Shown in pieces: positions 1-64,000 of a DNA stretch of 64,000 nt. Each line of letters opens with the position of its first letter. Position 1 is the stretch's first letter. Under the pieces are notes generated by a model. It was not told the origin of the DNA and made no database searches. It saw nothing but the letters and a program-made list of their open reading frames with translations. The DNA is from Saprospiraceae bacterium (GTDB taxonomy: Bacteria; Bacteroidota; Bacteroidia; Chitinophagales; Saprospiraceae): NCBI GenBank assembly GCA_027080725.1, contig JALWRC010000086.1, positions 1 through 64,000 on the forward strand, given 5' to 3'. Made by a program: the position numbers and the translations under genes.

Positions 1-189
1 AACTTTTCAGGTCCACAATTGCTTTTTTCCCATTTATTGGACGTTCATTTGAACGATATATTGGGAAAAGAGCAGACCGGTTACAATACGAATCATGTCC
101 TTAATAGTTGCTCATTTTGTCCCCCCCATATCATGGCAATTTTAAGGCTTAAGTATTATGGTTTTCGTTCATCTTATAATATTTAGTCT

Positions 190-2232
190 ATGAAATTAGA
201 AGGTCGCATCGTTTTTTTTGGTGTTATCGCTTTACTTGTCATCACTAATCCAATAAAATCTCTGGGACAGATATTGGATGTTTCTCTTGAGGACAGAATA
301 GCGATGTCCCCTGTTGTCATCGAAGGAAAGGTGTTGAGTAGCCAATCGTATTGGGATAAGGGGCATCATTTGATTTATACGGCACATCGATTGGAGGTGA
401 CACAGAGATTAAAAGGTAGTCTGTCGTCGGGAGAGATCGAGTTGATTACCTTGGGGGGAACGGTATATCCTGAAAAGTTGGTAGTACATCCTTCTATGGA
501 AGTTGAAACCGGGGATGTTGGCATGTATTTTCTGAAGCCCATAGAGGTGCAGTTGGATAATGCTTCCCCATCTAATCTAAAGCAGTTTTCCGGATTGTTC
601 TCTTCTTTAAGTGTAGTGAAGTACAATCTAGAAGATAAAACCGCAACGGATGCCTTTCATAGCTATGGCGACATCACTACACGGTTTTATTCCAGGCTAA
701 ATGCGGTTGAGATTTTCCCTTCCAACGAATGGCTTTTACACCAGCGCAAGACGAAAAGAATCGCGAACAGAGGGATTCTTGCCATTACTATATCCAGTTT
801 TTCTCCAGCGACCTCGACTGCAGGGACGTTTTCTGTTTTAACCATTAATGGTACGGGATTTGGAAGTTCTAGAGGAGCGGGAAAGGTGGAGTTTAGCAAT
901 GCGGACAACGGTGGTGGTTCTATTGATATCCTACCTTTAAGTACCGGATATGTCTCCTGGTCGGACACAAAGATAGAAGTGGAAATCCCCACGGGTGCCG
1001 GGACAGGTAATTTTAGAGTGACCAACAATGCTGGTGACACCAAAGAGAGCAGTTCTTCGTTGACCGTACGGTACAATATATCTAATGTCAATTACAACAA
1101 CAGACACCGGAGGACCAATTTGGTGGATGCGGACAACTCCGGAGGTATCTTATTCACCTTTGCGACAACCTTCAATAATAATGTAGATGCTAAGAATGCC
1201 TTTATCCGGGCGTTGGATACCTGGCGTTGTAGTGGGGGAACCGAGGTGTATTTTGACGACGGAGGTTCCACGGGTAATAACACTACCCAAAGAGATGGGG
1301 AGAATGTCATACGTTGGGCTTCACTTGGCGGTAACACCTTAGGGCAGAGTTTTAGTTATTGGACGGGTTGTAATGGAGGGACGGATTGGTTTCTCGCAGA
1401 AACGGATATACGGTTTGATGATGGTACTAATTGGAATTACGATGCAGCACCCGGATCAACGGGGGCTACACAGATAGATTTTGAGTCAGTAGCTTTGCAT
1501 GAGACGGGGCATTCGCATCAGCTGGGCCATGTCATTAATAGCAATGATGTCATGCATTACAGCATTAGTGCAGGAACAGAAAGGCGATCGTTAAATACGG
1601 ATGATTTGGATGGTGGGAATGATGTGTTAAACTGGAGCAGTGGTGTATGCGGAAAACCTGCTATGGCGATTTATAATTGTCAGGCGATGGCATTGGAAGA
1701 AGTTTCTTTATTGGTAGAAAAAAGAGATAACAAAGCTAAGTTGTATTGGTCTACCGTACTGAGTGGGAGTGTGCACTCCTTTACCGTGGAAAGGCGTTTG
1801 ATGGGCAACGATTCATACGAAGAACTGGGTGATGTTGTCCCCAATGATGCTTTGTCAGATCTTGATTTTTCATTTGAGGATATTCATCCGGTCAGGGGCT
1901 GTTGGTATCGTATAAGAGCGAACCTGGAAGATCAGGCACCGGTTTATTCCAATAGGGTGCGCTTCGAAGGTGCGGTACCAACCGACTGGTCGATATATCC
2001 CAATCCATTTGAAAACAGTATCATTCTTCGGGGAGAGGTGAACCGCCTTCGAAGTATAACAGTCTATAATACAATGGGTGCAGCTGTCCAAGCGCAGTCG
2101 TTCCTTCCATCAGAAGCAAACCGGTCAAGTGTACTTGTCTCTATTGAACAACTACCTTCCGGAGTATATTTTCTTGTTTTGAAAGATGAATTTGGATCGA
2201 TTTTGTTTGAAAAGCGGTTGATTAAGAAGTAA
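190..2232 (+). CDS. Secreted matrixin-like zinc metalloprotease with IPT/TIG domain and T9SS type A sorting domain
   Basis: Predicted secreted protease of 680 residues. A signal peptide covers about residues 1-27 (hydrophobic core, then SLGQ). An IPT/TIG-like immunoglobulin fold follows at about 200-295. The catalytic region at about 300-490 holds HETGHSHQLGH (from residue 437), a metzincin zinc site with three His ligands and the Glu base, followed by a Met-turn candidate VMHY. The usual Gly at position 8 of the metzincin motif is Gln here. The last 75 or so residues start with IYPNPF and end in a basic tail, a T9SS type A sorting domain, so the product should cross the outer membrane and be anchored or released. 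The gene is convergent with uvrA. Family (M10-like) is seen from the motif; substrate is unknown. Confidence 0.85.
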   Translation: MKLEGRIVFFGVIALLVITNPIKSLGQILDVSLEDRIAMSPVVIEGKVLSSQSYWDKGHHLIYTAHRLEVTQRLKGSLSSGEIELITLGGTVYPEKLVVHPSMEVETGDVGMYFLKPIEVQLDNASPSNLKQFSGLFSSLSVVKYNLEDKTATDAFHSYGDITTRFYSRLNAVEIFPSNEWLLHQRKTKRIANRGILAITISSFSPATSTAGTFSVLTINGTGFGSSRGAGKVEFSNADNGGGSIDILPLSTGYVSWSDTKIEVEIPTGAGTGNFRVTNNAGDTKESSSSLTVRYNISNVNYNNRHRRTNLVDADNSGGILFTFATTFNNNVDAKNAFIRALDTWRCSGGTEVYFDDGGSTGNNTTQRDGENVIRWASLGGNTLGQSFSYWTGCNGGTDWFLAETDIRFDDGTNWNYDAAPGSTGATQIDFESVALHETGHSHQLGHVINSNDVMHYSISAGTERRSLNTDDLDGGNDVLNWSSGVCGKPAMAIYNCQAMALEEVSLLVEKRDNKAKLYWSTVLSGSVHSFTVERRLMGNDSYEELGDVVPNDALSDLDFSFEDIHPVRGCWYRIRANLEDQAPVYSNRVRFEGAVPTDWSIYPNPFENSIILRGEVNRLRSITVYNTMGAAVQAQSFLPSEANRSSVLVSIEQLPSGVYFLVLKDEFGSILFEKRLIKK

Positions 2233-2291
2233 AATCAGTACAAAGCTCAGGAAGTAATGATTTAAACCCACGGTTTTTATAATACGGGGTA

Positions 2292-5111
2292 TTACAATAC
2301 TTCTTCGAGATATTGGGCCGTGTGTCCTACACCTTTTTTTACGAGTTTTTCCGGGGTGCCCTGAAAGAGTATTTTTCCTCCACCTTTTCCGCCTTCAGGG
2401 CCGAGATCTATGATATGGTCGGCGCATTTTATGATGTCCATATTGTGCTCGATAATGATTACGGTATTGCCTTTGTCGACCAATTTTTGCAGTACTTGTA
2501 ATAGGTGCCGGATGTCTTCAAAGTGGAGTCCTGTGGTGGGTTCGTCCAGGATGTAGAGTGTTTTACCCGTGGAGCGTTTGGAGAGTTCTTCAGCGAGTTT
2601 AACCCTTTGCGCCTCCCCTCCTGAGAGGGTCGTAGCTTGTTGTCCCAAGGTGATATATCCCAGCCCAACATTGTGCAAGGTGTCCAACTTCCGGTGAATA
2701 TTAGGGATATTCTTAAAGAATTCCGTTGCTTCGGAGACGGTCATGTCCAATACATCATTGATGGACTTGCCCTTGTAGAGTACTTCGAGGGTTTCCCTGT
2801 TGTACCGTTTACCGAAACAATCCTCGCAATCGACCAAGACATCCGGGAGGAAGTTCATCTCTATAACCCGCTTTCCGGCACCCCTGCAAGTTTCACACCT
2901 ACCTCCTTTTACATTGAATGAGAAACGCCCCGGAGCATACCCTCTAATTTTGGATTCCGGTACGAGCGCAAAGTGCTTTCGGATATCTCCAAACACTTTG
3001 GTATAGGTGGCGGGATTGGATCGGGGTGTTCGACCGATGGGGGATTGGTCGATTTCTATTACTTTATCGATGTGTTCTAGTCCTTCAACTGAACGGTATG
3101 GCAAAGCTTTCTTAATACTGCGGTAAAAGTGTTTTCTCAAGATGGGATAGAGGGTTTGATTGATGAGGGAAGACTTGCCGCTTCCGGATACTCCGGTCAC
3201 ACAAATCATTTTGCCCAGTGGAATGTCGAGGTCCACCGATTGGAGATTGTGCCCTGAAGCTCCCTTAAGTTTAATACTTTTTCCGGATCCCTTCCGGCGC
3301 TTTTTGGGAATCTCAATGCTTTTGGTATCCGATAGGTATTGGGCGGTAATGGTAGGCAACTTAAGAAAGTCTGATGGTCGCCCTTCCCCTACAATGGTGC
3401 CTCCTTTCTCGCCGGCTCCCGGCCCCAAATCGACGAGATAGTCAGAAGCCATCATAATATCCTTGTCGTGCTCGACAACGATGACGGTATTGCCTATGGT
3501 CACCAGATTTTTAAGTGATTCGATCAATCGATGGTTGTCCCTTTGGTGCAATCCGATGCTTGGCTCATCAAGTATATAAGTGATTCCGGTCAGCCCCGAC
3601 CCGATCTGGGTGGCGAGACGGGTGCGTTGGCTTTCTCCCCCGGACAGGGATTTACCGGGACGATTGAGGTGTAAGTACTCCAAGCCTACATGAACGAGAA
3701 ATCCCAGGCGATTGGTGAATTCCCGCAACAACTCTCCCGCGATGGCTTTTTGTTTTTTACTGAGCTTTCCTTCCAATTTTTTGGTCCACTCGAGTAGTTC
3801 ATCCAAGGGCATCTCACTCAGCTCCCCGATATGTTTTCCATTGATTTTATAATGCAAGGCTTCCTTTTTGAGCCGGTACCCTCCGCAGGAAGGACATGAG
3901 ATAATGGTCATAAACTCTTCTGCCCAGGCTCGAATCTTTTCGGAGGAAGAAGTCTTGTAGATACGCTTGAGCATATGGACCAATCCCTCTTTGGGGAGGT
4001 TGTAGTAGTGGTCGTTGTAGCCATATGATATTTTCTTGGTATTCTCATCTCCTCCATAAAGAATGACCTCATAAGCCACTTTGGGAATATCTTTTACCGG
4101 AGTATCAAAATCAAAATCAAATTTCTTTGCGATATCTTTTAATTGGGTAAAGGTGAAATTGTCTCTTACTTTACCAAATGGGGCAATGCCTATTTCATTA
4201 ATGGATTTGGTGTCATCCGGAATGACTTTTGACATATCGACATCGTGAATAGTCCCCAGACCTTTGCATTCCAAACAAGATCCGTATGGCGAATTGAATG
4301 AAAAAGTAAATGGAGAAGGGGCTTCATAGGATATTCCGGATTCCGGATCCATGAGTTGATTGCTGTAGGGGATGACCTCCTTTTCATCCCAAAGGTATAT
4401 CCGGATAAAATCCTGGCCCAATTTGAACGCGGTATGCACAGAGCGCTCTAATCGATGGCGTTTTTGTTGGTCGACTTTGATACGATCAATGATGACATCT
4501 ATGTCGTGGGTCTGATAGCGATTGAGCATAAGTCCCGGTTTAAGCTCTATGATTTCACCATCGATCCTTACCTTAGTGTAGCCCTGTTTGCGCATGGAAG
4601 CAAAGAGCTCTCTGTAATGTCCTTTACGGCCTAGAACTAAAGGGGCCATAACGGCTATTTTTTCTCCGGACAAATGTTGCAAGATGTGATCGACAACTTG
4701 TTCTTCGGTGTATCGCACCATCTTTTTGCCGGTGACATAGGAATATGCTTCACCGATACGAGCATAGAGGAGCCGCAAGAAGTCATAGAGCTCGGTAATG
4801 GTTCCGACGGTGGACCGCGGATTCCATCCCGTTGTCTTTTGCTCTATGGAAATGACAGGGCTCAAGCCATCTACCTTTTCTACTTCAGGGCGTTCCATTT
4901 TGCCTATGAAATGGCGGGCATAATGGGCAAAGGTTTCCATGTATCGCCGCTGCCCTTCCGCAAAGATGGTATCAAAAGCCAGAGAGGACTTACCGCTACC
5001 GCTAATTCCGGTTATTACCGTTAGTTTGTTTTTGGGGATTTGTACGTCTATGTTTTTGAGGTTGTGCTCTTTGGCGCCATACACTCCGATATGTCCTTTT
5101 CTTACGCTCAT
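2292..5111 (-). CDS. uvrA: UvrABC excinuclease subunit A
   Basis: Damage-recognition ATPase of nucleotide excision repair; dimerises and loads UvrB on damaged DNA. At 939 residues it is the normal length. Two ABC ATPase modules are visible: Walker A GISGSGKSSLAF near the N-terminus and GVSGSGKSSLIN in the second half, with signature motifs LSGGESQRTRLA and LSGGEAQRVKLA, each followed by a Walker B ending in DEPS or DEPT. Zinc-binding Cys pairs are seen (CLECKGLG, CPSCGG, and CETCRGAG with CEDCFG). It ends 60 bases from the upstream convergent gene and no clear terminator lies between them. No anomalies were seen. Confidence 0.98.
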   Translation of the reverse strand: MSVRKGHIGVYGAKEHNLKNIDVQIPKNKLTVITGISGSGKSSLAFDTIFAEGQRRYMETFAHYARHFIGKMERPEVEKVDGLSPVISIEQKTTGWNPRSTVGTITELYDFLRLLYARIGEAYSYVTGKKMVRYTEEQVVDHILQHLSGEKIAVMAPLVLGRKGHYRELFASMRKQGYTKVRIDGEIIELKPGLMLNRYQTHDIDVIIDRIKVDQQKRHRLERSVHTAFKLGQDFIRIYLWDEKEVIPYSNQLMDPESGISYEAPSPFTFSFNSPYGSCLECKGLGTIHDVDMSKVIPDDTKSINEIGIAPFGKVRDNFTFTQLKDIAKKFDFDFDTPVKDIPKVAYEVILYGGDENTKKISYGYNDHYYNLPKEGLVHMLKRIYKTSSSEKIRAWAEEFMTIISCPSCGGYRLKKEALHYKINGKHIGELSEMPLDELLEWTKKLEGKLSKKQKAIAGELLREFTNRLGFLVHVGLEYLHLNRPGKSLSGGESQRTRLATQIGSGLTGITYILDEPSIGLHQRDNHRLIESLKNLVTIGNTVIVVEHDKDIMMASDYLVDLGPGAGEKGGTIVGEGRPSDFLKLPTITAQYLSDTKSIEIPKKRRKGSGKSIKLKGASGHNLQSVDLDIPLGKMICVTGVSGSGKSSLINQTLYPILRKHFYRSIKKALPYRSVEGLEHIDKVIEIDQSPIGRTPRSNPATYTKVFGDIRKHFALVPESKIRGYAPGRFSFNVKGGRCETCRGAGKRVIEMNFLPDVLVDCEDCFGKRYNRETLEVLYKGKSINDVLDMTVSEATEFFKNIPNIHRKLDTLHNVGLGYITLGQQATTLSGGEAQRVKLAEELSKRSTGKTLYILDEPTTGLHFEDIRHLLQVLQKLVDKGNTVIIIEHNMDIIKCADHIIDLGPEGGKGGGKILFQGTPEKLVKKGVGHTAQYLEEVL

Positions 5112-5301
5112 ACCCGATTAAAACCCGTAAGGACAGGTATTGTTTTTACAGTATTTTGGAGATAAAAAATCATTTAATGCAATGCATCCGGTCAAGGCGC
5201 ATTTACTACTTAGCGGGTATAATTCCCATGAACAACAATAAACGAAACAGTCGGTGTACCGGAGTATGATGTGATACACCCGGGCATTTGCTAAACCCGC
5301 A

Positions 5302-6960
5302 TTACCTGTTGGACACCATATAGCCGGCAATTTCATCTCCAAAATAGGTGAGGATATTTTTTAATGGCAATGGCACCCCACCTCCGAGTCCACAGAGTGA
5401 GCCCAATTCTAATGTTTCGATGAGGTCATCGAGCAATTCCCGGTCTATCTTATAACCGGGTTCATCTATCGCTTTCAGAAGCAGCTCTGCTCCTCTTTGT
5501 GCCCCAATTCTACAGGGAAAGCATTTTCCACAGCTCTCGTGAGCGGTAAATGCAAATAGATGCTGCATGAAAGATATCATTGGGTAATCCCCGGGAATAC
5601 ACATGACTCCGGCATGTCCGAGGAGAAATCCATTTTCTTTGAAAGATTCGAAATCCACGGTTAAATCTTTGATTTTGTGCTCGGGGATAATCCCGCACAA
5701 TGGGCCACCTACTTGCACTGCTTTGACATGGGTACGAAAACCGCCCGCCATTTCATACACCAGCTCACCGAAGGAGAAGCCCATAGGTACCTCATACAAG
5801 CCCGGTGCGTTGAAAAAACCGTCCAGTGAGACCAACTTGGTCCCCTTTGACTTGTCCGTTCCTATTGATGCAAATCGGTCTCCTCCTTCGCGTATGATGT
5901 AAGGCACGCAAGCCAGGGTCTCGACATTATTAACGATGGTCGGTTGTCCAAACAACCCGGAAACTGTCGGAAACGGAGGACGGGTGCGTACTTCCGGGCG
6001 CTGTCCTTCGATCGAATTGAGCAAGGCTGTTTCCTCTCCGCAGATGTATGCACCCTGAGCCGGGACGAGATAGAGCCGGTATGAAAAGGCTTCGCCAACA
6101 GCTGTTGGAATGGACGGAAGATTATTAAAAGCCTCAATGGCGGCACCTATCACACGAAGCGCATGTGGATACTCTGCCCGGACATATACTGCGCCCTCTT
6201 TCGCTCCCGTAATATAACCGGTGATGGCCATCCCCAATAGAACGGAATAGGGTTGTTTTTCGAGAAGATAGCGGTCGGAGAATGCGCCCGGGTCCCCTTC
6301 ATCGGCATTGCAAACGATATACTTCTCAGAAGCATCTATGTCCTTGACGGATTGGAGTTTGATATGCATGGGGAATCCAGCTCCGCCCCGACCCCGGACA
6401 TTGGAGCGGGTGAGCTCTTCCAAAAGCGCTTCAGGAGTGTGTTGCAACGCCTCCTTGAGTTCTTTATAACAAGTGTCAATATCCAATGGAACATCGGTGA
6501 GCACCTTGGGGCCTTCAGAATATACGGGGTAATCGTCATTGCGCTCAGAATATGAGCCGTTGAGAATATCCGCCAAATGCTCTATATCAGCTCCGGAATA
6601 ATTATGTCCATTGAAATGAAAAGCCCGGTTTTCGTGACAGCGCCCCAAACACACCATATCCCCTATAGGCCCGCCCAACGATTTTGCCAGTTGTGCTTTG
6701 ACACCGGGTTGTGTCCCGGCGGTCAAACAGGCCGATCCGGTACAGACGTAAGCAGCAGGGGTCTCCTCCTCCGGCCGGAGGAAGTCGTAGGCTGCCGCCG
6801 TGCCAAAAACGGTAGCAGTACCCACGAGAAATTCATCCGCCAACTTCCGGATGTCAGACGGACTTATGCCTCCTTTCGTTTTTTTGATTTCACCGAGCCT
6901 TTTGAAGAGCAGGTGATTTAATCCGTGTCTTCGAGCGAGTTTGGATAGATTTGTTGACAT
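5302..6960 (-). CDS. NuoE-NuoF fusion: NADH-oxidising flavoprotein subunit (FdsB/HoxF-like)
   Basis: 552 residues. The N-terminal 130 residues resemble the thioredoxin-like NuoE fold, with a [2Fe-2S] cysteine set (CTGSAC and later CLGRC). The rest is NuoF: GRGGAGFP and ADEGDPGAFSDR (FMN/NADH site), YICGEETALLNSIEGQRP, and the C-terminal [4Fe-4S] motif ESCGKCFPCRIG with a distant CGLGGG. This fused layout is known from NAD-dependent formate dehydrogenase beta subunits and HoxF of bidirectional hydrogenases, rather than from complex I, where NuoE and NuoF are separate. No NuoG, formate dehydrogenase alpha or hydrogenase subunit is adjacent, so the partner is unknown; the role as an NAD(H) diaphorase module is inferred from the family. 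Confidence 0.85.
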   Translation of the reverse strand: MSTNLSKLARRHGLNHLLFKRLGEIKKTKGGISPSDIRKLADEFLVGTATVFGTAAAYDFLRPEEETPAAYVCTGSACLTAGTQPGVKAQLAKSLGGPIGDMVCLGRCHENRAFHFNGHNYSGADIEHLADILNGSYSERNDDYPVYSEGPKVLTDVPLDIDTCYKELKEALQHTPEALLEELTRSNVRGRGGAGFPMHIKLQSVKDIDASEKYIVCNADEGDPGAFSDRYLLEKQPYSVLLGMAITGYITGAKEGAVYVRAEYPHALRVIGAAIEAFNNLPSIPTAVGEAFSYRLYLVPAQGAYICGEETALLNSIEGQRPEVRTRPPFPTVSGLFGQPTIVNNVETLACVPYIIREGGDRFASIGTDKSKGTKLVSLDGFFNAPGLYEVPMGFSFGELVYEMAGGFRTHVKAVQVGGPLCGIIPEHKIKDLTVDFESFKENGFLLGHAGVMCIPGDYPMISFMQHLFAFTAHESCGKCFPCRIGAQRGAELLLKAIDEPGYKIDRELLDDLIETLELGSLCGLGGGVPLPLKNILTYFGDEIAGYMVSNR

Positions 6961-7031
6961 AGTATCTGATGCTTTTAGGGCAATAAAGATAGGGCGAATT
7001 TTGATAACAGACGGGAAGGTGATACCCGCGT

Positions 7032-7401
7032 GTGTATTACAAACTGCACTTTTTTACAACCTCACCCCCATCCCCCTCTCCTTCATATTCAATCTGTACA
7101 TCATATAAATATTTATGATGAAGGAGAGGGGGGCTTATGTTCCTCTAACGGTAGGGAATTTCATTAGGGTAATACTCAGCTAGATATAGAGTGTATTCCC
7201 CTTCTCCTTTGGCTATGTATTTACTATATTACTTGATATATTTCAAAGGAGAAGGGGTTAGGGGATGAGGTTGTTTAGACGGGATTCGGGATTAAGAGGG
7301 TGTACACTCTCTTCCTGTACCGCTATGGCGGTACAGGCTATACTACTTAAAACCTGTGGCACCAAGACGTACAAGGCGTGATAGTGCATTTTGTAATACA
7401 C
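7032..7401. repeat. 370-base non-coding element with terminal inverted repeats and nested hairpins (MITE-like)
   Basis: The ends are 18-base inverted repeats matching at 17 of 18 positions: GTGTATTACAAACTGCAC at 7032-7049 and GTGCATTTTGTAATACAC at 7384-7401. Inside, ACAACCTCA (7056) pairs with TGAGGTTGT (7266), enclosing two perfect hairpins: a 15-bp stem 7072-7086/7118-7132 and a 13-bp stem 7198-7210/7245-7257, both C-rich on the left arm. A separate 9-bp hairpin CTGTACCGC/GCGGTACAG lies at 7315-7336. ATACCCG occurs just outside each end and may be a target duplication. No coding potential was seen. It fits a miniature transposable or REP-like element; no transposase is present here. Confidence 0.6.
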
Positions 7402-7482
7402 CCATACCCGTCGGGGTCTAATCATTTGCTCCCCGGTTCTTGGAAATTATCGCTACTTTTACCGCACAATAATGTAAAATCA

Positions 7483-8202
7483 GTGGAAAGCAACAAAATA
7501 GCATTGGTGACGGGAGCTGCGGTACGGATTGGGCGTGCGATTTCGCGCTCCCTTGCAGAGGCGGGATATGACCTTCTATTGCACTACCATAGCTCTGCTT
7601 CCGCTGTAGAAACCCTGGCGGAGGAACTTAATTCTCACGGATCCCATGTTAAAACCATCCGGGCAGACTTTAGTCGCCCCGGTCAAATCCGGGAGATGTG
7701 GCAAAGGCTTCCGGAAGAATGGACTCCGCAAGTTTTAGTCAACAACGCTTCCGTATTTTATGATTCCGGGTTGGAGGATTCCGGCATGCAGGATTTGGAG
7801 CTCAATATGCAGGTCAACTTCAGAAGTGCCTATCTCCTCACTAAACTCTTTGCGGAACAGGCCGCCGATGATAGCAATATCATTAATATTCTTGATACCC
7901 GGATCAACCGGTACGATACTCAATTTATAGATTATGCTCTTTCGAAGAAGCTATTGACGGAGTTTACACGGGTCTCCGCCCGGATTTTGGGTCCGAAGAT
8001 CAGAGTCAACGGCATCGCTCCCGGATTAATATTGCCACCACCGGGGCATACCATTTCATACCTGCAACAGAAAGCACAAAAAATACCCTTACAAAGAGCA
8101 GGGGATGTACAAAACATCACGAAAACACTGTTGTTTCTCCTGGAGAATAACTTTATAACCGGTCAAATTATTTTTGTAGATGGAGGAGAACACCTCCTAT
8201 AG
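7483..8202 (+). CDS. Short-chain dehydrogenase, FolM/pteridine reductase-like
   Basis: NAD(P)-dependent reductase of about 239 residues. The cofactor motif TGAAVRIG has the Arg typical of pteridine reductase/FolM-type SDRs, followed by NNAS (residue about 90 of the SDR fold), a Tyr-Lys catalytic pair in YALSKK and a C-terminal FVDGG. The likely substrate is a dihydropterin or dihydrofolate, inferred from the motif and from the FolB-FolK fusion 25 bases downstream. The start chosen is GTG at 7483, giving a short tail before IALVTGA; a longer reading from GTG 7378 would begin inside the repeat element and is unlikely. Alternative: a generic SDR of unknown substrate. Confidence 0.75.
   Translation: MESNKIALVTGAAVRIGRAISRSLAEAGYDLLLHYHSSASAVETLAEELNSHGSHVKTIRADFSRPGQIREMWQRLPEEWTPQVLVNNASVFYDSGLEDSGMQDLELNMQVNFRSAYLLTKLFAEQAADDSNIINILDTRINRYDTQFIDYALSKKLLTEFTRVSARILGPKIRVNGIAPGLILPPPGHTISYLQQKAQKIPLQRAGDVQNITKTLLFLLENNFITGQIIFVDGGEHLL
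8050..8062 (-). repeat. Dispersed 13-mer GGTATGAAATGGT
   Basis: Exact copy on the minus strand, inside the FolM-like gene (reads HTISYL there). One of nine exact GGTATGAAATKGT sites in the window. Confidence 0.6.
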
Positions 8203-8227
8203 AATAAGAGCGTATCAACCATAAACT

Positions 8228-8989
8228 ATGAATAAAAGAACAAGTATAAAATATTCTGCTGTAGAAGTAAAAGACTTGAGACTCCGGTGTTATATCGGCT
8301 TTAACGAATGGGAAAAAATCAAACTGCAGGATGTAGTTATTACCTTTGGCTTCAAATATAATGCGGCGCGCGCCATAGAAACCGACGACGTCAAGGAGGC
8401 GGTTAATTATAAGCGGATGACCAAGGAGATTATTTCACTGGTCGATGGGCGTAGCTTTCACCTGATTGAGACACTGGCAGAGGGCATCTATGAGCATATC
8501 AAGCAAAACCCCTATTTGGTTGATGTCAAGGTGACGGTAGAAAAGCCCTACGCCTTGCGTTTTGCTGACAATGTCATGATACGTATCGATGATGCGGACC
8601 GCCCCGCTGAAGTAATTATAGGTATCGGCTCGAATATTGACCCTAAAACTCATGTAGAAGCGGCACTCGAAGAGTTGGAATCTTTGGGGACAATCCTTAA
8701 GACCACTGATTTTATCTTTACCAAACCGCTGAAGTATGAAGACCAGAACGATTTTCTCAATGGAGCGGTATTATTGGAAACCCACATGCCGCTCGAACGA
8801 TTAGCCGTGCAATTGCGTTTGATAGAAGAGCGGCTGGGAAGGGTGCGCACCGCCAATAAAAATGCTCCACGAACCATCGATTTGGACATCGTCACCTATA
8901 ATGCCATCGTCGTGGATTCCGAAGGCTTGGAAGATTTCGATTTTCTGCGTTCCTTTGTACTCGAATTAGCTCCCGGCATCGATTTATAA
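8228..8989 (+). CDS. Bifunctional dihydroneopterin aldolase / HPPK (FolB-FolK fusion)
   Basis: Folate biosynthesis enzyme of 253 residues. Residues about 10-122 are a dihydroneopterin aldolase (FolB: CYIGFNEWEK, then NYKRMTKEI, with the later EKPYALRFADN segment). Residues about 128-253 are 6-hydroxymethyl-7,8-dihydropterin pyrophosphokinase (FolK), with IGIGSNIDP, FLNGAVLLET and the ATP/pterin-binding stretch RLGRV through RTIDLDIV. The FolK part is a little short and stops soon after the PRTIDLD motif region, lacking part of the usual tail. DHNA and HPPK fused in one chain are known from other bacteria. Probably co-transcribed with the FolM-like gene upstream and the outer-membrane protein gene 10 bases downstream. 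Confidence 0.9.
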   Translation: MNKRTSIKYSAVEVKDLRLRCYIGFNEWEKIKLQDVVITFGFKYNAARAIETDDVKEAVNYKRMTKEIISLVDGRSFHLIETLAEGIYEHIKQNPYLVDVKVTVEKPYALRFADNVMIRIDDADRPAEVIIGIGSNIDPKTHVEAALEELESLGTILKTTDFIFTKPLKYEDQNDFLNGAVLLETHMPLERLAVQLRLIEERLGRVRTANKNAPRTIDLDIVTYNAIVVDSEGLEDFDFLRSFVLELAPGIDL

Positions 8990-8999
8990 AATACAAATT

Positions 9000-9761
9000 A
9001 TGAACAAGCTCCTCTTACTATGTCTCTTTATCGTGTTTGGCCAGGCAGCCAAAGCACAAGAGGAACAAAAGGCGCCGATAAAGTACAAGTCCTGGGACTT
9101 TCAGGTGGCATATGGTATCCAAAACCCATTGGGCGAGTTGGCAAATCGTTTTGGATACAATCTCAATGTAAGCGGAGGCCTCCGCCATCGATGGGCAGAT
9201 AACCGGTATTTTGCCGGGGTGGAAGGGTACTATATTTTTGGGAGACGTGTCAAAGAGAACCCCGCCGCGTGGCTGTACAACGAGGACGGTTACATCTTTG
9301 GCTGGTCGGCGGATGGTGGATTTGAAGTTCCCCTTCTCCTGCGCGAACGCGGGTTTTATGTGGGCATAAATGGGGGGCGGCTATTCGCATTAAACCAACG
9401 ACGCATTTACTACTTACGGGCAAATATCGGGGTGGGTTTTTTGCAGCATAAGATTCATTATGTGGATGACTCCCGCTCTCTTGCACAGCTCTTTGGGGAC
9501 TATGGCAAAGGACTCGATCGCTTGACGTATGGATGGGCATCCCATCAGGAACTGGCCTTCGAGCATATTTCACCAAAAAACAGATTTAATTATTTTCTTG
9601 CATTGGAGATAACAGAGGGATTGACCCGCAACCGGCGCTCGTTTAACTACGACACCTTGATGAGAGACGATCATCTTCGACTGGATTTGCTGGTTGGTCT
9701 CCGGTTTGGATATTTCTTTGCCTATTACTATGGCAGCAGCGACGAACTAATCTTTTACTAA
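9000..9761 (+). CDS. Outer-membrane beta-barrel-like protein of unknown function
   Basis: 253 residues with a signal peptide of about 19 residues ending in AKAQ. The mature part is rich in aromatic residues and alternates in a beta-barrel manner (for example GYNLNVSGGLRHRWADNRYF, YFLALEITEG, LLVGLRFGYFFAYYYG). No named family was recognised. It lies 10 bases after the FolB-FolK gene and ends 3 bases before waaA, so it is likely in one operon with them. A small porin-like or structural barrel is inferred from composition only. Confidence 0.6.
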   Translation: MNKLLLLCLFIVFGQAAKAQEEQKAPIKYKSWDFQVAYGIQNPLGELANRFGYNLNVSGGLRHRWADNRYFAGVEGYYIFGRRVKENPAAWLYNEDGYIFGWSADGGFEVPLLLRERGFYVGINGGRLFALNQRRIYYLRANIGVGFLQHKIHYVDDSRSLAQLFGDYGKGLDRLTYGWASHQELAFEHISPKNRFNYFLALEITEGLTRNRRSFNYDTLMRDDHLRLDLLVGLRFGYFFAYYYGSSDELIFY

Positions 9762-9764
9762 TTC

Positions 9765-11009
9765 ATGTGGGGGCTGTACAAACTGGGTATTTTTTTGTAT
9801 CAGCTTGTGGAGCCGGTTATCTCTCTTTTCTCAAAGAAGATAAAACAAAGAAGAGTCCAGTTGAACATCCAGGACAGCGCCCTAAAACGCTTCTCTCCCG
9901 GGGAAAAACCGGTAGTTTTGATGCATTGTGCCTCTCTTGGAGAGTTTGAACAAGGACGTCCGGTCTTCGAAAAAATAAAGCAGCAGTATCCACACATCTC
10001 AACGGTATTGAGCTTTTTTTCGCCTTCCGGTTATGAGAAAATGAAGGAGTATGAAATGGCGGATTTGGTGGTTTATCTTCCGATGGATGTCCCTTCAAAA
10101 GTATCTACCTTTATCCGGCAAATTCGACCTACATTAGTCCTCTGGATAAAATATGAATTTTGGTGGAATGCCTTGTCTATTCTTCATGATAAAGGGGTTC
10201 CGGTCCTGCTTGTTTCTTCACTTTTTCGCAAAGGGCACTACCCGGTGAATATCTGGGGAAAAGCCTTTATGCCGGTATTGCGCAGGTTTGACCGAATATT
10301 TGTACAGGACCAATTGAGCCAAAAGTCGCTACAATCCTATGGTCTTACCAATGCGGAGGTCATCGGAGATACCAGAGTGGACAGGGTACTTACGATATTT
10401 AGAGACGAGCTAGCGCTACCGGACGAGATATTGGCTTTTGCCGAGGGGTACAAGGTGTTCATTTGTGGTTCTACATGGCCGGAGGACGAGCGAGTTATTC
10501 ACAATCTAATCCGGTATGAAATGCCCACGAATTGGAAAGTAATCCTGGCGCCTCATGACACAAGCCCCGTTAGAATCAGGCAGCTGAAACGCGCCTTTCC
10601 AAAGAGCGCCCTTTGGAGTGAAGGGGACTATTGTGCCCGCCGCATTTTGATTGTCGACAATATCGGTTGGCTTTCACGACTGTATCGTTTGGGGGCAGTC
10701 GCATACGTCGGAGGGGGATTTATGACGGGATTGCACAATATATTGGAACCGGCGGCCTTCGGACTTCCCATTGTTTTTGGCATGAAATACAAGAAATTTC
10801 GGGAGGCAGTGGACTTAATTGAGGCCCGGGGAGCCTTTTCCATAGACAGTATCTCCTCCTTTCATACCATTATGGAAGCCTTGTTTGATGACGCGTTTAG
10901 AATGGAGACTTCTCAGCATGTTTTGGACTACATACAGCAGCAAGTGGGAGCCACAGACAAGGTAATGGCATACATCAAAAAGAAAAAATATTTTGAAGTT
11001 GGCAAATGA
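9765..11009 (+). CDS. waaA: 3-deoxy-D-manno-octulosonic acid (Kdo) transferase
   Basis: Transfers Kdo from CMP-Kdo to lipid IVA, the first inner-core step of LPS, at the inner face of the cytoplasmic membrane. 414 residues, normal for the family. An N-terminal hydrophobic anchor is followed by the conserved LHCASLGEFEQ-type segment with its Glu, then FEFWW-like YEFWWNAL, GDTRVDRV and the C-terminal GGGFMTGLHNILEPAAFG motif of the GT-B fold. The ATG is 3 bases after the stop of the preceding gene, suggesting translational coupling. Number of Kdo residues added cannot be judged from sequence. Confidence 0.93.
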   Translation: MWGLYKLGIFLYQLVEPVISLFSKKIKQRRVQLNIQDSALKRFSPGEKPVVLMHCASLGEFEQGRPVFEKIKQQYPHISTVLSFFSPSGYEKMKEYEMADLVVYLPMDVPSKVSTFIRQIRPTLVLWIKYEFWWNALSILHDKGVPVLLVSSLFRKGHYPVNIWGKAFMPVLRRFDRIFVQDQLSQKSLQSYGLTNAEVIGDTRVDRVLTIFRDELALPDEILAFAEGYKVFICGSTWPEDERVIHNLIRYEMPTNWKVILAPHDTSPVRIRQLKRAFPKSALWSEGDYCARRILIVDNIGWLSRLYRLGAVAYVGGGFMTGLHNILEPAAFGLPIVFGMKYKKFREAVDLIEARGAFSIDSISSFHTIMEALFDDAFRMETSQHVLDYIQQQVGATDKVMAYIKKKKYFEVGK

Positions 11010-11027
11010 TTTTTAGTCTTATCTTGC
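10999..11027 (+). promoter_or_regulatory. Possible promoter for the heptose-7-phosphate kinase gene
   Basis: TTGG at 10999 and TATCTTGC at 11020-11027, 17 bases apart, approximate the Bacteroidota promoter (TTTG, about 20 bases, TAnnTTTG). The first element lies inside the end of waaA; the leader would be about 65 bases. One mismatch in the -7 box, so weak. Confidence 0.3.
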
Positions 11028-11100
11028 AACAAAACACAACAATAAGGCCATATATTGAGAGGAAAGGTGTATTGTGGCGGGAAAATTGTTATTGTAGAGT

Positions 11101-12090
11101 ATGACCATTGACGAACTGATAAAAGACGGATTTCCCACCACTCGAGTACTTTTGATAGGAGATATTATGCTCGATCGGTACTTGATCGGTGAGGTACAAA
11201 GGATATCTCCTGAAGCACCGGTTCCGGTACTCAAATACCGGAGAAATGTTCTGCGTCCCGGCGGGATGGCCAATGTCGCACTCAATCTCAAAGCTTTGGG
11301 CGCAAATGTTATTCCCATTTCTATTGTCGGCCAAGATGCGCATGGAGATGCGCTACTCAGAATCCTTCAAGAAGAAGGATTTGATACAGAGGGTATCGTA
11401 TCTGTACCAAATCGTCGAACAACCGTTAAAACACGGGTGATGGCCGGAAGCCAGCAATTGATGCGAGTGGACGAGGAGGACGATGAAGATATCTGTGAAT
11501 CTACAGAAAGAGTATTGTTAGAGAAGTTCTACAATGAAATATCCGGTCGTAAACCCGACATCATTGTCTTTCAGGATTACGACAAAGGAGTCCTTGCTCC
11601 CTCTTTGATACAGAAGGTGATCGACAAGGCCCGTGCAGAAAGTATTTTGACGGTAGTAGATCCAAAAAACAGACATTTCTTTGATTTTGCCGGCATTGAT
11701 TTATTTAAGCCCAACCTCAAAGAAGTTAGCGAAGCCTTACATCGCAAATGTAATACGGATTTACAGGATTTACAGAATTGCTCACAAGCATTATTTGAAA
11801 AGTTGAATTGCAAGCATTGTTTGATTACTCTCTCTGAAAAGGGCGTATTTGTCTCTTCTGGTGACAAGGTGCACCTCGAACCGGTAGAACCACGAGAGGT
11901 CGTTGATGTATGTGGTGCAGGAGATGCTGTTTTGAGTGTAGTGAGTTTGGCCTTCTTTCACGGGCTCGAACCACAGGTTGTGGCCAAATTAGCCAATATT
12001 GCCGGAGGAATAGTATGTGGAATTGCCGGAGTGAGCCCGATTCCCAAGAGTAATTGGAAAGAAGAATTGACAGCTCGGTTTTGTCCCTAA
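11101..12090 (+). CDS. D-glycero-beta-D-manno-heptose-7-phosphate kinase (RfaE1 domain)
   Basis: PfkB-family sugar kinase of 329 residues, matching the kinase half of HldE (RfaE domain I) without the nucleotidyltransferase half. Visible motifs: GDIMLDRYLIGEV with RISPEAPVPV at the N-terminus, RPGGMANVALNLKALGA (sugar binding), VVDPKN, and DVCGAGDAVLSV, whose Asp is the family's catalytic base. It phosphorylates heptose-7-phosphate at C1 on the route to ADP-heptose for LPS core; this agrees with waaA directly upstream. A separate cytidylyltransferase-like enzyme would be needed elsewhere. Some RfaE1 homologues act on other sugars, so exact substrate is inferred. Confidence 0.88.
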   Translation: MTIDELIKDGFPTTRVLLIGDIMLDRYLIGEVQRISPEAPVPVLKYRRNVLRPGGMANVALNLKALGANVIPISIVGQDAHGDALLRILQEEGFDTEGIVSVPNRRTTVKTRVMAGSQQLMRVDEEDDEDICESTERVLLEKFYNEISGRKPDIIVFQDYDKGVLAPSLIQKVIDKARAESILTVVDPKNRHFFDFAGIDLFKPNLKEVSEALHRKCNTDLQDLQNCSQALFEKLNCKHCLITLSEKGVFVSSGDKVHLEPVEPREVVDVCGAGDAVLSVVSLAFFHGLEPQVVAKLANIAGGIVCGIAGVSPIPKSNWKEELTARFCP

Positions 12091-12126
12091 TCAGACAAAA
12101 TGAAATGAATCCAATAAGAATATTCC

Positions 12127-12163
12127 TTTTGTGAATCCAATTTCCCAAAAAGGGTTATTTTTA
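12127..12163 (+). promoter_or_regulatory. Weak promoter candidate before the T9SS protein gene
   Basis: TTTTG at 12127-12131 and TATTTTTA at 12156-12163 are separated by 24 bases, longer than the usual 19-21, and the -7 box lacks the final G. About 50 bases precede the ATG at 12216. Confidence 0.25.
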
Positions 12164-12215
12164 CACGACTTTTTAAGTATAAATGACATAATTTTTAATC
12201 ACTAAAACGTATAAA

Positions 12216-14168
12216 ATGAAAAGAATTTCTACAATGATTATTGCCCTTTTACTTATGGCAATATACACCAACATGGATGCTCAGGTCTATATCTGGGGAG
12301 GTCCGGGTGACAAAAACAGTGAGTTTGATGGAGGACTTAATGATTGGACAACCGAAGGATTTACAGCTGATGCTAACTGTGCTAACCCTGTCGCCAATGA
12401 CAATGCCAAATGGGAATGGGATGCCAATGGAGCGACCAAAGGCGCTTTCTCCAGCAGTAGAGGTAAGCCCAATATCATGTCTCCTTCCATTGCAAACGGT
12501 GCTGCCGTATTTGATAGCGACTACAAAGACAATGGCGGAAATGGAAATAACACCGGTAAAGGTCCGGCACCAACGCACCAACTGGGATATCTCACCTCAC
12601 CTGTATTTAGTTGTAAAGACCATCATTCGGTAGTGGTCCGCTTCAACCACCACCGATTAAACTTCTATAGTGATTTTTACTTGGAAGTGACTAATGATGG
12701 TGGGGTTACTTGGAATACGATTGACCTCAATGACGATGGATTTGCAGTAAACCGTATTACGCATACCTTTTCTGCAAATGATGCAGCTACAGTCGAAATG
12801 ATTGATATCTCAAAATATGCGGCGGATAAAGACAATGTTCAGATCCGGTTTAAAATCTGTGGAAACTATTATTATTGGGTTATTGATGATGTGTATGTCA
12901 TGGAGCAAGTGGAAGATAATATTGTCTTAGGGGACTGTTTTTACCCTTCTACTCAATATGCAAGGCCAGGAATGAGTTTGAGTAATGATACCGCATTTTT
13001 TAGCTGTTATGTAGCCAATGTGGGTACGGCAAATAATGACTCGGTCAATGTGACCGCTATTCTTTTGGATTTTGATAATAGGACCCCAGTATTTTCTACA
13101 GAAAAAACAGTAGCAATAGCAAGTGGTGATACCTTGAGAATCGACTTTGATGATTATTTTATCACCAAAGATCTCGCTGTTGATAAAAACTATGCCATCA
13201 TTTACCGCCTTAATAATGCTGATGCAAATACCACGGACAACTTTTATGGTCAGTTTATGGTCATCAATGATGGTGCAGAGTACCAAAAACTCAATAAAGA
13301 ACTCAGAGCAAATACGGGTTACAGACCCAATGCGGCTGAGTCCTATGCTTTTGGTCTTCCCTTCCAAACCGGTGACGCAGGACAAGATTACCTCGTAAAA
13401 TCCGTAGAAGTAGGTATCGTCGGTGCCGGCAATGCCCTGGCAGAGCCCGACAATGTTGTCGAAGCGTATCTGCTGGAGTTCAATGAAAACGATCCGTATT
13501 TTAATATAGAGAACTTTTTTGGGGGAGACTTCTCATCCATTGATATCGAAAATGATTTTTATAGTGTAGTAGGATATGGCGTCAAGCCCTTGACCGATGG
13601 AGTTGAAAATTGGAGCCTATTTACCATTCCAATGGAAAATGATGTTGATCCGGATCAACCCCTTCGATTAGAGTCCAATAAACTATATGTTCTAGCCATG
13701 AATGTGGTCCAAACAACATCTGACAATATTTGGGTGCTTTTTAGCCTAAATAATCTGGAGATGCACAATTTTGAGAATATTTTCCCAAAGGCGCAGCTTT
13801 CCTATATTACTTACACAGATACTTGGCGAGGAGCCTTTGGCAATGTAAACACTCCTCCTTTCTGTACGATAGAGTTGGAACATGATCCGATTGCTACCAA
13901 GCAACCGGAACTGCCCGAAAGTGCGGTCAATGTGTCCCCAAATCCTGCAACGGATAAATTTGTTGTGGAGTACAACTTCAAACAAGCGACATCCGGAGAA
14001 TTGGTGTTGACTACCAATGATGGAAAGGTGATTAACCGGCGCCCGTTGAACAATGTACAATCCGGTGTTGAGACTTATCGCGCTTCTGAGATGCCTGCCG
14101 GACAGTATTTGATGAATGTAAAAACCAAAATCGGTTCACGAACAGTACCGGTTATTGTGCAGAAGTAA
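12216..14168 (+). CDS. Secreted protein with T9SS type A sorting domain, function unknown
   Basis: 650 residues. Signal peptide of about 23 residues ending in MDAQ. Residues about 30-230 look like a MAM/jelly-roll type binding domain (GGLNDWTTEGF at the start; later VVRFNHHRLNFYSDFYLEVTNDGG-like strands ending WVIDDVYVME). A middle part at about 240-540 resembles a CARDB-like or second adhesive domain, then VSPNPATDKFVV opens a T9SS type A domain ending PVIVQK. No catalytic motif was seen. Probably a surface or extracellular adhesin or binding protein. A strong terminator follows 23 bases after the stop, so it ends its own transcript. Confidence 0.75.
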   Translation: MKRISTMIIALLLMAIYTNMDAQVYIWGGPGDKNSEFDGGLNDWTTEGFTADANCANPVANDNAKWEWDANGATKGAFSSSRGKPNIMSPSIANGAAVFDSDYKDNGGNGNNTGKGPAPTHQLGYLTSPVFSCKDHHSVVVRFNHHRLNFYSDFYLEVTNDGGVTWNTIDLNDDGFAVNRITHTFSANDAATVEMIDISKYAADKDNVQIRFKICGNYYYWVIDDVYVMEQVEDNIVLGDCFYPSTQYARPGMSLSNDTAFFSCYVANVGTANNDSVNVTAILLDFDNRTPVFSTEKTVAIASGDTLRIDFDDYFITKDLAVDKNYAIIYRLNNADANTTDNFYGQFMVINDGAEYQKLNKELRANTGYRPNAAESYAFGLPFQTGDAGQDYLVKSVEVGIVGAGNALAEPDNVVEAYLLEFNENDPYFNIENFFGGDFSSIDIENDFYSVVGYGVKPLTDGVENWSLFTIPMENDVDPDQPLRLESNKLYVLAMNVVQTTSDNIWVLFSLNNLEMHNFENIFPKAQLSYITYTDTWRGAFGNVNTPPFCTIELEHDPIATKQPELPESAVNVSPNPATDKFVVEYNFKQATSGELVLTTNDGKVINRRPLNNVQSGVETYRASEMPAGQYLMNVKTKIGSRTVPVIVQK

Positions 14169-14191
14169 TGGCGCACCAATTGGTTCAGAAT

Positions 14192-14225
14192 AAAAAAGCC
14201 GGTCACATGTGGCCGGCTTTTTTAT
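14192..14225 (+). terminator. Rho-independent terminator
   Basis: AAAAAGCCGG and CCGGCTTTTTT form a 10-bp stem around a loop of about 10 bases, ending in a T run. It is symmetric (A run on the other side), so it could also act for minus-strand transcripts. Confidence 0.9.
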
Positions 14226-14292
14226 TCTGTGGGAACCGTAAAAGATAGCAACATAAATTTGGTTGACAAAATATATTTTTAAATGGGGTGGT

Positions 14293-15867
14293 TTAGAATT
14301 TCATCACCTGTTTAGCCTGATTGATATTTCGGCTACGCAGTCTACAGAAATATGTGCCGGCCGGAAGTTGCCGGGTGCTAATATGCAATTGCTGCTGTCC
14401 TTTTGGATAGCGTCCATTGGCGATCTTTTGGACGACACGTCCCTGAACATCCAGCAAATCAATCGATAACGCAGCACCTGTTGAAACGAAATCCACCGTC
14501 GCTTCGCCATTCATGGGGTTGGGAAAGATATCTATAAAGGTCTTTCCGGCATTGACATTGGCTTCATGTACTGCGGAAGAAATACAATCAGACATAGGAG
14601 CAATCGGCAGGGTATCAAAGTCTCTTAGAAGGATAGAAGCCGCATCATCCGGCTCTACGCATAGCCATTGTTGCAGGACGGAGGCGTACACCTGTCGAAA
14701 ATCAATTTCCATGGGGAGATTATCCTCTGCCGTCATGCCAAAGCGTATGTCCGGATTGGATCCGATGACCCCGCCTTCCACTGCGTTTCCAAAGACAAAC
14801 ATGGGCGCAGCAGCTCCGTGATCTGTACCCAAACTGGCATTGGAGACTATCCGGCGACCAAATTCGGAAAAGGTCATTCCCATCACCCGGTCATCCATAC
14901 CATTCAACTCCAAATCTTTCAGGAATGCCCCTATGGCTCCATCCAAGTCAGATAAGAGGGTTGCATGTTGTCCAATAGCGTGATTTCCCTGAACGACTTG
15001 TTTGTCGTGCGTGTCATATCCTCCCTGAAAGACCATATATACACGTGTCTTTGACCCACCGGCAATCAATCGTGCGACAATCTTGAGTTGGCTGGCGAGA
15101 TTATTACCCTCCGGATAATCTGCCTTATTGACGCCCTTATTTGATAGCTCTTCCAATCGTTGGCCATAGGCTTGTGACTGCCTGATAATATGACGCACGT
15201 AGGTCAGTTTTCTTCCCGCTTTGGTATCAGGAGCTTCTTCTTCTTTATTTTCGATCAGTTGATAAAATCGATCGGGGTCATTAATAGCGAGTCCCATGTT
15301 ATATGATGGGCCCTGGTACATCAATGAGCTCAAGTATCCCATTTCGATGGCCAAAGGGTCCGGCATGGTTTCATTGGGATAATCATCGGGGTAATTGGGG
15401 TACTCGTAGTTCAGGTATCTTCCCATCCAGCCGGTATCCACCACCTTATCCGAATCAGATGCACTCATCCAAATATCCGTAGATCTGAAATGAGAGTAAT
15501 TGGGGTTGGGGTATCCCACATTTTGAATTACCTTCAACCGTTTTTCGGCGTACAGGTTGCTCATCACATCCAAAGAAGGATGGAGCCCGAGCGCCGTTCC
15601 TTCCAGCTTTAGAAGAGACGATTCCGGCAGGACTACATGAGGGCGTACACTATTAAGCTGGGCCATTTTATCCAATGGAACAACCGTATTCAAACCATCA
15701 TTTCCCCCGTTGAGATAAATGAGGACCAGCACGTGGTCCGTATCAACGGTGTTGCTCAGTAGGGTTTGCAGGACAGATTTGCCAAATGGATTAATACCCA
15801 TACTTCCCAGTATGCCCGGAAGTAAAAGTCCGTGTCCCGCATGTTTTACAAAATCTCTTCTCTTCAT
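14293..15867 (-). CDS. DUF1501 family protein with T9SS type A sorting domain
   Basis: 524 residues. The N-terminus (MKRRDFVKHAG, then a hydrophobic stretch) looks like a twin-arginine-type export signal. The body matches DUF1501: LIYLNGGNDGLNTVVPL, a middle with FQGGYDTHDKQ, and FSEFGRRI with DHGAAAPMFVFG; the fold is related to alkaline phosphatases and sulfatases, with possible metal ligands in the D/H-rich motifs. IFPNPMNGEATVDF near residue 440 opens a T9SS type A domain ending in KQVMKF. It lies 47 bases downstream of a DUF1800 gene on the same strand; the two families are typically neighbours. Biochemical role of this pair is not established. Confidence 0.85.
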   Translation of the reverse strand: MKRRDFVKHAGHGLLLPGILGSMGINPFGKSVLQTLLSNTVDTDHVLVLIYLNGGNDGLNTVVPLDKMAQLNSVRPHVVLPESSLLKLEGTALGLHPSLDVMSNLYAEKRLKVIQNVGYPNPNYSHFRSTDIWMSASDSDKVVDTGWMGRYLNYEYPNYPDDYPNETMPDPLAIEMGYLSSLMYQGPSYNMGLAINDPDRFYQLIENKEEEAPDTKAGRKLTYVRHIIRQSQAYGQRLEELSNKGVNKADYPEGNNLASQLKIVARLIAGGSKTRVYMVFQGGYDTHDKQVVQGNHAIGQHATLLSDLDGAIGAFLKDLELNGMDDRVMGMTFSEFGRRIVSNASLGTDHGAAAPMFVFGNAVEGGVIGSNPDIRFGMTAEDNLPMEIDFRQVYASVLQQWLCVEPDDAASILLRDFDTLPIAPMSDCISSAVHEANVNAGKTFIDIFPNPMNGEATVDFVSTGAALSIDLLDVQGRVVQKIANGRYPKGQQQLHISTRQLPAGTYFCRLRSRNINQAKQVMKF

Positions 15868-15881
15868 AATAATTGTTTTAA

Positions 15882-15894
15882 GGTATGAAATTGT
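15882..15894 (+). repeat. Dispersed 13-mer GGTATGAAATTGT
   Basis: Exact copy in the short gap between the DUF1800 and DUF1501 genes. Confidence 0.6.
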
Positions 15895-15914
15895 AGGCTA
15901 TTTGAATTTTAATA

Positions 15915-17645
15915 CTACATCATATGGAACTCTGCCAAATGGAACAGTAGCTGAAAAAAGGATTGCAAACGGGTAAAGACAACTTGTCTCGCTACCTGAT
16001 CATTAGGATCAGCGATATAATTATTCCAGGCATTGGTCCAATAATAGTCGGACTGCTGGCCGGAAAGCAAGATGTCTTTATAATCCTCCTTTTCCCGGTC
16101 TGACATCGGATATCCCAAAAAGAGCAACGAAACTTCATCGATGAGTTTGTTGGGGTCTTCCGGTTGGTCCAATGTCGATACAAAATGCAAAAAATCAATC
16201 GGTAAGGGATCCTTCTCATCCGGTCTAAACAAACCATAGGACATTAAGATATCTGTCAAAAATGCACGTGTGGTAATGGTGGAATTGGTAATCCAGGATT
16301 TATCATAAATCGGATACTGATAGTAGGCCGGCCATCCCGACACACTCGGGGGATCACCCAATTCCATTCCCACTAGTAAGGGCATATAAAACATCGCTAT
16401 GTGGTACTGTCTTAAGTCTTCTAAGCTAAGGTCCTGAGGAAAAGACATGTCCATCGTCCGCCAAAATCCAATAATCATATCCAATGGTGTATCTATCATT
16501 GCGCTTCGATTCATGACATCGAAGAAGTGTTCCGAAGCAAAAAGCATCTTAAGGACAGGTAAGATTTCGTATTGGTTATCTCTAAATACCTCGGCGAGGG
16601 GCCGGATAATGTTTTCCTCCGTAAAATCGTCGATTTCGGGATAGACAAAAAACCGGTAAATCTTTCTACAAATATATCTTGCGGCTTCCTGTGTACCAAA
16701 AATCATACTCATTAAATCATCCAGCTCACCATTGCCCGAAAATCGCCCTCTTATCTTAGTATTGTTGTAAAACGAGGAAAATTGCTTGTCTCCCGAATCG
16801 TGATTGAAGGCAATAAAAGAGGACACCAATTTTTGATTGACAATATTGAGTGTCCAGCCCGTTAAAACACGAGCCGCTTGCTTAACATCCTCCTCTGTAT
16901 AGTGGCTATCCGGACCCTTGCCGATGACAAAGAGTTCCTGGAGCTCTCTCCCATAATTTTCATCCGGAGCTTGTCGCTTGTTCTCGGAGCCGTTGAGGTA
17001 GATTAACATGGCTGGGTCAACCGTGATATCACGAACCATATCCTTGAAATTACCCAATGCCCGTCGCCGTAAAATATTCTGGTAATTATAGGCCAGGATT
17101 GGTACAAAAACGCTTTGTGTTTCGACTACCAAATGATTGTGCCAAAACAAAATCATCTTTTCATGTATGGTCCTGCCCTGATTCATCTGTTGTTTAATCC
17201 ACCAGGTCTTAAAAGACAAGAGCCGCAGAGACAATATTTTAATAAAATCAGGGTCATTAAAATCTTTATAATCCCATTTGTGATTGATCCAGGTCTCGCC
17301 ATAAGGGATTTGTGGGTCCTTCAATTCAGGCGTATTGTAATCGTTAATCGGCGGTGCAGGATCGGGTGAGGTGCTCAACAGTTCACTGAGGGTTTGATCC
17401 AGGGTTTTGGTTTTAAAATAGTCCAAATCCGCCTTTTTTACCCCAAACATCGTTCTGCGCAACAGGTGTGCCACCTCCATTGAGGTCCATGGGCCCGTAT
17501 ATGGTTTTAGTGTTGAAGTAATCTCCCGGGTTACAGGTTCTTGTCGAAAATCCACTTTTGCTTTTCGAAGGTCAGGAGGAGTATGCTCGATAACTCTTGG
17601 AGCTCGCTCTTTGGCTTTTCGGATAAGTTTGATTAAATCTGCCAT
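15915..17645 (-). CDS. DUF1800 family protein
   Basis: 576 residues. SMEVAHLLRRTMFG at about residue 95 is the conserved start of DUF1800; further typical pieces are MILFWHNHLVVE, DPAMLIYLNGSENKRQAPDENYGRELQELFVIG and the segment with ARVLTGW. No signal peptide is visible; the first 90 residues are charged and contain Lys/Arg-rich stretches. Probably co-transcribed with the DUF1501 gene downstream, the usual partner. The C-terminus has no T9SS domain, so it may stay in the cell or ride with its partner. Function unknown. Confidence 0.85.
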   Translation of the reverse strand: MADLIKLIRKAKERAPRVIEHTPPDLRKAKVDFRQEPVTREITSTLKPYTGPWTSMEVAHLLRRTMFGVKKADLDYFKTKTLDQTLSELLSTSPDPAPPINDYNTPELKDPQIPYGETWINHKWDYKDFNDPDFIKILSLRLLSFKTWWIKQQMNQGRTIHEKMILFWHNHLVVETQSVFVPILAYNYQNILRRRALGNFKDMVRDITVDPAMLIYLNGSENKRQAPDENYGRELQELFVIGKGPDSHYTEEDVKQAARVLTGWTLNIVNQKLVSSFIAFNHDSGDKQFSSFYNNTKIRGRFSGNGELDDLMSMIFGTQEAARYICRKIYRFFVYPEIDDFTEENIIRPLAEVFRDNQYEILPVLKMLFASEHFFDVMNRSAMIDTPLDMIIGFWRTMDMSFPQDLSLEDLRQYHIAMFYMPLLVGMELGDPPSVSGWPAYYQYPIYDKSWITNSTITTRAFLTDILMSYGLFRPDEKDPLPIDFLHFVSTLDQPEDPNKLIDEVSLLFLGYPMSDREKEDYKDILLSGQQSDYYWTNAWNNYIADPNDQVARQVVFTRLQSFFQLLFHLAEFHMM

Positions 17646-17767
17646 TTTTATTCTGTTTTTATCTTTTTACAAGCACTTCGTAATCATGTCGTGTCAGCCA
17701 CAAAATACCCTACGACAATTCGGACTTAATTTGTTGGATTATCTTTTACTATTTAGGAAAGAGTATC

Positions 17768-20326
17768 TCAATTCCACCACACTTTAAGGCCCACATTGGG
17801 CAAAATACCGTCATGATACCGGAGGGTTTCCAAAGCACGAGTGGGGTCTGAAGGGTCGGGCTTATAGGTCCTTTCAGAGATATTTTTGGTATTAAAAAGA
17901 TTCCAAAATTCGATAAAAAAATCGACTTTAAGCTTTTTAAAGGGAAGAAAGTTCCACACCAATTTTGCATTCATTAGCTGATAAAAGGGGTTGATATGGG
18001 CGTTGATACCGCTAAATTCCGGCAATAGCTTTTGGCCCACCATTTCATACCCCGAAACAGAGGTATAAGGAGTACCCGAACTTAATCTATAATTGAGTAC
18101 ATAGGTTTTGGGTAAAATGGAATATCGGTTTCCGGGTCGTGAGTAATTCAGATAGATATTGAGCCGGTGCCGCTGATCGAAGTGAAATCGATATAAGGCA
18201 CGTTGCAAAAATCGTTTGCGCCACGCTTTAGACAGGCTGTAAGACAAGCGGAAGACACTTGCCCCACGAGCATATTGGCCGAACACCTCTAATCCAACGG
18301 CTTCTCCTTTGCCGCTGTTGTCAAAAGAAAAATGCTCATTGAGGACGACCAAGTGCTGATAGTGTTTGTAGTATACCTCCGTCCAAAAATTGGTGTTTCT
18401 GTCCTTGTGATATTGGACTCCGAGATTGAATTGCCAGACTTGTCCCGGTAAGAATCCCCGCAAAGAATCCCCGTAACTCAAATCCGGATCTTGTCGGAAT
18501 AATCCCGCAAATCCGGTAAAGCGAACTTTGGGATTGTAGACGTAAGATGCCGCCCATCTGGGAGAAAAAGTGATGATATACTTATTGTTTGAAATATCTG
18601 TACGAAGCCCTAAAGAACTGCTAAAATGCTTATTAAACTGATGTTCGAAATGGCTATACCCTGCTAAATATAGTTTGCCCGCATTTATTTTTCGTTCCAT
18701 ATATAGCTTGCTGCTGTCTCGAATATCGATGTCAGTAGCTTGGTACATTCCCTTTGTTTCACCCCGGAGATCGTCGATATTTATCTCAAAACCCGTTTCA
18801 TATTTATTGTGATCATCGATATAAATGCTCATGTCGTTTCTCAAGGAAAGGTGTCCGTTATCGAGCTTTATCAAGGTAGGATAGACAGAATCTACATAAT
18901 TGTAATTAATCTTTTGGCCGGATGTGTGGACGGATAGCTTGTTGTATATGCTTCCAAGATAAGTCGACTGCCATTGGAGGGATTGGCCATTGATTTTATT
19001 GTTACTGACAATAGGAATAGGAAACGAATCTGTCCCCAATCGAATATGGGTTAAGTCAAAGCGGTCTACCACACTGATGTTGGAGTAACTAATGCGGTGA
19101 TTTTTGCCGATTCGGAAGAAAAACTTGAAGGTAAAATCGTTGGTTTGGGGGGGGGTGGTCTTTATCTCAGTGAAAGGAAATCTGTTGGTCTTCCGGTAGG
19201 CGATAAGGTAACTCGAGCGTTTCTTTTTGAATGGCCCTTCCAGAGTAAAAGACGAGTGAAAAGCACTAAGGCCTAAAGAGGCTTTGAAGTGATCCGTGCT
19301 TCCATTTCTCGTGGTCAAATTGATTATTCCACTCATGGCCTGTCCATATTTGGTCTTAAACTGACCGGCCATCACCTCGACTTTCTCTATCACATCCGGA
19401 TTGAAGACGGAGGCCCCTCCGATATAATAGGGCCATAAAAAACGGACATTGTCGAGTAACAGTAGATTCTCTTCGGGCTCTCCGCCACGGATGTAAAGTT
19501 GATCGGTGGATAAAAGATCCCCTGTTCCTGCCACGGCAGGCAACTGGGAGACATCTTTCAGCGGGTCGTCTGATATATTGAGATGACCCTGCAGGTCATT
19601 TTGATTTAAAGTAATATGACTGATCGTCATCTGGTCCGCCAAACGGTCGTATTGTGAAATGGCTGCATTCAGAGGTATAATATGGGACTTCAGCCGAAAC
19701 ACTAACCGGTCACCCCGTTTCCTGGGCAAGTGGATTCTTTGGGTCACCGGGTAATATCCTATCAGCTGAACATGTACGGTAAATTGCCTTCTATCTATGC
19801 CTGAAATACTAAAATAACCCGAACTGTCTGCTTGGGTTCCAAAAGGAGAGCCCGGTATATAGACCGAAGCAAATTCGAGAGGAGTGTTCTTATCTGCGTC
19901 TCTTACATATCCACTCAACGTCCATCTGTCTTCTTTCCGGAGGGCCGGTGTCAATACGATATGCTTTCCGATCCGGGTCCATTGGATGTGGCATGGCATA
20001 AACAATCTATCCAAAAGCTCTTCCAATGGCGCGATGGTGTTGGGCAGCATGATTTGACAGCCTTGTTCCCCGGCTCTTCCGTAAGCGAACTTATAGCCGG
20101 TGCGTTCATGCAATATATCGACCATTTCATTAAAGGAGACCATCCCGGTCAGGCGCAGGTCTACTTCCCGCGAAAGAGGTATCTGCCCGAAGGCCATGTG
20201 CCATTCGCATATTAAAACGGAACATAAAAATAAGAATTTTACCCTCACTTGTAGCGCTTGTATGTCCTCAAAGATAAGGCAACTTTTCAGGTAAGATACC
20301 CAAATAACAAAAAAGAATTGCTCCAA
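17768..20326 (-). CDS. TonB-dependent outer-membrane receptor with STN signalling domain (FecA-like)
   Basis: Up to 852 residues. Following a signal peptide is an STN (secretin/TonB short N-terminal) domain at about 55-115 (VSFNEMVDILHERTGYKFAY), which contacts an anti-sigma factor in this class. A carboxypeptidase-regulatory-like domain (about 135-220), a plug (DLLSTDQLYIRGGEPEENLLLLDN) and a 22-strand-type barrel ending in an aromatic VWWN follow. The first ATG is at 20326, but GTG at 20248 gives a cleaner signal peptide (RVKFLFLCSVLIC, then AFGQ). It follows FecR and the ECF sigma gene on the same strand, so binding of its ligand likely drives its own expression. No SusD partner is present; ligand unknown. 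Confidence 0.88.
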   Translation of the reverse strand: MEQFFFVIWVSYLKSCLIFEDIQALQVRVKFLFLCSVLICEWHMAFGQIPLSREVDLRLTGMVSFNEMVDILHERTGYKFAYGRAGEQGCQIMLPNTIAPLEELLDRLFMPCHIQWTRIGKHIVLTPALRKEDRWTLSGYVRDADKNTPLEFASVYIPGSPFGTQADSSGYFSISGIDRRQFTVHVQLIGYYPVTQRIHLPRKRGDRLVFRLKSHIIPLNAAISQYDRLADQMTISHITLNQNDLQGHLNISDDPLKDVSQLPAVAGTGDLLSTDQLYIRGGEPEENLLLLDNVRFLWPYYIGGASVFNPDVIEKVEVMAGQFKTKYGQAMSGIINLTTRNGSTDHFKASLGLSAFHSSFTLEGPFKKKRSSYLIAYRKTNRFPFTEIKTTPPQTNDFTFKFFFRIGKNHRISYSNISVVDRFDLTHIRLGTDSFPIPIVSNNKINGQSLQWQSTYLGSIYNKLSVHTSGQKINYNYVDSVYPTLIKLDNGHLSLRNDMSIYIDDHNKYETGFEINIDDLRGETKGMYQATDIDIRDSSKLYMERKINAGKLYLAGYSHFEHQFNKHFSSSLGLRTDISNNKYIITFSPRWAASYVYNPKVRFTGFAGLFRQDPDLSYGDSLRGFLPGQVWQFNLGVQYHKDRNTNFWTEVYYKHYQHLVVLNEHFSFDNSGKGEAVGLEVFGQYARGASVFRLSYSLSKAWRKRFLQRALYRFHFDQRHRLNIYLNYSRPGNRYSILPKTYVLNYRLSSGTPYTSVSGYEMVGQKLLPEFSGINAHINPFYQLMNAKLVWNFLPFKKLKVDFFIEFWNLFNTKNISERTYKPDPSDPTRALETLRYHDGILPNVGLKVWWN
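18039..18051 (-). repeat. Dispersed 13-mer GGTATGAAATGGT
   Basis: Exact copy on the minus strand inside the receptor gene (reads YEMVG there), a different reading frame from the copies in other genes. Confidence 0.6.
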
Positions 20327-20352
20327 TCAATATCTCAAGCTCAAACGTTTTC

Positions 20353-21324
20353 TTAACATTTTCTGACGATCCAAACATAGGATCCATCCTTGGACTTTAT
20401 AGAAGAAAGCCCTACCGCTTTCTCAAGTATCTTTATTACCTGCTCTATGGATTCCCCGTCAAATCTGCCGGTAAACTTACATCTGCTCGGGGCCCCTTTG
20501 ACCTGAATGTCCACCTCATAAATTTGCCCAATCTTAGCTGCGACTTTTAGAATGGAAGTTCTCTCAAAAATGATGGGGGTTGAAGGGAGTTGGGTAAAAT
20601 CAGATTTAAACCACGCTTTGGTCAATTTCTGCTCTTTCGTAGAGACAATGACGGCCTCTCCTGCTTGTAGCTTTTTCTTCTCCTTCTCCGTACGTACCTC
20701 TACCACGCCTCGCACTACAGAGACTTTAGCTCGTTTATACAGGTCCTTATCAGAGACGTAAAAAGCTGTACCCAGCACCTTGACTTCAAAGCCATCGACC
20801 CCGACGACAAATGCGAGTTGGGCATTCTTTTGGACATCAAAAAAGGCACCCCCGGCTAAACGGATATCCCTGTTGGTCTTGTTAAATCCGGGTTTTAATC
20901 GAAGGGTGGTGTTGGGTTCTAATCGAACCTTAGAGCCATCGGGTAATTGGATATCCTTTATTTTGTCTTCAGAAAAATAGGCTAAGGGCTGTTTTCCTCC
21001 GGTAGAAAGGTCAGATTTTGGACCATACCATCGCATTCCGATGGCAAGCAATACAAGAATAACCGCTGCGGCGGCAGCGGCCTGTAGCCAGCGGAAATGG
21101 GTCCGTGGACGCCGTCTGATATTTTGCTCCAAAAACTTCTTTGCTTCCCACTTTTCTTTAGAAAAATCTACCGGCATCTTTCCCGTCAACTCCCAAGTGG
21201 CCTTAAGTTCGTGGTACAATGCTTCGTTGTCCCCGGATTCGCTTCTCCAAGTTTCTAATATACGCTTCTTTTCAGGAGAGAGCTCCCCCTTCAAATCGTC
21301 TATTATGTATTGGATATATTTCAA
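20353..21324 (-). CDS. FecR-family anti-sigma factor
   Basis: 323 residues. The cytoplasmic N-terminal part (about 1-82) includes the ELSPEKKRILETW segment and a conserved Trp (ATWELTG). A single membrane helix lies at about 84-103. The periplasmic FecR domain follows (YFSEDKIKDIQLPDGSKVRLEPNTTL, then GGAFFDVQK and VKVLGTAFYV), and the C-terminal DUF4974 part (TSILKVAAKIGQIYEV, FTGRFDGESIEQVI). It transmits the receptor state to the ECF sigma factor encoded just upstream. All parts are complete. Confidence 0.93.
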   Translation of the reverse strand: MKYIQYIIDDLKGELSPEKKRILETWRSESGDNEALYHELKATWELTGKMPVDFSKEKWEAKKFLEQNIRRRPRTHFRWLQAAAAAAVILVLLAIGMRWYGPKSDLSTGGKQPLAYFSEDKIKDIQLPDGSKVRLEPNTTLRLKPGFNKTNRDIRLAGGAFFDVQKNAQLAFVVGVDGFEVKVLGTAFYVSDKDLYKRAKVSVVRGVVEVRTEKEKKKLQAGEAVIVSTKEQKLTKAWFKSDFTQLPSTPIIFERTSILKVAAKIGQIYEVDIQVKGAPSRCKFTGRFDGESIEQVIKILEKAVGLSSIKSKDGSYVWIVRKC

Positions 21325-21377
21325 TTGTTTTTTCTTTATGTCGTAGTAATCGTTGGATACCCTACGCCAAAGCGCGT

Positions 21378-21833
21378 TTATTTTATGTATTGTTTTAATG
21401 CCATGCGCATATGTTTTAATGCGATGGTCATATGCTTTTCTACCGTTTTAATGGAGACTTCCAATTGATTTGCAATTTCTCTGTTTTTTAATTCACTATA
21501 TCTCTTGAGTATAAAAATCGTCTTAGTGGGCTCGCGCAGTTCATTGACCGCCTTTGAGATGTCCTCTTGAAGGATATGGAGGTTCATCTCCTCCTCTGTG
21601 GGATTATGTGTCGTTTGGGTCTGTTCTTTGAGATGTGCCAGCTTGGTGTTTTTGGATTTTATCCGACGTACTTCATCCAAAGCCCGCAAAACACACGCCC
21701 GGTACAAATAACCTTCGATGGTGCTGTGAATCTTCAGCGTCTTTCTGTTTTTCCAAATGCTCAAATACACATCCTGAACGACGTCTTTTGTAGCTGTCCT
21801 GTCGAGTAAAACCGGATATACTACGCGACACAT
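21378..21833 (-). CDS. ECF RNA polymerase sigma factor (FecI-like); start codon unclear
   Basis: From ATG 21833 the product is 151 residues. Region 2 (KDVVQDVYLSIWKNR, EGYLYRACVLRALDEVRR) and region 4 (ELREPTKTIFILKRYSELKNREIANQLEVSIKTVEKHM) are clear, so it is a Bacteroidota FecI-type sigma factor working with the FecR and receptor genes downstream. Oddity: the reading frame stays open upstream to a stop at 21897-21899, and those codons read IKTFNALFESQFEN, which matches the expected start of region 2, yet no ATG, GTG or TTG exists there; only ATA codons are available. Either an unusual start is used, or the first helix is truncated. Confidence 0.88.
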   Translation of the reverse strand: MCRVVYPVLLDRTATKDVVQDVYLSIWKNRKTLKIHSTIEGYLYRACVLRALDEVRRIKSKNTKLAHLKEQTQTTHNPTEEEMNLHILQEDISKAVNELREPTKTIFILKRYSELKNREIANQLEVSIKTVEKHMTIALKHMRMALKQYIK

Positions 21834-22071
21834 GTTCTCGAACTGGGATTCGAAAAGCGCATTAAAGGTCTTTATATCTATTTGAGTATTTATCTTCTAT
21901 TGGTTTTATTCGGACTATTTGGACCTGACACTATAATCGCTATTCTGGCGGCCATTGCGGTTATTCACACGTTTCTCTAACGACAAAGATGAGAAAAAAT
22001 TGAGCAATCAAAAAAGGAAAATTAACAAGGGTGTTTATCAAAACACATATCTTCGCCTCCAAATCAAATAC

Positions 22072-24201
22072 ATGTACAATAAGACGGAAGAAAAAGACTA
22101 TTTTGATTTTTCTAAATCACAACTTGACCGCCGGGCGGAAGACTGTGATAAGGATTGCTATCTAAAATTGGTGGATGCTTTAAAATTTCACGAATACAAA
22201 TACTACCGTGAAAACGATCCTCTGCTCAGTGATTTTGAGTACGATCGCTTGTATCATCTTCTTTTGGATGTCGAGACTTTGCACCCGCAGTGGATCCGGA
22301 TCGACTCTCCTTCGCAAAGGGTGGGAAGTGACTTGTCCAATACCAAAAAGGAGGTCAAACATCTCGTACCGATGCTCTCTCTCTCCAATTCGTACAATGC
22401 GGAGGATTTGCGTGCTTTCGATGCACAGGTGAGAAAGTTTTGTAGGCTTTCTGATACAGAAAAGATCGAGTATTGTGTCGAACCCAAATTCGATGGAGGG
22501 AGTATCTCTGTGGTCTATGAAAAGGATACATTTGTACGGGGGGCCACCCGGGGCAATGGTTTGGTCGGAGAAGATATTACAGCCAACATCCGCGTAATTC
22601 CCTCGATACCCAAACAGGTACCATTTCATACCCATAACATCTTTCGTGCAGAGTTAAGGGGAGAAGCATTGATGAAGAAAGAAGTCTTTCGCCAGCTCAA
22701 CAAAGAAAGGGCGGCACAAGGTCTTCCGCTCTTTGCCAATCCGCGCAATGCCGCGACCGGAGCGCTGAGTATGAAAGACCCTGAGGAGGTAGCCAAACGC
22801 CGACTCGATGTGATGATTTTTCAGCTGGGTTACGCTGTCGATACCCGGGGAGAAGATCGATTGCCCTCCTTCAAAACCCATTATGAGTGCTTAAAATACG
22901 CATCTGAAAATGGATTTTCGGTAGCGATGGATATCGTAAAAACATTTGAAGATATCGGGGGAGTCATCCAATATTGTAAGTTTATTGAAGAAGAATTGCG
23001 GGAGAATTATCGCTACGAATTGGACGGAGCGGTCGTTAAGGTCAATAGTATCCAACTTCAATCCATCGCTGGGAGTACTATGCACCATCCGAGATGGGCT
23101 ATTGCGTATAAATTTAAAGCCAAACAGGCTACCACCCGCTTGGAAGGGGTGGAGTTTCAGGTCGGCCGGACCGGCGTTATTACTCCGGTGGGCAAGGTCT
23201 CTCCGGTGCCGTTGGCCGGGGTGATTATATCCTCTGTTAGCCTGCACAATGAGGATTTTATCCGGGACAAAGACCTCCTGCTGAAGGATATGGTATTAAT
23301 AGAGCGCGCAGGAGATGTGATCCCTTATATTGTCAAGTCTTTGCCGGAGCTTCGAGATGGCCGGGAAACGCCAATTCTTTTTCCGGAAGATTGTCCATCG
23401 TGCCATACCCCATTGATCAAAGAGGATGCCGCATGGCGATGTCCCAATGAAAAACACTGTCCGGAACAAATCATACAGCGTCTTATCCATCATGTGAGCA
23501 AGGAGGCAATGAGTATAGAAGGGTTGGGGCCTTCGTCCATTCGAAAGTTTTATGCATTGGGGTGGCTTTCCAGCTATGCCGACCTTTACCGGCTTGATTA
23601 TGGTGCCATTGCCGCATTAGAAGGATTTGGTGCCAAATCTGCCGAAAATATACGCCTCTCCGTCCAAAAGGCAAAGAGTAACCCAATCTATCGCCTTCTG
23701 TATAGCTTGGGAATTATGCACTTCGGCAAGAAGGCCTCCAAACTTATCGCAGAGCGCATCGAGTATGTTTTTGATTTGCAGGATTGGTCTGTCGAAGACT
23801 TCGAAAATATCCCGGATGTAGGACCGATTATTGGACAACATGTTAAAGCTTGGTTTGATGACGATGACAACATCAGTGTTCTCAGAGAAATGGAAACATT
23901 GGGGGTAAACATGTACCAAACAGAGGCGGACAGGCCTATTCAAGTGAGTGAAGACGCTCCGTTATTTGGAAAAACCATCCTGTTTACCGGCAAACTTCAG
24001 CATATGACGCGTAAAGAAGCCCAACGCATGGCTGTCGAAGCAGGAGCCAAACCCATATCGGCCGTAAGTTCTAAACTCGATATTCTCGTCGTTGGTGAAA
24101 AAGCCGGATCTAAACTCCGCAAGGCTGAAGCCCTCGGGACGGTCCAAATCTGGACGGAAGAGGCTTTTTTAGAGAAAACAAAGGGTATCGATGAAAATTG
24201 A
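22072..24201 (+). CDS. ligA: NAD-dependent DNA ligase
   Basis: Seals nicks in replication and repair using NAD+. From ATG 22072 it is 709 residues, near the family's usual 670-700. Ia domain (HEYKYYRENDPLLSDFEYDRLY), adenylation motif EPKFDGGS with the catalytic Lys at about residue 140, motif GDGEDIT-like VGEDITANIR, OB fold (VGRTGVITPVGKV), a Cys4 zinc site (CPSC, then CPNEKHC), helix-hairpin-helix repeats (IEGLGPSSI, LEGFGAKSA, IPDVGPIIG) and a C-terminal BRCT domain. A longer frame opens at 21955, but that added segment is Lys-rich and a TATCTTCG box at 22048-22055 lies between, so 22072 is preferred. Confidence 0.96.
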   Translation: MYNKTEEKDYFDFSKSQLDRRAEDCDKDCYLKLVDALKFHEYKYYRENDPLLSDFEYDRLYHLLLDVETLHPQWIRIDSPSQRVGSDLSNTKKEVKHLVPMLSLSNSYNAEDLRAFDAQVRKFCRLSDTEKIEYCVEPKFDGGSISVVYEKDTFVRGATRGNGLVGEDITANIRVIPSIPKQVPFHTHNIFRAELRGEALMKKEVFRQLNKERAAQGLPLFANPRNAATGALSMKDPEEVAKRRLDVMIFQLGYAVDTRGEDRLPSFKTHYECLKYASENGFSVAMDIVKTFEDIGGVIQYCKFIEEELRENYRYELDGAVVKVNSIQLQSIAGSTMHHPRWAIAYKFKAKQATTRLEGVEFQVGRTGVITPVGKVSPVPLAGVIISSVSLHNEDFIRDKDLLLKDMVLIERAGDVIPYIVKSLPELRDGRETPILFPEDCPSCHTPLIKEDAAWRCPNEKHCPEQIIQRLIHHVSKEAMSIEGLGPSSIRKFYALGWLSSYADLYRLDYGAIAALEGFGAKSAENIRLSVQKAKSNPIYRLLYSLGIMHFGKKASKLIAERIEYVFDLQDWSVEDFENIPDVGPIIGQHVKAWFDDDDNISVLREMETLGVNMYQTEADRPIQVSEDAPLFGKTILFTGKLQHMTRKEAQRMAVEAGAKPISAVSSKLDILVVGEKAGSKLRKAEALGTVQIWTEEAFLEKTKGIDEN
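22620..22632 (-). repeat. Dispersed 13-mer GGTATGAAATGGT
   Basis: Exact copy on the minus strand, inside ligA (reads VPFHT in the ligase frame). Confidence 0.6.
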
Positions 24202-24238
24202 TCGATATCAAAAGGCCTTTTCGGGGTAGGCTCAACCG

Positions 24239-24574
24239 TTATCTTTCCGGCGCTCCTTGCTCAATCCAACAGCGCAACCGGTCAATGTCCGTCTGAGACA
24301 AAGGTCCACCCGGAGGCATCGACTTTTGATCGACGGCCCGGGCCTTTATCCCGTTGACTACAGCGCGAACACCGGTATAATCCGTCAATGGCTTTCGCTT
24401 AGTGTTGACGCCGTCGTGGCACCCGGTTACATTACAATTGGAATTGATTATGGCCTTAATATCTGCCTCATAAGTGAGTTGGTCCGGACAAGAATCCGGA
24501 TTGGTTTCTGTTTTTTGGCATGAAAAAGCTGTAATAAACAGTAAGAATATCGGTAGCAAAAGATGTATTTTCAT
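24239..24574 (-). CDS. Small lipoprotein with cytochrome c-like haem site
   Basis: 111 residues. The first 18 residues plus Cys form a lipoprotein signal (LLFITAFSC). The mature part has CNVTGCH, a Cys-x4-Cys-His haem-attachment-like motif in place of the usual CxxCH, and a later MPPGGPLSQTDIDRLRCWIEQGAP, which resembles the C-terminal Met-ligand region of planctomycete-type cytochrome c domains. A periplasm- or outer-membrane-anchored electron carrier is inferred. It is convergent with ligA; the 37-base gap contains the palindrome AAAAGGCCTTTT. Confidence 0.7.
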   Translation of the reverse strand: MKIHLLLPIFLLFITAFSCQKTETNPDSCPDQLTYEADIKAIINSNCNVTGCHDGVNTKRKPLTDYTGVRAVVNGIKARAVDQKSMPPGGPLSQTDIDRLRCWIEQGAPER

Positions 24575-24702
24575 GGATTACACATATTTAATATAAACAA
24601 CTATTAGTTAACACAAGGAGTGACGTTTTGTTTGACGCCCCCACCATTAATAAGTTTATTTGAAAAAAAATATATCCGGATGGGAAGAAATTAAAAATGT
24701 TG

Positions 24703-24710
24703 TATATTTG
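24703..24710 (+). promoter_or_regulatory. Promoter -7 box for the tRNA-Val transcript
   Basis: TATATTTG fits the Bacteroidota TAnnTTTG box and is followed by CAC. No TTTG at the expected 19-21 bases upstream. Transcription would begin about 250 bases before the tRNA. Confidence 0.5.
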
Positions 24711-24872
24711 CACTCCATTTAGAGAAGGGGATGCAATTTGTCCTCGTTTCAGTTGTTTCGGCGTATCACGGTTACAGTGTGAGAGTCGGAGCGAGAAGTA
24801 GCATCTAAAGAAGATGTTGCTAAAAAAGAATATATTCCGAAAAGAGTTGTTTTCGTCAAAACCAAGGCGGAA

Positions 24873-24925
24873 AGAATTTTTAGGTCAGTGTTAACTCACC
24901 GTTAATGATGAGTTAAAAATTCTTG
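24873..24925 (+). repeat. Nested hairpin element upstream of tRNA-Val
   Basis: AAGAATTTTTA (24873-24883) pairs perfectly with TAAAAATTCTT (24915-24925), enclosing an inner ACTCA/TGAGT stem. The core TTAATGATGAGTTAA is repeated with one change at 26469-26517. Confidence 0.5.
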
Positions 24926-24970
24926 ACAACGCAGGGTTTGGCGATAAAAAAACTTTTCGGATTACAAGTC

Positions 24971-25045
24971 GGGCGATTAGCTCAGTTGGTTCAGAGCACC
25001 TGGTTTACACCCAGGGGGTCGGGAGTTCGAGTCTCTCATCGCCCA
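24971..25045 (+). tRNA. tRNA-Val (anticodon TAC)
   Basis: Complete cloverleaf: acceptor GGGCGAT/ATCGCCC with discriminator A, D-arm starting GCTC, anticodon stem CCTGG/CCAGG with loop TTTACAC (anticodon TAC, read GUA), T-arm GGGAG/CTCTC around TTCGAGT. The CCA end is not encoded. A terminator follows at once. Confidence 0.97.
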
Positions 25046-25047
25046 CT

Positions 25048-25072
25048 AAAGCCGGAAGAATCCGGCTTTTTT
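25048..25072 (+). terminator. Rho-independent terminator of tRNA-Val
   Basis: AAAGCCGGA and TCCGGCTTT form a 9-bp stem around AGAA, followed by T residues. Confidence 0.9.
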
Positions 25073-25109
25073 GTTGGTGTTATACATATTTTGGTTAAAT
25101 CTTTTTGGG

Positions 25110-26315
25110 ATGCATAATCTTCATATAAATAGGTTTTTCTTCCTTTTTATATTGGTATTTGGAAGCCTATTGGTTCCTTTTACCTCCAATGCACAGCACA
25201 CCAATACGATACCATATGACAAAGGAGATAGTGTCACTGTTTCGATTCTTGCTTTGGAAGGAATACCGGGACTCACCACGGCCTTTGGACATAGTCAGTT
25301 TAGAGTCGTCAACCACACCAAGAATACGGATAATCTTATCGATTTTGCAGGAAGAGTCAATTGGGATGTGCTGACGTATCTTTCCGAATTTTTCTTTGGT
25401 GATCTGTACTATGATATTTTCACCTTTTCTACTTCCAGATATGTCTTTCGAAAAGACAGGACGGTCGATGAGTTGTTTTTAAAACTCAGCCATGAGCAAA
25501 AGGAAAAGTTGATGAACACTCTTTCCGGAGGCTACTTCTTGCAAGACAATGCACGTTATCATTATGATTATTTGCATAGGAATTGTACAATATTGATGCG
25601 GGATGTTTTGGAAGATGTGTATCCCAATATGACTTATCCCGATTTAGGCGCGGATAAAACATTTCGCCAGATATATGAAGAAGGACTCGTATACAATCCC
25701 TGGATAAAATTCTTTTCAGACATTATACTTGGCCCTTACAATGACCGGATTGCTACTCCACGGGAGCAGATGTTTAATCCTGTGGTTTTTTACAAGTACT
25801 TAACAGGTGCTAAATCCAATGGAGAACTCATCGGATACAAACAAAGAGTTCTTATGCAAGGCTCTGCCAGGCCTCCTTTGACGTTTTTTCAGAAGCCCGG
25901 TTTATACGTGTGGTTACTATTGTTTTTGGAAGTCGTCCTGACGCTATTGTGGTACTTTGGCAAAGTCAACAGGGTAATCATCGTTATTTACGACCGTTTG
26001 TGGTTCTTCCTGGCGGCTATGTTTGCCGTCTTAATCATCGCCTTGTGGACGGTGTCCAATTACGACTATGCTGCACGCGACAATTGGAATTTGCTCTGGC
26101 TGAGCCCCCTCTATGTATTCCTTCTTTTTATGCCGCTTAGGAAGTCCTTTCGACCAACCAAGATATTGCTCTCTCTCATTCTCATTTCGACACTCGCTGC
26201 CATTTTGGGGTGGAACTTTATTCCGCAAACCTACAACATCCACTTCTTGCCTATTATGCTATTGCTAATGGTCAAAGTGGGCAAATACTTGCTTTCACCT
26301 AAACCGGCAGCATAA
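25110..26315 (+). CDS. DUF4105 (Lnb N-terminal-like) membrane protein
   Basis: About 401 residues from ATG 25110; a longer frame from 25071 would overlap the tRNA terminator. A signal peptide (to SNAQ) precedes the DUF4105 domain at about 30-250, with FGHSQFRVVN and YDYLHRNCTILMRD, the His and Cys that are conserved in Lnb lipoprotein N-acyltransferases. The C-terminal part has several membrane helices (about 265-400). In Lnb this cysteine-protease-like domain moves an acyl chain onto lipoprotein N-termini; whether this homologue does so is inferred. Stands alone, after tRNA-Val. Confidence 0.8.
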   Translation: MHNLHINRFFFLFILVFGSLLVPFTSNAQHTNTIPYDKGDSVTVSILALEGIPGLTTAFGHSQFRVVNHTKNTDNLIDFAGRVNWDVLTYLSEFFFGDLYYDIFTFSTSRYVFRKDRTVDELFLKLSHEQKEKLMNTLSGGYFLQDNARYHYDYLHRNCTILMRDVLEDVYPNMTYPDLGADKTFRQIYEEGLVYNPWIKFFSDIILGPYNDRIATPREQMFNPVVFYKYLTGAKSNGELIGYKQRVLMQGSARPPLTFFQKPGLYVWLLLFLEVVLTLLWYFGKVNRVIIVIYDRLWFFLAAMFAVLIIALWTVSNYDYAARDNWNLLWLSPLYVFLLFMPLRKSFRPTKILLSLILISTLAAILGWNFIPQTYNIHFLPIMLLLMVKVGKYLLSPKPAA

Positions 26316-26409
26316 CCATTTTATTTTTCCGTGTGACATCCTTTGAGGTACACAGTAATTTTTTCTATATTGTGTGTCGTTAATATACGGTATGGTATAT
26401 TGTTTATTT

Positions 26410-26422
26410 GGTATGAAATGGT
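26410..26422 (+). repeat. Dispersed 13-mer GGTATGAAATGGT
   Basis: Exact copy between the DUF4105 and alpha-2-macroglobulin genes. A related GGTATGGTATATTG lies 21 bases upstream. Confidence 0.6.
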
Positions 26423-26468
26423 GGGTCTACTCCCAGAAAGGCCATTTATTGCCAACGCATCGATGTTA

Positions 26469-26517
26469 GAAGTTTAGCTCATTATTAATGATAAGTTAAC
26501 TGCGGGCAAAAAACTTC
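26469..26517 (+). repeat. Hairpin element related to 24873-24925
   Basis: GAAGTTT (26469-26475) pairs with AAACTTC (26511-26517). Inside, TTAATGATAAGTTAA differs at one base from the core of the element upstream of tRNA-Val, and AGCTCA replaces AACTCA. Located 64 bases before the next gene. Confidence 0.45.
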
Positions 26518-26580
26518 TTCCGTCTCGATTTTGACAATATTACACTTTTCAGATTGGACTCATGGTAAACCACCTGCTTT

Positions 26581-29500
26581 ATGAAACTTCATTTTGTTCT
26601 CTTACTCCTTTTCTCTTTTTTTCTACTCGAATGTACCCACAAGAATGACCTTCCCGAGCATCAAAAAAGCAATATTGATTTGTTTGGTCAATATATCATA
26701 GGGTATTCGCAGAGTCCCGTGTCCAGATGCAACGATTTATACATCCATTTGGCCTTCAAAATACCGGATAGTATCACCATCTCCCCCAATCTGATTACAT
26801 CAACACCGGATATAGGTGGCCAGGTCCAAATTAGTAAGGACAGAAAGACCATACAAATCGTACATCCTTCCATAAAACACAATGTCCGGTATGAAATCGC
26901 TTTTCATATCCACCAACTTACCCAAATGCCCAAGGGACTGGAGACCTTCCGGTTCAAACTCGAAGCCAAGCGCCAGTCCTGGCGCATCGTTATGCAACCC
27001 CCCGTTTGTGAATCCATGGACATCATCCGTCTAAAGGGGAAAATACTCTATGATGTTTGTGAGCCCGATCAGAGCATCTTCAAAGATGCCCTAAAAGCGA
27101 GCCAAGACGGCAAAATATTGCCAGTCCGGTGGGAAGCGTTTGAGAAGAATCGCCGTGAAGTTCAATTTGAAATATCCAATATCAAGAGATCCAATACCGA
27201 AGGGAAAGTCGATATCACCCTCTCCATGCAACCCATCAATGTTGAGGATGAAGCCGAGCTCCATGTCATCGTTCCGTCCAAATCGGACTTCTCCCTTTAT
27301 GCCACAAAAATCGAAAGCAATCGACACCTCGTACTGTACTTTACAGACCCGATTAAGTCCGGGCAAATACTGGATGGATTAGTACGTGTAGAGGGACGCA
27401 GAATTGGCTCTTTGAGGGTTTCGCACAACACCATTGATGTGTATTTTTCAGATACAAAATACGGTGAATATCCGGTCAACATATCCCCGGGAATCCTCAA
27501 TATCGCCGGATTCCCATTAAAAGATACTTACAAGCGCAACCTCTTCTTTGCGCCCCCCAAACCGCATGTCTCCATTGCTGAAAAAGGCAATATTCTCCCA
27601 CCCTCCGGACATTGGGAACTTCCGGTTTCGATAGTATCCGCCTCCGGATTTAGATTGCGCATTCTCCGGGTACACCCCCAAAATACCCATCGCTTCTTTC
27701 AAGAAAATGGCGGCCTGCTCAATGCTCAAACGGGATTGGAAAACCTGGGAAGAATCCAGTTGGATACCACCTTTGAGGTGGATACCAAAGAGGTCTATAA
27801 GACTTCCATCCACTCCATTGTACTCGATCGTCAAGTAAATAAAGAAACCGGTGCGCTCTACAAGGTGTTTCTCTCTATCCCTCCACAACACAACCAATAC
27901 CCTTGCAAAGAGCGTCAAAAATACACAGCAAAGGATGAAGTAGACCAAATCAATTTTGACAAGCCCTATCTCTCCGCCGGGTATGATTATGACTATTATT
28001 ATGATAATGCAAATGTCGGCCATTCTTCATTTAGGGACCGGGAAGAAAATCCGAGGTATTTGCCGGACCCTTGTTCCGGAGACTATGCCGGAATCATCCA
28101 CGACCAGCGGCTGCTTGTCTGTACGGATGTCGGATTGGTGGTCAAATCCGAACCCGGAGCAAGTCGATATTTTGCCTATGTCTCGAGGATTTCCACCGCT
28201 GCACCTATCCAAGGAGCCAAGGTACAATTGTACGACTTCCAGGGAGCCCCTGTCGGTTCGGCTACTACGGATGAGACGGGAAGGACACTCATTCACACCC
28301 GGAAGACGCCTTACCTCGCCAAAGCTCGGGCCAATGGCCAGTACACCTATCTGACCCTTGCCGATGCCAAGGCCTTAGAGACGAGTTTATTCAATGTCGA
28401 AGGGCACAAGTGGAAAGGCAGTGATAAGGTGTTCTTCTATGGGGAGAGAGACGTATGGAGGCCGGGCGACTCGGTCTATCTCCAGTGCATGGTTTACAAT
28501 CGCACCAAAGCTTTACCAAAGCATTTGCCTATCCGCTTGACCCTTTTGGACCCGACGGACAAGAAGATGAAAGAATGGACGGTGGTAAAACATCAGAATG
28601 GACTCTATGACTGCCGTTTTGCTACCCGCCCCAATGATTTGACCGGATATTGGACGCTCCAAATGCAGCTTGGAGGAGAGACCTTTACAAAGCACCTCCG
28701 AATAGAAACCGTTCGCCCGAATCGACTCAAAATAGCGATGGCATTTGACGGAGAAGACCTGCTTACCAATGAGGCTTCCGAAGCAGCTCCCATAACGGTC
28801 AAATGGATGCATGGTTTGCCCGCCAAAGGGCTAAAAACGGAGGTCCATATGCTCCAGAAAGTATTACAAAATCCATTTGGCTCCCGGTACAAAAACTACC
28901 TCTTCGACGATATCACTCAGCCCTATTCCGAAGACTTGGGACAAGTAAAATCCGGTAAAACCAACGAAAATGGCATCCTCCCCTTTCGCATCCCTATCCA
29001 AAAGGAGGACAAGTATCCGGGGATGATGTTATTCAACTTTGAAGTCCGCGCCTTCGAAAAAGGGGGCGCTTTTAGCACGGATTTGAAGACCATCAAGTAT
29101 TCTCCCTATTCCTCCTATGTAGGGATAAAACTCCCCTCCCAACCCATAGGAGGACTTACTTATCTGAAGGATAAAGCTCCCATTCATATCCGCTGCCTCG
29201 ACCCAAAAGGTGGACGGATAAGTCGAAAGGTTAAAGTCACCTATCAGAACGTCAGGAATAAATGGTGGTATCAGTTTGGTTCCTATGGTGATTACACCGC
29301 CTTAAAAAACAAAATATCCGGAGGAGGAGAAACCTATACCCTTCATATCGACAAAGGAGGGACTACCATTACTCCTAAAGGGACGGGTATCAAATTATTG
29401 ACCATAGAGGATGTCAATAGCGGTCACAGAGTCCGGCGTTTTGTTTATTTACTGGGTTCCGGCTCCAATCCCGGAGGAGAATTATCACAGCTGGAGGTGC

Positions 29501-32127
29501 TGCCGTTTTACATCGAGAAAGAGGATTACAAGATTGGGGAATTCATGGATTTTACCCTGCCTGCGCTTCGAAACGGACGTTTTCTCATCACCGTCGAGAG
29601 TGGGGGAAAAATCGTGTATTCGGAAGTCCGCAGAGCGGAGAATCAGCCCATCACAAGAACCATCCGTATCGACAAATCCATGATACCTACTGCATATGTT
29701 CACGTGCATTTTATACAGGCGTGGAATACCTACGACAATGACCGACCTCTTCGGTTGTACGGGGTAAAAGCCTTACAAGTCTATGATCCGCAGACCGTAT
29801 TGGATCCGGAGATCAATATGGAAGATGAAATACGTGCAGACGAACCATTTGTCGTACAGGTGAGCGAAAGGAATGATAAGCCCATGACTTATACTTTGGC
29901 AGTGGTGGATGAGGGACTACTGGATATTACACAATTTCATACCCCCAACCCCTGGAGACACTTCTTCTCTAAGGAAGCCTTATCGGTCAAAACCTGGGAT
30001 ATCTATCGCGATATCTTTCACCGCTTTCTCGGAGAATATACCTCCCTGCTCGCCGTGGGGGGAGACGGTGCCAATACGATTAAGCCGACGGCCAAAGCGA
30101 GGAGGTTTAAGCCCGTTGTTAAATTTTTGGGACCTTTTACCCTCCAAGCGGGAGTATCCGCCCGGCACAGACTGACCATCAAAGATTATGTGGGGTCTGT
30201 CCGGGTGATGGTCGTCGCTACCGACGGTAAAGCCTTCGGGCACAACCAAAAAGCCGTGCCGGTCAAAAAACCACTCATGCTCTATACCACCCTCCCGAGG
30301 GTGCTCGGTCCCGGCGAATCCCTCAAGGTTCCGGTCACCGTGTTTGCCATGGACCCCAAGGTCAAACAGGTCACCGTCCAAATGACGACCAATCATCTAA
30401 TCGAAACCAAGGGTGAGGCGGTTAAACGAATTACTTTTGATAAGCAAGGGGAGAAGGATATCAGCTTTGAAGTGACCATCCCCAATGCCATCGGCGTGGG
30501 GAAAGTCGAGGTAAAGGCGACTTCCGGAGCTTTTACGGCAACTTCATCCATCGACATCGATGTTCGTCCGGCCTCCGCCAGGATATCAAAAACGGTGGAA
30601 ACACTGATTCCTCCCAAGAGCGAGAAAAACATTTCATTTCACGTTTTCGGCATGCCCGGAACCCAATCCGCAAAGTTGGTCATCAGCAAAGGGCTCAACC
30701 TCTCTTTCGAGCCGTGGGTCCGGCACCTGGCACGCTACCCGCATGGATGCATCGAACAAACCGTGTCTTCCATCTTTCCCCAAATAATGCTTCAAAATGT
30801 GGGAGCCATCGACGAAGGGGATAAAATGGTCTTCCGGCAGCATTATGATGCTGCGATACAAAAATTGCGCTATATGCAAACCTCTTCCGGTGGCTTTTCC
30901 TACTGGCCCGGTGGCAATGTCGTCAACAGCTGGGGGACGACCTATGCACTGGATTTTTTACTGGAAGCCAAACAACAGGGATACGACGTGCCCGGGGATA
31001 TGCTCTCTCGTGTCGTCGCTTATCAGTACAACAGGGCGGACGAATGGACGATTCCCTCCACCACCAACAACAGGACGTATGACAAAAGCGCCTCTTACGA
31101 CCAGGCGTATCGATTGTTGACACTTGCCAGGGCACAAAAACCCAACTATGCCGCACTCAACCGCTTGCGCCTCGTTCCCCAACTTCCCTCTGCTACCAAA
31201 TGGCTATTGGGGTATGCCCTCTTGCTGGTCGGAGAGCAATCTTCTGCGGATAAAATCCTCAAAGAAGCTACCACCACTGTTGATGATTATCAAGAGCTCT
31301 CCGGAACCTTTGGGTCGGCGCTTAGGGATCAGGCCATGATGTTGCGTGTTTTGGTCGCTCAGGGTAAAAAACTCCTCGCCAAACGCGTAGCAGATGAAAT
31401 GACTAAAAAACTAAATGAAAAAGGCCTTTACGGGGCTTCTACCCAGGAAATCGCCCAATGCTTGATCGGTTTTTCGAGATTTATGGGGGCACTTGACCAC
31501 CCCGGAAAACCGGTCTCCTTTGATGTCGAATTGTCAGATGACCAGATACTCAAAAATCAAACGATTGACCAAAAATCCATCACCATCCCACTAAAAAAGA
31601 AGGCTATAGAAAGGCAATCTGCTACCATCCGGAATAACGGGGATGCCGGGCTTTTTACGTCTGTCGTACTTTCGGGTATTCCCGTCCGGGACGAAAGTCC
31701 GGCGGAAGCCCAGGACTTAAGCATGCGCGTCACCTACACGTTGGAAGATGGTACTCCCGTGGATCCCTCAAAGCTTTCCAAAGGAACGGATTTCATCGCC
31801 CAATATACCATCAAGCACAACGGTCAACGGATGGATTACGAAAACCTGGCACTCACTATTATTTTTCCTTCTGGTTGGGAACTTTTCAACCACCGCCTCA
31901 ATACCACCTTTGCTTTTGATGCAGGCAGTTCATACGATTATCAGGACTTGAGAGATGACCGCGCATATACTTATTTCAATCTTAAAAGGGGCAAATCCAA
32001 AGTTTTCAGATTCAAGCTCAATGCTTCTTATGCGGGAAAATATTGGGCACCCGGGGCTTTTTGTGAAGCAATGTACGCCCCATCTATCCGGGCAAAATCG
32101 AAGGGTTTCTGGACAATAATTGAGTAG
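26581..32127 (+). CDS. Bacterial alpha-2-macroglobulin family lipoprotein with thioester motif
   Basis: 1848 residues. A lipoprotein signal ends in LLEC (Cys about 18), so it sits in the periplasm on a membrane. MG-type beta domains follow; an MG2-like part with FYGERDVWRPGDSVYLQ at about 620, an A2M family piece around 1190 (FTLQAGVSARHRLTIKDYVGSVRVMV), and a thioester domain with PHGCIEQTVSSIFPQ at about 1385: the C-x-E-Q motif gives the reactive thioester used to trap attacking proteases. It is followed 9 bases later by pbpC, the same pairing as yfhM-pbpC in Escherichia coli, and thought to guard and repair the periplasm after envelope breach. Complete, with no frameshift seen. Confidence 0.93.
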   Translation: MKLHFVLLLLFSFFLLECTHKNDLPEHQKSNIDLFGQYIIGYSQSPVSRCNDLYIHLAFKIPDSITISPNLITSTPDIGGQVQISKDRKTIQIVHPSIKHNVRYEIAFHIHQLTQMPKGLETFRFKLEAKRQSWRIVMQPPVCESMDIIRLKGKILYDVCEPDQSIFKDALKASQDGKILPVRWEAFEKNRREVQFEISNIKRSNTEGKVDITLSMQPINVEDEAELHVIVPSKSDFSLYATKIESNRHLVLYFTDPIKSGQILDGLVRVEGRRIGSLRVSHNTIDVYFSDTKYGEYPVNISPGILNIAGFPLKDTYKRNLFFAPPKPHVSIAEKGNILPPSGHWELPVSIVSASGFRLRILRVHPQNTHRFFQENGGLLNAQTGLENLGRIQLDTTFEVDTKEVYKTSIHSIVLDRQVNKETGALYKVFLSIPPQHNQYPCKERQKYTAKDEVDQINFDKPYLSAGYDYDYYYDNANVGHSSFRDREENPRYLPDPCSGDYAGIIHDQRLLVCTDVGLVVKSEPGASRYFAYVSRISTAAPIQGAKVQLYDFQGAPVGSATTDETGRTLIHTRKTPYLAKARANGQYTYLTLADAKALETSLFNVEGHKWKGSDKVFFYGERDVWRPGDSVYLQCMVYNRTKALPKHLPIRLTLLDPTDKKMKEWTVVKHQNGLYDCRFATRPNDLTGYWTLQMQLGGETFTKHLRIETVRPNRLKIAMAFDGEDLLTNEASEAAPITVKWMHGLPAKGLKTEVHMLQKVLQNPFGSRYKNYLFDDITQPYSEDLGQVKSGKTNENGILPFRIPIQKEDKYPGMMLFNFEVRAFEKGGAFSTDLKTIKYSPYSSYVGIKLPSQPIGGLTYLKDKAPIHIRCLDPKGGRISRKVKVTYQNVRNKWWYQFGSYGDYTALKNKISGGGETYTLHIDKGGTTITPKGTGIKLLTIEDVNSGHRVRRFVYLLGSGSNPGGELSQLEVLPFYIEKEDYKIGEFMDFTLPALRNGRFLITVESGGKIVYSEVRRAENQPITRTIRIDKSMIPTAYVHVHFIQAWNTYDNDRPLRLYGVKALQVYDPQTVLDPEINMEDEIRADEPFVVQVSERNDKPMTYTLAVVDEGLLDITQFHTPNPWRHFFSKEALSVKTWDIYRDIFHRFLGEYTSLLAVGGDGANTIKPTAKARRFKPVVKFLGPFTLQAGVSARHRLTIKDYVGSVRVMVVATDGKAFGHNQKAVPVKKPLMLYTTLPRVLGPGESLKVPVTVFAMDPKVKQVTVQMTTNHLIETKGEAVKRITFDKQGEKDISFEVTIPNAIGVGKVEVKATSGAFTATSSIDIDVRPASARISKTVETLIPPKSEKNISFHVFGMPGTQSAKLVISKGLNLSFEPWVRHLARYPHGCIEQTVSSIFPQIMLQNVGAIDEGDKMVFRQHYDAAIQKLRYMQTSSGGFSYWPGGNVVNSWGTTYALDFLLEAKQQGYDVPGDMLSRVVAYQYNRADEWTIPSTTNNRTYDKSASYDQAYRLLTLARAQKPNYAALNRLRLVPQLPSATKWLLGYALLLVGEQSSADKILKEATTTVDDYQELSGTFGSALRDQAMMLRVLVAQGKKLLAKRVADEMTKKLNEKGLYGASTQEIAQCLIGFSRFMGALDHPGKPVSFDVELSDDQILKNQTIDQKSITIPLKKKAIERQSATIRNNGDAGLFTSVVLSGIPVRDESPAEAQDLSMRVTYTLEDGTPVDPSKLSKGTDFIAQYTIKHNGQRMDYENLALTIIFPSGWELFNHRLNTTFAFDAGSSYDYQDLRDDRAYTYFNLKRGKSKVFRFKLNASYAGKYWAPGAFCEAMYAPSIRAKSKGFWTIIE
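29931..29943 (-). repeat. Dispersed 13-mer GGTATGAAATTGT
   Basis: Exact copy on the minus strand inside the alpha-2-macroglobulin gene (reads QFHTP there). Confidence 0.6.
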
Positions 32128-32133
32128 GTTGGA

Positions 32134-32146
32134 GGTATGAAATGGT
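32134..32146 (+). repeat. Dispersed 13-mer GGTATGAAATGGT over the pbpC start
   Basis: Exact copy whose ATG is the pbpC start codon at 32137. Confidence 0.6.
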
Positions 32147-34443
32147 TGAACTTTACCCTGTTGAAAGCCGGTATCGGAGGGTTTGCTCTCATGTGGGTAT
32201 GTTTGTGGTTATGGGGCCGGAACCTCGAGTTTAACCGGGACTTTGCCCCAGTCGTATATGCCGGAGACGGTCAAATACTCTCGGCTTCTGTAGCCGGGGA
32301 TGCCCAGTGGCGGATATATTGTTCTACCGGGATGCCCCCCAAGCTCGCCACGTCCATTCGCCTATTTGAAGACCAGTATTTTTATTGTCATCCCGGGATT
32401 AATCCGGTCTCCATCCTCAAAGCGATGTGGGACAATATTCGATCGAAAAGAATCGTGCGGGGAGGGAGTACCCTCACCATGCAGGTGGCGCGTTTGTATT
32501 ATCATCGCCCGGAGCGGACCTACCTCCAAAAAATCAAAGAAATGGCACTCAGCCTCGCGCTCGAATGCAGCCACTCCAAAGAGCAAATCCTCCAACTCTA
32601 TGGTCAATACGCCCCTTTCGGGGGGAATATCATCGGTTATCATGCTGCATCCCGGTTGTATTTCGGAAAATCTCCCCAACATCTGAGCTGGGGAGAATGT
32701 GCCACGTTGGCCGTCCTTCCCAATGCCCCTTCAGACATCTATCCGGGCAAAGGCCAACAGCGGCTCGTACTCAAAAGAAACCGCCTTCTCAAAAAACTGT
32801 TGAAGAAGGGATTTATCGATTCTACCACCTATCGACTTTCCCGGAGGGAGCAAGTTCCTGTCCGTAAGTATTCCTTCGGCCGGTTGGCACCCCATCTCCT
32901 CAGCCGCCTTAATCACACCCGTCCAAAAACCAATCAGTATCGTACGACAATTGATTTCGCACTCCAGCAAGAGATGGCGAGTATAGCACAGCGATATGCC
33001 AATCGATACAGCGGTCAAGGCATCGACAATTTGGCCATCCTGGTATTGGCCAACGACGGTAGGGTTAGGGCGTATGTTGCCAACACTTCCTGCAGTTCGG
33101 AACTATGTGGGTCACAAGTGGATCTCATACAGGCGCCCAGGAGTCCCGGAAGCATCCTCAAACCCTTCTTATACGGACGTTGCCTGAACGAAGGACGCAT
33201 CACCCCCACCAGTCTCCTCCGTGATATTCCGGTTTTTCATAATGGATTCAGTCCAAAGAACTTTGACCAGCGCTTTCGGGGCATTGTCCCTGCGGCTGAT
33301 GCCCTTACCCAATCGCTCAATGTACCCGCCGTCAATTTGTTGAAGACCTATGGGGTTGATGCCTTTCACAAGGATTTGCATGATCTTGGGTTTGGACATA
33401 TTTCGAGGCCCGCATCGCACTATGGACTCGCCCTCATACTCGGAGGCTGTGAGACCACCATGTATGAAATCGGACGGGCGTACACCAATCTCTCCAGAGT
33501 GGCCCAAGGTAAAGCCCCTATCCACCTCCGATTACTTCAAAACACAATCCGGGATACCCTTCTCGAACCTTATCCCATCAGCCGGCCGGCCGCCTGGCAG
33601 GCACTCCAAATACTCAAGGGGGTCAACCGTCCTGAACGACAAGATGGCTGGCAGTATTTCACAAATCAAAGAGTGGTAAGCTGGAAAACAGGCACGAGCT
33701 ACGGCTATCGCGATGCGTGGTCGGTGGGCGTTACCCGGGATTATACCGTGGTAGTATGGGTGGGCAATGCCGACGGTGAAGGACGCAAAGGACTCACCGG
33801 GATTAAGAAGGCGGCACCCGTACTCTTCTCTGCCTTGGAAAGTCTTCCAATGGCAAAGGAAATAGAAGAGCCGTATAATAGCTTCAAGCCCAAAGTCATC
33901 TGTTCTGAAAGCGGGTACACCCCATCCCCAGCCTGTCCGGACTTGCAGACCATTTACGTCCCCCAAAACAGTCATCATTTGCCCCTGTGTACCTATCATA
34001 GGACATTCAAGATGGATTCCTCCGGACACTATCGGGTCAAAACCCCTTGTACAAAAGATATTCCCACGACCAACAAGTCATTGTTTGTCTTAGATCCTGT
34101 TGTCAATACCTACTACCGGCGGTTTTACGGTTCTGACTACAGTGCTCCCCCCATACATCCCGATTGCCAACAGACGCAAACCCGGATCGACATCTTGTAT
34201 CCTCCTGATCAAGCTACCGTACTGCTGCCAACGGATATTGACAACCGGGAAAAAGGTATGATTTGTGAGGCGACGGCCCCTCACTCGATGGACTCTCTGT
34301 ACTGGTTTTTGGACGGAGAGCTCCAAAGTATCCTTGGTCGCCCCTTCAAAATGGAAGTGCTTGCTCCTCCCGGTCATCATTTCATTACCATTGTCGCACC
34401 GGATGGAAATTCGAGAACCCATCACTTCGAAATCATCGAATAA
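32137..34443 (+). CDS. pbpC: Penicillin-binding protein 1C
   Basis: Bifunctional peptidoglycan synthase of 768 residues, anchored by an N-terminal helix (about 12-28). The GT51 transglycosylase domain has EDQYFYCHPGI and RGGSTLTMQVARL (about 100-200). The transpeptidase domain has SxxK in RSPGSILKPF (about residue 335), SLN in QSLNVPAVN, and KTGTSYGYRDAW (about 520). A C-terminal BiPBP_C domain ends the chain (IDILYPPDQATVLLP and the GHHFITIVAPDG region). It begins 9 bases after the alpha-2-macroglobulin gene, the conserved partner, so they are surely one operon. ATG is at 32137 inside a dispersed 13-mer. Confidence 0.95.
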   Translation: MKWLNFTLLKAGIGGFALMWVCLWLWGRNLEFNRDFAPVVYAGDGQILSASVAGDAQWRIYCSTGMPPKLATSIRLFEDQYFYCHPGINPVSILKAMWDNIRSKRIVRGGSTLTMQVARLYYHRPERTYLQKIKEMALSLALECSHSKEQILQLYGQYAPFGGNIIGYHAASRLYFGKSPQHLSWGECATLAVLPNAPSDIYPGKGQQRLVLKRNRLLKKLLKKGFIDSTTYRLSRREQVPVRKYSFGRLAPHLLSRLNHTRPKTNQYRTTIDFALQQEMASIAQRYANRYSGQGIDNLAILVLANDGRVRAYVANTSCSSELCGSQVDLIQAPRSPGSILKPFLYGRCLNEGRITPTSLLRDIPVFHNGFSPKNFDQRFRGIVPAADALTQSLNVPAVNLLKTYGVDAFHKDLHDLGFGHISRPASHYGLALILGGCETTMYEIGRAYTNLSRVAQGKAPIHLRLLQNTIRDTLLEPYPISRPAAWQALQILKGVNRPERQDGWQYFTNQRVVSWKTGTSYGYRDAWSVGVTRDYTVVVWVGNADGEGRKGLTGIKKAAPVLFSALESLPMAKEIEEPYNSFKPKVICSESGYTPSPACPDLQTIYVPQNSHHLPLCTYHRTFKMDSSGHYRVKTPCTKDIPTTNKSLFVLDPVVNTYYRRFYGSDYSAPPIHPDCQQTQTRIDILYPPDQATVLLPTDIDNREKGMICEATAPHSMDSLYWFLDGELQSILGRPFKMEVLAPPGHHFITIVAPDGNSRTHHFEIIE

Positions 34444-34540
34444 GGTAAGAAGTGGAGATTTGGATTAGAAAGTATTTGGTAGATTGAGAAAAACATGCTA
34501 CCTTGCGCTTGAATTTTATGACACCCTAAAAAATGAACAC

Positions 34541-36100
34541 ATGTTATCACGCACCTTTGCCGGTGCCGTACAAGGCATCGAAGCTCAAAAAATCATCATC
34601 GAAGTACATGCCGGGGGATCCGTTCCACTTAGTGCCATCGGGTACTATCTCGTTGGGTTGCCGGACAATGCGGTCAGGGAGGGTTATCACCGGATTATTT
34701 CGGCAATAAAAAGCATTGGATTACGCATTCCCAGGATTAAAATCGTCATCAACCTCGCCCCTGCAGATGTCCGCAAAGAGGGTTCGCTGTACGATCTACC
34801 TATCGCAATCGGGATGTTGCACGCTACGGAGCAAATCGAAGCACCCGAAGTGGAGCAATATATGATGATGGGAGAACTTGCCCTGGATGGCACGATAAGA
34901 CCGATAAAAGGAGCACTTTCCATCGCTATCAAGGCCAAAAAGGAAGGTTTTAAAGGGATTATTCTCCCCCAACAAAACGCACTTGAGGCAGCCATAGTCG
35001 AAGGCCTCGAAGTCCTTGCAGCCGAAAACCTTAAAGAGGTGGTGGACTTTTTTCAAGAGGATACTCCACTCCGCCGGGTATATCTCGATCCCCAAGAACT
35101 CTTTGCTGAGAAAAACGGACTGTATCATGTTGATTTTTCGGATGTCAAGGGACAGGGCAATATCAAAAGAGCACTTGAGATAGCTGCAGCGGGAGGGCAC
35201 AATGTCATCCTTATCGGCCCCCCGGGTTCAGGAAAAACCATGCTGGCTAGACGATTGCCTACCATCTTGCCCCCGCTCACGTTGGACGAGGCCCTGGAGA
35301 CCACTAAAATTCACTCTGTCGCGGGCAAACTCTTGTCCGGTTCCGCATTACTCACCCAAAGACCCTTTCGCTCCCCTCACCACACGATAAGCGATGTGGC
35401 ACTGGTAGGAGGCGGCTCCAATCCCCACCCGGGGGAAATTTCCCTCGCACATAATGGAGTGCTCTTCCTCGACGAGTTGCCCGAGTTTAAACGGGCGGTT
35501 CTCGAAGTATTGCGCCAACCAATGGAGGAACGTAAAGTGACCATCTCCAGAGCTAAGATATCATTGGATTACCCGGCCGGATTTATGCTGGTCGCATCGA
35601 TGAATCCCTGTCCTTGTGGATACTACAACCATCCGGATAAAGAATGTGCCTGTGGACCCGGTGTCGTCAAGCGCTATCTCAATAAAATCTCCGGACCACT
35701 GATGGACAGAATCGATTTGCATGTAGAGGTAACTCCTGTCTCCTACGACGAACTTTCTACCCGCACCTTCACTTCTGAAAAGTCTAAAACCATAGCGCAG
35801 AGAGTCGTCTCCGCACGGGCTCGTCAAGAACAGCGGTTTCACAATGACCCCACTGTCTTCAACAACGCACAAATGCCCAGCCGGATGGTACGGGAATTGT
35901 GCCAGCTCAATGAAGAAAGCTTGACCCTCCTAAAAACCGCTATGGAAAAACTCCAACTCTCCGCAAGGGCTTATGATCGAATTATCAAGGTGGCCAGAAC
36001 CATTGCTGATCTCGGTGGAAGTGAAGATATTCAGGTGGACCACATCGCAGAAGCCATTCATTTCAGGACTTTGGACCGGGAAAACTGGGTGCAAAATTAA
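34541..36100 (+). CDS. comM: YifB/ComM family Mg-chelatase-like AAA ATPase
   Basis: About 519 residues from ATG 34541 (MLSRTFAGAVQGIEA), which is the family's normal start; a frame open from 34484 adds an unlikely tail. An N-terminal Lon-protease-like fold (about 20-140) is followed by an AAA+ domain with Walker A GPPGSGKTMLARRLP (about 220), FLDELPEF (Walker B), and the Mg-chelatase-type SMNPCPCGYYNHPD with a Cys pair and the C-terminal helical lid. ComM is a hexameric branch-migration helicase that helps integrate incoming DNA during natural transformation. Whether this strain is competent is not known from the window. It lies 98 bases after pbpC. Confidence 0.92.
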   Translation: MLSRTFAGAVQGIEAQKIIIEVHAGGSVPLSAIGYYLVGLPDNAVREGYHRIISAIKSIGLRIPRIKIVINLAPADVRKEGSLYDLPIAIGMLHATEQIEAPEVEQYMMMGELALDGTIRPIKGALSIAIKAKKEGFKGIILPQQNALEAAIVEGLEVLAAENLKEVVDFFQEDTPLRRVYLDPQELFAEKNGLYHVDFSDVKGQGNIKRALEIAAAGGHNVILIGPPGSGKTMLARRLPTILPPLTLDEALETTKIHSVAGKLLSGSALLTQRPFRSPHHTISDVALVGGGSNPHPGEISLAHNGVLFLDELPEFKRAVLEVLRQPMEERKVTISRAKISLDYPAGFMLVASMNPCPCGYYNHPDKECACGPGVVKRYLNKISGPLMDRIDLHVEVTPVSYDELSTRTFTSEKSKTIAQRVVSARARQEQRFHNDPTVFNNAQMPSRMVRELCQLNEESLTLLKTAMEKLQLSARAYDRIIKVARTIADLGGSEDIQVDHIAEAIHFRTLDRENWVQN

Positions 36101-36779
36101 GCAGTACCTGCAGTTTCATCTGCCTGCTTGTTATTGTCTTTTAAAGGTCAGATGGAACCTTTGATGAATAAAACAATCATTTTTTTGTGTGTTTAATAAT
36201 TGTTTTAATCACTTCGGTTTCATACCAAAGACTATCCGGAGGCTGCATTACAAAATGCACATTTTAGAGTATACTCAAAATCCAATCACAGTAAGAGAAA
36301 AGAATCAAGTCTAGCACTTTATGTGTCTAAAGCCGATTTTTCTCCTTGTGCTCCTCGTAAGAAATAAATACCCTAGCAACAGAAGCTATTTAGTGCTGAA
36401 TCGAGGCGCTCGAATAGGAGTTATGCCGTAGCATAATGACTGTTTGAGCAACGAAAAGTCAGGAGAAAAGAGCAAGGTTATATGTGTAGTTATTCTGTTC
36501 TACTAGCACTAGACATAGAGTTTGATGAAGATAGTTCAGGAAAAGGCCAATGCAGCTCAAAATATTCCACACCATTAAATATTCCGATAAACATTCTAAA
36601 AAACAGGGGATCAAAGTCAAAAGACTTAGGGTGGCAAGGGAGAACGAATAATTAATAAAGGTCCACATACAAAATAAAATATGAATTTTCCTTGATTATT
36701 ATCTGGATTATAGGAGCAGTAAATTAGATTTAATTATCTTTATGAATCTAATCAGACAAGATATCAAAACAATCGAATT
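36101..36779. other. Gene-free stretch at the left edge of the accessory block
   Basis: 679 bases. AT-richer than the genes to its left. Contains GCATTACAAAATGCAC (36245-36260) and GTTTCATACC (36217-36226), a 10-base remnant of the dispersed 13-mer. Only short open frames, none with family resemblance. A weak TATCTTTA box lies about 40 bases before the next ATG. Confidence 0.5.
36245..36260 (+). repeat. Copy of the GTGTATTACAAARTGCAC motif
   Basis: GCATTACAAAATGCAC matches the ends of the 7032-7401 element and, with the T before it, forms a TGCATT/AATGCA hairpin around four bases. It marks the start of the AT-rich block. Confidence 0.5.
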
Positions 36780-39700
36780 ATGAAAGCAATAGTTGCAATT
36801 AATCAATCTGAAAGGAGGAGTTTTTATTACTTTCTTCTTTTGTTTGCATGTTTAAGTATTTCCTGGCCTATCCAAAGTCAAGTTCGTACACCTTATTTTA
36901 GAGCAAACGACTATTATGGCGCTTGGCCAAAAGTTCATTTAGACCAAATGACATTAAATTGTAGTGAATGGAATGAAGTATTTGAAGATGTATTTGATGG
37001 AAACACTTTAGATTTAAATGTTTGGAAATACGCCGACCCTTTGCCTATTAAGGATATTGAAAGTATAAATAGTGAGCAAAATGTGTCGGTAAATAATGGA
37101 GATCTTATAATCAAGGCTAAGTACGAGGAAATAACAGAGCATGATCCCAAATTTGGAAATATTACTCGAAATGCTTCTGCAGGATGTATTGAATCTAAAC
37201 AAGAATTTCATACAGGTAAGTATGAGGCGAGAATTAAATTTGGAGAGAGTAACTATATTTACAATACCTTCTGGCTAGGTGGAAGAGGTGGGGAAATTGA
37301 TGTGGTGGATAATGGGTTAAGAAAGTATTTTGATAATGGAAATTACAAATGGGGTGAATAACAAGTAATGAAACATTGCTATGATAATACAAATATCGAT
37401 TTTTCACAAGAGTATCACAATTTTTCTGCGGTTTGGACACCATTTAAAATAATGTATTATTTGGATGACGAGCTTATTCATACAGCATATCAGTACTATG
37501 TATCAAAAGACGTAGGGTTGGATGTTGATTGTGGCGAAATTATACCCAGTGGGGATTATAAAGTAAATCCTGCTTTCCCTCTAAGAAAAAATCGATTTCG
37601 CCCTATTCTTTGGGTTTTTTCACGTCCCAAATGCAGAGATCAGGATTGGTTAGGATGTGATAATTTGTTTTTTGAGCCTTATGATACTCCATGTGATGAG
37701 ATTGATTACCCCTTTGAATACAGTGGTGTTCAACATTTAGAAGATTATCCGAATGAAACCCATTATTCAAGCGTTAAAGTAACAGAAAGGACATACTATT
37801 TTTGTGATGCGGATGACTTTCTCGTTGATCATAGTTTGACGATTAGTGGTAATCATAATTATGGTGATATTACTGTTAAAAATGGAGCAACTCTAACTAT
37901 TTCAGGCGCATATTTAAAGTTTGGATCAGGAGCCCGGATAACAATAGAACCAGGAAGCAATATACAGATATTTAATTCAACTCTTACAGCAATTTGTAAT
38001 AAATGGAGAGGAATACGATCAAGTGCTTGGGGTATGAGCCAATCAGATGTGGTTATTCTTAACTCAACAATAGAAAAAGCAGAAAAAGGTTTAAGAATTG
38101 ATGGTTCATCCAGTTGTACCATTGAGAATTCCATTATTCGAGAATGCGATATCGGGTTGTATTTTTATAATGCTAATTATCCAAAGGAAATCAAGGGAAA
38201 TACCACTTTTGAAGAAAATGGCATTGGGATTTGGGCGTATTTGAGTAAAGGAATTAAAGTAAAAGATTGTGATTTTAATATAGTATCTAAAGAGCACATC
38301 AGTGTAATTGAAACTGAAATAGATATTTCTGGAGGAAATACATTTAATAGAGCTCCTGGATATAGTGTTGCTGCTAGAGCGACGTATCCCGGTTCTTCTG
38401 CTGCAGTTTACATAGGTCATTATGACAATTCTAAAAACGTATTTAATCGTAATCATGATGGAATTTTTGCAGCAGGTGTGGATAACCCAATTGGGGTTGA
38501 GGTAGTAAATAACAAATTTATTGATCATGATGATACTGGAACAAAGTTTTATGGCGACAATAAAGCCTTGTTTCAAAACAATACAGTAACAACTGGTATG
38601 TGGGGAGTTGTGTTTGATGCTACAGGAGAATACAATCACAACAAGGACCTCTGTAATGTTTTTACTGATGTAGAGATTGCAGAAAGTGCCTTTAACTTAA
38701 ATAATAATCGTACTACCTTCTTGTCCAATAACTCTTTTGGATGGGAGAATGTGGCAGATTTTATTGTAGAAGGCGCTGTAAATCCATTAATCGGTAGCCC
38801 ACTTGATGCAGCTGGGAATTGTTTTACAGATCCGGCAGATGCAATTGATATCTTAACTACATCTAACTCTACCCATTTTGATTACTTTTATAAAGAACAA
38901 CAAAATCAAGGTTGTGACTTTTCACAACCAATACATCAGGGGAATTACTCCACTAACCGAGCCCAAAAAGGAAATATTATATGTAATAGAAGGGGAGTAT
39001 TTAATAAGATTAGCCCAGGAAGTGATGGGCAATACTCATTTCCGGGTGATTTTGTGTTTGAAGGCTGTTTGGATAACCAGTGCTTGCTCGATAGTGTGAC
39101 CGCCTGGATAAATAGAGTTGTCTTGATTGGTGGTGATGATCCAAGGACTGCATTAATTGAAGGTGATACAACGCCTAATTTTGAGGTTCTTGAAAATGAG
39201 GAGACTCTTGATCAATGGATTAATTATTTACTCTTCCTAGCCTATCAAAGAGAAGATTATGCTTTGGCAGATGCAGTATTGTCTCCTTTGGTTACTTGGC
39301 ACTGGCAAAAGCGTAAATTTGGTCTTAAAATGCATTTGAAAGATTACGAAGCGGCTTCAACTCTTTTAGAAAATATGCCGGAAAATAATCAGAATCAAAT
39401 TTATTTTAAAGATGTAGAAAGATTAAACATAAAGCGTTTGCAGGGGTATACGATGACCGAAGATGAGATTCTCGAATTACGTGAAATTGCTTTATCTGAC
39501 TTTTCATCTAAAGGATTTGCCCACAGTATTTATTATTTGGTGACGGGACAGCATTTGTCTGTTAATCCCATCTCAATGCCATATAGTTACAACAATTATT
39601 ATCAGTCAAAGAATATATTCCATAATAGTGGACTTCTTAAAGTGTACCCAAACCCAGCAATGGACGTTCTTTCGGTTGAGACTATTAATCAAAGATTGTT

Positions 39701-39866
39701 GCAACGTATTACTCTTTATGATTTAACAGGTAAACTAATCCTAAATATTGCTACAGAAACCAATTTATGGAGTATTGATATTTCTAATTTATCTCGGGGT
39801 ATATATTCACTAACAGTACAGTTTTTGGATGGAAGTGAAGAGCATAGATTAGTAAGGGTACGATAA
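36780..39866 (+). pseudogene. GH16 glycosidase plus beta-helix T9SS protein split by an in-frame stop
   Basis: One reading frame of 1028 codons is interrupted only by TAA at 37359-37361; the second half restarts in the same frame (ATG 37368). The first half has a signal peptide (to about residue 34) and the front of a glycoside hydrolase 16 domain; the second continues it (NFSAVWTPFKIMYYLDDELI, the usual GH16 back strands), then a right-handed parallel beta-helix region at about 330-650 and a T9SS type A domain (VYPNPAMDVLSV). The GH16 catalytic motif reads EIDVVD where ExDxxE is usual: residues 172 and 174 are intact, the acid/base position 177 is Asp. Probably a decayed polysaccharide hydrolase; stop read-through or an assembly error cannot be excluded. 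Confidence 0.8.
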
Positions 39867-39945
39867 ATCATTAGAATTCATGAAAATGAAGTTTAATAGT
39901 GATTTGGCTTATGAACTTGTCAGTGTATTTAAAGTAATTAATTTT

Positions 39946-41439
39946 ATGATTATATATAGATTTTTCACCTTCCTCACCCTTCTCCTTTATACTTTAACAG
40001 GGGAGGGGCAGTCTTATTTTAATCAATTGGTGGATTGTGAAGATGGCCCCCCTACGATAACTAATTTAATTGTTACCGATTCATTTTATATCATTCCCAT
40101 GATTAACTATTATAAGGATAGCATACCTGTCTCCTCATTTATGCTTATTGATAAAGAAGACTTATCGGATGTGAAAATTAAAAGAATTCCATATCATGCA
40201 TTTGTCCGTAATACCCCGGGGAGAATAAAGGGGCATTACTATGCCTTTTGTAACGAAGATAGAGAAAGGAGTGTCACCTCACTTATTAAGATAGACTCTA
40301 CTTATGCTTATGAAGTGCTACAAAAATATTTATCCAATTCTCCGGGTAAAGGTGGGGGGACTACCATGACGATATCGGGGGATTATATTTATGGAGCACG
40401 CCTTAATACATATAAGATGGGAACGGTCACAAGAGTGGATAATACTGTCTTAAAGTTGGACACCACCGGAAAACAAATCTGGCAAAAGACCTATGACACT
40501 AGCCATGTAAGCTCGTTTATATGGAATATCAAAACCCTCCGCGATAGTGCTCTGCTATTGATTAAAAATAATCTAGACAGTCTGCAGCAACCTCATTATG
40601 CAGAATTAGTGAAGATATCTCCGGAAGATGGCCATGTCATATGGAAGATGAGGAGTCAGGAAGATTTAGATTTCAGTATTCGCAAGGTCAATGCAGTCCA
40701 GTTGTCGGATGGGCGAATCTTAATGGATTATATCGGCAATCAAAATAGTGGTAATCCGAATTATGAGAGAACTGCTCACTATTGGGAGTGGAGGAATTCT
40801 GAAAATGGACATTTACTCAAGGATAGCTTGTTGTACATTCCTCGGTATGAGATAATGATTGCAATCAATTTTATTAAGGGTAAGGGAGACTATTTCTTTG
40901 TTTTGGGTAGATGGAACACGAAGAGCAACAAATATTATGGAGTTTTGGAGAAACACACCAATGACGGGAGATTGATTTGGGAGCACTGGTATAGACTTGA
41001 GGGAGATACCACTTCAGCATATTGGTTGACAGATATGGTTGAAGAAGACAATGGAGACATCATCATGACCGGTGAACTAAGGAGCTATCCCAAGCACGTA
41101 TGGTTGCTTAGGGTCAATTCTTTCGGTTGTCTTGGTGAAGGAATAGATTGTAATAAAATTCTGATACATACCGAACTGGTTCCTCGTAATGTACCATTAT
41201 CTTCGATTCGCCTGTTTCCCAATCCCTCAGCTGGTCTCTATCATATAGATTGGGATAAGGAATGGAGGCATAAGATAGAACGAATTGATTTACTGGGTAG
41301 TAATGGTTCTATTTTTATGCAGGATATTGCACACGACGAAAGCAATTTAGACATACGACATATACCATCAGGCTTATATTTCGTGCAATTTCGATTAAAA
41401 ACGGGAAAAGTAATATATACTAAGGTAGTAAAGGAGTAG
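39946..41439 (+). CDS. Secreted T9SS type A protein with beta-propeller-like repeats
   Basis: About 497 residues from ATG 39946, which begins the signal peptide (IIYRFFTFLTLLLYTLTGEGQ); a frame open from 39880 adds 22 unlikely residues. The middle has repeated strands of the type VLKLDTTGKQIWQKTYDT and LVKISPEDGHVIWKM, as in PQQ-like or WD-type propellers that report on extracellular sugars or serve as scaffolds. The C-terminus begins RLFPNPSAGLYHIDW and ends TKVVKE, a T9SS type A sorting domain. It lies 13 bases after the interrupted GH16 gene (from the first ATG) and shares its AT-rich composition. No catalytic motif recognised. Confidence 0.7.
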   Translation: MIIYRFFTFLTLLLYTLTGEGQSYFNQLVDCEDGPPTITNLIVTDSFYIIPMINYYKDSIPVSSFMLIDKEDLSDVKIKRIPYHAFVRNTPGRIKGHYYAFCNEDRERSVTSLIKIDSTYAYEVLQKYLSNSPGKGGGTTMTISGDYIYGARLNTYKMGTVTRVDNTVLKLDTTGKQIWQKTYDTSHVSSFIWNIKTLRDSALLLIKNNLDSLQQPHYAELVKISPEDGHVIWKMRSQEDLDFSIRKVNAVQLSDGRILMDYIGNQNSGNPNYERTAHYWEWRNSENGHLLKDSLLYIPRYEIMIAINFIKGKGDYFFVLGRWNTKSNKYYGVLEKHTNDGRLIWEHWYRLEGDTTSAYWLTDMVEEDNGDIIMTGELRSYPKHVWLLRVNSFGCLGEGIDCNKILIHTELVPRNVPLSSIRLFPNPSAGLYHIDWDKEWRHKIERIDLLGSNGSIFMQDIAHDESNLDIRHIPSGLYFVQFRLKTGKVIYTKVVKE

Positions 41440-42126
41440 TGGGCAGTTTGGGGATATAAACTGGTGGATTTTCGGGTGGTGACAAGGCTAAACCTCGAGT
41501 GAGTTCATATTTCCTACATGATAACCACCCCGGCATTAACCTCTTCAGTTATCAAAATAACGACTTTTCTGGCTGGCACTAAATAAGGTGTCATTTCATT
41601 AGGTTGCTTTTCATCGTGTTTTGTGGACAGAAGGAGCCTTTATAGATTAATACTAGCAATACCCCACAATATTGAGAAAAGCTTTGTATGTTGTGTGTAT
41701 TACAAAGTGTAGGTTTATTGAATCTCTGTGATGTTCACTACGTAACAAATCCTTCGTTGAATTTGCATTCCACGATCTTCCTGGGTCAACTCATGGATTG
41801 GAGAGCTGACTACGCAGATCTCACACCTTTGGTGCTGCAATCCGGGATGTATCGTTTTCTTAGCCATTGAGACTATGCTAATCATTAACGCACCTTTGGT
41901 TCTAATAAGAAAAGTACCAAAGGTGCACCATCAATTATCTTTGGCAAAAGGCCAAAGGTACCGAGGAGTCAACCCAAAATAGCATTAAATGCGAAATCTA
42001 TTGGTTGTTGTATAGGTCTTATTACGGTATTCGAAAAGATGCTATCTCCCAAAAAGAGTAGCTTTCATCTATTTTATGCCTTAGAATGGCTTTATTCGGT
42101 GAACTTATACACACCCCATAAGCTCC
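41440..42126. other. Gene-free stretch at the right edge of the accessory block
   Basis: 687 bases. Contains GTGTATTACAAAGTGT (41695-41710), an 11-bp perfect hairpin GCACCTTTGGT/ACCAAAGGTGC (41890-41926) and a second one CTTTGGC/GCCAAAG (41939-41957). Neither has a T run. No convincing gene; a 60-codon frame at 41688 has no family resemblance. Confidence 0.5.
41695..41710 (+). repeat. Copy of the GTGTATTACAAARTGCAC motif
   Basis: GTGTATTACAAAGTGT, same orientation as the copy at 36245; together they flank the AT-rich block as direct repeats. Confidence 0.5.
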
Positions 42127-42909
42127 TCAGAGGGTATGAAATACTTGGTCCCAGAGGAGCCGCAACCCCACAAACCCTACCAGGATTCCGGTTACCCGTC
42201 GAATCATCTGTGGAGTAAAGTGTTTGAAACTCATGTGTCTTCCTACCGCACTTCCTGCTGCAACCGCTAATATCAAGCCCAATATTTCTCCCATCGGTAG
42301 CGCAAACTGTGGATGCATCCATTGACCGGCAAGCCCTGACACAGAGTTGAACAGAATAAATAGACTGCTTAATGCGGCAATTTTCCTCGGGGTATCCCAA
42401 CGCATCAAATGAAGTATAGGGGATAGAAAAACGCCTCCCCCGATACCGACTAACCCCGATAAAAATCCGATGGTTCCCCCCAGTAGCACATTGAGAAGAG
42501 GTTTTTTAATCCCATGAGAAGGGGATTGGATATGCTTGTTTGACTGAAAGAATAGAAAAATGGCGGCAATGATTAAACTTATTCCCAGTAGGATAAAAAA
42601 CACTTGCTTTTTAATCGGCCAAAGTCCTCCGATAAAGGATAAGGGAATCCCGGCGATGACAAAGGGCAAAAACTGTCTCCAATCGATTAATCCCTTCTTT
42701 TTGAAAGCCATTACATTGCCGGATACCACCGATATATTGCATATAAGGGCTATCGACCGGATATGAGTGTAAGGGAGGCCAAAAAGTGAAAGTATAGCCA
42801 AATAACTGGACCCGCCTCCAAAGCCTACCGAAGAATAGACCAGGGCAACAAAGAAAAACAATATCCCAATCCCAATATAACCACTGAAGAGATGTAGCAA
42901 TAACTCCAT
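42127..42909 (-). CDS. TauE/SafE family sulfite/organosulfonate exporter-like permease
   Basis: 260 residues with about eight membrane helices and the two Gly-rich duplicated motifs of the TSUP family (VYSSVGFGGGSSYLAI near residue 27 and IGFLSGLVGIGGGVFLSPIL near 155). Such proteins move small sulfur- or carbon-containing anions such as sulfite or sulfoacetate; the substrate here is unknown. Stands alone, with the PorE-like gene 49 bases upstream on the same strand. No anomaly. Confidence 0.88.
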   Translation of the reverse strand: MELLLHLFSGYIGIGILFFFVALVYSSVGFGGGSSYLAILSLFGLPYTHIRSIALICNISVVSGNVMAFKKKGLIDWRQFLPFVIAGIPLSFIGGLWPIKKQVFFILLGISLIIAAIFLFFQSNKHIQSPSHGIKKPLLNVLLGGTIGFLSGLVGIGGGVFLSPILHLMRWDTPRKIAALSSLFILFNSVSGLAGQWMHPQFALPMGEILGLILAVAAGSAVGRHMSFKHFTPQMIRRVTGILVGFVGLRLLWDQVFHTL

Positions 42910-42958
42910 GCTTTCAAGACCTTATACGGTCCTCCTTCTTTTGATTAACCGGCGGGCC

Positions 42959-44968
42959 TTACTTTTGCAATACCTCTTTTTTAATGGTAATAGAAGTAGG
43001 CCCTTCGAGGATTTTAAATTCGGTACGTCGATTAAAACGATGCTCATCGTCCGTGCATTTCACCCCATTGACGCACTCGTTGAGAATGAATTCCTCTCCA
43101 TATCCTACTGCTTTGATGCGCTTGGCGTCAATACCATGGCGCACCATCCATCTTTTGGCCGATTGAGCTCTTTTTTGCGATAGGACTTTATTGTAAGAGT
43201 CCGTACCTTGGGCGTCGGTATGGGAGGAAAGTTCGATGACCATGTCTGGGTACTGATTCATCAAATCCACCAGCACCTGAAGGTCCTTCTCCGCATCCGG
43301 CAAAATCTTCCAATCATCAAAATCATAGTATATCTTATTGAGACGGATGGGCTCATTGATGGAGATGACTCGCACTTCAGGTGGTTTGGTTTTCAGTACG
43401 AAGGACTTCTTATAGGTATGCTCTTCCGTCATTCCGACGGTGTTCAACTCTGATTCATCCGGGAAATAACCTTCCTTCTTTGCTACAATTTTATACGCCT
43501 TATCCCCTTCGACACTGAATTTGGCAAAATTCTTACTTCCGGTTCCTTTCGTAATGGGCTTGGCATTGGGATGCGCCATATCATATACTTCAATGACGGC
43601 ATTTTTAAGTGGAGCGCCGTTTGTATCTTTCACCAAAGCGATGAGTTGAATTAAAATGTCTTTTTTGTTAACCATCCAGATATCGTCACAACAGGTTTTG
43701 CTCTTGAGGGAGCGGTGGTGAGTGCCTACCCTGTTGGATACGAGTACCCCTTTCGTGCCATTTTTATTGACCGAATAATACAAATCATCCACACTCGAAT
43801 TGAATGGTTTGCCCATATTCTCCGGTTCTGACCATTTTACCCCGTCCCATTGGGACATGTAAATATCGAGGCCCCCTAAACTCGGATGACCATTCGAACT
43901 AAAATACAGCTTTCCATCCCGGTAATAAGGGGTCAATTCATCTGACGGGGTGTTAATGACATTGCCCAAATTGGTGGGTTCGCCATACTCCGTTTCTCCT
44001 TTGTACGCGGCATAATACAAATCATAGCCACCTTTGCCTCCGGGCATATCAGAAGAGAAAAAGAGTACCTCATCACCGTACAATTCCCCCACACTCATAT
44101 GGCGGACATTGTAATCCCCGTTAATGCCGGTGAGTTCTTGGGCCGGACCCCATCCTGAAGCGGTCCGGAGACTCACATAAGCTTTACTTTCTTCGATATG
44201 GTCTCCGGACAAGACCGTCCGGGTGAAGAACATTCTGTTGCCATCCGGAGAAATGTGGACATTGGCCGTATGAAATCCCTTTCTGTTGATGTGGTCTCCC
44301 AAGGCTTTGGCCGGCTTCCAAACATACTTTTTATCAGGAGTTGTCACATAAATCTTAACGACATTCTCCTCTTTGGCTTTATCATCCTTAAGGGTCTTTA
44401 TCTCTTTGAGGTTGAGCGTGGCGAAGTATAAAGAGCTGTCGCGATCCACAAATGGGGAGTACTCCTGCCCTTTGGAGTTGACATTCTTTCCGGCATTTTT
44501 GACATTATATCGCAAGTCTTCCTCCATCCCTTGTGCAAGGGCGATACCCTGCACTTCCAATTCCGCCATCTTGATTAATGCTTCATTGTCACTCTTGCTG
44601 ATAAACTGCTTGAACATATCGAGGGCAGCATCGTATTTGCCCTGAAGCTTGAGGGTTTTGGCATAGTTGAAAGCATAATCCAAATATTTGAGCGCCTTAT
44701 CCCTCCTCAAAACGCGTTTGTACCAAGCGGCCGCTTTTTTGTAATCTCTCAACTTTTCGTTGATTTGGGCCATTTTTATGGCGATATCGGGGTCATTGCT
44801 CTCTTCGTAGGCCTTGCCATACCAATCCAAGGCATTGAAGTACTCCCCCTTCGCCTCTTGATCCTCTGCAGTTTGAATCATCACATCATAAGGTTGATCG
44901 GAGACGGGCTGCGCCCAAGCACCACCCGCAAAAAGTGTAAGCAAAATAGTGATATACAAATACTTCAT
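42959..44968 (-). CDS. PorE-like OmpA-family protein of the type IX secretion/gliding apparatus
   Basis: 669 residues with signal peptide (to WAQ, about residue 19). Order of parts: TPR-like helices (about 25-135), a PD40/WD40-type beta-propeller (about 150-430: NVHISPDGNRMFFT, LYFSSNGHPSLGGLDIY), a carboxypeptidase-regulatory-like fold (about 440-525), and an OmpA C-terminal peptidoglycan-binding domain (about 545-665: ELSSHTDAQGTDSYN, RIKAVGYGEE). This four-part order is that of PorE, which anchors the T9SS to peptidoglycan. It lies downstream of PorP/SprF and a type-B-sorted surface protein, a recurrent three-gene layout in Bacteroidota. Whether it serves T9SS in general or only this surface protein is inference. 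Confidence 0.85.
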   Translation of the reverse strand: MKYLYITILLTLFAGGAWAQPVSDQPYDVMIQTAEDQEAKGEYFNALDWYGKAYEESNDPDIAIKMAQINEKLRDYKKAAAWYKRVLRRDKALKYLDYAFNYAKTLKLQGKYDAALDMFKQFISKSDNEALIKMAELEVQGIALAQGMEEDLRYNVKNAGKNVNSKGQEYSPFVDRDSSLYFATLNLKEIKTLKDDKAKEENVVKIYVTTPDKKYVWKPAKALGDHINRKGFHTANVHISPDGNRMFFTRTVLSGDHIEESKAYVSLRTASGWGPAQELTGINGDYNVRHMSVGELYGDEVLFFSSDMPGGKGGYDLYYAAYKGETEYGEPTNLGNVINTPSDELTPYYRDGKLYFSSNGHPSLGGLDIYMSQWDGVKWSEPENMGKPFNSSVDDLYYSVNKNGTKGVLVSNRVGTHHRSLKSKTCCDDIWMVNKKDILIQLIALVKDTNGAPLKNAVIEVYDMAHPNAKPITKGTGSKNFAKFSVEGDKAYKIVAKKEGYFPDESELNTVGMTEEHTYKKSFVLKTKPPEVRVISINEPIRLNKIYYDFDDWKILPDAEKDLQVLVDLMNQYPDMVIELSSHTDAQGTDSYNKVLSQKRAQSAKRWMVRHGIDAKRIKAVGYGEEFILNECVNGVKCTDDEHRFNRRTEFKILEGPTSITIKKEVLQK

Positions 44969-45012
44969 TTGATTTATTTTTTCGGTTGAAAAAACCGGTT
45001 TAACGTTTTAAC

Positions 45013-45031
45013 ACCCGGTTAAAATCCGGGT
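45013..45031 (-). other. Hairpin between porP and the PorE-like gene
   Basis: ACCCGG and CCGGGT form a 6-bp stem around 7 bases. No T run, so more likely a processing or stability element between co-transcribed genes than a terminator. Confidence 0.35.
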
Positions 45032-45056
45032 TTGAGTGTTTTTCTGATAGTAGTTT

Positions 45057-46106
45057 TTACAATCTTGGACATAACATGACCGGTTTGGGTTTGGGCTTCT
45101 TATGTATGATGCCGATGTAACTCAGGGCAAAATCAATGGCTCCGGCCCGGTTGTCAATTTCTGCGAGACTGCTGAGGGTCAAGTCAAATCCCACTCCGGC
45201 CCGGAAGGCGCCGTATTTCATACCTGCTAAAAACTCCAATGCATTGCCCAAACGGTATCCCAATCCCGCTTCGACATCTATGTCTTTTTCTTTATTGAAG
45301 GCGACCCCTACAATTCCTTGAATATCCAACTCCTTACTCGTGAGACGCTGATCGTATTTGAAGTTTGGCTTAATGTACAGAAGGTCGGAGAAATGATGCT
45401 GGACCTCCCCATGCACGGTTATTCTCGGAGAAAACAGCGTATTTTGCCCATTGAGAAAAGAGCGTTTGTCTTTGAGCAAGTGAAACATGGCAATGCCGGC
45501 ATTCATCTTCGTGTTTTTGCCAAACATGGCGGTGTACATTAGTCCGGCACCAAAATCCACATTGCTGACCTTGGCATTGGCCAGGCGCTGTCTATCGGCT
45601 GAAGTAGTACCACCACCGAGCAATTCATCTTCAAAAACGCCGTCTGTAATCGCGAGATCCTTTAGGTTCAAACCCACATTGCCCGCTTGTAAGCCCAAGG
45701 TCAGGTACTGGGTGGGCTTTTTGCCCTTTCGACGCTTCTTGAGATTGGGGGCCTTGCCGTCCAGTGCAAAGTGATAAGCCAAACTTCCCGTGGTAGATGT
45801 CTTGGTCAACTTTAAAGAACCCGAGCGATCTTGGTAAAAATTGAGCCCTACGCCTATCCAATCCCAGGCGCGAAATCCCTTGATGATGGGAGCATCGACA
45901 TAGGCCATAGGCGTCACGTAAGTATTGTTAAATGTAGGGGCTTGATCCCGGATAATGGCTCCGGCGCGATAAGTTCCGTAAAATGCTCCCGTCTTGGCGG
46001 GATTTACGATGAGCGGTGTCATATTGTATAGTGTAAAGTGCTCATCTTGAGCCTTCATCCCTATAGAATATAAGAAGATACCGATAAGTAAGAGTGTTTT
46101 TTTCAT
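45057..46106 (-). CDS. PorP/SprF family type IX secretion membrane protein
   Basis: 349 residues from ATG 46106, directly at the signal peptide (KKTLLLIGIFLYSIGMKAQ); a frame open to 46202 is a Lys-rich non-signal extension. The body has the family start QDEHFTLYNMTPLIVNPAKTGA, an outer-membrane beta-barrel of repeated Gly/aromatic strands, and a short charged tail (KKPKPKPVML). PorP/SprF proteins attach and guide type-B-sorted surface proteins; the gene just upstream encodes such a protein, and PorE-like is downstream. Confidence 0.93.
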   Translation of the reverse strand: MKKTLLLIGIFLYSIGMKAQDEHFTLYNMTPLIVNPAKTGAFYGTYRAGAIIRDQAPTFNNTYVTPMAYVDAPIIKGFRAWDWIGVGLNFYQDRSGSLKLTKTSTTGSLAYHFALDGKAPNLKKRRKGKKPTQYLTLGLQAGNVGLNLKDLAITDGVFEDELLGGGTTSADRQRLANAKVSNVDFGAGLMYTAMFGKNTKMNAGIAMFHLLKDKRSFLNGQNTLFSPRITVHGEVQHHFSDLLYIKPNFKYDQRLTSKELDIQGIVGVAFNKEKDIDVEAGLGYRLGNALEFLAGMKYGAFRAGVGFDLTLSSLAEIDNRAGAIDFALSYIGIIHKKPKPKPVMLCPRL

Positions 46107-46268
46107 ACGATTAACCTTTTTAACACCGAAAGGTAATAGTTTTATCTGTAGTAAACAGAATGATTTTTTACTTTTTTTCTCCCGGATGCTACATTTTAAC
46201 ATTTATATTTAATATGAAATGGTCGAATCCGGATGGATAATGCCCCGACAATAGCATCTCCCGGCATC

Positions 46269-48560
46269 TCACCGGATAAGTGTAATATCCTGCCGGATGC
46301 GAAGCTCTTCGCCGGAGGCGAGCCGGGCGGAAAGCATCACGAGATAGACCCCTGCAGGGACATCGGTGGATTTGTACTTGCCATCCCAGGTCCCTGTGGG
46401 ATTATCGGAGGCGTACACCACATTCCCCCATCTGTTGTAGATACGCCAATCTGCGGATTGGAGGGCGATGTTGCAGGGATTGATGAGGCGCAGCGCATCG
46501 TTGAGGTTGTCCCCATTGGGGGTAAAGGCCATCGGAAGGCGAAGGAGGCATTTGTCGCATGCCGGGTCAAAATGCAGGTTGTATCGCAGGATGCTGTCAC
46601 AATCATTGGACGAGGTATAGTGAAATACCAATGCCGTATCGGCTGTCACCGATTGTCCGTCTTTTTCAAATACCTCTCCCTTGCACAACGTCGTATCCAC
46701 CACAATGTCGTACGTCTCCCATTCGTCCACCTGATAGATCAGGACACTGTCACATACTGTACCCGGCCGGAGAACGGTGTATGTCCCGGCAGAAGTGACA
46801 GTCTTGTCCTGTAGTATCAGAGTATCTCCCGGACATAATTTTTCATTGTACTCAGTCGTGTCCGGAGTGACAACCATAAAGCGGAAGGCAGCCGATGTGT
46901 CTGAGAAGCAACCGTCCGAAGCGATGAGGCGCACGGTATGGGACCCCGTATCCACCGGCGAATAACGAAATCCCCCATCATCCGGATACATCAGCCCGTC
47001 CAGCATCCACGATATATCGTGCCGGTCGAGACCGGCCGCGGGGAAGAGCATTACGGTATCCCCTACACAGTATATCGCGCTCGCCCCGTCTCTAATGCTT
47101 GCTTCAAACCCCTTGTCAAAACACAAATAACTTTGCGAAAGGGGTACCAATGGGCATGTTTCGCGATAATCCCGCATCCAGGGTCCCTTAAATATATATA
47201 GCGGGCGATGGTCGTAGGAGGTATATTCCGAGGGCGGAACAGGATCGATGCGGTACTCGTCGGTAGCATCGTAGTAAGGCGCACAGCCGTTGTCTTTGAG
47301 GCTTCGCTTGGAGACAAAAATGCCTCCTAAATAATAGATAAGGTCATTGTAGGGTACATAGCCGATTGTAGCATAGATATTATTATTCTCCATGTGTGGA
47401 TAATTATAAAAATAGTATCTATCTTTTTTTAATTCTCCGGTCGCATTGTTATCTTCGAGTTTTTCAATCTTTTTTATTACGAATCCCGTGTCCAACGTAG
47501 CTTTAAAAAGAAGAGAATTACTATAATTATTTATTCTTTCTCTAGTTAAAAGGGTAATCGTATGGTCTTTTATGCTTAGAGATGCTCGATTTAAATGACC
47601 ACTTCCCTCCCGTTTTATCCGTGCGAAATAACTGGCTTTATCGATTTCACCATTTTCGGCTTTAATGCGTAGAAAATAAAGATCATCGATAGACTGTTCA
47701 GCATTATGTTTAGCTATGGTATAGATATACCCGTTATCGAGAACTGCCGGTTGGTCAAAATTTATACGAGCACTTAAATCCAATTTATAGGTTCGGTAGT
47801 CTTTGTAATAGATAATATTGCCGTCGTAATCCGTTTTGATGAGGTAAAACCAGGTGGTTTGATAATCATCGACAAAATAGATATATCGGTCATCTGTGAG
47901 GATGGCAGAGCGATAGGTTTTCCGGAATCTATTGATTGTTCTGTCATCTGAAAGCCGGGACCAAACCGTGTTGAAATCCTTGTCCGTCAGCATAATAAAT
48001 TTATTGTATCTGTCTATTAAAGGGCCAAATGGGGTGCCGCCACAGCCCCCGGTTAATATCCAACGGCCATCGGGTAACTGTTTGATGCCCGTAACGATAC
48101 AGGTAGAGTCCGGAGTGCTCAGGTAGAGTTCTTTTTGCTCAAGGACTTCCCCTTCGGGCGAAAGACTGACGATCCCGGGATGGTGAAAGCCTCTGGTCAT
48201 AATGACCCGGTCTTGAAGAACGACAGTTTGAATGCTTAAATATTCAAAGCCATTACCATAATAAAAAGGAATGCTATCCAACGCTCTCATCCACAAGGGC
48301 TGCCCGGCACAATCAATACGGGCGATATATAGTTTTAAATTATAACCTGTAGATTCTTTACGGGGATAACGCAGTATGCCTGTCCAGTAATAGCCCCCTT
48401 CTCGGTCCGGGACGGTTTCTTTGGCTAATATTTGAATGGAGTCGGTAGGGAGTTTATAAAAGCTTTCGAAGCTAAAATTTTGTTGGGCATGTAGATAAGA
48501 AATGCAAAAAAATGCCGCTAATATTTGACATTTACGGATGAAGTTCGTAGCTTTGTACAT
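46269..48560 (-). CDS. Large surface protein with T9SS type B (gliding-motility C-terminal) sorting domain
   Basis: 763 residues. Signal peptide of about 26 residues (to LHAQ). The region 40-450 is a six- or seven-bladed beta-propeller-like set of strands (ILTGGCGGTPFGP, YIYFVDDYQTTWFYLIKTDYDG). A later piece has Ig/PKD-like strands with cysteines. The C-terminal 90 residues contain LPMAFTPNGDNLNDAL and IYNRWGNVVYAS, the type B/CHU_C sorting domain needed for PorP/SprF-linked surface display; the porP gene lies downstream, with a 162-base gap that holds a dispersed-motif near-copy. Probable adhesin or surface filament component. A promoter-like box (48584-48591) precedes the start, and the neighbouring gene is divergent. 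Confidence 0.85.
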   Translation of the reverse strand: MYKATNFIRKCQILAAFFCISYLHAQQNFSFESFYKLPTDSIQILAKETVPDREGGYYWTGILRYPRKESTGYNLKLYIARIDCAGQPLWMRALDSIPFYYGNGFEYLSIQTVVLQDRVIMTRGFHHPGIVSLSPEGEVLEQKELYLSTPDSTCIVTGIKQLPDGRWILTGGCGGTPFGPLIDRYNKFIMLTDKDFNTVWSRLSDDRTINRFRKTYRSAILTDDRYIYFVDDYQTTWFYLIKTDYDGNIIYYKDYRTYKLDLSARINFDQPAVLDNGYIYTIAKHNAEQSIDDLYFLRIKAENGEIDKASYFARIKREGSGHLNRASLSIKDHTITLLTRERINNYSNSLLFKATLDTGFVIKKIEKLEDNNATGELKKDRYYFYNYPHMENNNIYATIGYVPYNDLIYYLGGIFVSKRSLKDNGCAPYYDATDEYRIDPVPPSEYTSYDHRPLYIFKGPWMRDYRETCPLVPLSQSYLCFDKGFEASIRDGASAIYCVGDTVMLFPAAGLDRHDISWMLDGLMYPDDGGFRYSPVDTGSHTVRLIASDGCFSDTSAAFRFMVVTPDTTEYNEKLCPGDTLILQDKTVTSAGTYTVLRPGTVCDSVLIYQVDEWETYDIVVDTTLCKGEVFEKDGQSVTADTALVFHYTSSNDCDSILRYNLHFDPACDKCLLRLPMAFTPNGDNLNDALRLINPCNIALQSADWRIYNRWGNVVYASDNPTGTWDGKYKSTDVPAGVYLVMLSARLASGEELRIRQDITLIR
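48524..48555 (+). promoter_or_regulatory. Near-consensus promoter of the repeat-led secreted protein gene
   Basis: TTTG at 48524-48527, a 20-base spacer, and TAGCTTTG at 48548-48555. This is the Bacteroidota sigma consensus (TTTG-N20-TAnnTTTG) and lies inside the start of the divergent type B gene. Transcription would begin near 48562, about 38 bases before the ATG at 48599. Confidence 0.7.
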
Positions 48561-48583
48561 AGATTTATTATATTATTTACTAA

Positions 48584-48591
48584 CAAAAATA
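48584..48591 (-). promoter_or_regulatory. Promoter -7 box of the type B surface protein gene
   Basis: TATTTTTG on the minus strand fits TAnnTTTG, about 24 bases before the gene's ATG. A TTG for the -33 box at 48608-48610 would fall in the first copy of the 13-base repeat with a 16-base spacer, so it is imperfect. Confidence 0.4.
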
Positions 48592-48602
48592 TGTAGTTAT
48601 GT

Positions 48603-49682
48603 TTGTTCAAGCCAAATTTTCAAGCCAAATTTTCAAGCCAAATTTTCAAGCCAAATTTTCAAGCCAAATTTAAGTTACTGATATTCAGTGTCTTATATTT
48701 TTTATTTATTATTCCTTTCTTTGCGCAGGTCAATTGTTCCAACCAAACTATCGACATCAACTTCAATCCATGTACCGCTTGTTTTGATTTAGTCCCTGCG
48801 GATAATACTATTAGCTACTGGGATTGGACCTTGTATTCTCCATTGGCCGGTGTATGTGAGACCTCGGACGATGAGGAATTTTGCACAAGGATTTGTTTTG
48901 GCGGGTCTTATCAGATATGTGTGACCGGACACTATGCAGACGGGACCGAATGTACGACCTGCAAGACCTTTTTAGGGTGCAATACCGCAGGCCAGTGTGA
49001 CCCCAACAAAGCTCCCCAGGAAAAGCCCGGGATTACTTTTATCTACCTCGAACAATGCGGAAGAAATGGCAAATATTCCGTTAGGGTTAAGCCTACCTGC
49101 CTACCTTACCAATACTCTATAGTTTATCTGGGTAAGAAGAATGGATGCAATGGCCCGCAAGGCATGGATACTATTGAACTAAATTATCCGGATAATGATT
49201 GTGCGGAGTTAAATATGGAATGGGCATGTGTAGAAGCCTATTTGCCCGCTTCCTGTTGTAACGCGGAGTTTCGTGGATACTATGGGATAGCCGCTCCTTC
49301 TTATCAAGCTATTTGTCCTAATTGTACTGCCTGCTCCCCTGCATGTACAGGACCTTTTGTAGATGTTACGAATCCAGATTGTTCCGACCCAGGAGGAAAC
49401 ATGATTGACGGAGGTAGTTATAATGACCGGCAATGGATAATTGATGATAAACTCGATAAAAACCTGCAAGACAAGTCAGGCGGTACGAAGATAATACAAT
49501 ATGCAGAGGTGTACAATCTATCGGGTAAGCGGCTGATGGCCTTATCTCCCGGTACCGATTTTGTCACTCTCCAACAAAAGCTTTCAGAAAGAAGTAGCTT
49601 TATGAATCAGTTGTTAATTTTCCGCCTCGTATATACGGATGGAAGTACCGTAGTCACCAAAGCTTTAATGTATAATAAGTAG
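48603..49682 (+). CDS. Secreted Cys-rich protein whose start lies in a 13-base tandem repeat (phase-variation candidate)
   Basis: In the frame of the protein only TTG 48603 can start; the ATG at 48599 is out of frame and stops after 24 codons (TAA 48671-48673). The frame then enters a strong signal peptide (KLLIFSVLYFLFIIPFFAQ), a Cys-rich mature part of about 300 residues with cysteine-pair motifs (NPCTAC, TCKTF, CPNCTACSPAC), and a C-terminal AEVYNLSGKRLMAL segment like a T9SS type A domain, though no PNP motif is visible. Removing one repeat copy (13 bases) would bring ATG in frame; copy numbers 1, 4 and 7 are on. A good promoter precedes it and a strong terminator follows. Function of the protein is unknown. 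Confidence 0.75.
   Translation: MFKPNFQAKFSSQIFKPNFQAKFKLLIFSVLYFLFIIPFFAQVNCSNQTIDINFNPCTACFDLVPADNTISYWDWTLYSPLAGVCETSDDEEFCTRICFGGSYQICVTGHYADGTECTTCKTFLGCNTAGQCDPNKAPQEKPGITFIYLEQCGRNGKYSVRVKPTCLPYQYSIVYLGKKNGCNGPQGMDTIELNYPDNDCAELNMEWACVEAYLPASCCNAEFRGYYGIAAPSYQAICPNCTACSPACTGPFVDVTNPDCSDPGGNMIDGGSYNDRQWIIDDKLDKNLQDKSGGTKIIQYAEVYNLSGKRLMALSPGTDFVTLQQKLSERSSFMNQLLIFRLVYTDGSTVVTKALMYNK
48606..48670 (+). repeat. Five perfect tandem copies of a 13-base repeat over a start codon
   Basis: Unit TTCAAGCCAAATT, copies starting at 48606, 48619, 48632, 48645 and 48658, with no mismatch. 13 is not a multiple of 3, so each gained or lost copy shifts the frame. Downstream sequence continues TAAGTTACTG, which in the on frame codes the signal peptide. 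Confidence 0.95.
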
Positions 49683-49711
49683 CGCAATGGAACTTGTATT
49701 TTACGAAGAGA

Positions 49712-49739
49712 GGAGAGCCGGAAGGCTCTCCTTTTTTTT
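49712..49739 (+). terminator. Rho-independent terminator
   Basis: GGAGAGCC and GGCTCTCC form an 8-bp stem with loop GGAA, followed by eight T residues. Confidence 0.95.
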
Positions 49740-49780
49740 AATAGGCGCCTCAAGCTAAAAACACCACATTTCAGCTCACC

Positions 49781-52156
49781 TCACGGTTTCCCTTGCACCA
49801 CCAATTTTTGGATTTCGACGACACCCGAATCATTGAGCATCTCTACAAGATAGACCCCTTCCTTCCATGTATGCACATCTATTACCCCGGGCTGAAGGGT
49901 GTGGTAAACGGTCCTGCCCGTCATATCCCTTACCACCCACCGGGTGCTGGGAAATACATCCTTCGCTTCCAATTGTACCGTTTGGTCTGCAGGATTGGGA
50001 AAGAGGCTGAAATGGGCATCCTGGAGGGATGGAGTCGCTGAGGATAGTGCAACATTGGAAATACTGTACAATTTCATATCATCAATATAAATCCCGTCGT
50101 AACGCCTCGGGAAAAACTGGGAAGAATTAAATTCGAATCCCAACCGGATCGCATCGCCCGGACGGACAAACGGAGACAAGTCAATCTGCTCCGACACCCA
50201 ATCCGTCTTATAATCATAATAGGCTTCTCTATTGCCTTGAAAATCTGCGGAGACAGCAGTATATTTGGGACACAAATCCTCTATGCGCTCGCCATTAACG
50301 GTGATGAAGGGAACGACAATATCATATCCTCCGCGGGGCAAAAACCATTTGGCATTATAGGTCCATACCAGTCCTTTGGACCCCTCGGGTACCGTGATGA
50401 GACCGGATTTGGTCTGTATCGTACCCCATACGGATGAGTCGTATTTTTCGTGGGGAGAATCCGTTAGGGCTCCGGGGGAGGAAGTATAATAACGGGTCGA
50501 AATACCCCAAACACTTTCCGCACTCTTCTCCCACCGGTGCAAGTCCGCGAAGTCCTCTTCAAAAATAGGGTCTGATCCGAGATAGCGCGTACCCACCGTA
50601 AAGGATTGGGTGTAGTATCCATTGTAAACATCGACCTTAAAGAGCACCGAATCCCCATCCGGAACCCCGGGTTTTAATCGATATTTCAGGGTTTCCTCTC
50701 CCGTTTGTTGTGGGGACAGGGTGTAGAATTTTTGCTTATCATTAAAGGAGGCAATATTGCCGGATAGTGGTGTTATATCCAGTTTAAAATTGCCTTTTTT
50801 AAACCCAATATTGGTTACATTATAAGTCAGTTGGCCTTCGAAGTCCCGTACAAATCGATCTTCCCTGGCGGTAAAATGCACTAGAGGCAGACAGGATAGT
50901 CCGGCACCGATATTGGTCCACAACATCTGTTTGCAGTCCGGAATTAGCACCTCTCGCGGTGCCCAAAAACCAAATCGACCGACCTCCGGTGTAAATGAGA
51001 ATATCTTATTCTTGGAAGTATCCCCATACATCCAATCGTCAGAATCTCCATTGACCCGGTAGATGATTTTACTGTTTCCGTGGGTGTAGTTGTTTTCCTT
51101 GGTCAGGCTGTTGCCCAAGTTGTAAAAGGCGACAGAATCTTCTGTTAAATCATAGGTATATCCCCATGGGTAAATCAATAAGGCGCTAAAGGTATGCGCA
51201 TTGAGTGCTGTTTTAAATTCGTGTTGTTTACAAAAATAGGCCACAGCCTGTGTCTCCGGCTCCGAAAAAGGTTCCGGCCCCCTGTAAATTTGACTCATAT
51301 ATATGTCAGATGATCCCTCATTATCCAATCCCCACTTAAACCCGTAATTGCGGTTGAGGTCCACCCCGTAAGGAATGGAGTTTATGATTCTTCGGTTCTT
51401 TCTCCAATAAACATTCCCACGTGCGTAACCCGCTTCGTTAAAGAGATATCCATCCGGATTGACACAGGGGATAAAATACAATTCTACATGATCCAACAAG
51501 GTCTTAATCATCGGATCGTTTTCATAATTCTCCAAAACGTACCACATAAAATAGAGAAGTTGGAGCATGCTCCCCGGTTCGCGTGCGTGATGGAGTGCAG
51601 TGTAGAGCACCTGGCTTTTGAGGTTTTTGGTCGGAGAGCTGATTTTAGTCCAATAAATTCTCCTTTTCTCTTGTGTCAGAAAATCTCCGATTGGCTTTAT
51701 TTTGGTTATGAAATGGGGAAATAAATCGTGCATATAGGAGATATCATCCAACATTTCTTCATAAGTCTTGTAGCCTCCCAACGAACCCAATTGGAAGTGC
51801 TCCGGCGTCTTCCAATGGGCATATTTATCGGGTCTACAGCTTCCGCCGGCACGTTGCTCCACTTTGTCGTCGCGGTGGGCCACATACCATTTGGCCATAT
51901 CTTCGATCATTACGCGCACTTGAAATCCGGCATCCGTTACCGCATCCATCTGGCTTTGCATAAGGACCCCTTCGAAAAACACACCGGGAGCGTACAGCCC
52001 TTCGTGTACATCAATGCCCAGACGACTCAGTAAGCCGATGTCGTGCTCTTCATCCAAAAAAACAAGTACTTGCCTTGCCTGTTCCCGGTCTTGAGCGATA
52101 ATATGGGGTGACAACAGCGTAGCCAAAAGAAGAAATAGTAGTATTTGTTTAATCAT
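49781..52156 (-). CDS. Secreted M14-family zinc carboxypeptidase with T9SS type A sorting domain
   Basis: 791 residues. Signal peptide to about 22 (HIIAQ). The M14 domain at about 115-420 has the zinc ligands in ALHHAREPG (His and Glu) and ALNAHTFS (His), the substrate Arg/Asn in DLNRNYG, and the catalytic Glu in FTPEVGRFG. A domain of MAM-like or jelly-roll type follows (about 520-700, with DGIYIDDMKLY), then LFPNPADQTVQLE and the T9SS tail to VVQGKP. Extracellular release of C-terminal amino acids from peptides is inferred. Its neighbour on the other strand ends in a terminator; it appears to be its own transcript. Confidence 0.88.
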   Translation of the reverse strand: MIKQILLFLLLATLLSPHIIAQDREQARQVLVFLDEEHDIGLLSRLGIDVHEGLYAPGVFFEGVLMQSQMDAVTDAGFQVRVMIEDMAKWYVAHRDDKVEQRAGGSCRPDKYAHWKTPEHFQLGSLGGYKTYEEMLDDISYMHDLFPHFITKIKPIGDFLTQEKRRIYWTKISSPTKNLKSQVLYTALHHAREPGSMLQLLYFMWYVLENYENDPMIKTLLDHVELYFIPCVNPDGYLFNEAGYARGNVYWRKNRRIINSIPYGVDLNRNYGFKWGLDNEGSSDIYMSQIYRGPEPFSEPETQAVAYFCKQHEFKTALNAHTFSALLIYPWGYTYDLTEDSVAFYNLGNSLTKENNYTHGNSKIIYRVNGDSDDWMYGDTSKNKIFSFTPEVGRFGFWAPREVLIPDCKQMLWTNIGAGLSCLPLVHFTAREDRFVRDFEGQLTYNVTNIGFKKGNFKLDITPLSGNIASFNDKQKFYTLSPQQTGEETLKYRLKPGVPDGDSVLFKVDVYNGYYTQSFTVGTRYLGSDPIFEEDFADLHRWEKSAESVWGISTRYYTSSPGALTDSPHEKYDSSVWGTIQTKSGLITVPEGSKGLVWTYNAKWFLPRGGYDIVVPFITVNGERIEDLCPKYTAVSADFQGNREAYYDYKTDWVSEQIDLSPFVRPGDAIRLGFEFNSSQFFPRRYDGIYIDDMKLYSISNVALSSATPSLQDAHFSLFPNPADQTVQLEAKDVFPSTRWVVRDMTGRTVYHTLQPGVIDVHTWKEGVYLVEMLNDSGVVEIQKLVVQGKP

Positions 52157-52375
52157 AAGTTTAATTTTTTGTCAATCTGGTCATTTTACACTCCTAAAGC
52201 AATTTGTATCAAACTAAGCGATGAAAAGGCTTTTCATAGCCACACCTGTCCGGTGTAGCGGGAAGACGGATAATGAACGGGATAGAAAAGCAAGTTGGTA
52301 TCCATTCATTCGTCATTAACACAAATAAATGGAGCTGCAATATTACTCATAATTTTGGTAACGGTCTGAGGTGTG

Positions 52376-52394
52376 GTGCGTATTACAAAGTGCA
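52376..52394 (+). repeat. Copy of the GTGTATTACAAARTGCAC motif
   Basis: GTGCGTATTACAAAGTGCAC lies in the 267-base gene-free gap beside the toxin-antitoxin pair. The gap otherwise shows nothing clear. Confidence 0.5.
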
Positions 52395-52423
52395 CAAAAA
52401 TGAACGAATGCATTGTTTTGTTA

Positions 52424-52876
52424 CTATTTACGCAGCCTTGAATCGAAGTAAAATTTCTTATTGCTACGGATTCTTACAGAACTATATTCTTTATGCCTAC
52501 AATTTAGTATTATGTTATTGGCTGAATGTATTATACTACTTGGTACTTTTAACGCTAATGTATCACCCGTATCTATCCATCTTTGGCCTAAATCCGAAAG
52601 AACGGTTGGAGCCGGAAATTGATGCCAATTTGAAGGCAAGTCTTCCAGAGTTAGGATAGTAATAGAATCATCAGGAATTTCAATAGTCAAGAGGTCTAAC
52701 TCCGGTGCCATCATCGGGGGAATATGAACTATGTTTTCGAGCAGGGCTATTTCTTTACTTTCTCCTGTATATAATACCGGCGTTCCCTTTTTATTCCATC
52801 TTCCGGGATAAACAGATGCACCATATCCACTAATATCAGATGCCCTTTTGCTTTTGGTTATTCTATAGACAATCAT
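52424..52876 (-). CDS. RES-domain toxin (NAD+-targeting)
   Basis: 150 residues, typical of single-domain RES toxins, which degrade NAD+ and halt growth. Conserved pieces: VYRITK (Arg), GRWNKKGTPVLYTGES (the Tyr and Arg region) and IALLENIVH (Glu), with later SSIIHSANNIILNCRH near the C-terminus (Ser/Asn). It begins 5 bases after the Xre-type antitoxin stop on the same strand, the usual antitoxin-first order, so the two form a type II module. Confidence 0.88.
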   Translation of the reverse strand: MIVYRITKSKRASDISGYGASVYPGRWNKKGTPVLYTGESKEIALLENIVHIPPMMAPELDLLTIEIPDDSITILTLEDLPSNWHQFPAPTVLSDLGQRWIDTGDTLALKVPSSIIHSANNIILNCRHKEYSSVRIRSNKKFYFDSRLRK

Positions 52877-52881
52877 ACAGC

Positions 52882-53349
52882 TTAACTATACACTCCATAC
52901 TCAATCCTTCCCAACAAGTCTTTCACCTTAGATATACCACCCGGTAATTCTAATAATTCTTTTGGTTGGAGACCCCCAAGAGCTGTATTCGGCAAATCAA
53001 GCCATTTGAAGAAGTTTTCGTTACTTTCAAAAACTTCTGCTCCAAAGAGAAATAACTCGGCCAATTCAAATAGTTGTATTGAATTATTTCTCTCTAATTT
53101 CTTATTCGTCCGAATCCATCTATAAATAGTGGGACTGGAGACATTTAAAAACCGGGCCATGGAGTCACGAGAAATATCAAAATGATTTCTAAAGTTAAGA
53201 ATAACATGAGGATTTAACCCTTTGTTTGCAATGGTTATGAAATCAAAGGGACTCTCAATGTCTGAATTTACATACTTTTCCCCAAAAATATGTATAAGCT
53301 TTTCATAGCGTTCTGTCATTGTTCTCTTTGCTTCTTTTCCTGTTGTCAT
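52882..53349 (-). CDS. Xre/MbcA/ParS-type antitoxin of the RES module
   Basis: 155 residues. A helix-turn-helix at about 55-95 (FDISRDSMARFLNVSSPTIYRWIRTN) and a C-terminal toxin-binding DUF2384 domain (ELFLFGAEVFESNENFFKWLDLPNTALGGLQPKELL). It should bind and neutralise the RES toxin downstream and repress their common promoter; the A/T-rich 53350-53400 gap would hold that operator, but no exact palindrome was seen. Start: ATG 53349; a second ATG about 11 codons in is possible. Confidence 0.88.
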   Translation of the reverse strand: MTTGKEAKRTMTERYEKLIHIFGEKYVNSDIESPFDFITIANKGLNPHVILNFRNHFDISRDSMARFLNVSSPTIYRWIRTNKKLERNNSIQLFELAELFLFGAEVFESNENFFKWLDLPNTALGGLQPKELLELPGGISKVKDLLGRIEYGVYS

Positions 53350-53469
53350 TCTATATCTCTGTTATTATATGATAATATATTTTATTAAACGAAAATAATC
53401 TTGATTTGTTTCACTCGCATATTTTCGTTCCTCTCTCTGCATCCCCCTTTTCAATCCAAAGGGTTCTTG

Positions 53470-53477
53470 TATCTTTG
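53470..53477 (+). promoter_or_regulatory. Promoter -7 box of trpS
   Basis: TATCTTTG fits TAnnTTTG, 25 bases before the ATG at 53503. The -33 box is not obvious. Confidence 0.5.
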
Positions 53478-53502
53478 CCCCTCCATAAATAGAATAAAGA
53501 TT

Positions 53503-54516
53503 ATGAGTCAAAGAAAAAGGGTGTTATCCGCCATTCAACCCACCGGAGATATTCACCTCGGCAATTACCTTGGAGCGGTGCAAAACTGGGTAAAACTACA
53601 GGAACAATATGATTGTACATTTGGAGTGGTAGATTATCACGCTATGACTGCGCCGTACAAACCGGATCAATTGCGGCAAAACACCTGGAAAATGGTTTTC
53701 CAGCTGCTCGCATGTGGGGTCAAACCGGATAACCTCTTTATCCAGTCCCTCGTACCCGAGCATACGGAGCTCAATTGGATACTGTCCTGTGTGACTTCTT
53801 ATGGAGAAACGACCCGTATGACCCAATTTAAGGACAAAATGGGTCAGCTCAAGGACAGCAATAAGGACGTGCTCATTTCTTTAGGACTATTCGCCTATCC
53901 GGTGCTTCAGGCGGCGGATATCCTGATTTACAAAGCGGACCTCGTGCCGGTGGGCAAAGACCAGGAACAGCACCTCGAGCTTACGAGAAATATCGCCACG
54001 CGATTCAACCACCAATTTGGCAAGGAGTATTTCCCCATACCCGAACCCTTGTTTACCGAGGTTCCGAAAGTGCGATCTTTGGCAGATCCGGACAAAAAAA
54101 TGAGTAAGAGCCTGGGAGAAAAGCATTATGTCAATCTTTTTGGTGACCTTGCCAGAATTCAGAAACAGGTGCGCTCCGCCGTTACGGATACCGGTGAAAA
54201 AACGGATGTTATGAGCCCCGGCGTCGAAAATCTATTCACCTTGCTCAAAGCCTCCGGAAGGGCAGATGATTACGATGTATTACTACAAGACTACCAGGCG
54301 GGAAAACTAAAATACAGTGAACTTAAAGAGGCGGTCTCCGTGGGACTCATCGATCTTATATCGCCCATCAAAGAGCGTTATGAAACGATTATGTCCAATA
54401 AAAAGCAATACAAGGAGCAAATCAAAGCCTCCAGTGCTGCCATCAGAAAGGAGGCTCAAAAAACGCTTCGGGAAGTTAAGGAAATCACCGGGTTACTCAA
54501 CCCCAAGGCATTCTGA
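53503..54516 (+). CDS. trpS: Tryptophanyl-tRNA synthetase
   Basis: Charges tRNA-Trp. 337 residues from ATG 53503 (SQRKRVLSAIQPTGDIHLGNYLGA, HIGH-type motif HLGN); the longer open frame from 53401 would run through the promoter box. KMSKS motif is seen as KKMSKSLGE at about residue 195, and the tryptophan pocket region (DQEQHLELTRNIA) is present. Class I enzyme of standard length. Followed 2 bases later by an FAH-family gene, so co-transcribed. Confidence 0.97.
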   Translation: MSQRKRVLSAIQPTGDIHLGNYLGAVQNWVKLQEQYDCTFGVVDYHAMTAPYKPDQLRQNTWKMVFQLLACGVKPDNLFIQSLVPEHTELNWILSCVTSYGETTRMTQFKDKMGQLKDSNKDVLISLGLFAYPVLQAADILIYKADLVPVGKDQEQHLELTRNIATRFNHQFGKEYFPIPEPLFTEVPKVRSLADPDKKMSKSLGEKHYVNLFGDLARIQKQVRSAVTDTGEKTDVMSPGVENLFTLLKASGRADDYDVLLQDYQAGKLKYSELKEAVSVGLIDLISPIKERYETIMSNKKQYKEQIKASSAAIRKEAQKTLREVKEITGLLNPKAF

Positions 54517-54518
54517 TT

Positions 54519-55130
54519 ATGAAAATATTTTGCATTGGCCGCAACTACGTCAATCACGCCAAAGAGCTCAACAATCCGGTGCCGGAGTCTCCCGTGATTT
54601 TTATGAAACCCTCCACCGCGTTGCTGATTAACAATCGCCCCCTGTACTATCCGGAGTTTACTTCGGATTTGCATTACGAGGCGGAAATAGTCATCAAAAT
54701 ATGCAAAAACGGCCGTCATGTCCAACCCGGGTTCGCCCACACTTATTATGACCAATGGACCCTCGGCCTCGATTTTACTGCGAGAGACGTACAAATCCAA
54801 CTCAAATCCAAAGGTCTCCCATGGGAAAAAGCCAAGGCTTGGGATCACTCCGCTGCCATCGGTACCTTCCAACCCATCGCTCATGTCGCCAACATCCAAG
54901 CATTGAATTTTTCATTGCGAAAAAACGGGCAAATCGTCCAAGCCGGTAATACCGCCGATATGATTTTTAGCATTGACCAACTCATTGTCCAAATATCCAA
55001 GTATTTTAAACTTCAGACAGGTGATCTGGTTTTTACCGGTACGCCTGCAGGGGTCGGACCGGTGCAAATAGGAGATGTATTAGAAGGATTTGTCCAAGAG
55101 CAAAAAGTGCTCTCCTGTGAGATAAAGTAA
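54519..55130 (+). CDS. Fumarylacetoacetate hydrolase-family protein (YcgM-like)
   Basis: 203 residues, a single FAH domain. Metal ligands and active-site pieces are seen in GRNYVNHAKEL, HYEAEIVIKI (Glu-x-Glu type), LGLDFTARDVQ, KGLPWEKAKAWDHSA and GDLVFTGTPAGVGPV. Short FAH proteins of this kind act as acylpyruvases or oxaloacetate-type decarboxylases/tautomerases; the exact substrate is not given by the sequence. Starts 2 bases after trpS, suggesting coupling by chance of operon rather than pathway. Confidence 0.9.
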   Translation: MKIFCIGRNYVNHAKELNNPVPESPVIFMKPSTALLINNRPLYYPEFTSDLHYEAEIVIKICKNGRHVQPGFAHTYYDQWTLGLDFTARDVQIQLKSKGLPWEKAKAWDHSAAIGTFQPIAHVANIQALNFSLRKNGQIVQAGNTADMIFSIDQLIVQISKYFKLQTGDLVFTGTPAGVGPVQIGDVLEGFVQEQKVLSCEIK

Positions 55131-55251
55131 ACGGAGGGAAGACCCTTTTAATGTCTGCTGTATTGCACAAAGTGGGAATAGTCAGGTTAGAATGGTGTTG
55201 TTTTAGGGAGATGGTTTGATATTGTGGGGTAGTACCAATCCACTCTCTATT

Positions 55252-56175
55252 ATGCGATACATTTTACTCTATATTTTAATAATGCTTTCTACCGTTTTGG
55301 TCTCCGCTCAACAGGTGATTGAAGCCAAGAATTGGTGTCTTTCGCGCTGTGACCTCGTCGGAGACGAGAAGGAGAATGCAGAGCTCATTTATTTGAAGTT
55401 GGCCAATGATTCGATCAAAAACTACAATAACTCTAAGGAGATTTTGCGATTTCCCTTGCGCATCGGGATTGTACAGCGAGACTCGTTGGACATCTCGCTG
55501 AAAGAGATCCGTGTCAGACAAGCGATTTACCGGCTGAATCAGGCGTTTAAGCCTGTCGGTTTGCTCTTCTATATCGATCGGGTGGATGTCATTCTTTCAG
55601 ACCTTTATCTGGAGGATTTGTCAGAGGATTTGTATCAACCCTACAACGATTTTTCCGACAAATACCGGCTGGACAGTACCATTTCGCTGTACATATTTGA
55701 CCACAAAAAGGACTTTTGCCGAGTGACTCCTCTTTCCATTTCTTGTGGTAGAACCGGTGGGTTTTCCTACGTATTGTCCCGCCGGACCAACAATGTCGTT
55801 ATGAGTAAGTTTGACCTCAGTGATCAAAAGATTATGGCCCACGAATTCGGGCATTTCTTCGGTTTGTATCACACTTTCGAAGAGCGGCAATTTGGCAAGG
55901 ACGATTTTGACCCGGATAAATGTGCATTGGTAGGGGATAGGATTTGTGATACTCCTCCGGATCCGGGAGCTGTTTTTGAGATTTATGTCAACTATTCCGA
56001 CTGTGAGATGTTGGGGTTTAAGAATGATTCCGGACAAGTGTACAAGCCCTTAATCGAAAACTATATGTCCTATTACAAACCTTGTTACATGAAGGAGTAC
56101 AGCTTTACTCCCGGACAAATAGAGGTGATGCGTACGGCAGCACATTCGGACTTGAGAAAGAGGTTTAGCCGGTGA
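55252..56175 (+). CDS. M43-like zinc metalloprotease, secreted
   Basis: 307 residues from ATG 55252 at the start of a signal peptide (RYILLYILIMLSTVLVSAQ); an upstream TTG frame is unlikely. IMAHEFGHFFGLYHTF (His-Glu-x2-His-x2-Gly-x2-His) is a perfect metzincin site, and DRICDTPPDP plus ENYMSYY (Met-turn) match cytophagalysin/pappalysin-type M43 enzymes. A disulfide-type Cys set is present. Unlike the other secreted proteins in the window, no T9SS sorting domain is visible, so it may be periplasmic or released otherwise. Confidence 0.82.
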   Translation: MRYILLYILIMLSTVLVSAQQVIEAKNWCLSRCDLVGDEKENAELIYLKLANDSIKNYNNSKEILRFPLRIGIVQRDSLDISLKEIRVRQAIYRLNQAFKPVGLLFYIDRVDVILSDLYLEDLSEDLYQPYNDFSDKYRLDSTISLYIFDHKKDFCRVTPLSISCGRTGGFSYVLSRRTNNVVMSKFDLSDQKIMAHEFGHFFGLYHTFEERQFGKDDFDPDKCALVGDRICDTPPDPGAVFEIYVNYSDCEMLGFKNDSGQVYKPLIENYMSYYKPCYMKEYSFTPGQIEVMRTAAHSDLRKRFSR

Positions 56176-56251
56176 TTGGGGATATATTATGAAATTGTTG
56201 GCCGATATTCATATAGCAGAAAAGGAAATCAAAAATTAAACACTATTCATT

Positions 56252-57082
56252 ATGCAGACTAAGACAATATTCATTACAGGAGCTTCTTCCGGAATCGGCA
56301 AAGCCATTGCGATGTATTTCTCGGAAAGAGGATGGAATGTAGCAGCGACCATGCGTCATCCGGGGAAAGAGACGGAATTGACGAAACAACCCAATATAAA
56401 ACTGTACCGCCTGGATGTTACAGATGAAGCATCTATCGAAGCAGCCATTTCCGGTGCCATAAAGGATTTTGGGGGAATCGACGTCATCGTTAATAATGCG
56501 GGATATGGAGCAGTAGGCGTATTCGAAAAATCCACCGGAGAACAACTCCGAAAGCAGTTTGATGTCAATGTCTTTGGGGTATTCAACGTCATACGGAAAA
56601 TATTGCCTCATTTTCGAAGCAAACACGATGGGACGATTATCAATATTACCTCGGTGGGAGCCCTGATCACCTTTCCATTGTATAGCGCTTACCATGCGAC
56701 TAAATGGGCGCTGGATGGCTTCGGGGAATCCTTGCACTATGAGCTCAAACCACTGGGTATCCGGGTAAAAAGTGTAGAGCCCGGCGCGATTAAAACCGAC
56801 TTTTACTCCCGGTCTCAGGACTTATTTGTCGATACGTCGATCGAGGATTATGACTCGTATGAAAAGGTCTGCATGGAGAATATGCAAAAGGAAGGGGAGA
56901 AAGCCCCCGGACCGGAAAAAGTCGCTAAAGTCGTATGGAAAGCAGCCAACAGTAAGTCCTTCAAGGTGCGCTATCCGGTCGGGATGGACGCCAAAGCGCT
57001 TTTATTTATCCGGCGCATTATCCCCAACCGGTGGTTTTTTGCTATCGTCCGCAAGGTGGTGGAGCGCGGGTTTTCCCGCTAA
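56252..57082 (+). CDS. Short-chain dehydrogenase/reductase
   Basis: 276 residues, classical SDR: TGASSGIGKAIA (cofactor), NNAGYGAVG, catalytic YHATKWAL (Tyr-x3-Lys) and EPGAIKTDF. The C-terminal extension of about 60 residues is typical of retinol-dehydrogenase-like SDRs. Substrate unknown. A dispersed-motif near-copy (TATGAAATTGT at 56188) lies upstream in the 76-base gap. The 267 bases downstream to gldE hold no gene, only another near-copy at 57128. Confidence 0.88.
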   Translation: MQTKTIFITGASSGIGKAIAMYFSERGWNVAATMRHPGKETELTKQPNIKLYRLDVTDEASIEAAISGAIKDFGGIDVIVNNAGYGAVGVFEKSTGEQLRKQFDVNVFGVFNVIRKILPHFRSKHDGTIINITSVGALITFPLYSAYHATKWALDGFGESLHYELKPLGIRVKSVEPGAIKTDFYSRSQDLFVDTSIEDYDSYEKVCMENMQKEGEKAPGPEKVAKVVWKAANSKSFKVRYPVGMDAKALLFIRRIIPNRWFFAIVRKVVERGFSR

Positions 57083-57349
57083 GGAGCGCTTTATTGGAGA
57101 AAAACCCTCTTTTTGAATAAAGTCAGTTATGAAATGGTTTTGAATATCGAACATCGTTTCTCCCTGATAAATATTTATTCTATGTGGTCAAGGGGTGTTC
57201 GGTGCTTTTAGGTGTTTCCCTTCCAATTGTTAATCCCTGAAATGTCGCTAATAACCTGAAAAGCAGCTCCAGCATCTGAACATATTGCATTAGAACAACA
57301 AATGATAGGATGTGGGTAGTGCTATATCCACTTCTGGAGATGCTCAAAG

Positions 57350-58774
57350 TCAACCTTTTCCCTTCACGATAATCTTGACTTGTTTGATACGTCGGTGGTC
57401 CACCTCTTCGACGATGATCTTATAAGCCTCCCCAATCATAAGGGTAAATCCCCTTTCCGGTAGGCCGCCAGTATGTTCGAGAATAAGGCCGGCCAGGCTA
57501 TCTGCCTCTCCCCGCACTGCATCAAATTCATCTACATCGATCTCCAATACTCTGGCCACATCATTGAGCATGGTTTTGCCTTCAAATTGATAGGTATTGG
57601 CATTGAGTCTTCGGAATTCTACCTCTTGGTCTTCATCAAATTCGTCATGAATCTCGCCAATAACCTCTTCCATCACATCTTCTAAAGTCACCAATCCGGC
57701 GCCACCTCCATATTCGTCCACAACGATGGCGATGTGTTTGTGTTTTGATTGAAAGTCTTTGAGCAATTCATTGCCTTTTTTGGTTTCCGGAACATACATT
57801 ATATCGGTATTAATCAAGGATCTCCAGTCCTTCTCTTTCGAGTTTCGGAGATATCCAAGCATATCTTTGACGTATAAGATTCCTTTGACATGGTCAAAGT
57901 CTTCTTCGATAACAGGGATACGGGAGAAACCGGATGTTTTAACGGTGTCCAGTACGTTATCGTAATCATCGTCGATATCCACGGTTAATACATCTACTCG
58001 AGGTGTCATGATTTGTTTGGCGGTGACTTCATCCAGTTTGAGGATGCGTTTGAGGAGCTCGACTTTCGGATTGTCCGGATCATCGGTATGAACAGTGAGG
58101 GAGATGGCCTTATCGAGATCATCCTTAGTCGTCATACTTCCCGATACGCCAGATGAATCCAGTCCTTTTTCGATTTTATTGGAGAGCCCTACAAACAAAG
58201 AGGCCAGAGGATATAGTGCCTTAGATAAAAAGTACAACGGACGAGCCATGCGTTTGGCAAATTGTATGCTGTTGACCTTGGCATAAATCTTGGGAGCTAC
58301 TTCTCCAAAGAGAAGCAGTAAGGTGGTGACACCGACTACAGTGATTAAAAAGTTGATAGTGCGAGCGACATAGTGTACGGATAAATGGAAAGGTAAAGTT
58401 CCTTGAAGCCAGAGAGCGAATTTTTGAAACATTTGTTCTGTGAAGAAATTCCAAACGAGGTAATCCGACAGAACGACGATTGCGATATTTATGAAATTGT
58501 TGGCTATGAGAATGGTCGCCAATAATCGTCCCTGGTCTCGCAACAAGTTTTGTACCAGCTTAAAAGATTTGGGGTACTGCTCTCTAAGAATTTCTAAGTC
58601 TGATTTATTAAGGGAAAACAAGGCAACTTCAGAACCGGATATCATAGCGGATAGGTATAACAATAGCACCACCCCAACCAAAGCGAGGCTGAGGTGAAAG
58701 GTAGAAACTACGATAAAGATGGACGTTAAAATGAGAGTTTTCCGATGGCTACTATCAGGAGGGTCGGTATCCAA
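57350..58774 (-). CDS. gldE: Gliding motility-associated protein GldE (CNNM/CBS/CorC domains)
   Basis: 474 residues. Three or four N-terminal membrane helices carry the CNNM (DUF21) domain at about 25-205, then a CBS pair at about 230-355 (MTPRVDVLTVDID, SRIPVIEEDFDHVKGILYVKD), and a CorC_HlyC domain at the C-terminus (EFRRLNANTYQFEGKTMLNDVARVLEID). The family is related to Mg2+/Co2+ efflux proteins; GldE is associated with T9SS and gliding in Bacteroidota, and its place next to ssb is the conserved context. It follows ssb by 24 bases on the same strand. A near-copy of the dispersed motif lies inside the gene at 58490. Confidence 0.9.
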   Translation of the reverse strand: MDTDPPDSSHRKTLILTSIFIVVSTFHLSLALVGVVLLLYLSAMISGSEVALFSLNKSDLEILREQYPKSFKLVQNLLRDQGRLLATILIANNFINIAIVVLSDYLVWNFFTEQMFQKFALWLQGTLPFHLSVHYVARTINFLITVVGVTTLLLLFGEVAPKIYAKVNSIQFAKRMARPLYFLSKALYPLASLFVGLSNKIEKGLDSSGVSGSMTTKDDLDKAISLTVHTDDPDNPKVELLKRILKLDEVTAKQIMTPRVDVLTVDIDDDYDNVLDTVKTSGFSRIPVIEEDFDHVKGILYVKDMLGYLRNSKEKDWRSLINTDIMYVPETKKGNELLKDFQSKHKHIAIVVDEYGGGAGLVTLEDVMEEVIGEIHDEFDEDQEVEFRRLNANTYQFEGKTMLNDVARVLEIDVDEFDAVRGEADSLAGLILEHTGGLPERGFTLMIGEAYKIIVEEVDHRRIKQVKIIVKGKG

Positions 58775-58798
58775 AATTTATATTATTTTCTTTACAAA

Positions 58799-59257
58799 CT
58801 AAAAGGGTAAGTCGTCTTCAATAGACGGTGCATTATCTGCGGTATCGCCAGAAGAAGAAGGGGGAGAAGGTGGATCAACTGAGGTTGTCGGATTGCTTTG
58901 AAAAGGAGTATTTTCGGCATTCGAAGATTGCTCTCTGGAGGAAAGCCGTCTGAGTTGGTTGACAACTACTTCGGTGGAATATCTGTCAATACCCTCTTTG
59001 TCGGTCCATTTTCTGTGAATCAACTTTCCTTCGACATATACCATTGTACCCTTTGTGTAGCGCTCGATTTTCTCTGCAAGAAACCTCCACAGAACGAGAT
59101 CATGCCATTCGGTATTGGTAACAAATTCGTTGGTGTTTCTATCTCTATATGTTTCATTCGTAGCGATGGAGACACGGGCTACTTTTGTACCGTTTTCCAG
59201 GGTTCTCACTTCGGGATCACGGCCCAAATTTCCGACTAAAATCACTTTGTTTACCAT
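58799..59257 (-). CDS. ssb: Single-stranded DNA-binding protein
   Basis: 152 residues. The OB fold occupies about 1-110 (MVNKVILVGNLGRDPEVRTLENGTKVARVSIATNE, with the WHDLVLW and KGTMVYVEGKL strands). The C-terminal tail is Pro/Ser-rich and ends in an acidic DDLPF, the partner-docking tip that binds replication and repair proteins. Promoter lies at 59278-59309; cotranscribed with gldE downstream. Confidence 0.97.
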   Translation of the reverse strand: MVNKVILVGNLGRDPEVRTLENGTKVARVSIATNETYRDRNTNEFVTNTEWHDLVLWRFLAEKIERYTKGTMVYVEGKLIHRKWTDKEGIDRYSTEVVVNQLRRLSSREQSSNAENTPFQSNPTTSVDPPSPPSSSGDTADNAPSIEDDLPF

Positions 59258-59277
59258 AAATGTACGATTTGAACTGC

Positions 59278-59309
59278 AAAGTTACACAAAAACCCGTGCA
59301 TAGACAAAT
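59278..59309 (-). promoter_or_regulatory. Promoter of ssb-gldE
   Basis: TTTG (plus-strand CAAA at 59306-59309), a 20-base spacer, and TAACTTTG (plus-strand 59278-59285). A full Bacteroidota consensus promoter, about 20 bases before the ATG. Confidence 0.75.
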
Positions 59310-59397
59310 GGTCCATTACACCTACGCACCTTACTATACTTTGGGTCTGTATTACAATTCTCTATTTTGACATTAAAAGCAATAAATATATTTTTAT

Positions 59398-59405
59398 TAA
59401 CTTTG
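59398..59405 (+). promoter_or_regulatory. Promoter -7 box for the zapA transcript
   Basis: TAACTTTG fits TAnnTTTG, 32 bases before the first ATG. A TTTTG upstream at 59365 is 28 bases away, longer than usual. Confidence 0.5.
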
Positions 59406-59437
59406 TGGATTGAATAGTGTCTAAATGAGAAGCTATT

Positions 59438-59662
59438 ATGTCGGCAGTTCACCTGAAGATAACATCGATTCTGGATAAAATCGGGAAGTTGGAACAGAAG
59501 GTATATGGATTGCAGAAAGAAAATGAAGACCTGCACCGGGAATTGGCCGCATATAAGCAGAAGAAAGGACACTTGGGACAGAGTGATGCGTTGAGAATGA
59601 AAATAGAGGAGATTAAAGAGGAAGTAAGTGAAGTCATTGACTTCATCGAAAGTGCGTGGTAA
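59438..59662 (+). CDS. Short coiled-coil protein (ZapB-like)
   Basis: 74 residues, nearly all helical with heptad pattern (KITSILDKIGKLEQKVYGLQKENEDLHRELAAYKQKKG) and an acidic C-terminus. Size and layout resemble ZapB, a divisome coiled coil, and zapA starts one base after its stop, so a role in FtsZ-ring bundling is inferred. No motif proves the family. Confidence 0.65.
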   Translation: MSAVHLKITSILDKIGKLEQKVYGLQKENEDLHRELAAYKQKKGHLGQSDALRMKIEEIKEEVSEVIDFIESAW

Positions 59663-59663
59663 T

Positions 59664-59960
59664 ATGGAAGATCAATCATTAATCAGTTATACTGCCAATA
59701 TTGGAGGACGACAATACCCGCTCAAGATCAAATCATCTGAAAAAAAGATTATCGATCAGACCATAGCGGATATTAATGACAGGGTAGCGAAGATGAAAGC
59801 CAGCTATGCCTCCAAAGACGTTCAGGACTGGGTGGCGATGGCTTTCTTGAGCTTAGCTTATGATCTCAATAAATCCAAAGCACAAAGCCCAGTTGAGAAT
59901 ACTTCCCTTATATCTGATTTGGAAAAAATAGAATCCAAATTGGATACCTTACTCGACTAA
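59664..59960 (+). CDS. zapA: Cell division protein ZapA
   Basis: 98 residues from ATG 59664, which begins one base after the ZapB-like stop. [16 protein letters not shown] at the N-terminus and the long helix with [13 protein letters not shown] and [20 protein letters not shown] are typical of ZapA, an FtsZ-bundling factor. A longer frame opens 36 bases earlier but overlaps the neighbour's C-terminus. Confidence 0.9.
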
Positions 59961-59980
59961 CCCAAGTAGATTCAATCTTT

Positions 59981-60081
59981 AGACACTATCACCGGCGGAA
60001 AAGTTTCGTTGGGACCATGTTAATATATATGCTTAGCATATCCCCTATGGGTAAAAGCGTAACACGCATACCCGGGTGTCT
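59981..60081 (+). ncRNA. Structured RNA candidate between zapA and rny
   Basis: A closing stem AGACAC (59981)/GTGTCT (60076) encloses ATATGC-TTA-GCATAT (60027-60041) and GGGTA...GCGT-AAC-ACGC...TACCC (60049-60073). The 206-base interval is unusually long for an operon. In Gammaproteobacteria the 6S RNA gene lies next to zapA, so 6S RNA is one possibility, but sequence similarity cannot be judged here. Might also be the rny 5'-UTR. Confidence 0.3.
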
Positions 60082-60100
60082 GCACAAGGTGTTGAAATCA

Positions 60101-60113
60101 ACCATTTCATACC
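60101..60113 (-). repeat. Dispersed 13-mer GGTATGAAATGGT
   Basis: Exact copy on the minus strand in the zapA-rny gap. A related ATGGTATGGT lies 10 bases downstream. Confidence 0.6.
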
Positions 60114-60166
60114 TGAAAACAAAATGGTATGGTAAGCAAATTATTTACTTAAAAAATTTGTGTCAA

Positions 60167-61828
60167 ATGATTATAACAACAGGATTGCTCGTCGGAATCC
60201 TTCTCGGGGCCGTCGTAGGCATATTGGTGGGATTCTTGATGTTAAAAGGCCTTAATAAGGCCAGAGTAGAAGAGGTCAACAAGAAGGCGGACCTGGCGAT
60301 AGAGGAAGCGCGGGTAACGGCCAAGCGGCTGATTAATGATGCGGAAACCAAAGCGGAAAAAATTATTTCAAAGGCGGAAAATGTCAATGAGAGCATCAAG
60401 CAAAAGAAGATCAGAGAGGTCAAAGAAAAATTTGCCAAACTAAAAGAACAGCTCAACAAGGAGAAGGCCAATTTTAAAATCGAAATGCGGGAGAGGGAAC
60501 TTCAATTGAAAGCACAGGAGGAGGCGCATAAAGTAAAACTGGAGAAACTCGAAGCCCTCGAAGAGGAAATCGACAACCGGGACAACGAAATAAAGGCTAT
60601 ACGGCAAAACCTCGAGAAGCAACTCAGCATTGTCGCTTCAAAAAAAGAAGAACTGGATGCATTGACGGAGAAGCAAATCCGTAACATCGAAAATATCGCT
60701 AAGCTGACTGAAGCGGAAGCCAAAGAGCAATTGCTCGAGGCGGTACGTGCTAAGTCGGAGACGGATGCCATGTCTATCCAAAAGCAGCTCATCTCCGAAG
60801 CCAAAGCGAGAGCGCTCAAAGAATCCAAGAAAATCATCATTCAGACCATCCAAAGGATGAGTGCCGAATATACCATCGAGAATTCTGTCACGGTGTACAA
60901 TTTGGACACCGACGATATCAAAGGGCAAATCATCGGAAGAGAAGGGCGCAACATACGTGCATTGGAAGCAGCGACCGGTGCGGAAATCATCGTGGACGAC
61001 ACGCCGGAGGCCATCGTCATTTCCAGTTTTGACCCTATCCGAAGGGAGGTCTGCCGTCTTGCCCTCAAACGGCTGGTCTCCGATGGACGCATTCACCCGG
61101 CACGCATTGAAGAAGTCGTGGCCAAAGTGAAGAAGCAGCTCGATCAACAAATTATGGAGATCGGAGAAAGATCTATTATCGAACTGGATATTCACGGATT
61201 GGATTCGTATTTGGTCAAGATGGTCGGAAGGATGCGTTTCCGCTCCTCTTATGGTCAAAACCTGTTAAAACACTCGTTGGAGACGGCGAGATTGTGCGCG
61301 ACCATGGCAGCAGAACTGGGTTTGAGCCGCAAGCAAATCAAAATGGCCAAACGTGCCGGACTCTTGCATGATATCGGCAAGGTGAGCGAGGAGGATTCCG
61401 AATTGTCCCACGCTTTGCTCGGTATGCAAATCGCAGAAAAACGTGGAGAGGCAGCCATTATCCTCAACGCGATTGGTGCCCACCACGACGAGATTGAGAT
61501 GAATAATATCATCTCTCCTATCGTACAGGCTTGTGATGCCATTTCCGGTGCCAGACCGGGAGCGAGAAGGGAGATACTCGAGAGTTACCTCAAGCGTATC
61601 CGCGATCTCGAAGAGCTCGCCATGGCCTACGAAGGAGTACAAAAAGCCTATGCCTTACAAGCGGGAAGAGAGTTGCGCGTTATTGTAGAAAGCGAAAAGG
61701 TATCGGATCAAGCGGTGGATGACCTCTCCTTTAGCATTTCCCAAAAAATACAGGATGAAATGCAGTATCCCGGCCAAGTAAAGGTGACGGTGATACGAGA
61801 GAAGAGAGCCACGGCATTTGCCCGCTAA
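60167..61828 (+). CDS. rny: Ribonuclease Y
   Basis: 553 residues from ATG 60167, placing the membrane anchor ([20 protein letters not shown]) at the N-terminus; a longer frame from 60017 lacks a rationale. A long coiled coil (about 35-200), a KH domain ([17 protein letters not shown], about 240-300), and an HD domain with [15 protein letters not shown] and LLHDIGKV make up the mRNA-decay endonuclease. Usual length near 520. The reading frame follows the structured zapA gap. Confidence 0.95.
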
Positions 61829-61849
61829 CCGGAGGAAAGAAGACGTCAC

Positions 61850-63046
61850 ATGAGTCCCCGACAACAGTTGTTTCTAAAGCATTTGGCTTTGACACATCCC
61901 AATCCGAGTCTATTAGAGATTCGGGATGCGAAGGGCGTTTACCTCTATGATGTCGGGGGAAAGCGGTACACGGACCTCAATTCGGGGATCGGTCCTGCGG
62001 CATTGGGGCATGGACATCCGGACATCATTCGCGCTGTGCAACACCAGATAGAACAGTATGCCCATACGATGGTGTACGGGGAGTATGTCCAAGCACCTCA
62101 GGTCGAATTGGCATCGTTGCTCACATCTCATCTCCCCGATACATTGGACACCGTATATTTTGTCAACTCGGGAAGTGAAGCGGTAGAAGGGGCCATCAAA
62201 CTCGCCAGAAAGCACACGGGCAGAGCCGAGATTATTAGTGCTTCCAATGCATACCATGGCAGCACTATCGCTGCAGAGAGCTTGCGAAGTGATATCGAAT
62301 TTACCATGCACTATCAACCGATGGTACCGGGATTCCGGCATATCCGCTTCAACCGGGAGGAAGACCTTGTGAAAATCACGGAGTATACTGCCGCTGTTCT
62401 TCTGGAGACGATACAGGCGGAGGCGGGTCTCATCCTTCCTCATACAGAGTATCTAAAAAAACTCAAAGCGCGATGTCATAAAACCGGTACTTTGCTCATT
62501 CTGGATGAAATCCAAGTCGGGTTGGGGCGTACGGGCAAATTCTCTGCTTTCGAACATTATGGGATAGTCCCGGACATTGTTCTATTGGCCAAAGCCTTGG
62601 GGGGAGGACTCCCCTTGGGGGCATTTGTAGCCGGAAGGACATTGATGCAGTCCCTTTGGTCGGCCCCAAGTCACGGGCATTTGACTACCTTCGGGGGAAA
62701 TCCCGTATCCTGTGCTGCCGGACTGGCTGCGATAAAAGTATTGACAAGGCCGGGTTTTCTCGAAGACGTATCGTCCAAGGGACAGCTTATGAAATCCCTT
62801 TTGGAAGGGGGTAAAGGTATTCAAGCGCTTCGCAGTAAAGGGATGATGATCGCCGTGGATATGGGAGATAAAACGACCAATACAGCGGTTATCCATCGTC
62901 TTTTTGAAAAGGGGTATATCGTCGATTACCTCCTTTTTAATGATACGAGCTTCCGGATCGCCCCTCCCCTTACCATTACGGAAGAGCAACTCCAAAATGC
63001 CCTCTCTGTAGTCCGGGAGACTATCGAAGAGGTAGTGGGTAAGTAA
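61850..63046 (+). CDS. Class III aminotransferase (acetylornithine transaminase-like)
   Basis: 398 residues, PLP-dependent fold type I. Visible: DLNSGIGPAALGHGHPDI, NSGSEAVEGAIKLARKHTGR, a DEIQVGLGRTGKF block with the PLP-binding Asp, LLAKALGGGLPLGAF with the Schiff-base Lys, and HLTTFGGNPVSCAAGLAAI. It belongs to the acetylornithine/succinylornithine/gamma-aminobutyrate transaminase group; no adjacent arginine genes, so the natural substrate is not set. It starts 21 bases after rny and is followed by a lipoprotein-like gene. Confidence 0.9.
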   Translation: MSPRQQLFLKHLALTHPNPSLLEIRDAKGVYLYDVGGKRYTDLNSGIGPAALGHGHPDIIRAVQHQIEQYAHTMVYGEYVQAPQVELASLLTSHLPDTLDTVYFVNSGSEAVEGAIKLARKHTGRAEIISASNAYHGSTIAAESLRSDIEFTMHYQPMVPGFRHIRFNREEDLVKITEYTAAVLLETIQAEAGLILPHTEYLKKLKARCHKTGTLLILDEIQVGLGRTGKFSAFEHYGIVPDIVLLAKALGGGLPLGAFVAGRTLMQSLWSAPSHGHLTTFGGNPVSCAAGLAAIKVLTRPGFLEDVSSKGQLMKSLLEGGKGIQALRSKGMMIAVDMGDKTTNTAVIHRLFEKGYIVDYLLFNDTSFRIAPPLTITEEQLQNALSVVRETIEEVVGK

Positions 63047-63114
63047 TAAGTAACAAAAATTTAGCAATTTTACACCTCCAAAGAATCTTAAGTCGCAGTT
63101 AAATTAATAGCGCC

Positions 63115-63783
63115 ATGCTTAGCAGAAATATAAAAAGTATTTCAAAATTACTGGGTTATGTGTTAATGTACGGGGTTTTCCTCACGTTGTTGCCCACTTT
63201 TTGGAGATGCGGGAATCCCAATGCCACCGAACACATTGTCCTCAGAGATGACTCTACACGAATAGTCAGGGAATACGATGTACTAAAAGGGACGAAGGTC
63301 AAACACGGTAAATTGACGGTCAAGGACTTCGATGGTAAGATGTATGAAGAATCCAATTTTGACCATGGCAAGTTATCCGGAGTACAAAAGCTCTATACGA
63401 AAGGCAAATTGTATAGTATCGCCCATTTTAAAGATAGTATCATCCATGGACTTTATACGAGTTATCATATAGAAACAGGTGAACCGTATGTTATCGGCAA
63501 TTACAATATGGGGGTCATGGAAGGCAAATGGAAGACGTATACCAACCAAGGCAAGCTGAAAGAGATCGTTACCTTTAAAAACAATGAAGAAAACGGTCCA
63601 TTTGTCGAGTTTTGGCCCAATGGAAAAATAAAAGCGGAAGGCGAATACCTCAATGGGGACAACGAAAATGGACTCCTCTACCTCTATTCGCCCAATGGAG
63701 TGCTCTACAAGAAAATGGAATGTAAAGAAGGCAACTGTCACACCATTTGGGAGAAGGGGAAGGAGGAAAAGAAAGGCCAATAG
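63115..63783 (+). CDS. YwqK-type (MORN-like repeat) lipoprotein-like protein
   Basis: 222 residues. N-terminus has a hydrophobic segment (about 13-30) with a Cys after it (TFWRCGNPN), suggesting a membrane or lipoprotein anchor. The rest is a series of about six 20-23-residue MORN/YwqK-type strands (HGKLTVKDFDGKMYEESNF, GKWKTYTNQGKLKEIVTF, GPFVEFWPNGKIKAEGEY). In other contexts such repeats are annotated as antitoxin YwqK; here a repeat-toxin partner is not visible, so function is unknown. Confidence 0.7.
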   Translation: MLSRNIKSISKLLGYVLMYGVFLTLLPTFWRCGNPNATEHIVLRDDSTRIVREYDVLKGTKVKHGKLTVKDFDGKMYEESNFDHGKLSGVQKLYTKGKLYSIAHFKDSIIHGLYTSYHIETGEPYVIGNYNMGVMEGKWKTYTNQGKLKEIVTFKNNEENGPFVEFWPNGKIKAEGEYLNGDNENGLLYLYSPNGVLYKKMECKEGNCHTIWEKGKEEKKGQ

Positions 63784-63824
63784 ACATAACTGTCACCAAG
63801 CGTTTTAGCATCTCACAATAGCCA

Positions 63825-63837
63825 ACAATTTCATACC
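63825..63837 (-). repeat. Dispersed 13-mer GGTATGAAATTGT
   Basis: Exact copy on the minus strand, 4 bases before the next start codon. Its extension TTGGCTAT also occurs in the near-copy inside gldE. Confidence 0.6.
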
Positions 63838-63841
63838 AAAA

Positions 63842-64000
63842 ATGGAAATTATTCCGATAAAAACCCGTCGGGTACTACCACCGAAGGACGATATTAAAGA
63901 CCTGTTTGATTGGCCCTTTCCGGTGTTAAGGGAGGGAGACATCGTATTGGTCGCCTCCAAGATTGCGGCTATTCATCAGGGGCGGTGTGTGCGTGCAGAA
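63842..64000 (+). CDS. Coenzyme F420:L-glutamate ligase-like protein (5' part, cut by the window)
   Basis: The first 53 codons are visible: IKTRRVLPPKDDIKDL, then LREGDIVLVASKIAAIHQGR, matching the N-terminus of the F420-0:glutamate ligase (CofE/FbiB-N) family. Bacteroidota are not known as F420 producers, so the substrate may differ. The rest lies beyond the window. Confidence 0.65.
   Translation, partial: MEIIPIKTRRVLPPKDDIKDLFDWPFPVLREGDIVLVASKIAAIHQGRCVRAE

Follow-up and report, generated by a model that had tools for sequence, protein, structure and literature searches.

A multi-copy foldback MITE of a Saprospiraceae genome and its candidate ISKra4-like helper transposase

Among the described systems that stand closest to the locus considered here, MITECca01 of Cardinium is, in the passages of PMC9769881 that treat it, an IS-derived MITE whose presumed parental IS belongs to the IS982 family. 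On the side of the enzyme, the p-MULT 4 ISMich2 group is characterised, in those sections of Guerillot et al. 2014 (PMC3942029) that bear on it, by a -1 frameshift, by inverted repeats (IRs) of 18-39 bp with a terminal C and by direct repeats (DRs) of 8 or 9 bp, and the same sections give circular intermediates of p-MULT in which the ends lie 6-10 bp apart. A literature search on MITEs and ISKra4 returned, judged by titles, no paper on a link between the two; ISKra4 goes unmentioned in a review of prokaryotic MITEs (PMC10969869), and nothing on the family of the element described below stood in the literature listings for shared duplications or for MITEs of Saprospira.

The window analysed here is a stretch of 64,000 nucleotides from a Saprospiraceae bacterium, and the sequence at 7030-7403 within it is very probably a non-autonomous MITE copy that was mobilised in trans, the enzyme being a Mutator-like DDE transposase from the ISKra4 family (p-MULT 4, ISMich2-like). 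Such a transposase would recognise a terminal inverted repeat (TIR) of about 21 bp, and insertion would create a duplication of 8-10 bp, mostly between genes; we infer that an ISKra4-class enzyme would be the mover, and a circle-type mechanism is suggested by the published behaviour of p-MULT. The first-pass annotation, made from the sequence alone, had already read the locus as MITE-like, and that reading is borne out by multiple copies, by target duplications, by the non-coding interior and by an IS of this genome that shares its type of TIR. Set beside what those passages tell of MITECca01, the family is likewise non-coding, bounded by inverted repeats, high in copy number and placed for the most part between genes, and its genome likewise holds a presumed parental IS; it differs in that a single TIR type encloses several unrelated interiors and in that elements often abut. 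The MITE family itself is new, and the kind of parasitic DNA to which it belongs is well known. What is gained is a helper that can be put to the test for this large family of foldbacks, and a link between MITEs and ISKra4/p-MULT 4 transposases, while the end-to-end packing of the elements is the aspect that could interest more widely.

Boundaries, copies and surroundings of the element

Table 1. Coordinates of the element, its parts and its neighbours in the window
Feature	Position	Strand	Basis or remark
NuoF-like protein (Complex1_51K domain), left neighbour	5302-6960	-	transcribed away from element
Target-site duplication, left copy ATACCCGC	7022-7029	.	7/8 identical to right copy
MITE, 374 bp	7030-7403	+ (TTTTTACAACCTC end first)	repeat geometry, copies, family end comparison, alignment
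Left terminal inverted repeat GTGTGTATTACAAACTGCACT	7030-7050	+	repeat search, TIR count, family end comparison
Outer internal stem, 5' arm	7056-7077	.	partner 7253-7274; conserved in 13-copy alignment
Internal hairpin 1	7072-7132	.	perfect 15-bp stem 7072-7086 / 7118-7132
Internal hairpin 2	7198-7257	.	perfect 14-bp stem 7198-7211 / 7244-7257
Outer internal stem, 3' arm	7253-7274	.	partner 7056-7077
Internal hairpin 3, CCTGTACCGC-TATG-GCGGTACAGG	7314-7337	.	palindromic unit TACCGCnnnnGCGGYACAGG, recurring in family members
Right terminal inverted repeat, minus-strand GGGTGTATTACAAAATGCACT	7383-7403	-	repeat search, TIR count, family end comparison
Target-site duplication, right copy ATACCCGT	7404-7411	.	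7/8 identical to left copy
Short-chain dehydrogenase, right neighbour	7483-8202	+	transcribed away; start 7483 inferred, mechanical ORF from 7378

The outline of the element survives from the first-pass annotation with several figures amended. Its terminal repeats had been said to match at 17 of 18 bases; the repeat is there, and 7032-7050 and 7383-7401 pair at 18 of 19. All three of the internal hairpins it named are present, and of the two inner stems that it called perfect over 15 and 13 bp the longer was recovered as claimed and the shorter measured 14 bp; a further, outer stem, 82% paired, is nested around the others. The heptamer ATACCCG does flank the element, at 7022-7028 and 7404-7410, and the true ends lie two bases outward of where they had been drawn: among the ends of the family G stands at position 1 in 78 of 86 and T at position 2 in 68 of 86, and this comparison adds two outer bases, so that the element runs from 7030 to 7403 and the duplication reads ATACCCG[C/T] (7/8). 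As had been reported, no coding frame fits, in that no ORF of at least 80 aa lies wholly within these limits, the mechanical ORF of the right neighbour overlapping the last bases. Within the window the TIR pattern (at most 3 mismatches) has 6 matches against 0.11 expected and a maximum of 2 in 100 shuffles. Three more TIR-like ends, all on the plus strand, were seen at 36243-36261, 41695-41713 and 52378-52396 (2, 3 and 1 mismatches), with no partner ends recognised; they may be relics, or members of sister families that have diverged.

The genome as a whole (3.80 Mb, 110 contigs) contains at least 60 matches to window positions 7025-7410, a number of which are only bare ends or arms of the foldback, and at least 16 places (L001-L016, the window's copy included) align over at least 267 bases, the other copies being 80-95% identical; given that 40 of 187 first-look candidates were scored, the count of long matches is a lower bound. 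A single copy, with no empty site in relatives, had been named at the outset as the finding that would speak against a mobile element, and the long matches contradict the first of these two points. TIR ends with at most 2 mismatches number 292 in this genome against 1 for a reversed-pattern control, which would amount to about 146 elements in 3.8 Mb if all were paired, and they enclose several unrelated interiors. From the own-genome loci L001-L082 and L105 and from the window (of the 292 TIR places, 30 had become separate loci), 44 TIR-bounded elements were cut out mechanically, one of them a transposase-bearing IS and 43 without a transposase. The commonest TIR of the latter, tabulated from their 86 ends, is GTGTGTATTACAAAnTGCAC[T/A], of about 21 bp. 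Interiors with the same kind of TIR include types of about 230 bp (AAAATGAGCC... / TTTCTGATTT...), of 141-559 bp (AACCTAAGACAAACGG... / GTTTCCAAGTTTGC...) and of about 513 bp (AATGAGCTTTCATT... / TTTTTTGAAGAATT...). Direct repeats of 7-10 bp (score at least 5) adjoin 21 of the 43 elements, and a clear duplication is absent at 22; among 500 shuffles of left and right flank pairs the mean was 0.29 elements with a duplication and the maximum 3, the scoring leaving the boundary free to shift by one base in each direction for real and shuffled pairs alike.

Among the 60 genomes searched (its own included) the interior of the window element is, as judged by sequence matching, private to its own genome, save for one marginal match of 32 bases (E 3e-4) in G011. 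The TIR pattern (at most 1 mismatch) occurs in 5 of the 60, namely its own, G002, G004, G014 and G027, and no match was found in G001, the sole congener among them. G004 has 20 such matches and at least one short TIR-bounded element (for example L097:1501-1698); its TIR elements, standing without a homologous transposase, are possibly orphan MITEs. IMG/VR yielded two exact TIR matches, each one end alone, and plasmid records gave no DNA match.

The window element sits between the starts of the NuoF-like and the short-chain dehydrogenase genes. Context was studied for the thirty-four elements (33 of MITE type and the IS) that had 800 or more flanking bases to left and right, and by a crude test, which looked for same-strand ORFs touching both ends, none of the 34 splits a gene, mechanical ORFs reaching one end of several. 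Their neighbours are co-directional in 25 cases, divergent in 8 (the IS included) and convergent in 1, and the 8:1 skew of divergent over convergent pairs (one-sided binomial 0.02) is a hint, no more, of insertion near gene starts. An orthologous empty site was not found in G001, the flanking genes of which lie on different contigs with other neighbours, so that none was demonstrable there. A stretch of contig C3, about 389 bp in length, is duplicated (L062:222-609 and 2487-2874) at 96% identity, one copy ending exactly at the left boundary of a member of the window family and the other having no element, which is a half-empty site only.

ISKra4-like insertion sequences as candidate helpers

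A transposase gene bounded by the same terminal repeats had been proposed as a check on the first reading, and the genome does hold an IS whose TIRs belong to this type, their letters slightly off the commonest MITE TIR. This resident IS, on contig C100 (G000:C100), is 1280 bp long (L105:1476-2755), has the ends GGGTGTATGACAAATTGCAGA and GGGTGTATGACAAAATGCAGA and is flanked by the perfect 8-bp duplication CATTTCAA. A six-frame search of six genomes with the G014 protein found one place in the own genome, a 336-codon stop-free frame at C100:27260-28168, one place each in G002 and G014, and none in G001, G004 or G027. In G002 and G014 the TIRs bound an element of 1.3-1.5 kb with a transposase gene, and the TIR GTGTGTATAACAAATTGCAC bounds IS relatives in G002, G014 and Phaeodactylibacter xiamenensis, whose transposases are respectively 55%, 57% and 52% identical to the resident one; their target duplications are a perfect 9 bp in G002 and P. 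xiamenensis, with none seen in G014. A scan of an 84,980-species collection with the resident protein, sensitive to close relatives only, gave three loci, two in P. xiamenensis and one in a Bacteroidota MAG; such relatives of its IS would place the genome itself, probably, in Bacteroidota. The whole IS of P. xiamenensis has the TIR GTGTGTATAACAAATTGCACA and the 9-bp duplication GCGTTGGAT, and no recognisable TIRs were found at the MAG transposase locus. G002 could be a near relative of P. xiamenensis, so that the four ISs are perhaps not fully independent.

The NCBIfam ISKra4 model gives the transposases strong matches that stay under its curated cut-off: the resident protein has E 3e-53 over residues 8-307 of 318 and scores 181 bits, the cut-off being 205. 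Pfam gave no match to the resident transposase and UPF0236 for that of G002. In all four ISs (L105, L104, L103, L125) a short upstream ORF overlaps the main ORF at a run of A8-9, the offset being -1 in three of the four, with +1 or -2 needed in the G002 copy; going by the reading frames, this overlap is a probable programmed frameshift. The inverted repeats of the ISs, of about 21 bp, begin with G and end with C. The candidate helpers thus resemble the ISKra4/p-MULT 4 ISMich2 group, so far as the sections of PMC3942029 drawn on above describe it, in an ISKra4-like protein, in IRs within the 18-39 bp range that end in C, in DRs of 8-9 bp (3 of 4 ISs) and in two ORFs overlapping at A8-9; the window element differs from that group in carrying no gene and in an interior unrelated to the compared ISs. 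Plasmid records include 45 with a distant match to the transposase, at about 29% identity in the 12 matches listed, mostly from cyanobacteria and several annotated as ISKra4 family. A model of the transposase predicted with three sequences as input was of too low confidence for use (mean pLDDT 38.9).

Other transposases of the same genome were considered as helpers and set aside. The intact one of two DDE_Tnp_1 (PF01609) matches is flanked by a different inverted repeat, CAGGGCAAACTCATACTTTT, and the second is a 106-codon open stretch with no TIRs of the window type nearby. No IS1595 (PF12762) was found in the own genome, and no transposase was recognised in the ORF lists of three TIR-bounded or TIR-adjacent stretches.

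Alternative readings of the helper, the palindromes and the fold

The transposase class proposed for the MITEs is well supported, and the resident IS is a possible individual helper. Whether the helper was instead a lost or unassembled IS, with the IS on C100 a related bystander, is a sub-question that does not exclude the main reading, and for this we would allow somewhat less than an even chance. Compared with the resident IS, the commonest MITE TIR has other letters at positions 2, 9 and 20, where the resident letter occurs in 12 (G at position 2), 5 and 1 of 86 MITE ends, respectively; from the ISs of P. xiamenensis, G002 and G014 it differs chiefly at positions 9 and 15, where their letters occur in 3 (A) and 4 (T) of 86. 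It is accordingly closer to these three than to the resident, and a lost relative with a slightly different TIR suits the commonest MITE letters somewhat better. The resident IS is moreover single-copy, and the 80-95% identity of the other copies to the window's copy, which implies that the MITE burst is not fresh, would also suit a helper since lost. Against a mere bystander stand the resident-type ends of some members: one end of L023, a 126-bp member of the window element's family, agrees with a resident IS end in all of its 21 bases, blastn linking L023 to both IS ends (23 and 19 bases), and the resident GACAAA form of the end occurs in L030, L044, L060 and L077. The right end of the window element has the resident G at position 2. 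Comparison of three ISs with the 43 MITEs by blastn (E at most 1) gave 82 matches, of which 80 touch the terminal 40 bases of an IS and the remaining 2 are interior and weak (E 0.043 and 0.15), neither in the window copy; on these alignments the MITEs and the three ISs appear to have nothing convincing in common beyond their ends. This counts against the main reading, as do the failure to find an orthologous empty site, the letters in which the commonest MITE TIR departs from the resident IS, the ISKra4 score under the cut-off, the G004 TIRs with no homologous transposase found and the 22 of 43 elements that lack a clear duplication.

Two further readings concern the palindromes and the fold. 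REP sequences, the partners of RAYT enzymes, are by definition solitary dispersed palindromes without TIRs or target duplications, and neither of these two features is expected of HUH elements. That the palindromes of this locus are REP- or BIME-like and owe their spread to an HUH (Y1) transposase of RAYT type that works on hairpins, a reading close to the alternative first-pass label "REP-like", draws on their nesting, on the presence of one Y1_Tnp gene in the genome and on the recurrence of a unit of about 20 nt, TACCGCnnnnGCGGYACAGG, which is matched 55 times in the genome when 1 mismatch is allowed (in some cases one palindrome is counted on both its strands) and which resembles REP/BIME units in its size and in its occurrence, in part, as inverted pairs. 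The element differs from such systems, however, in being bounded by TIRs and in having target duplications, and 51 of the 55 matches lie in, or within 120 bp of, matches of the window element's family, which argues that the unit hardly spreads by itself; the sole Y1_Tnp gene, an open frame of 134 aa, lies where a contig ends and would fit an ordinary gene of the IS200 type. The label is accordingly not supported, and the REP reading is highly improbable. Equally hard to credit is a structured RNA, or an attenuator- or terminator-like regulatory element, retained for its fold. The fold is indeed very stable on both strands (z-scores -9.0 and -10.0, with 0 of 100 dinucleotide shuffles equally stable), and the element lies between two divergently transcribed genes; but equal stability on both strands is expected of any foldback, no terminator-like site was found, the four Rfam matches at E up to 1 are all far under the gathering score, and copies stand at other loci with target duplications. 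The stems are kept in an alignment of 13 window-type copies (of the 15 near-full copies, L008 and L014 were excluded for their long extra tails), yet among 107 pairs there are 3 with double changes, and covariation, with a term of +1.85, is unfavourable, so that there is no sign of compensatory change maintaining the fold.

Under the preferred MITE reading the palindromic unit is a component of the family that comes and goes. In 15 near-full copies of the window interior (L001-L010, L012-L016) a 22-nt form, TACCGCC-nnn-GGCGGCACAGGCT, is independently present or absent at several fixed sites; in hairpin 2 it occupies both arms in 3 copies, the 5' arm only in 4, the 3' arm only in 2 and neither in 6, and a paired gain in both arms was not seen among the 15. 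The window copy is unit-poor, its sole unit being that of hairpin 3, and this state may be the reason its other stems look perfect. Gain and loss of the unit at fixed sites (7314-7337, L001-L016) is accompanied by small changes in nearby C-runs.

End-to-end arrays

A gapped pattern of one end, 2-26 bases and the next start gave 9 forward matches against 0 for the control, and 13 junctions were counted after the addition of L004 (two), L025 and L003. The gap is 10-14 bases in 10 of the 13, which corresponds to 6-10 bp plus four outer TIR bases; the P of 1.6e-5 against a uniform expectation should be taken as no more than indicative, since both list and band were chosen after the junctions had been inspected. 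These junctions raise the speculative idea, on balance unlikely, that the MITEs favour the ends of sister elements as insertion sites, or move together with those ends, and are strung about one target duplication apart. Arrays might then form via circle-type junctions of the p-MULT kind, in which the two ends lie 6-10 bp apart. If true, this would be a growing cassette array in which different interiors become adjacent and movable or recombinable as larger units, and the end-to-end junctions could be natural evidence on target choice by Mutator-like bacterial transposases.

Spacers were compared by eye in several arrays. There was no sharing in L118 or L119; in L121 it appears only if a frayed end is shifted, and duplication scoring gave L121 none. 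In L116 and L122 the spacer is common to one neighbour. The fullest case is L004:1489-2172, on contig C86 outside the window, where a member of the window family is followed by a 231-bp element and this by a left end standing alone, the spacers being two identical 10-bp direct repeats, GGTATTGGGG, with a 9/10 copy, GGTATTTGGG, at the far left.
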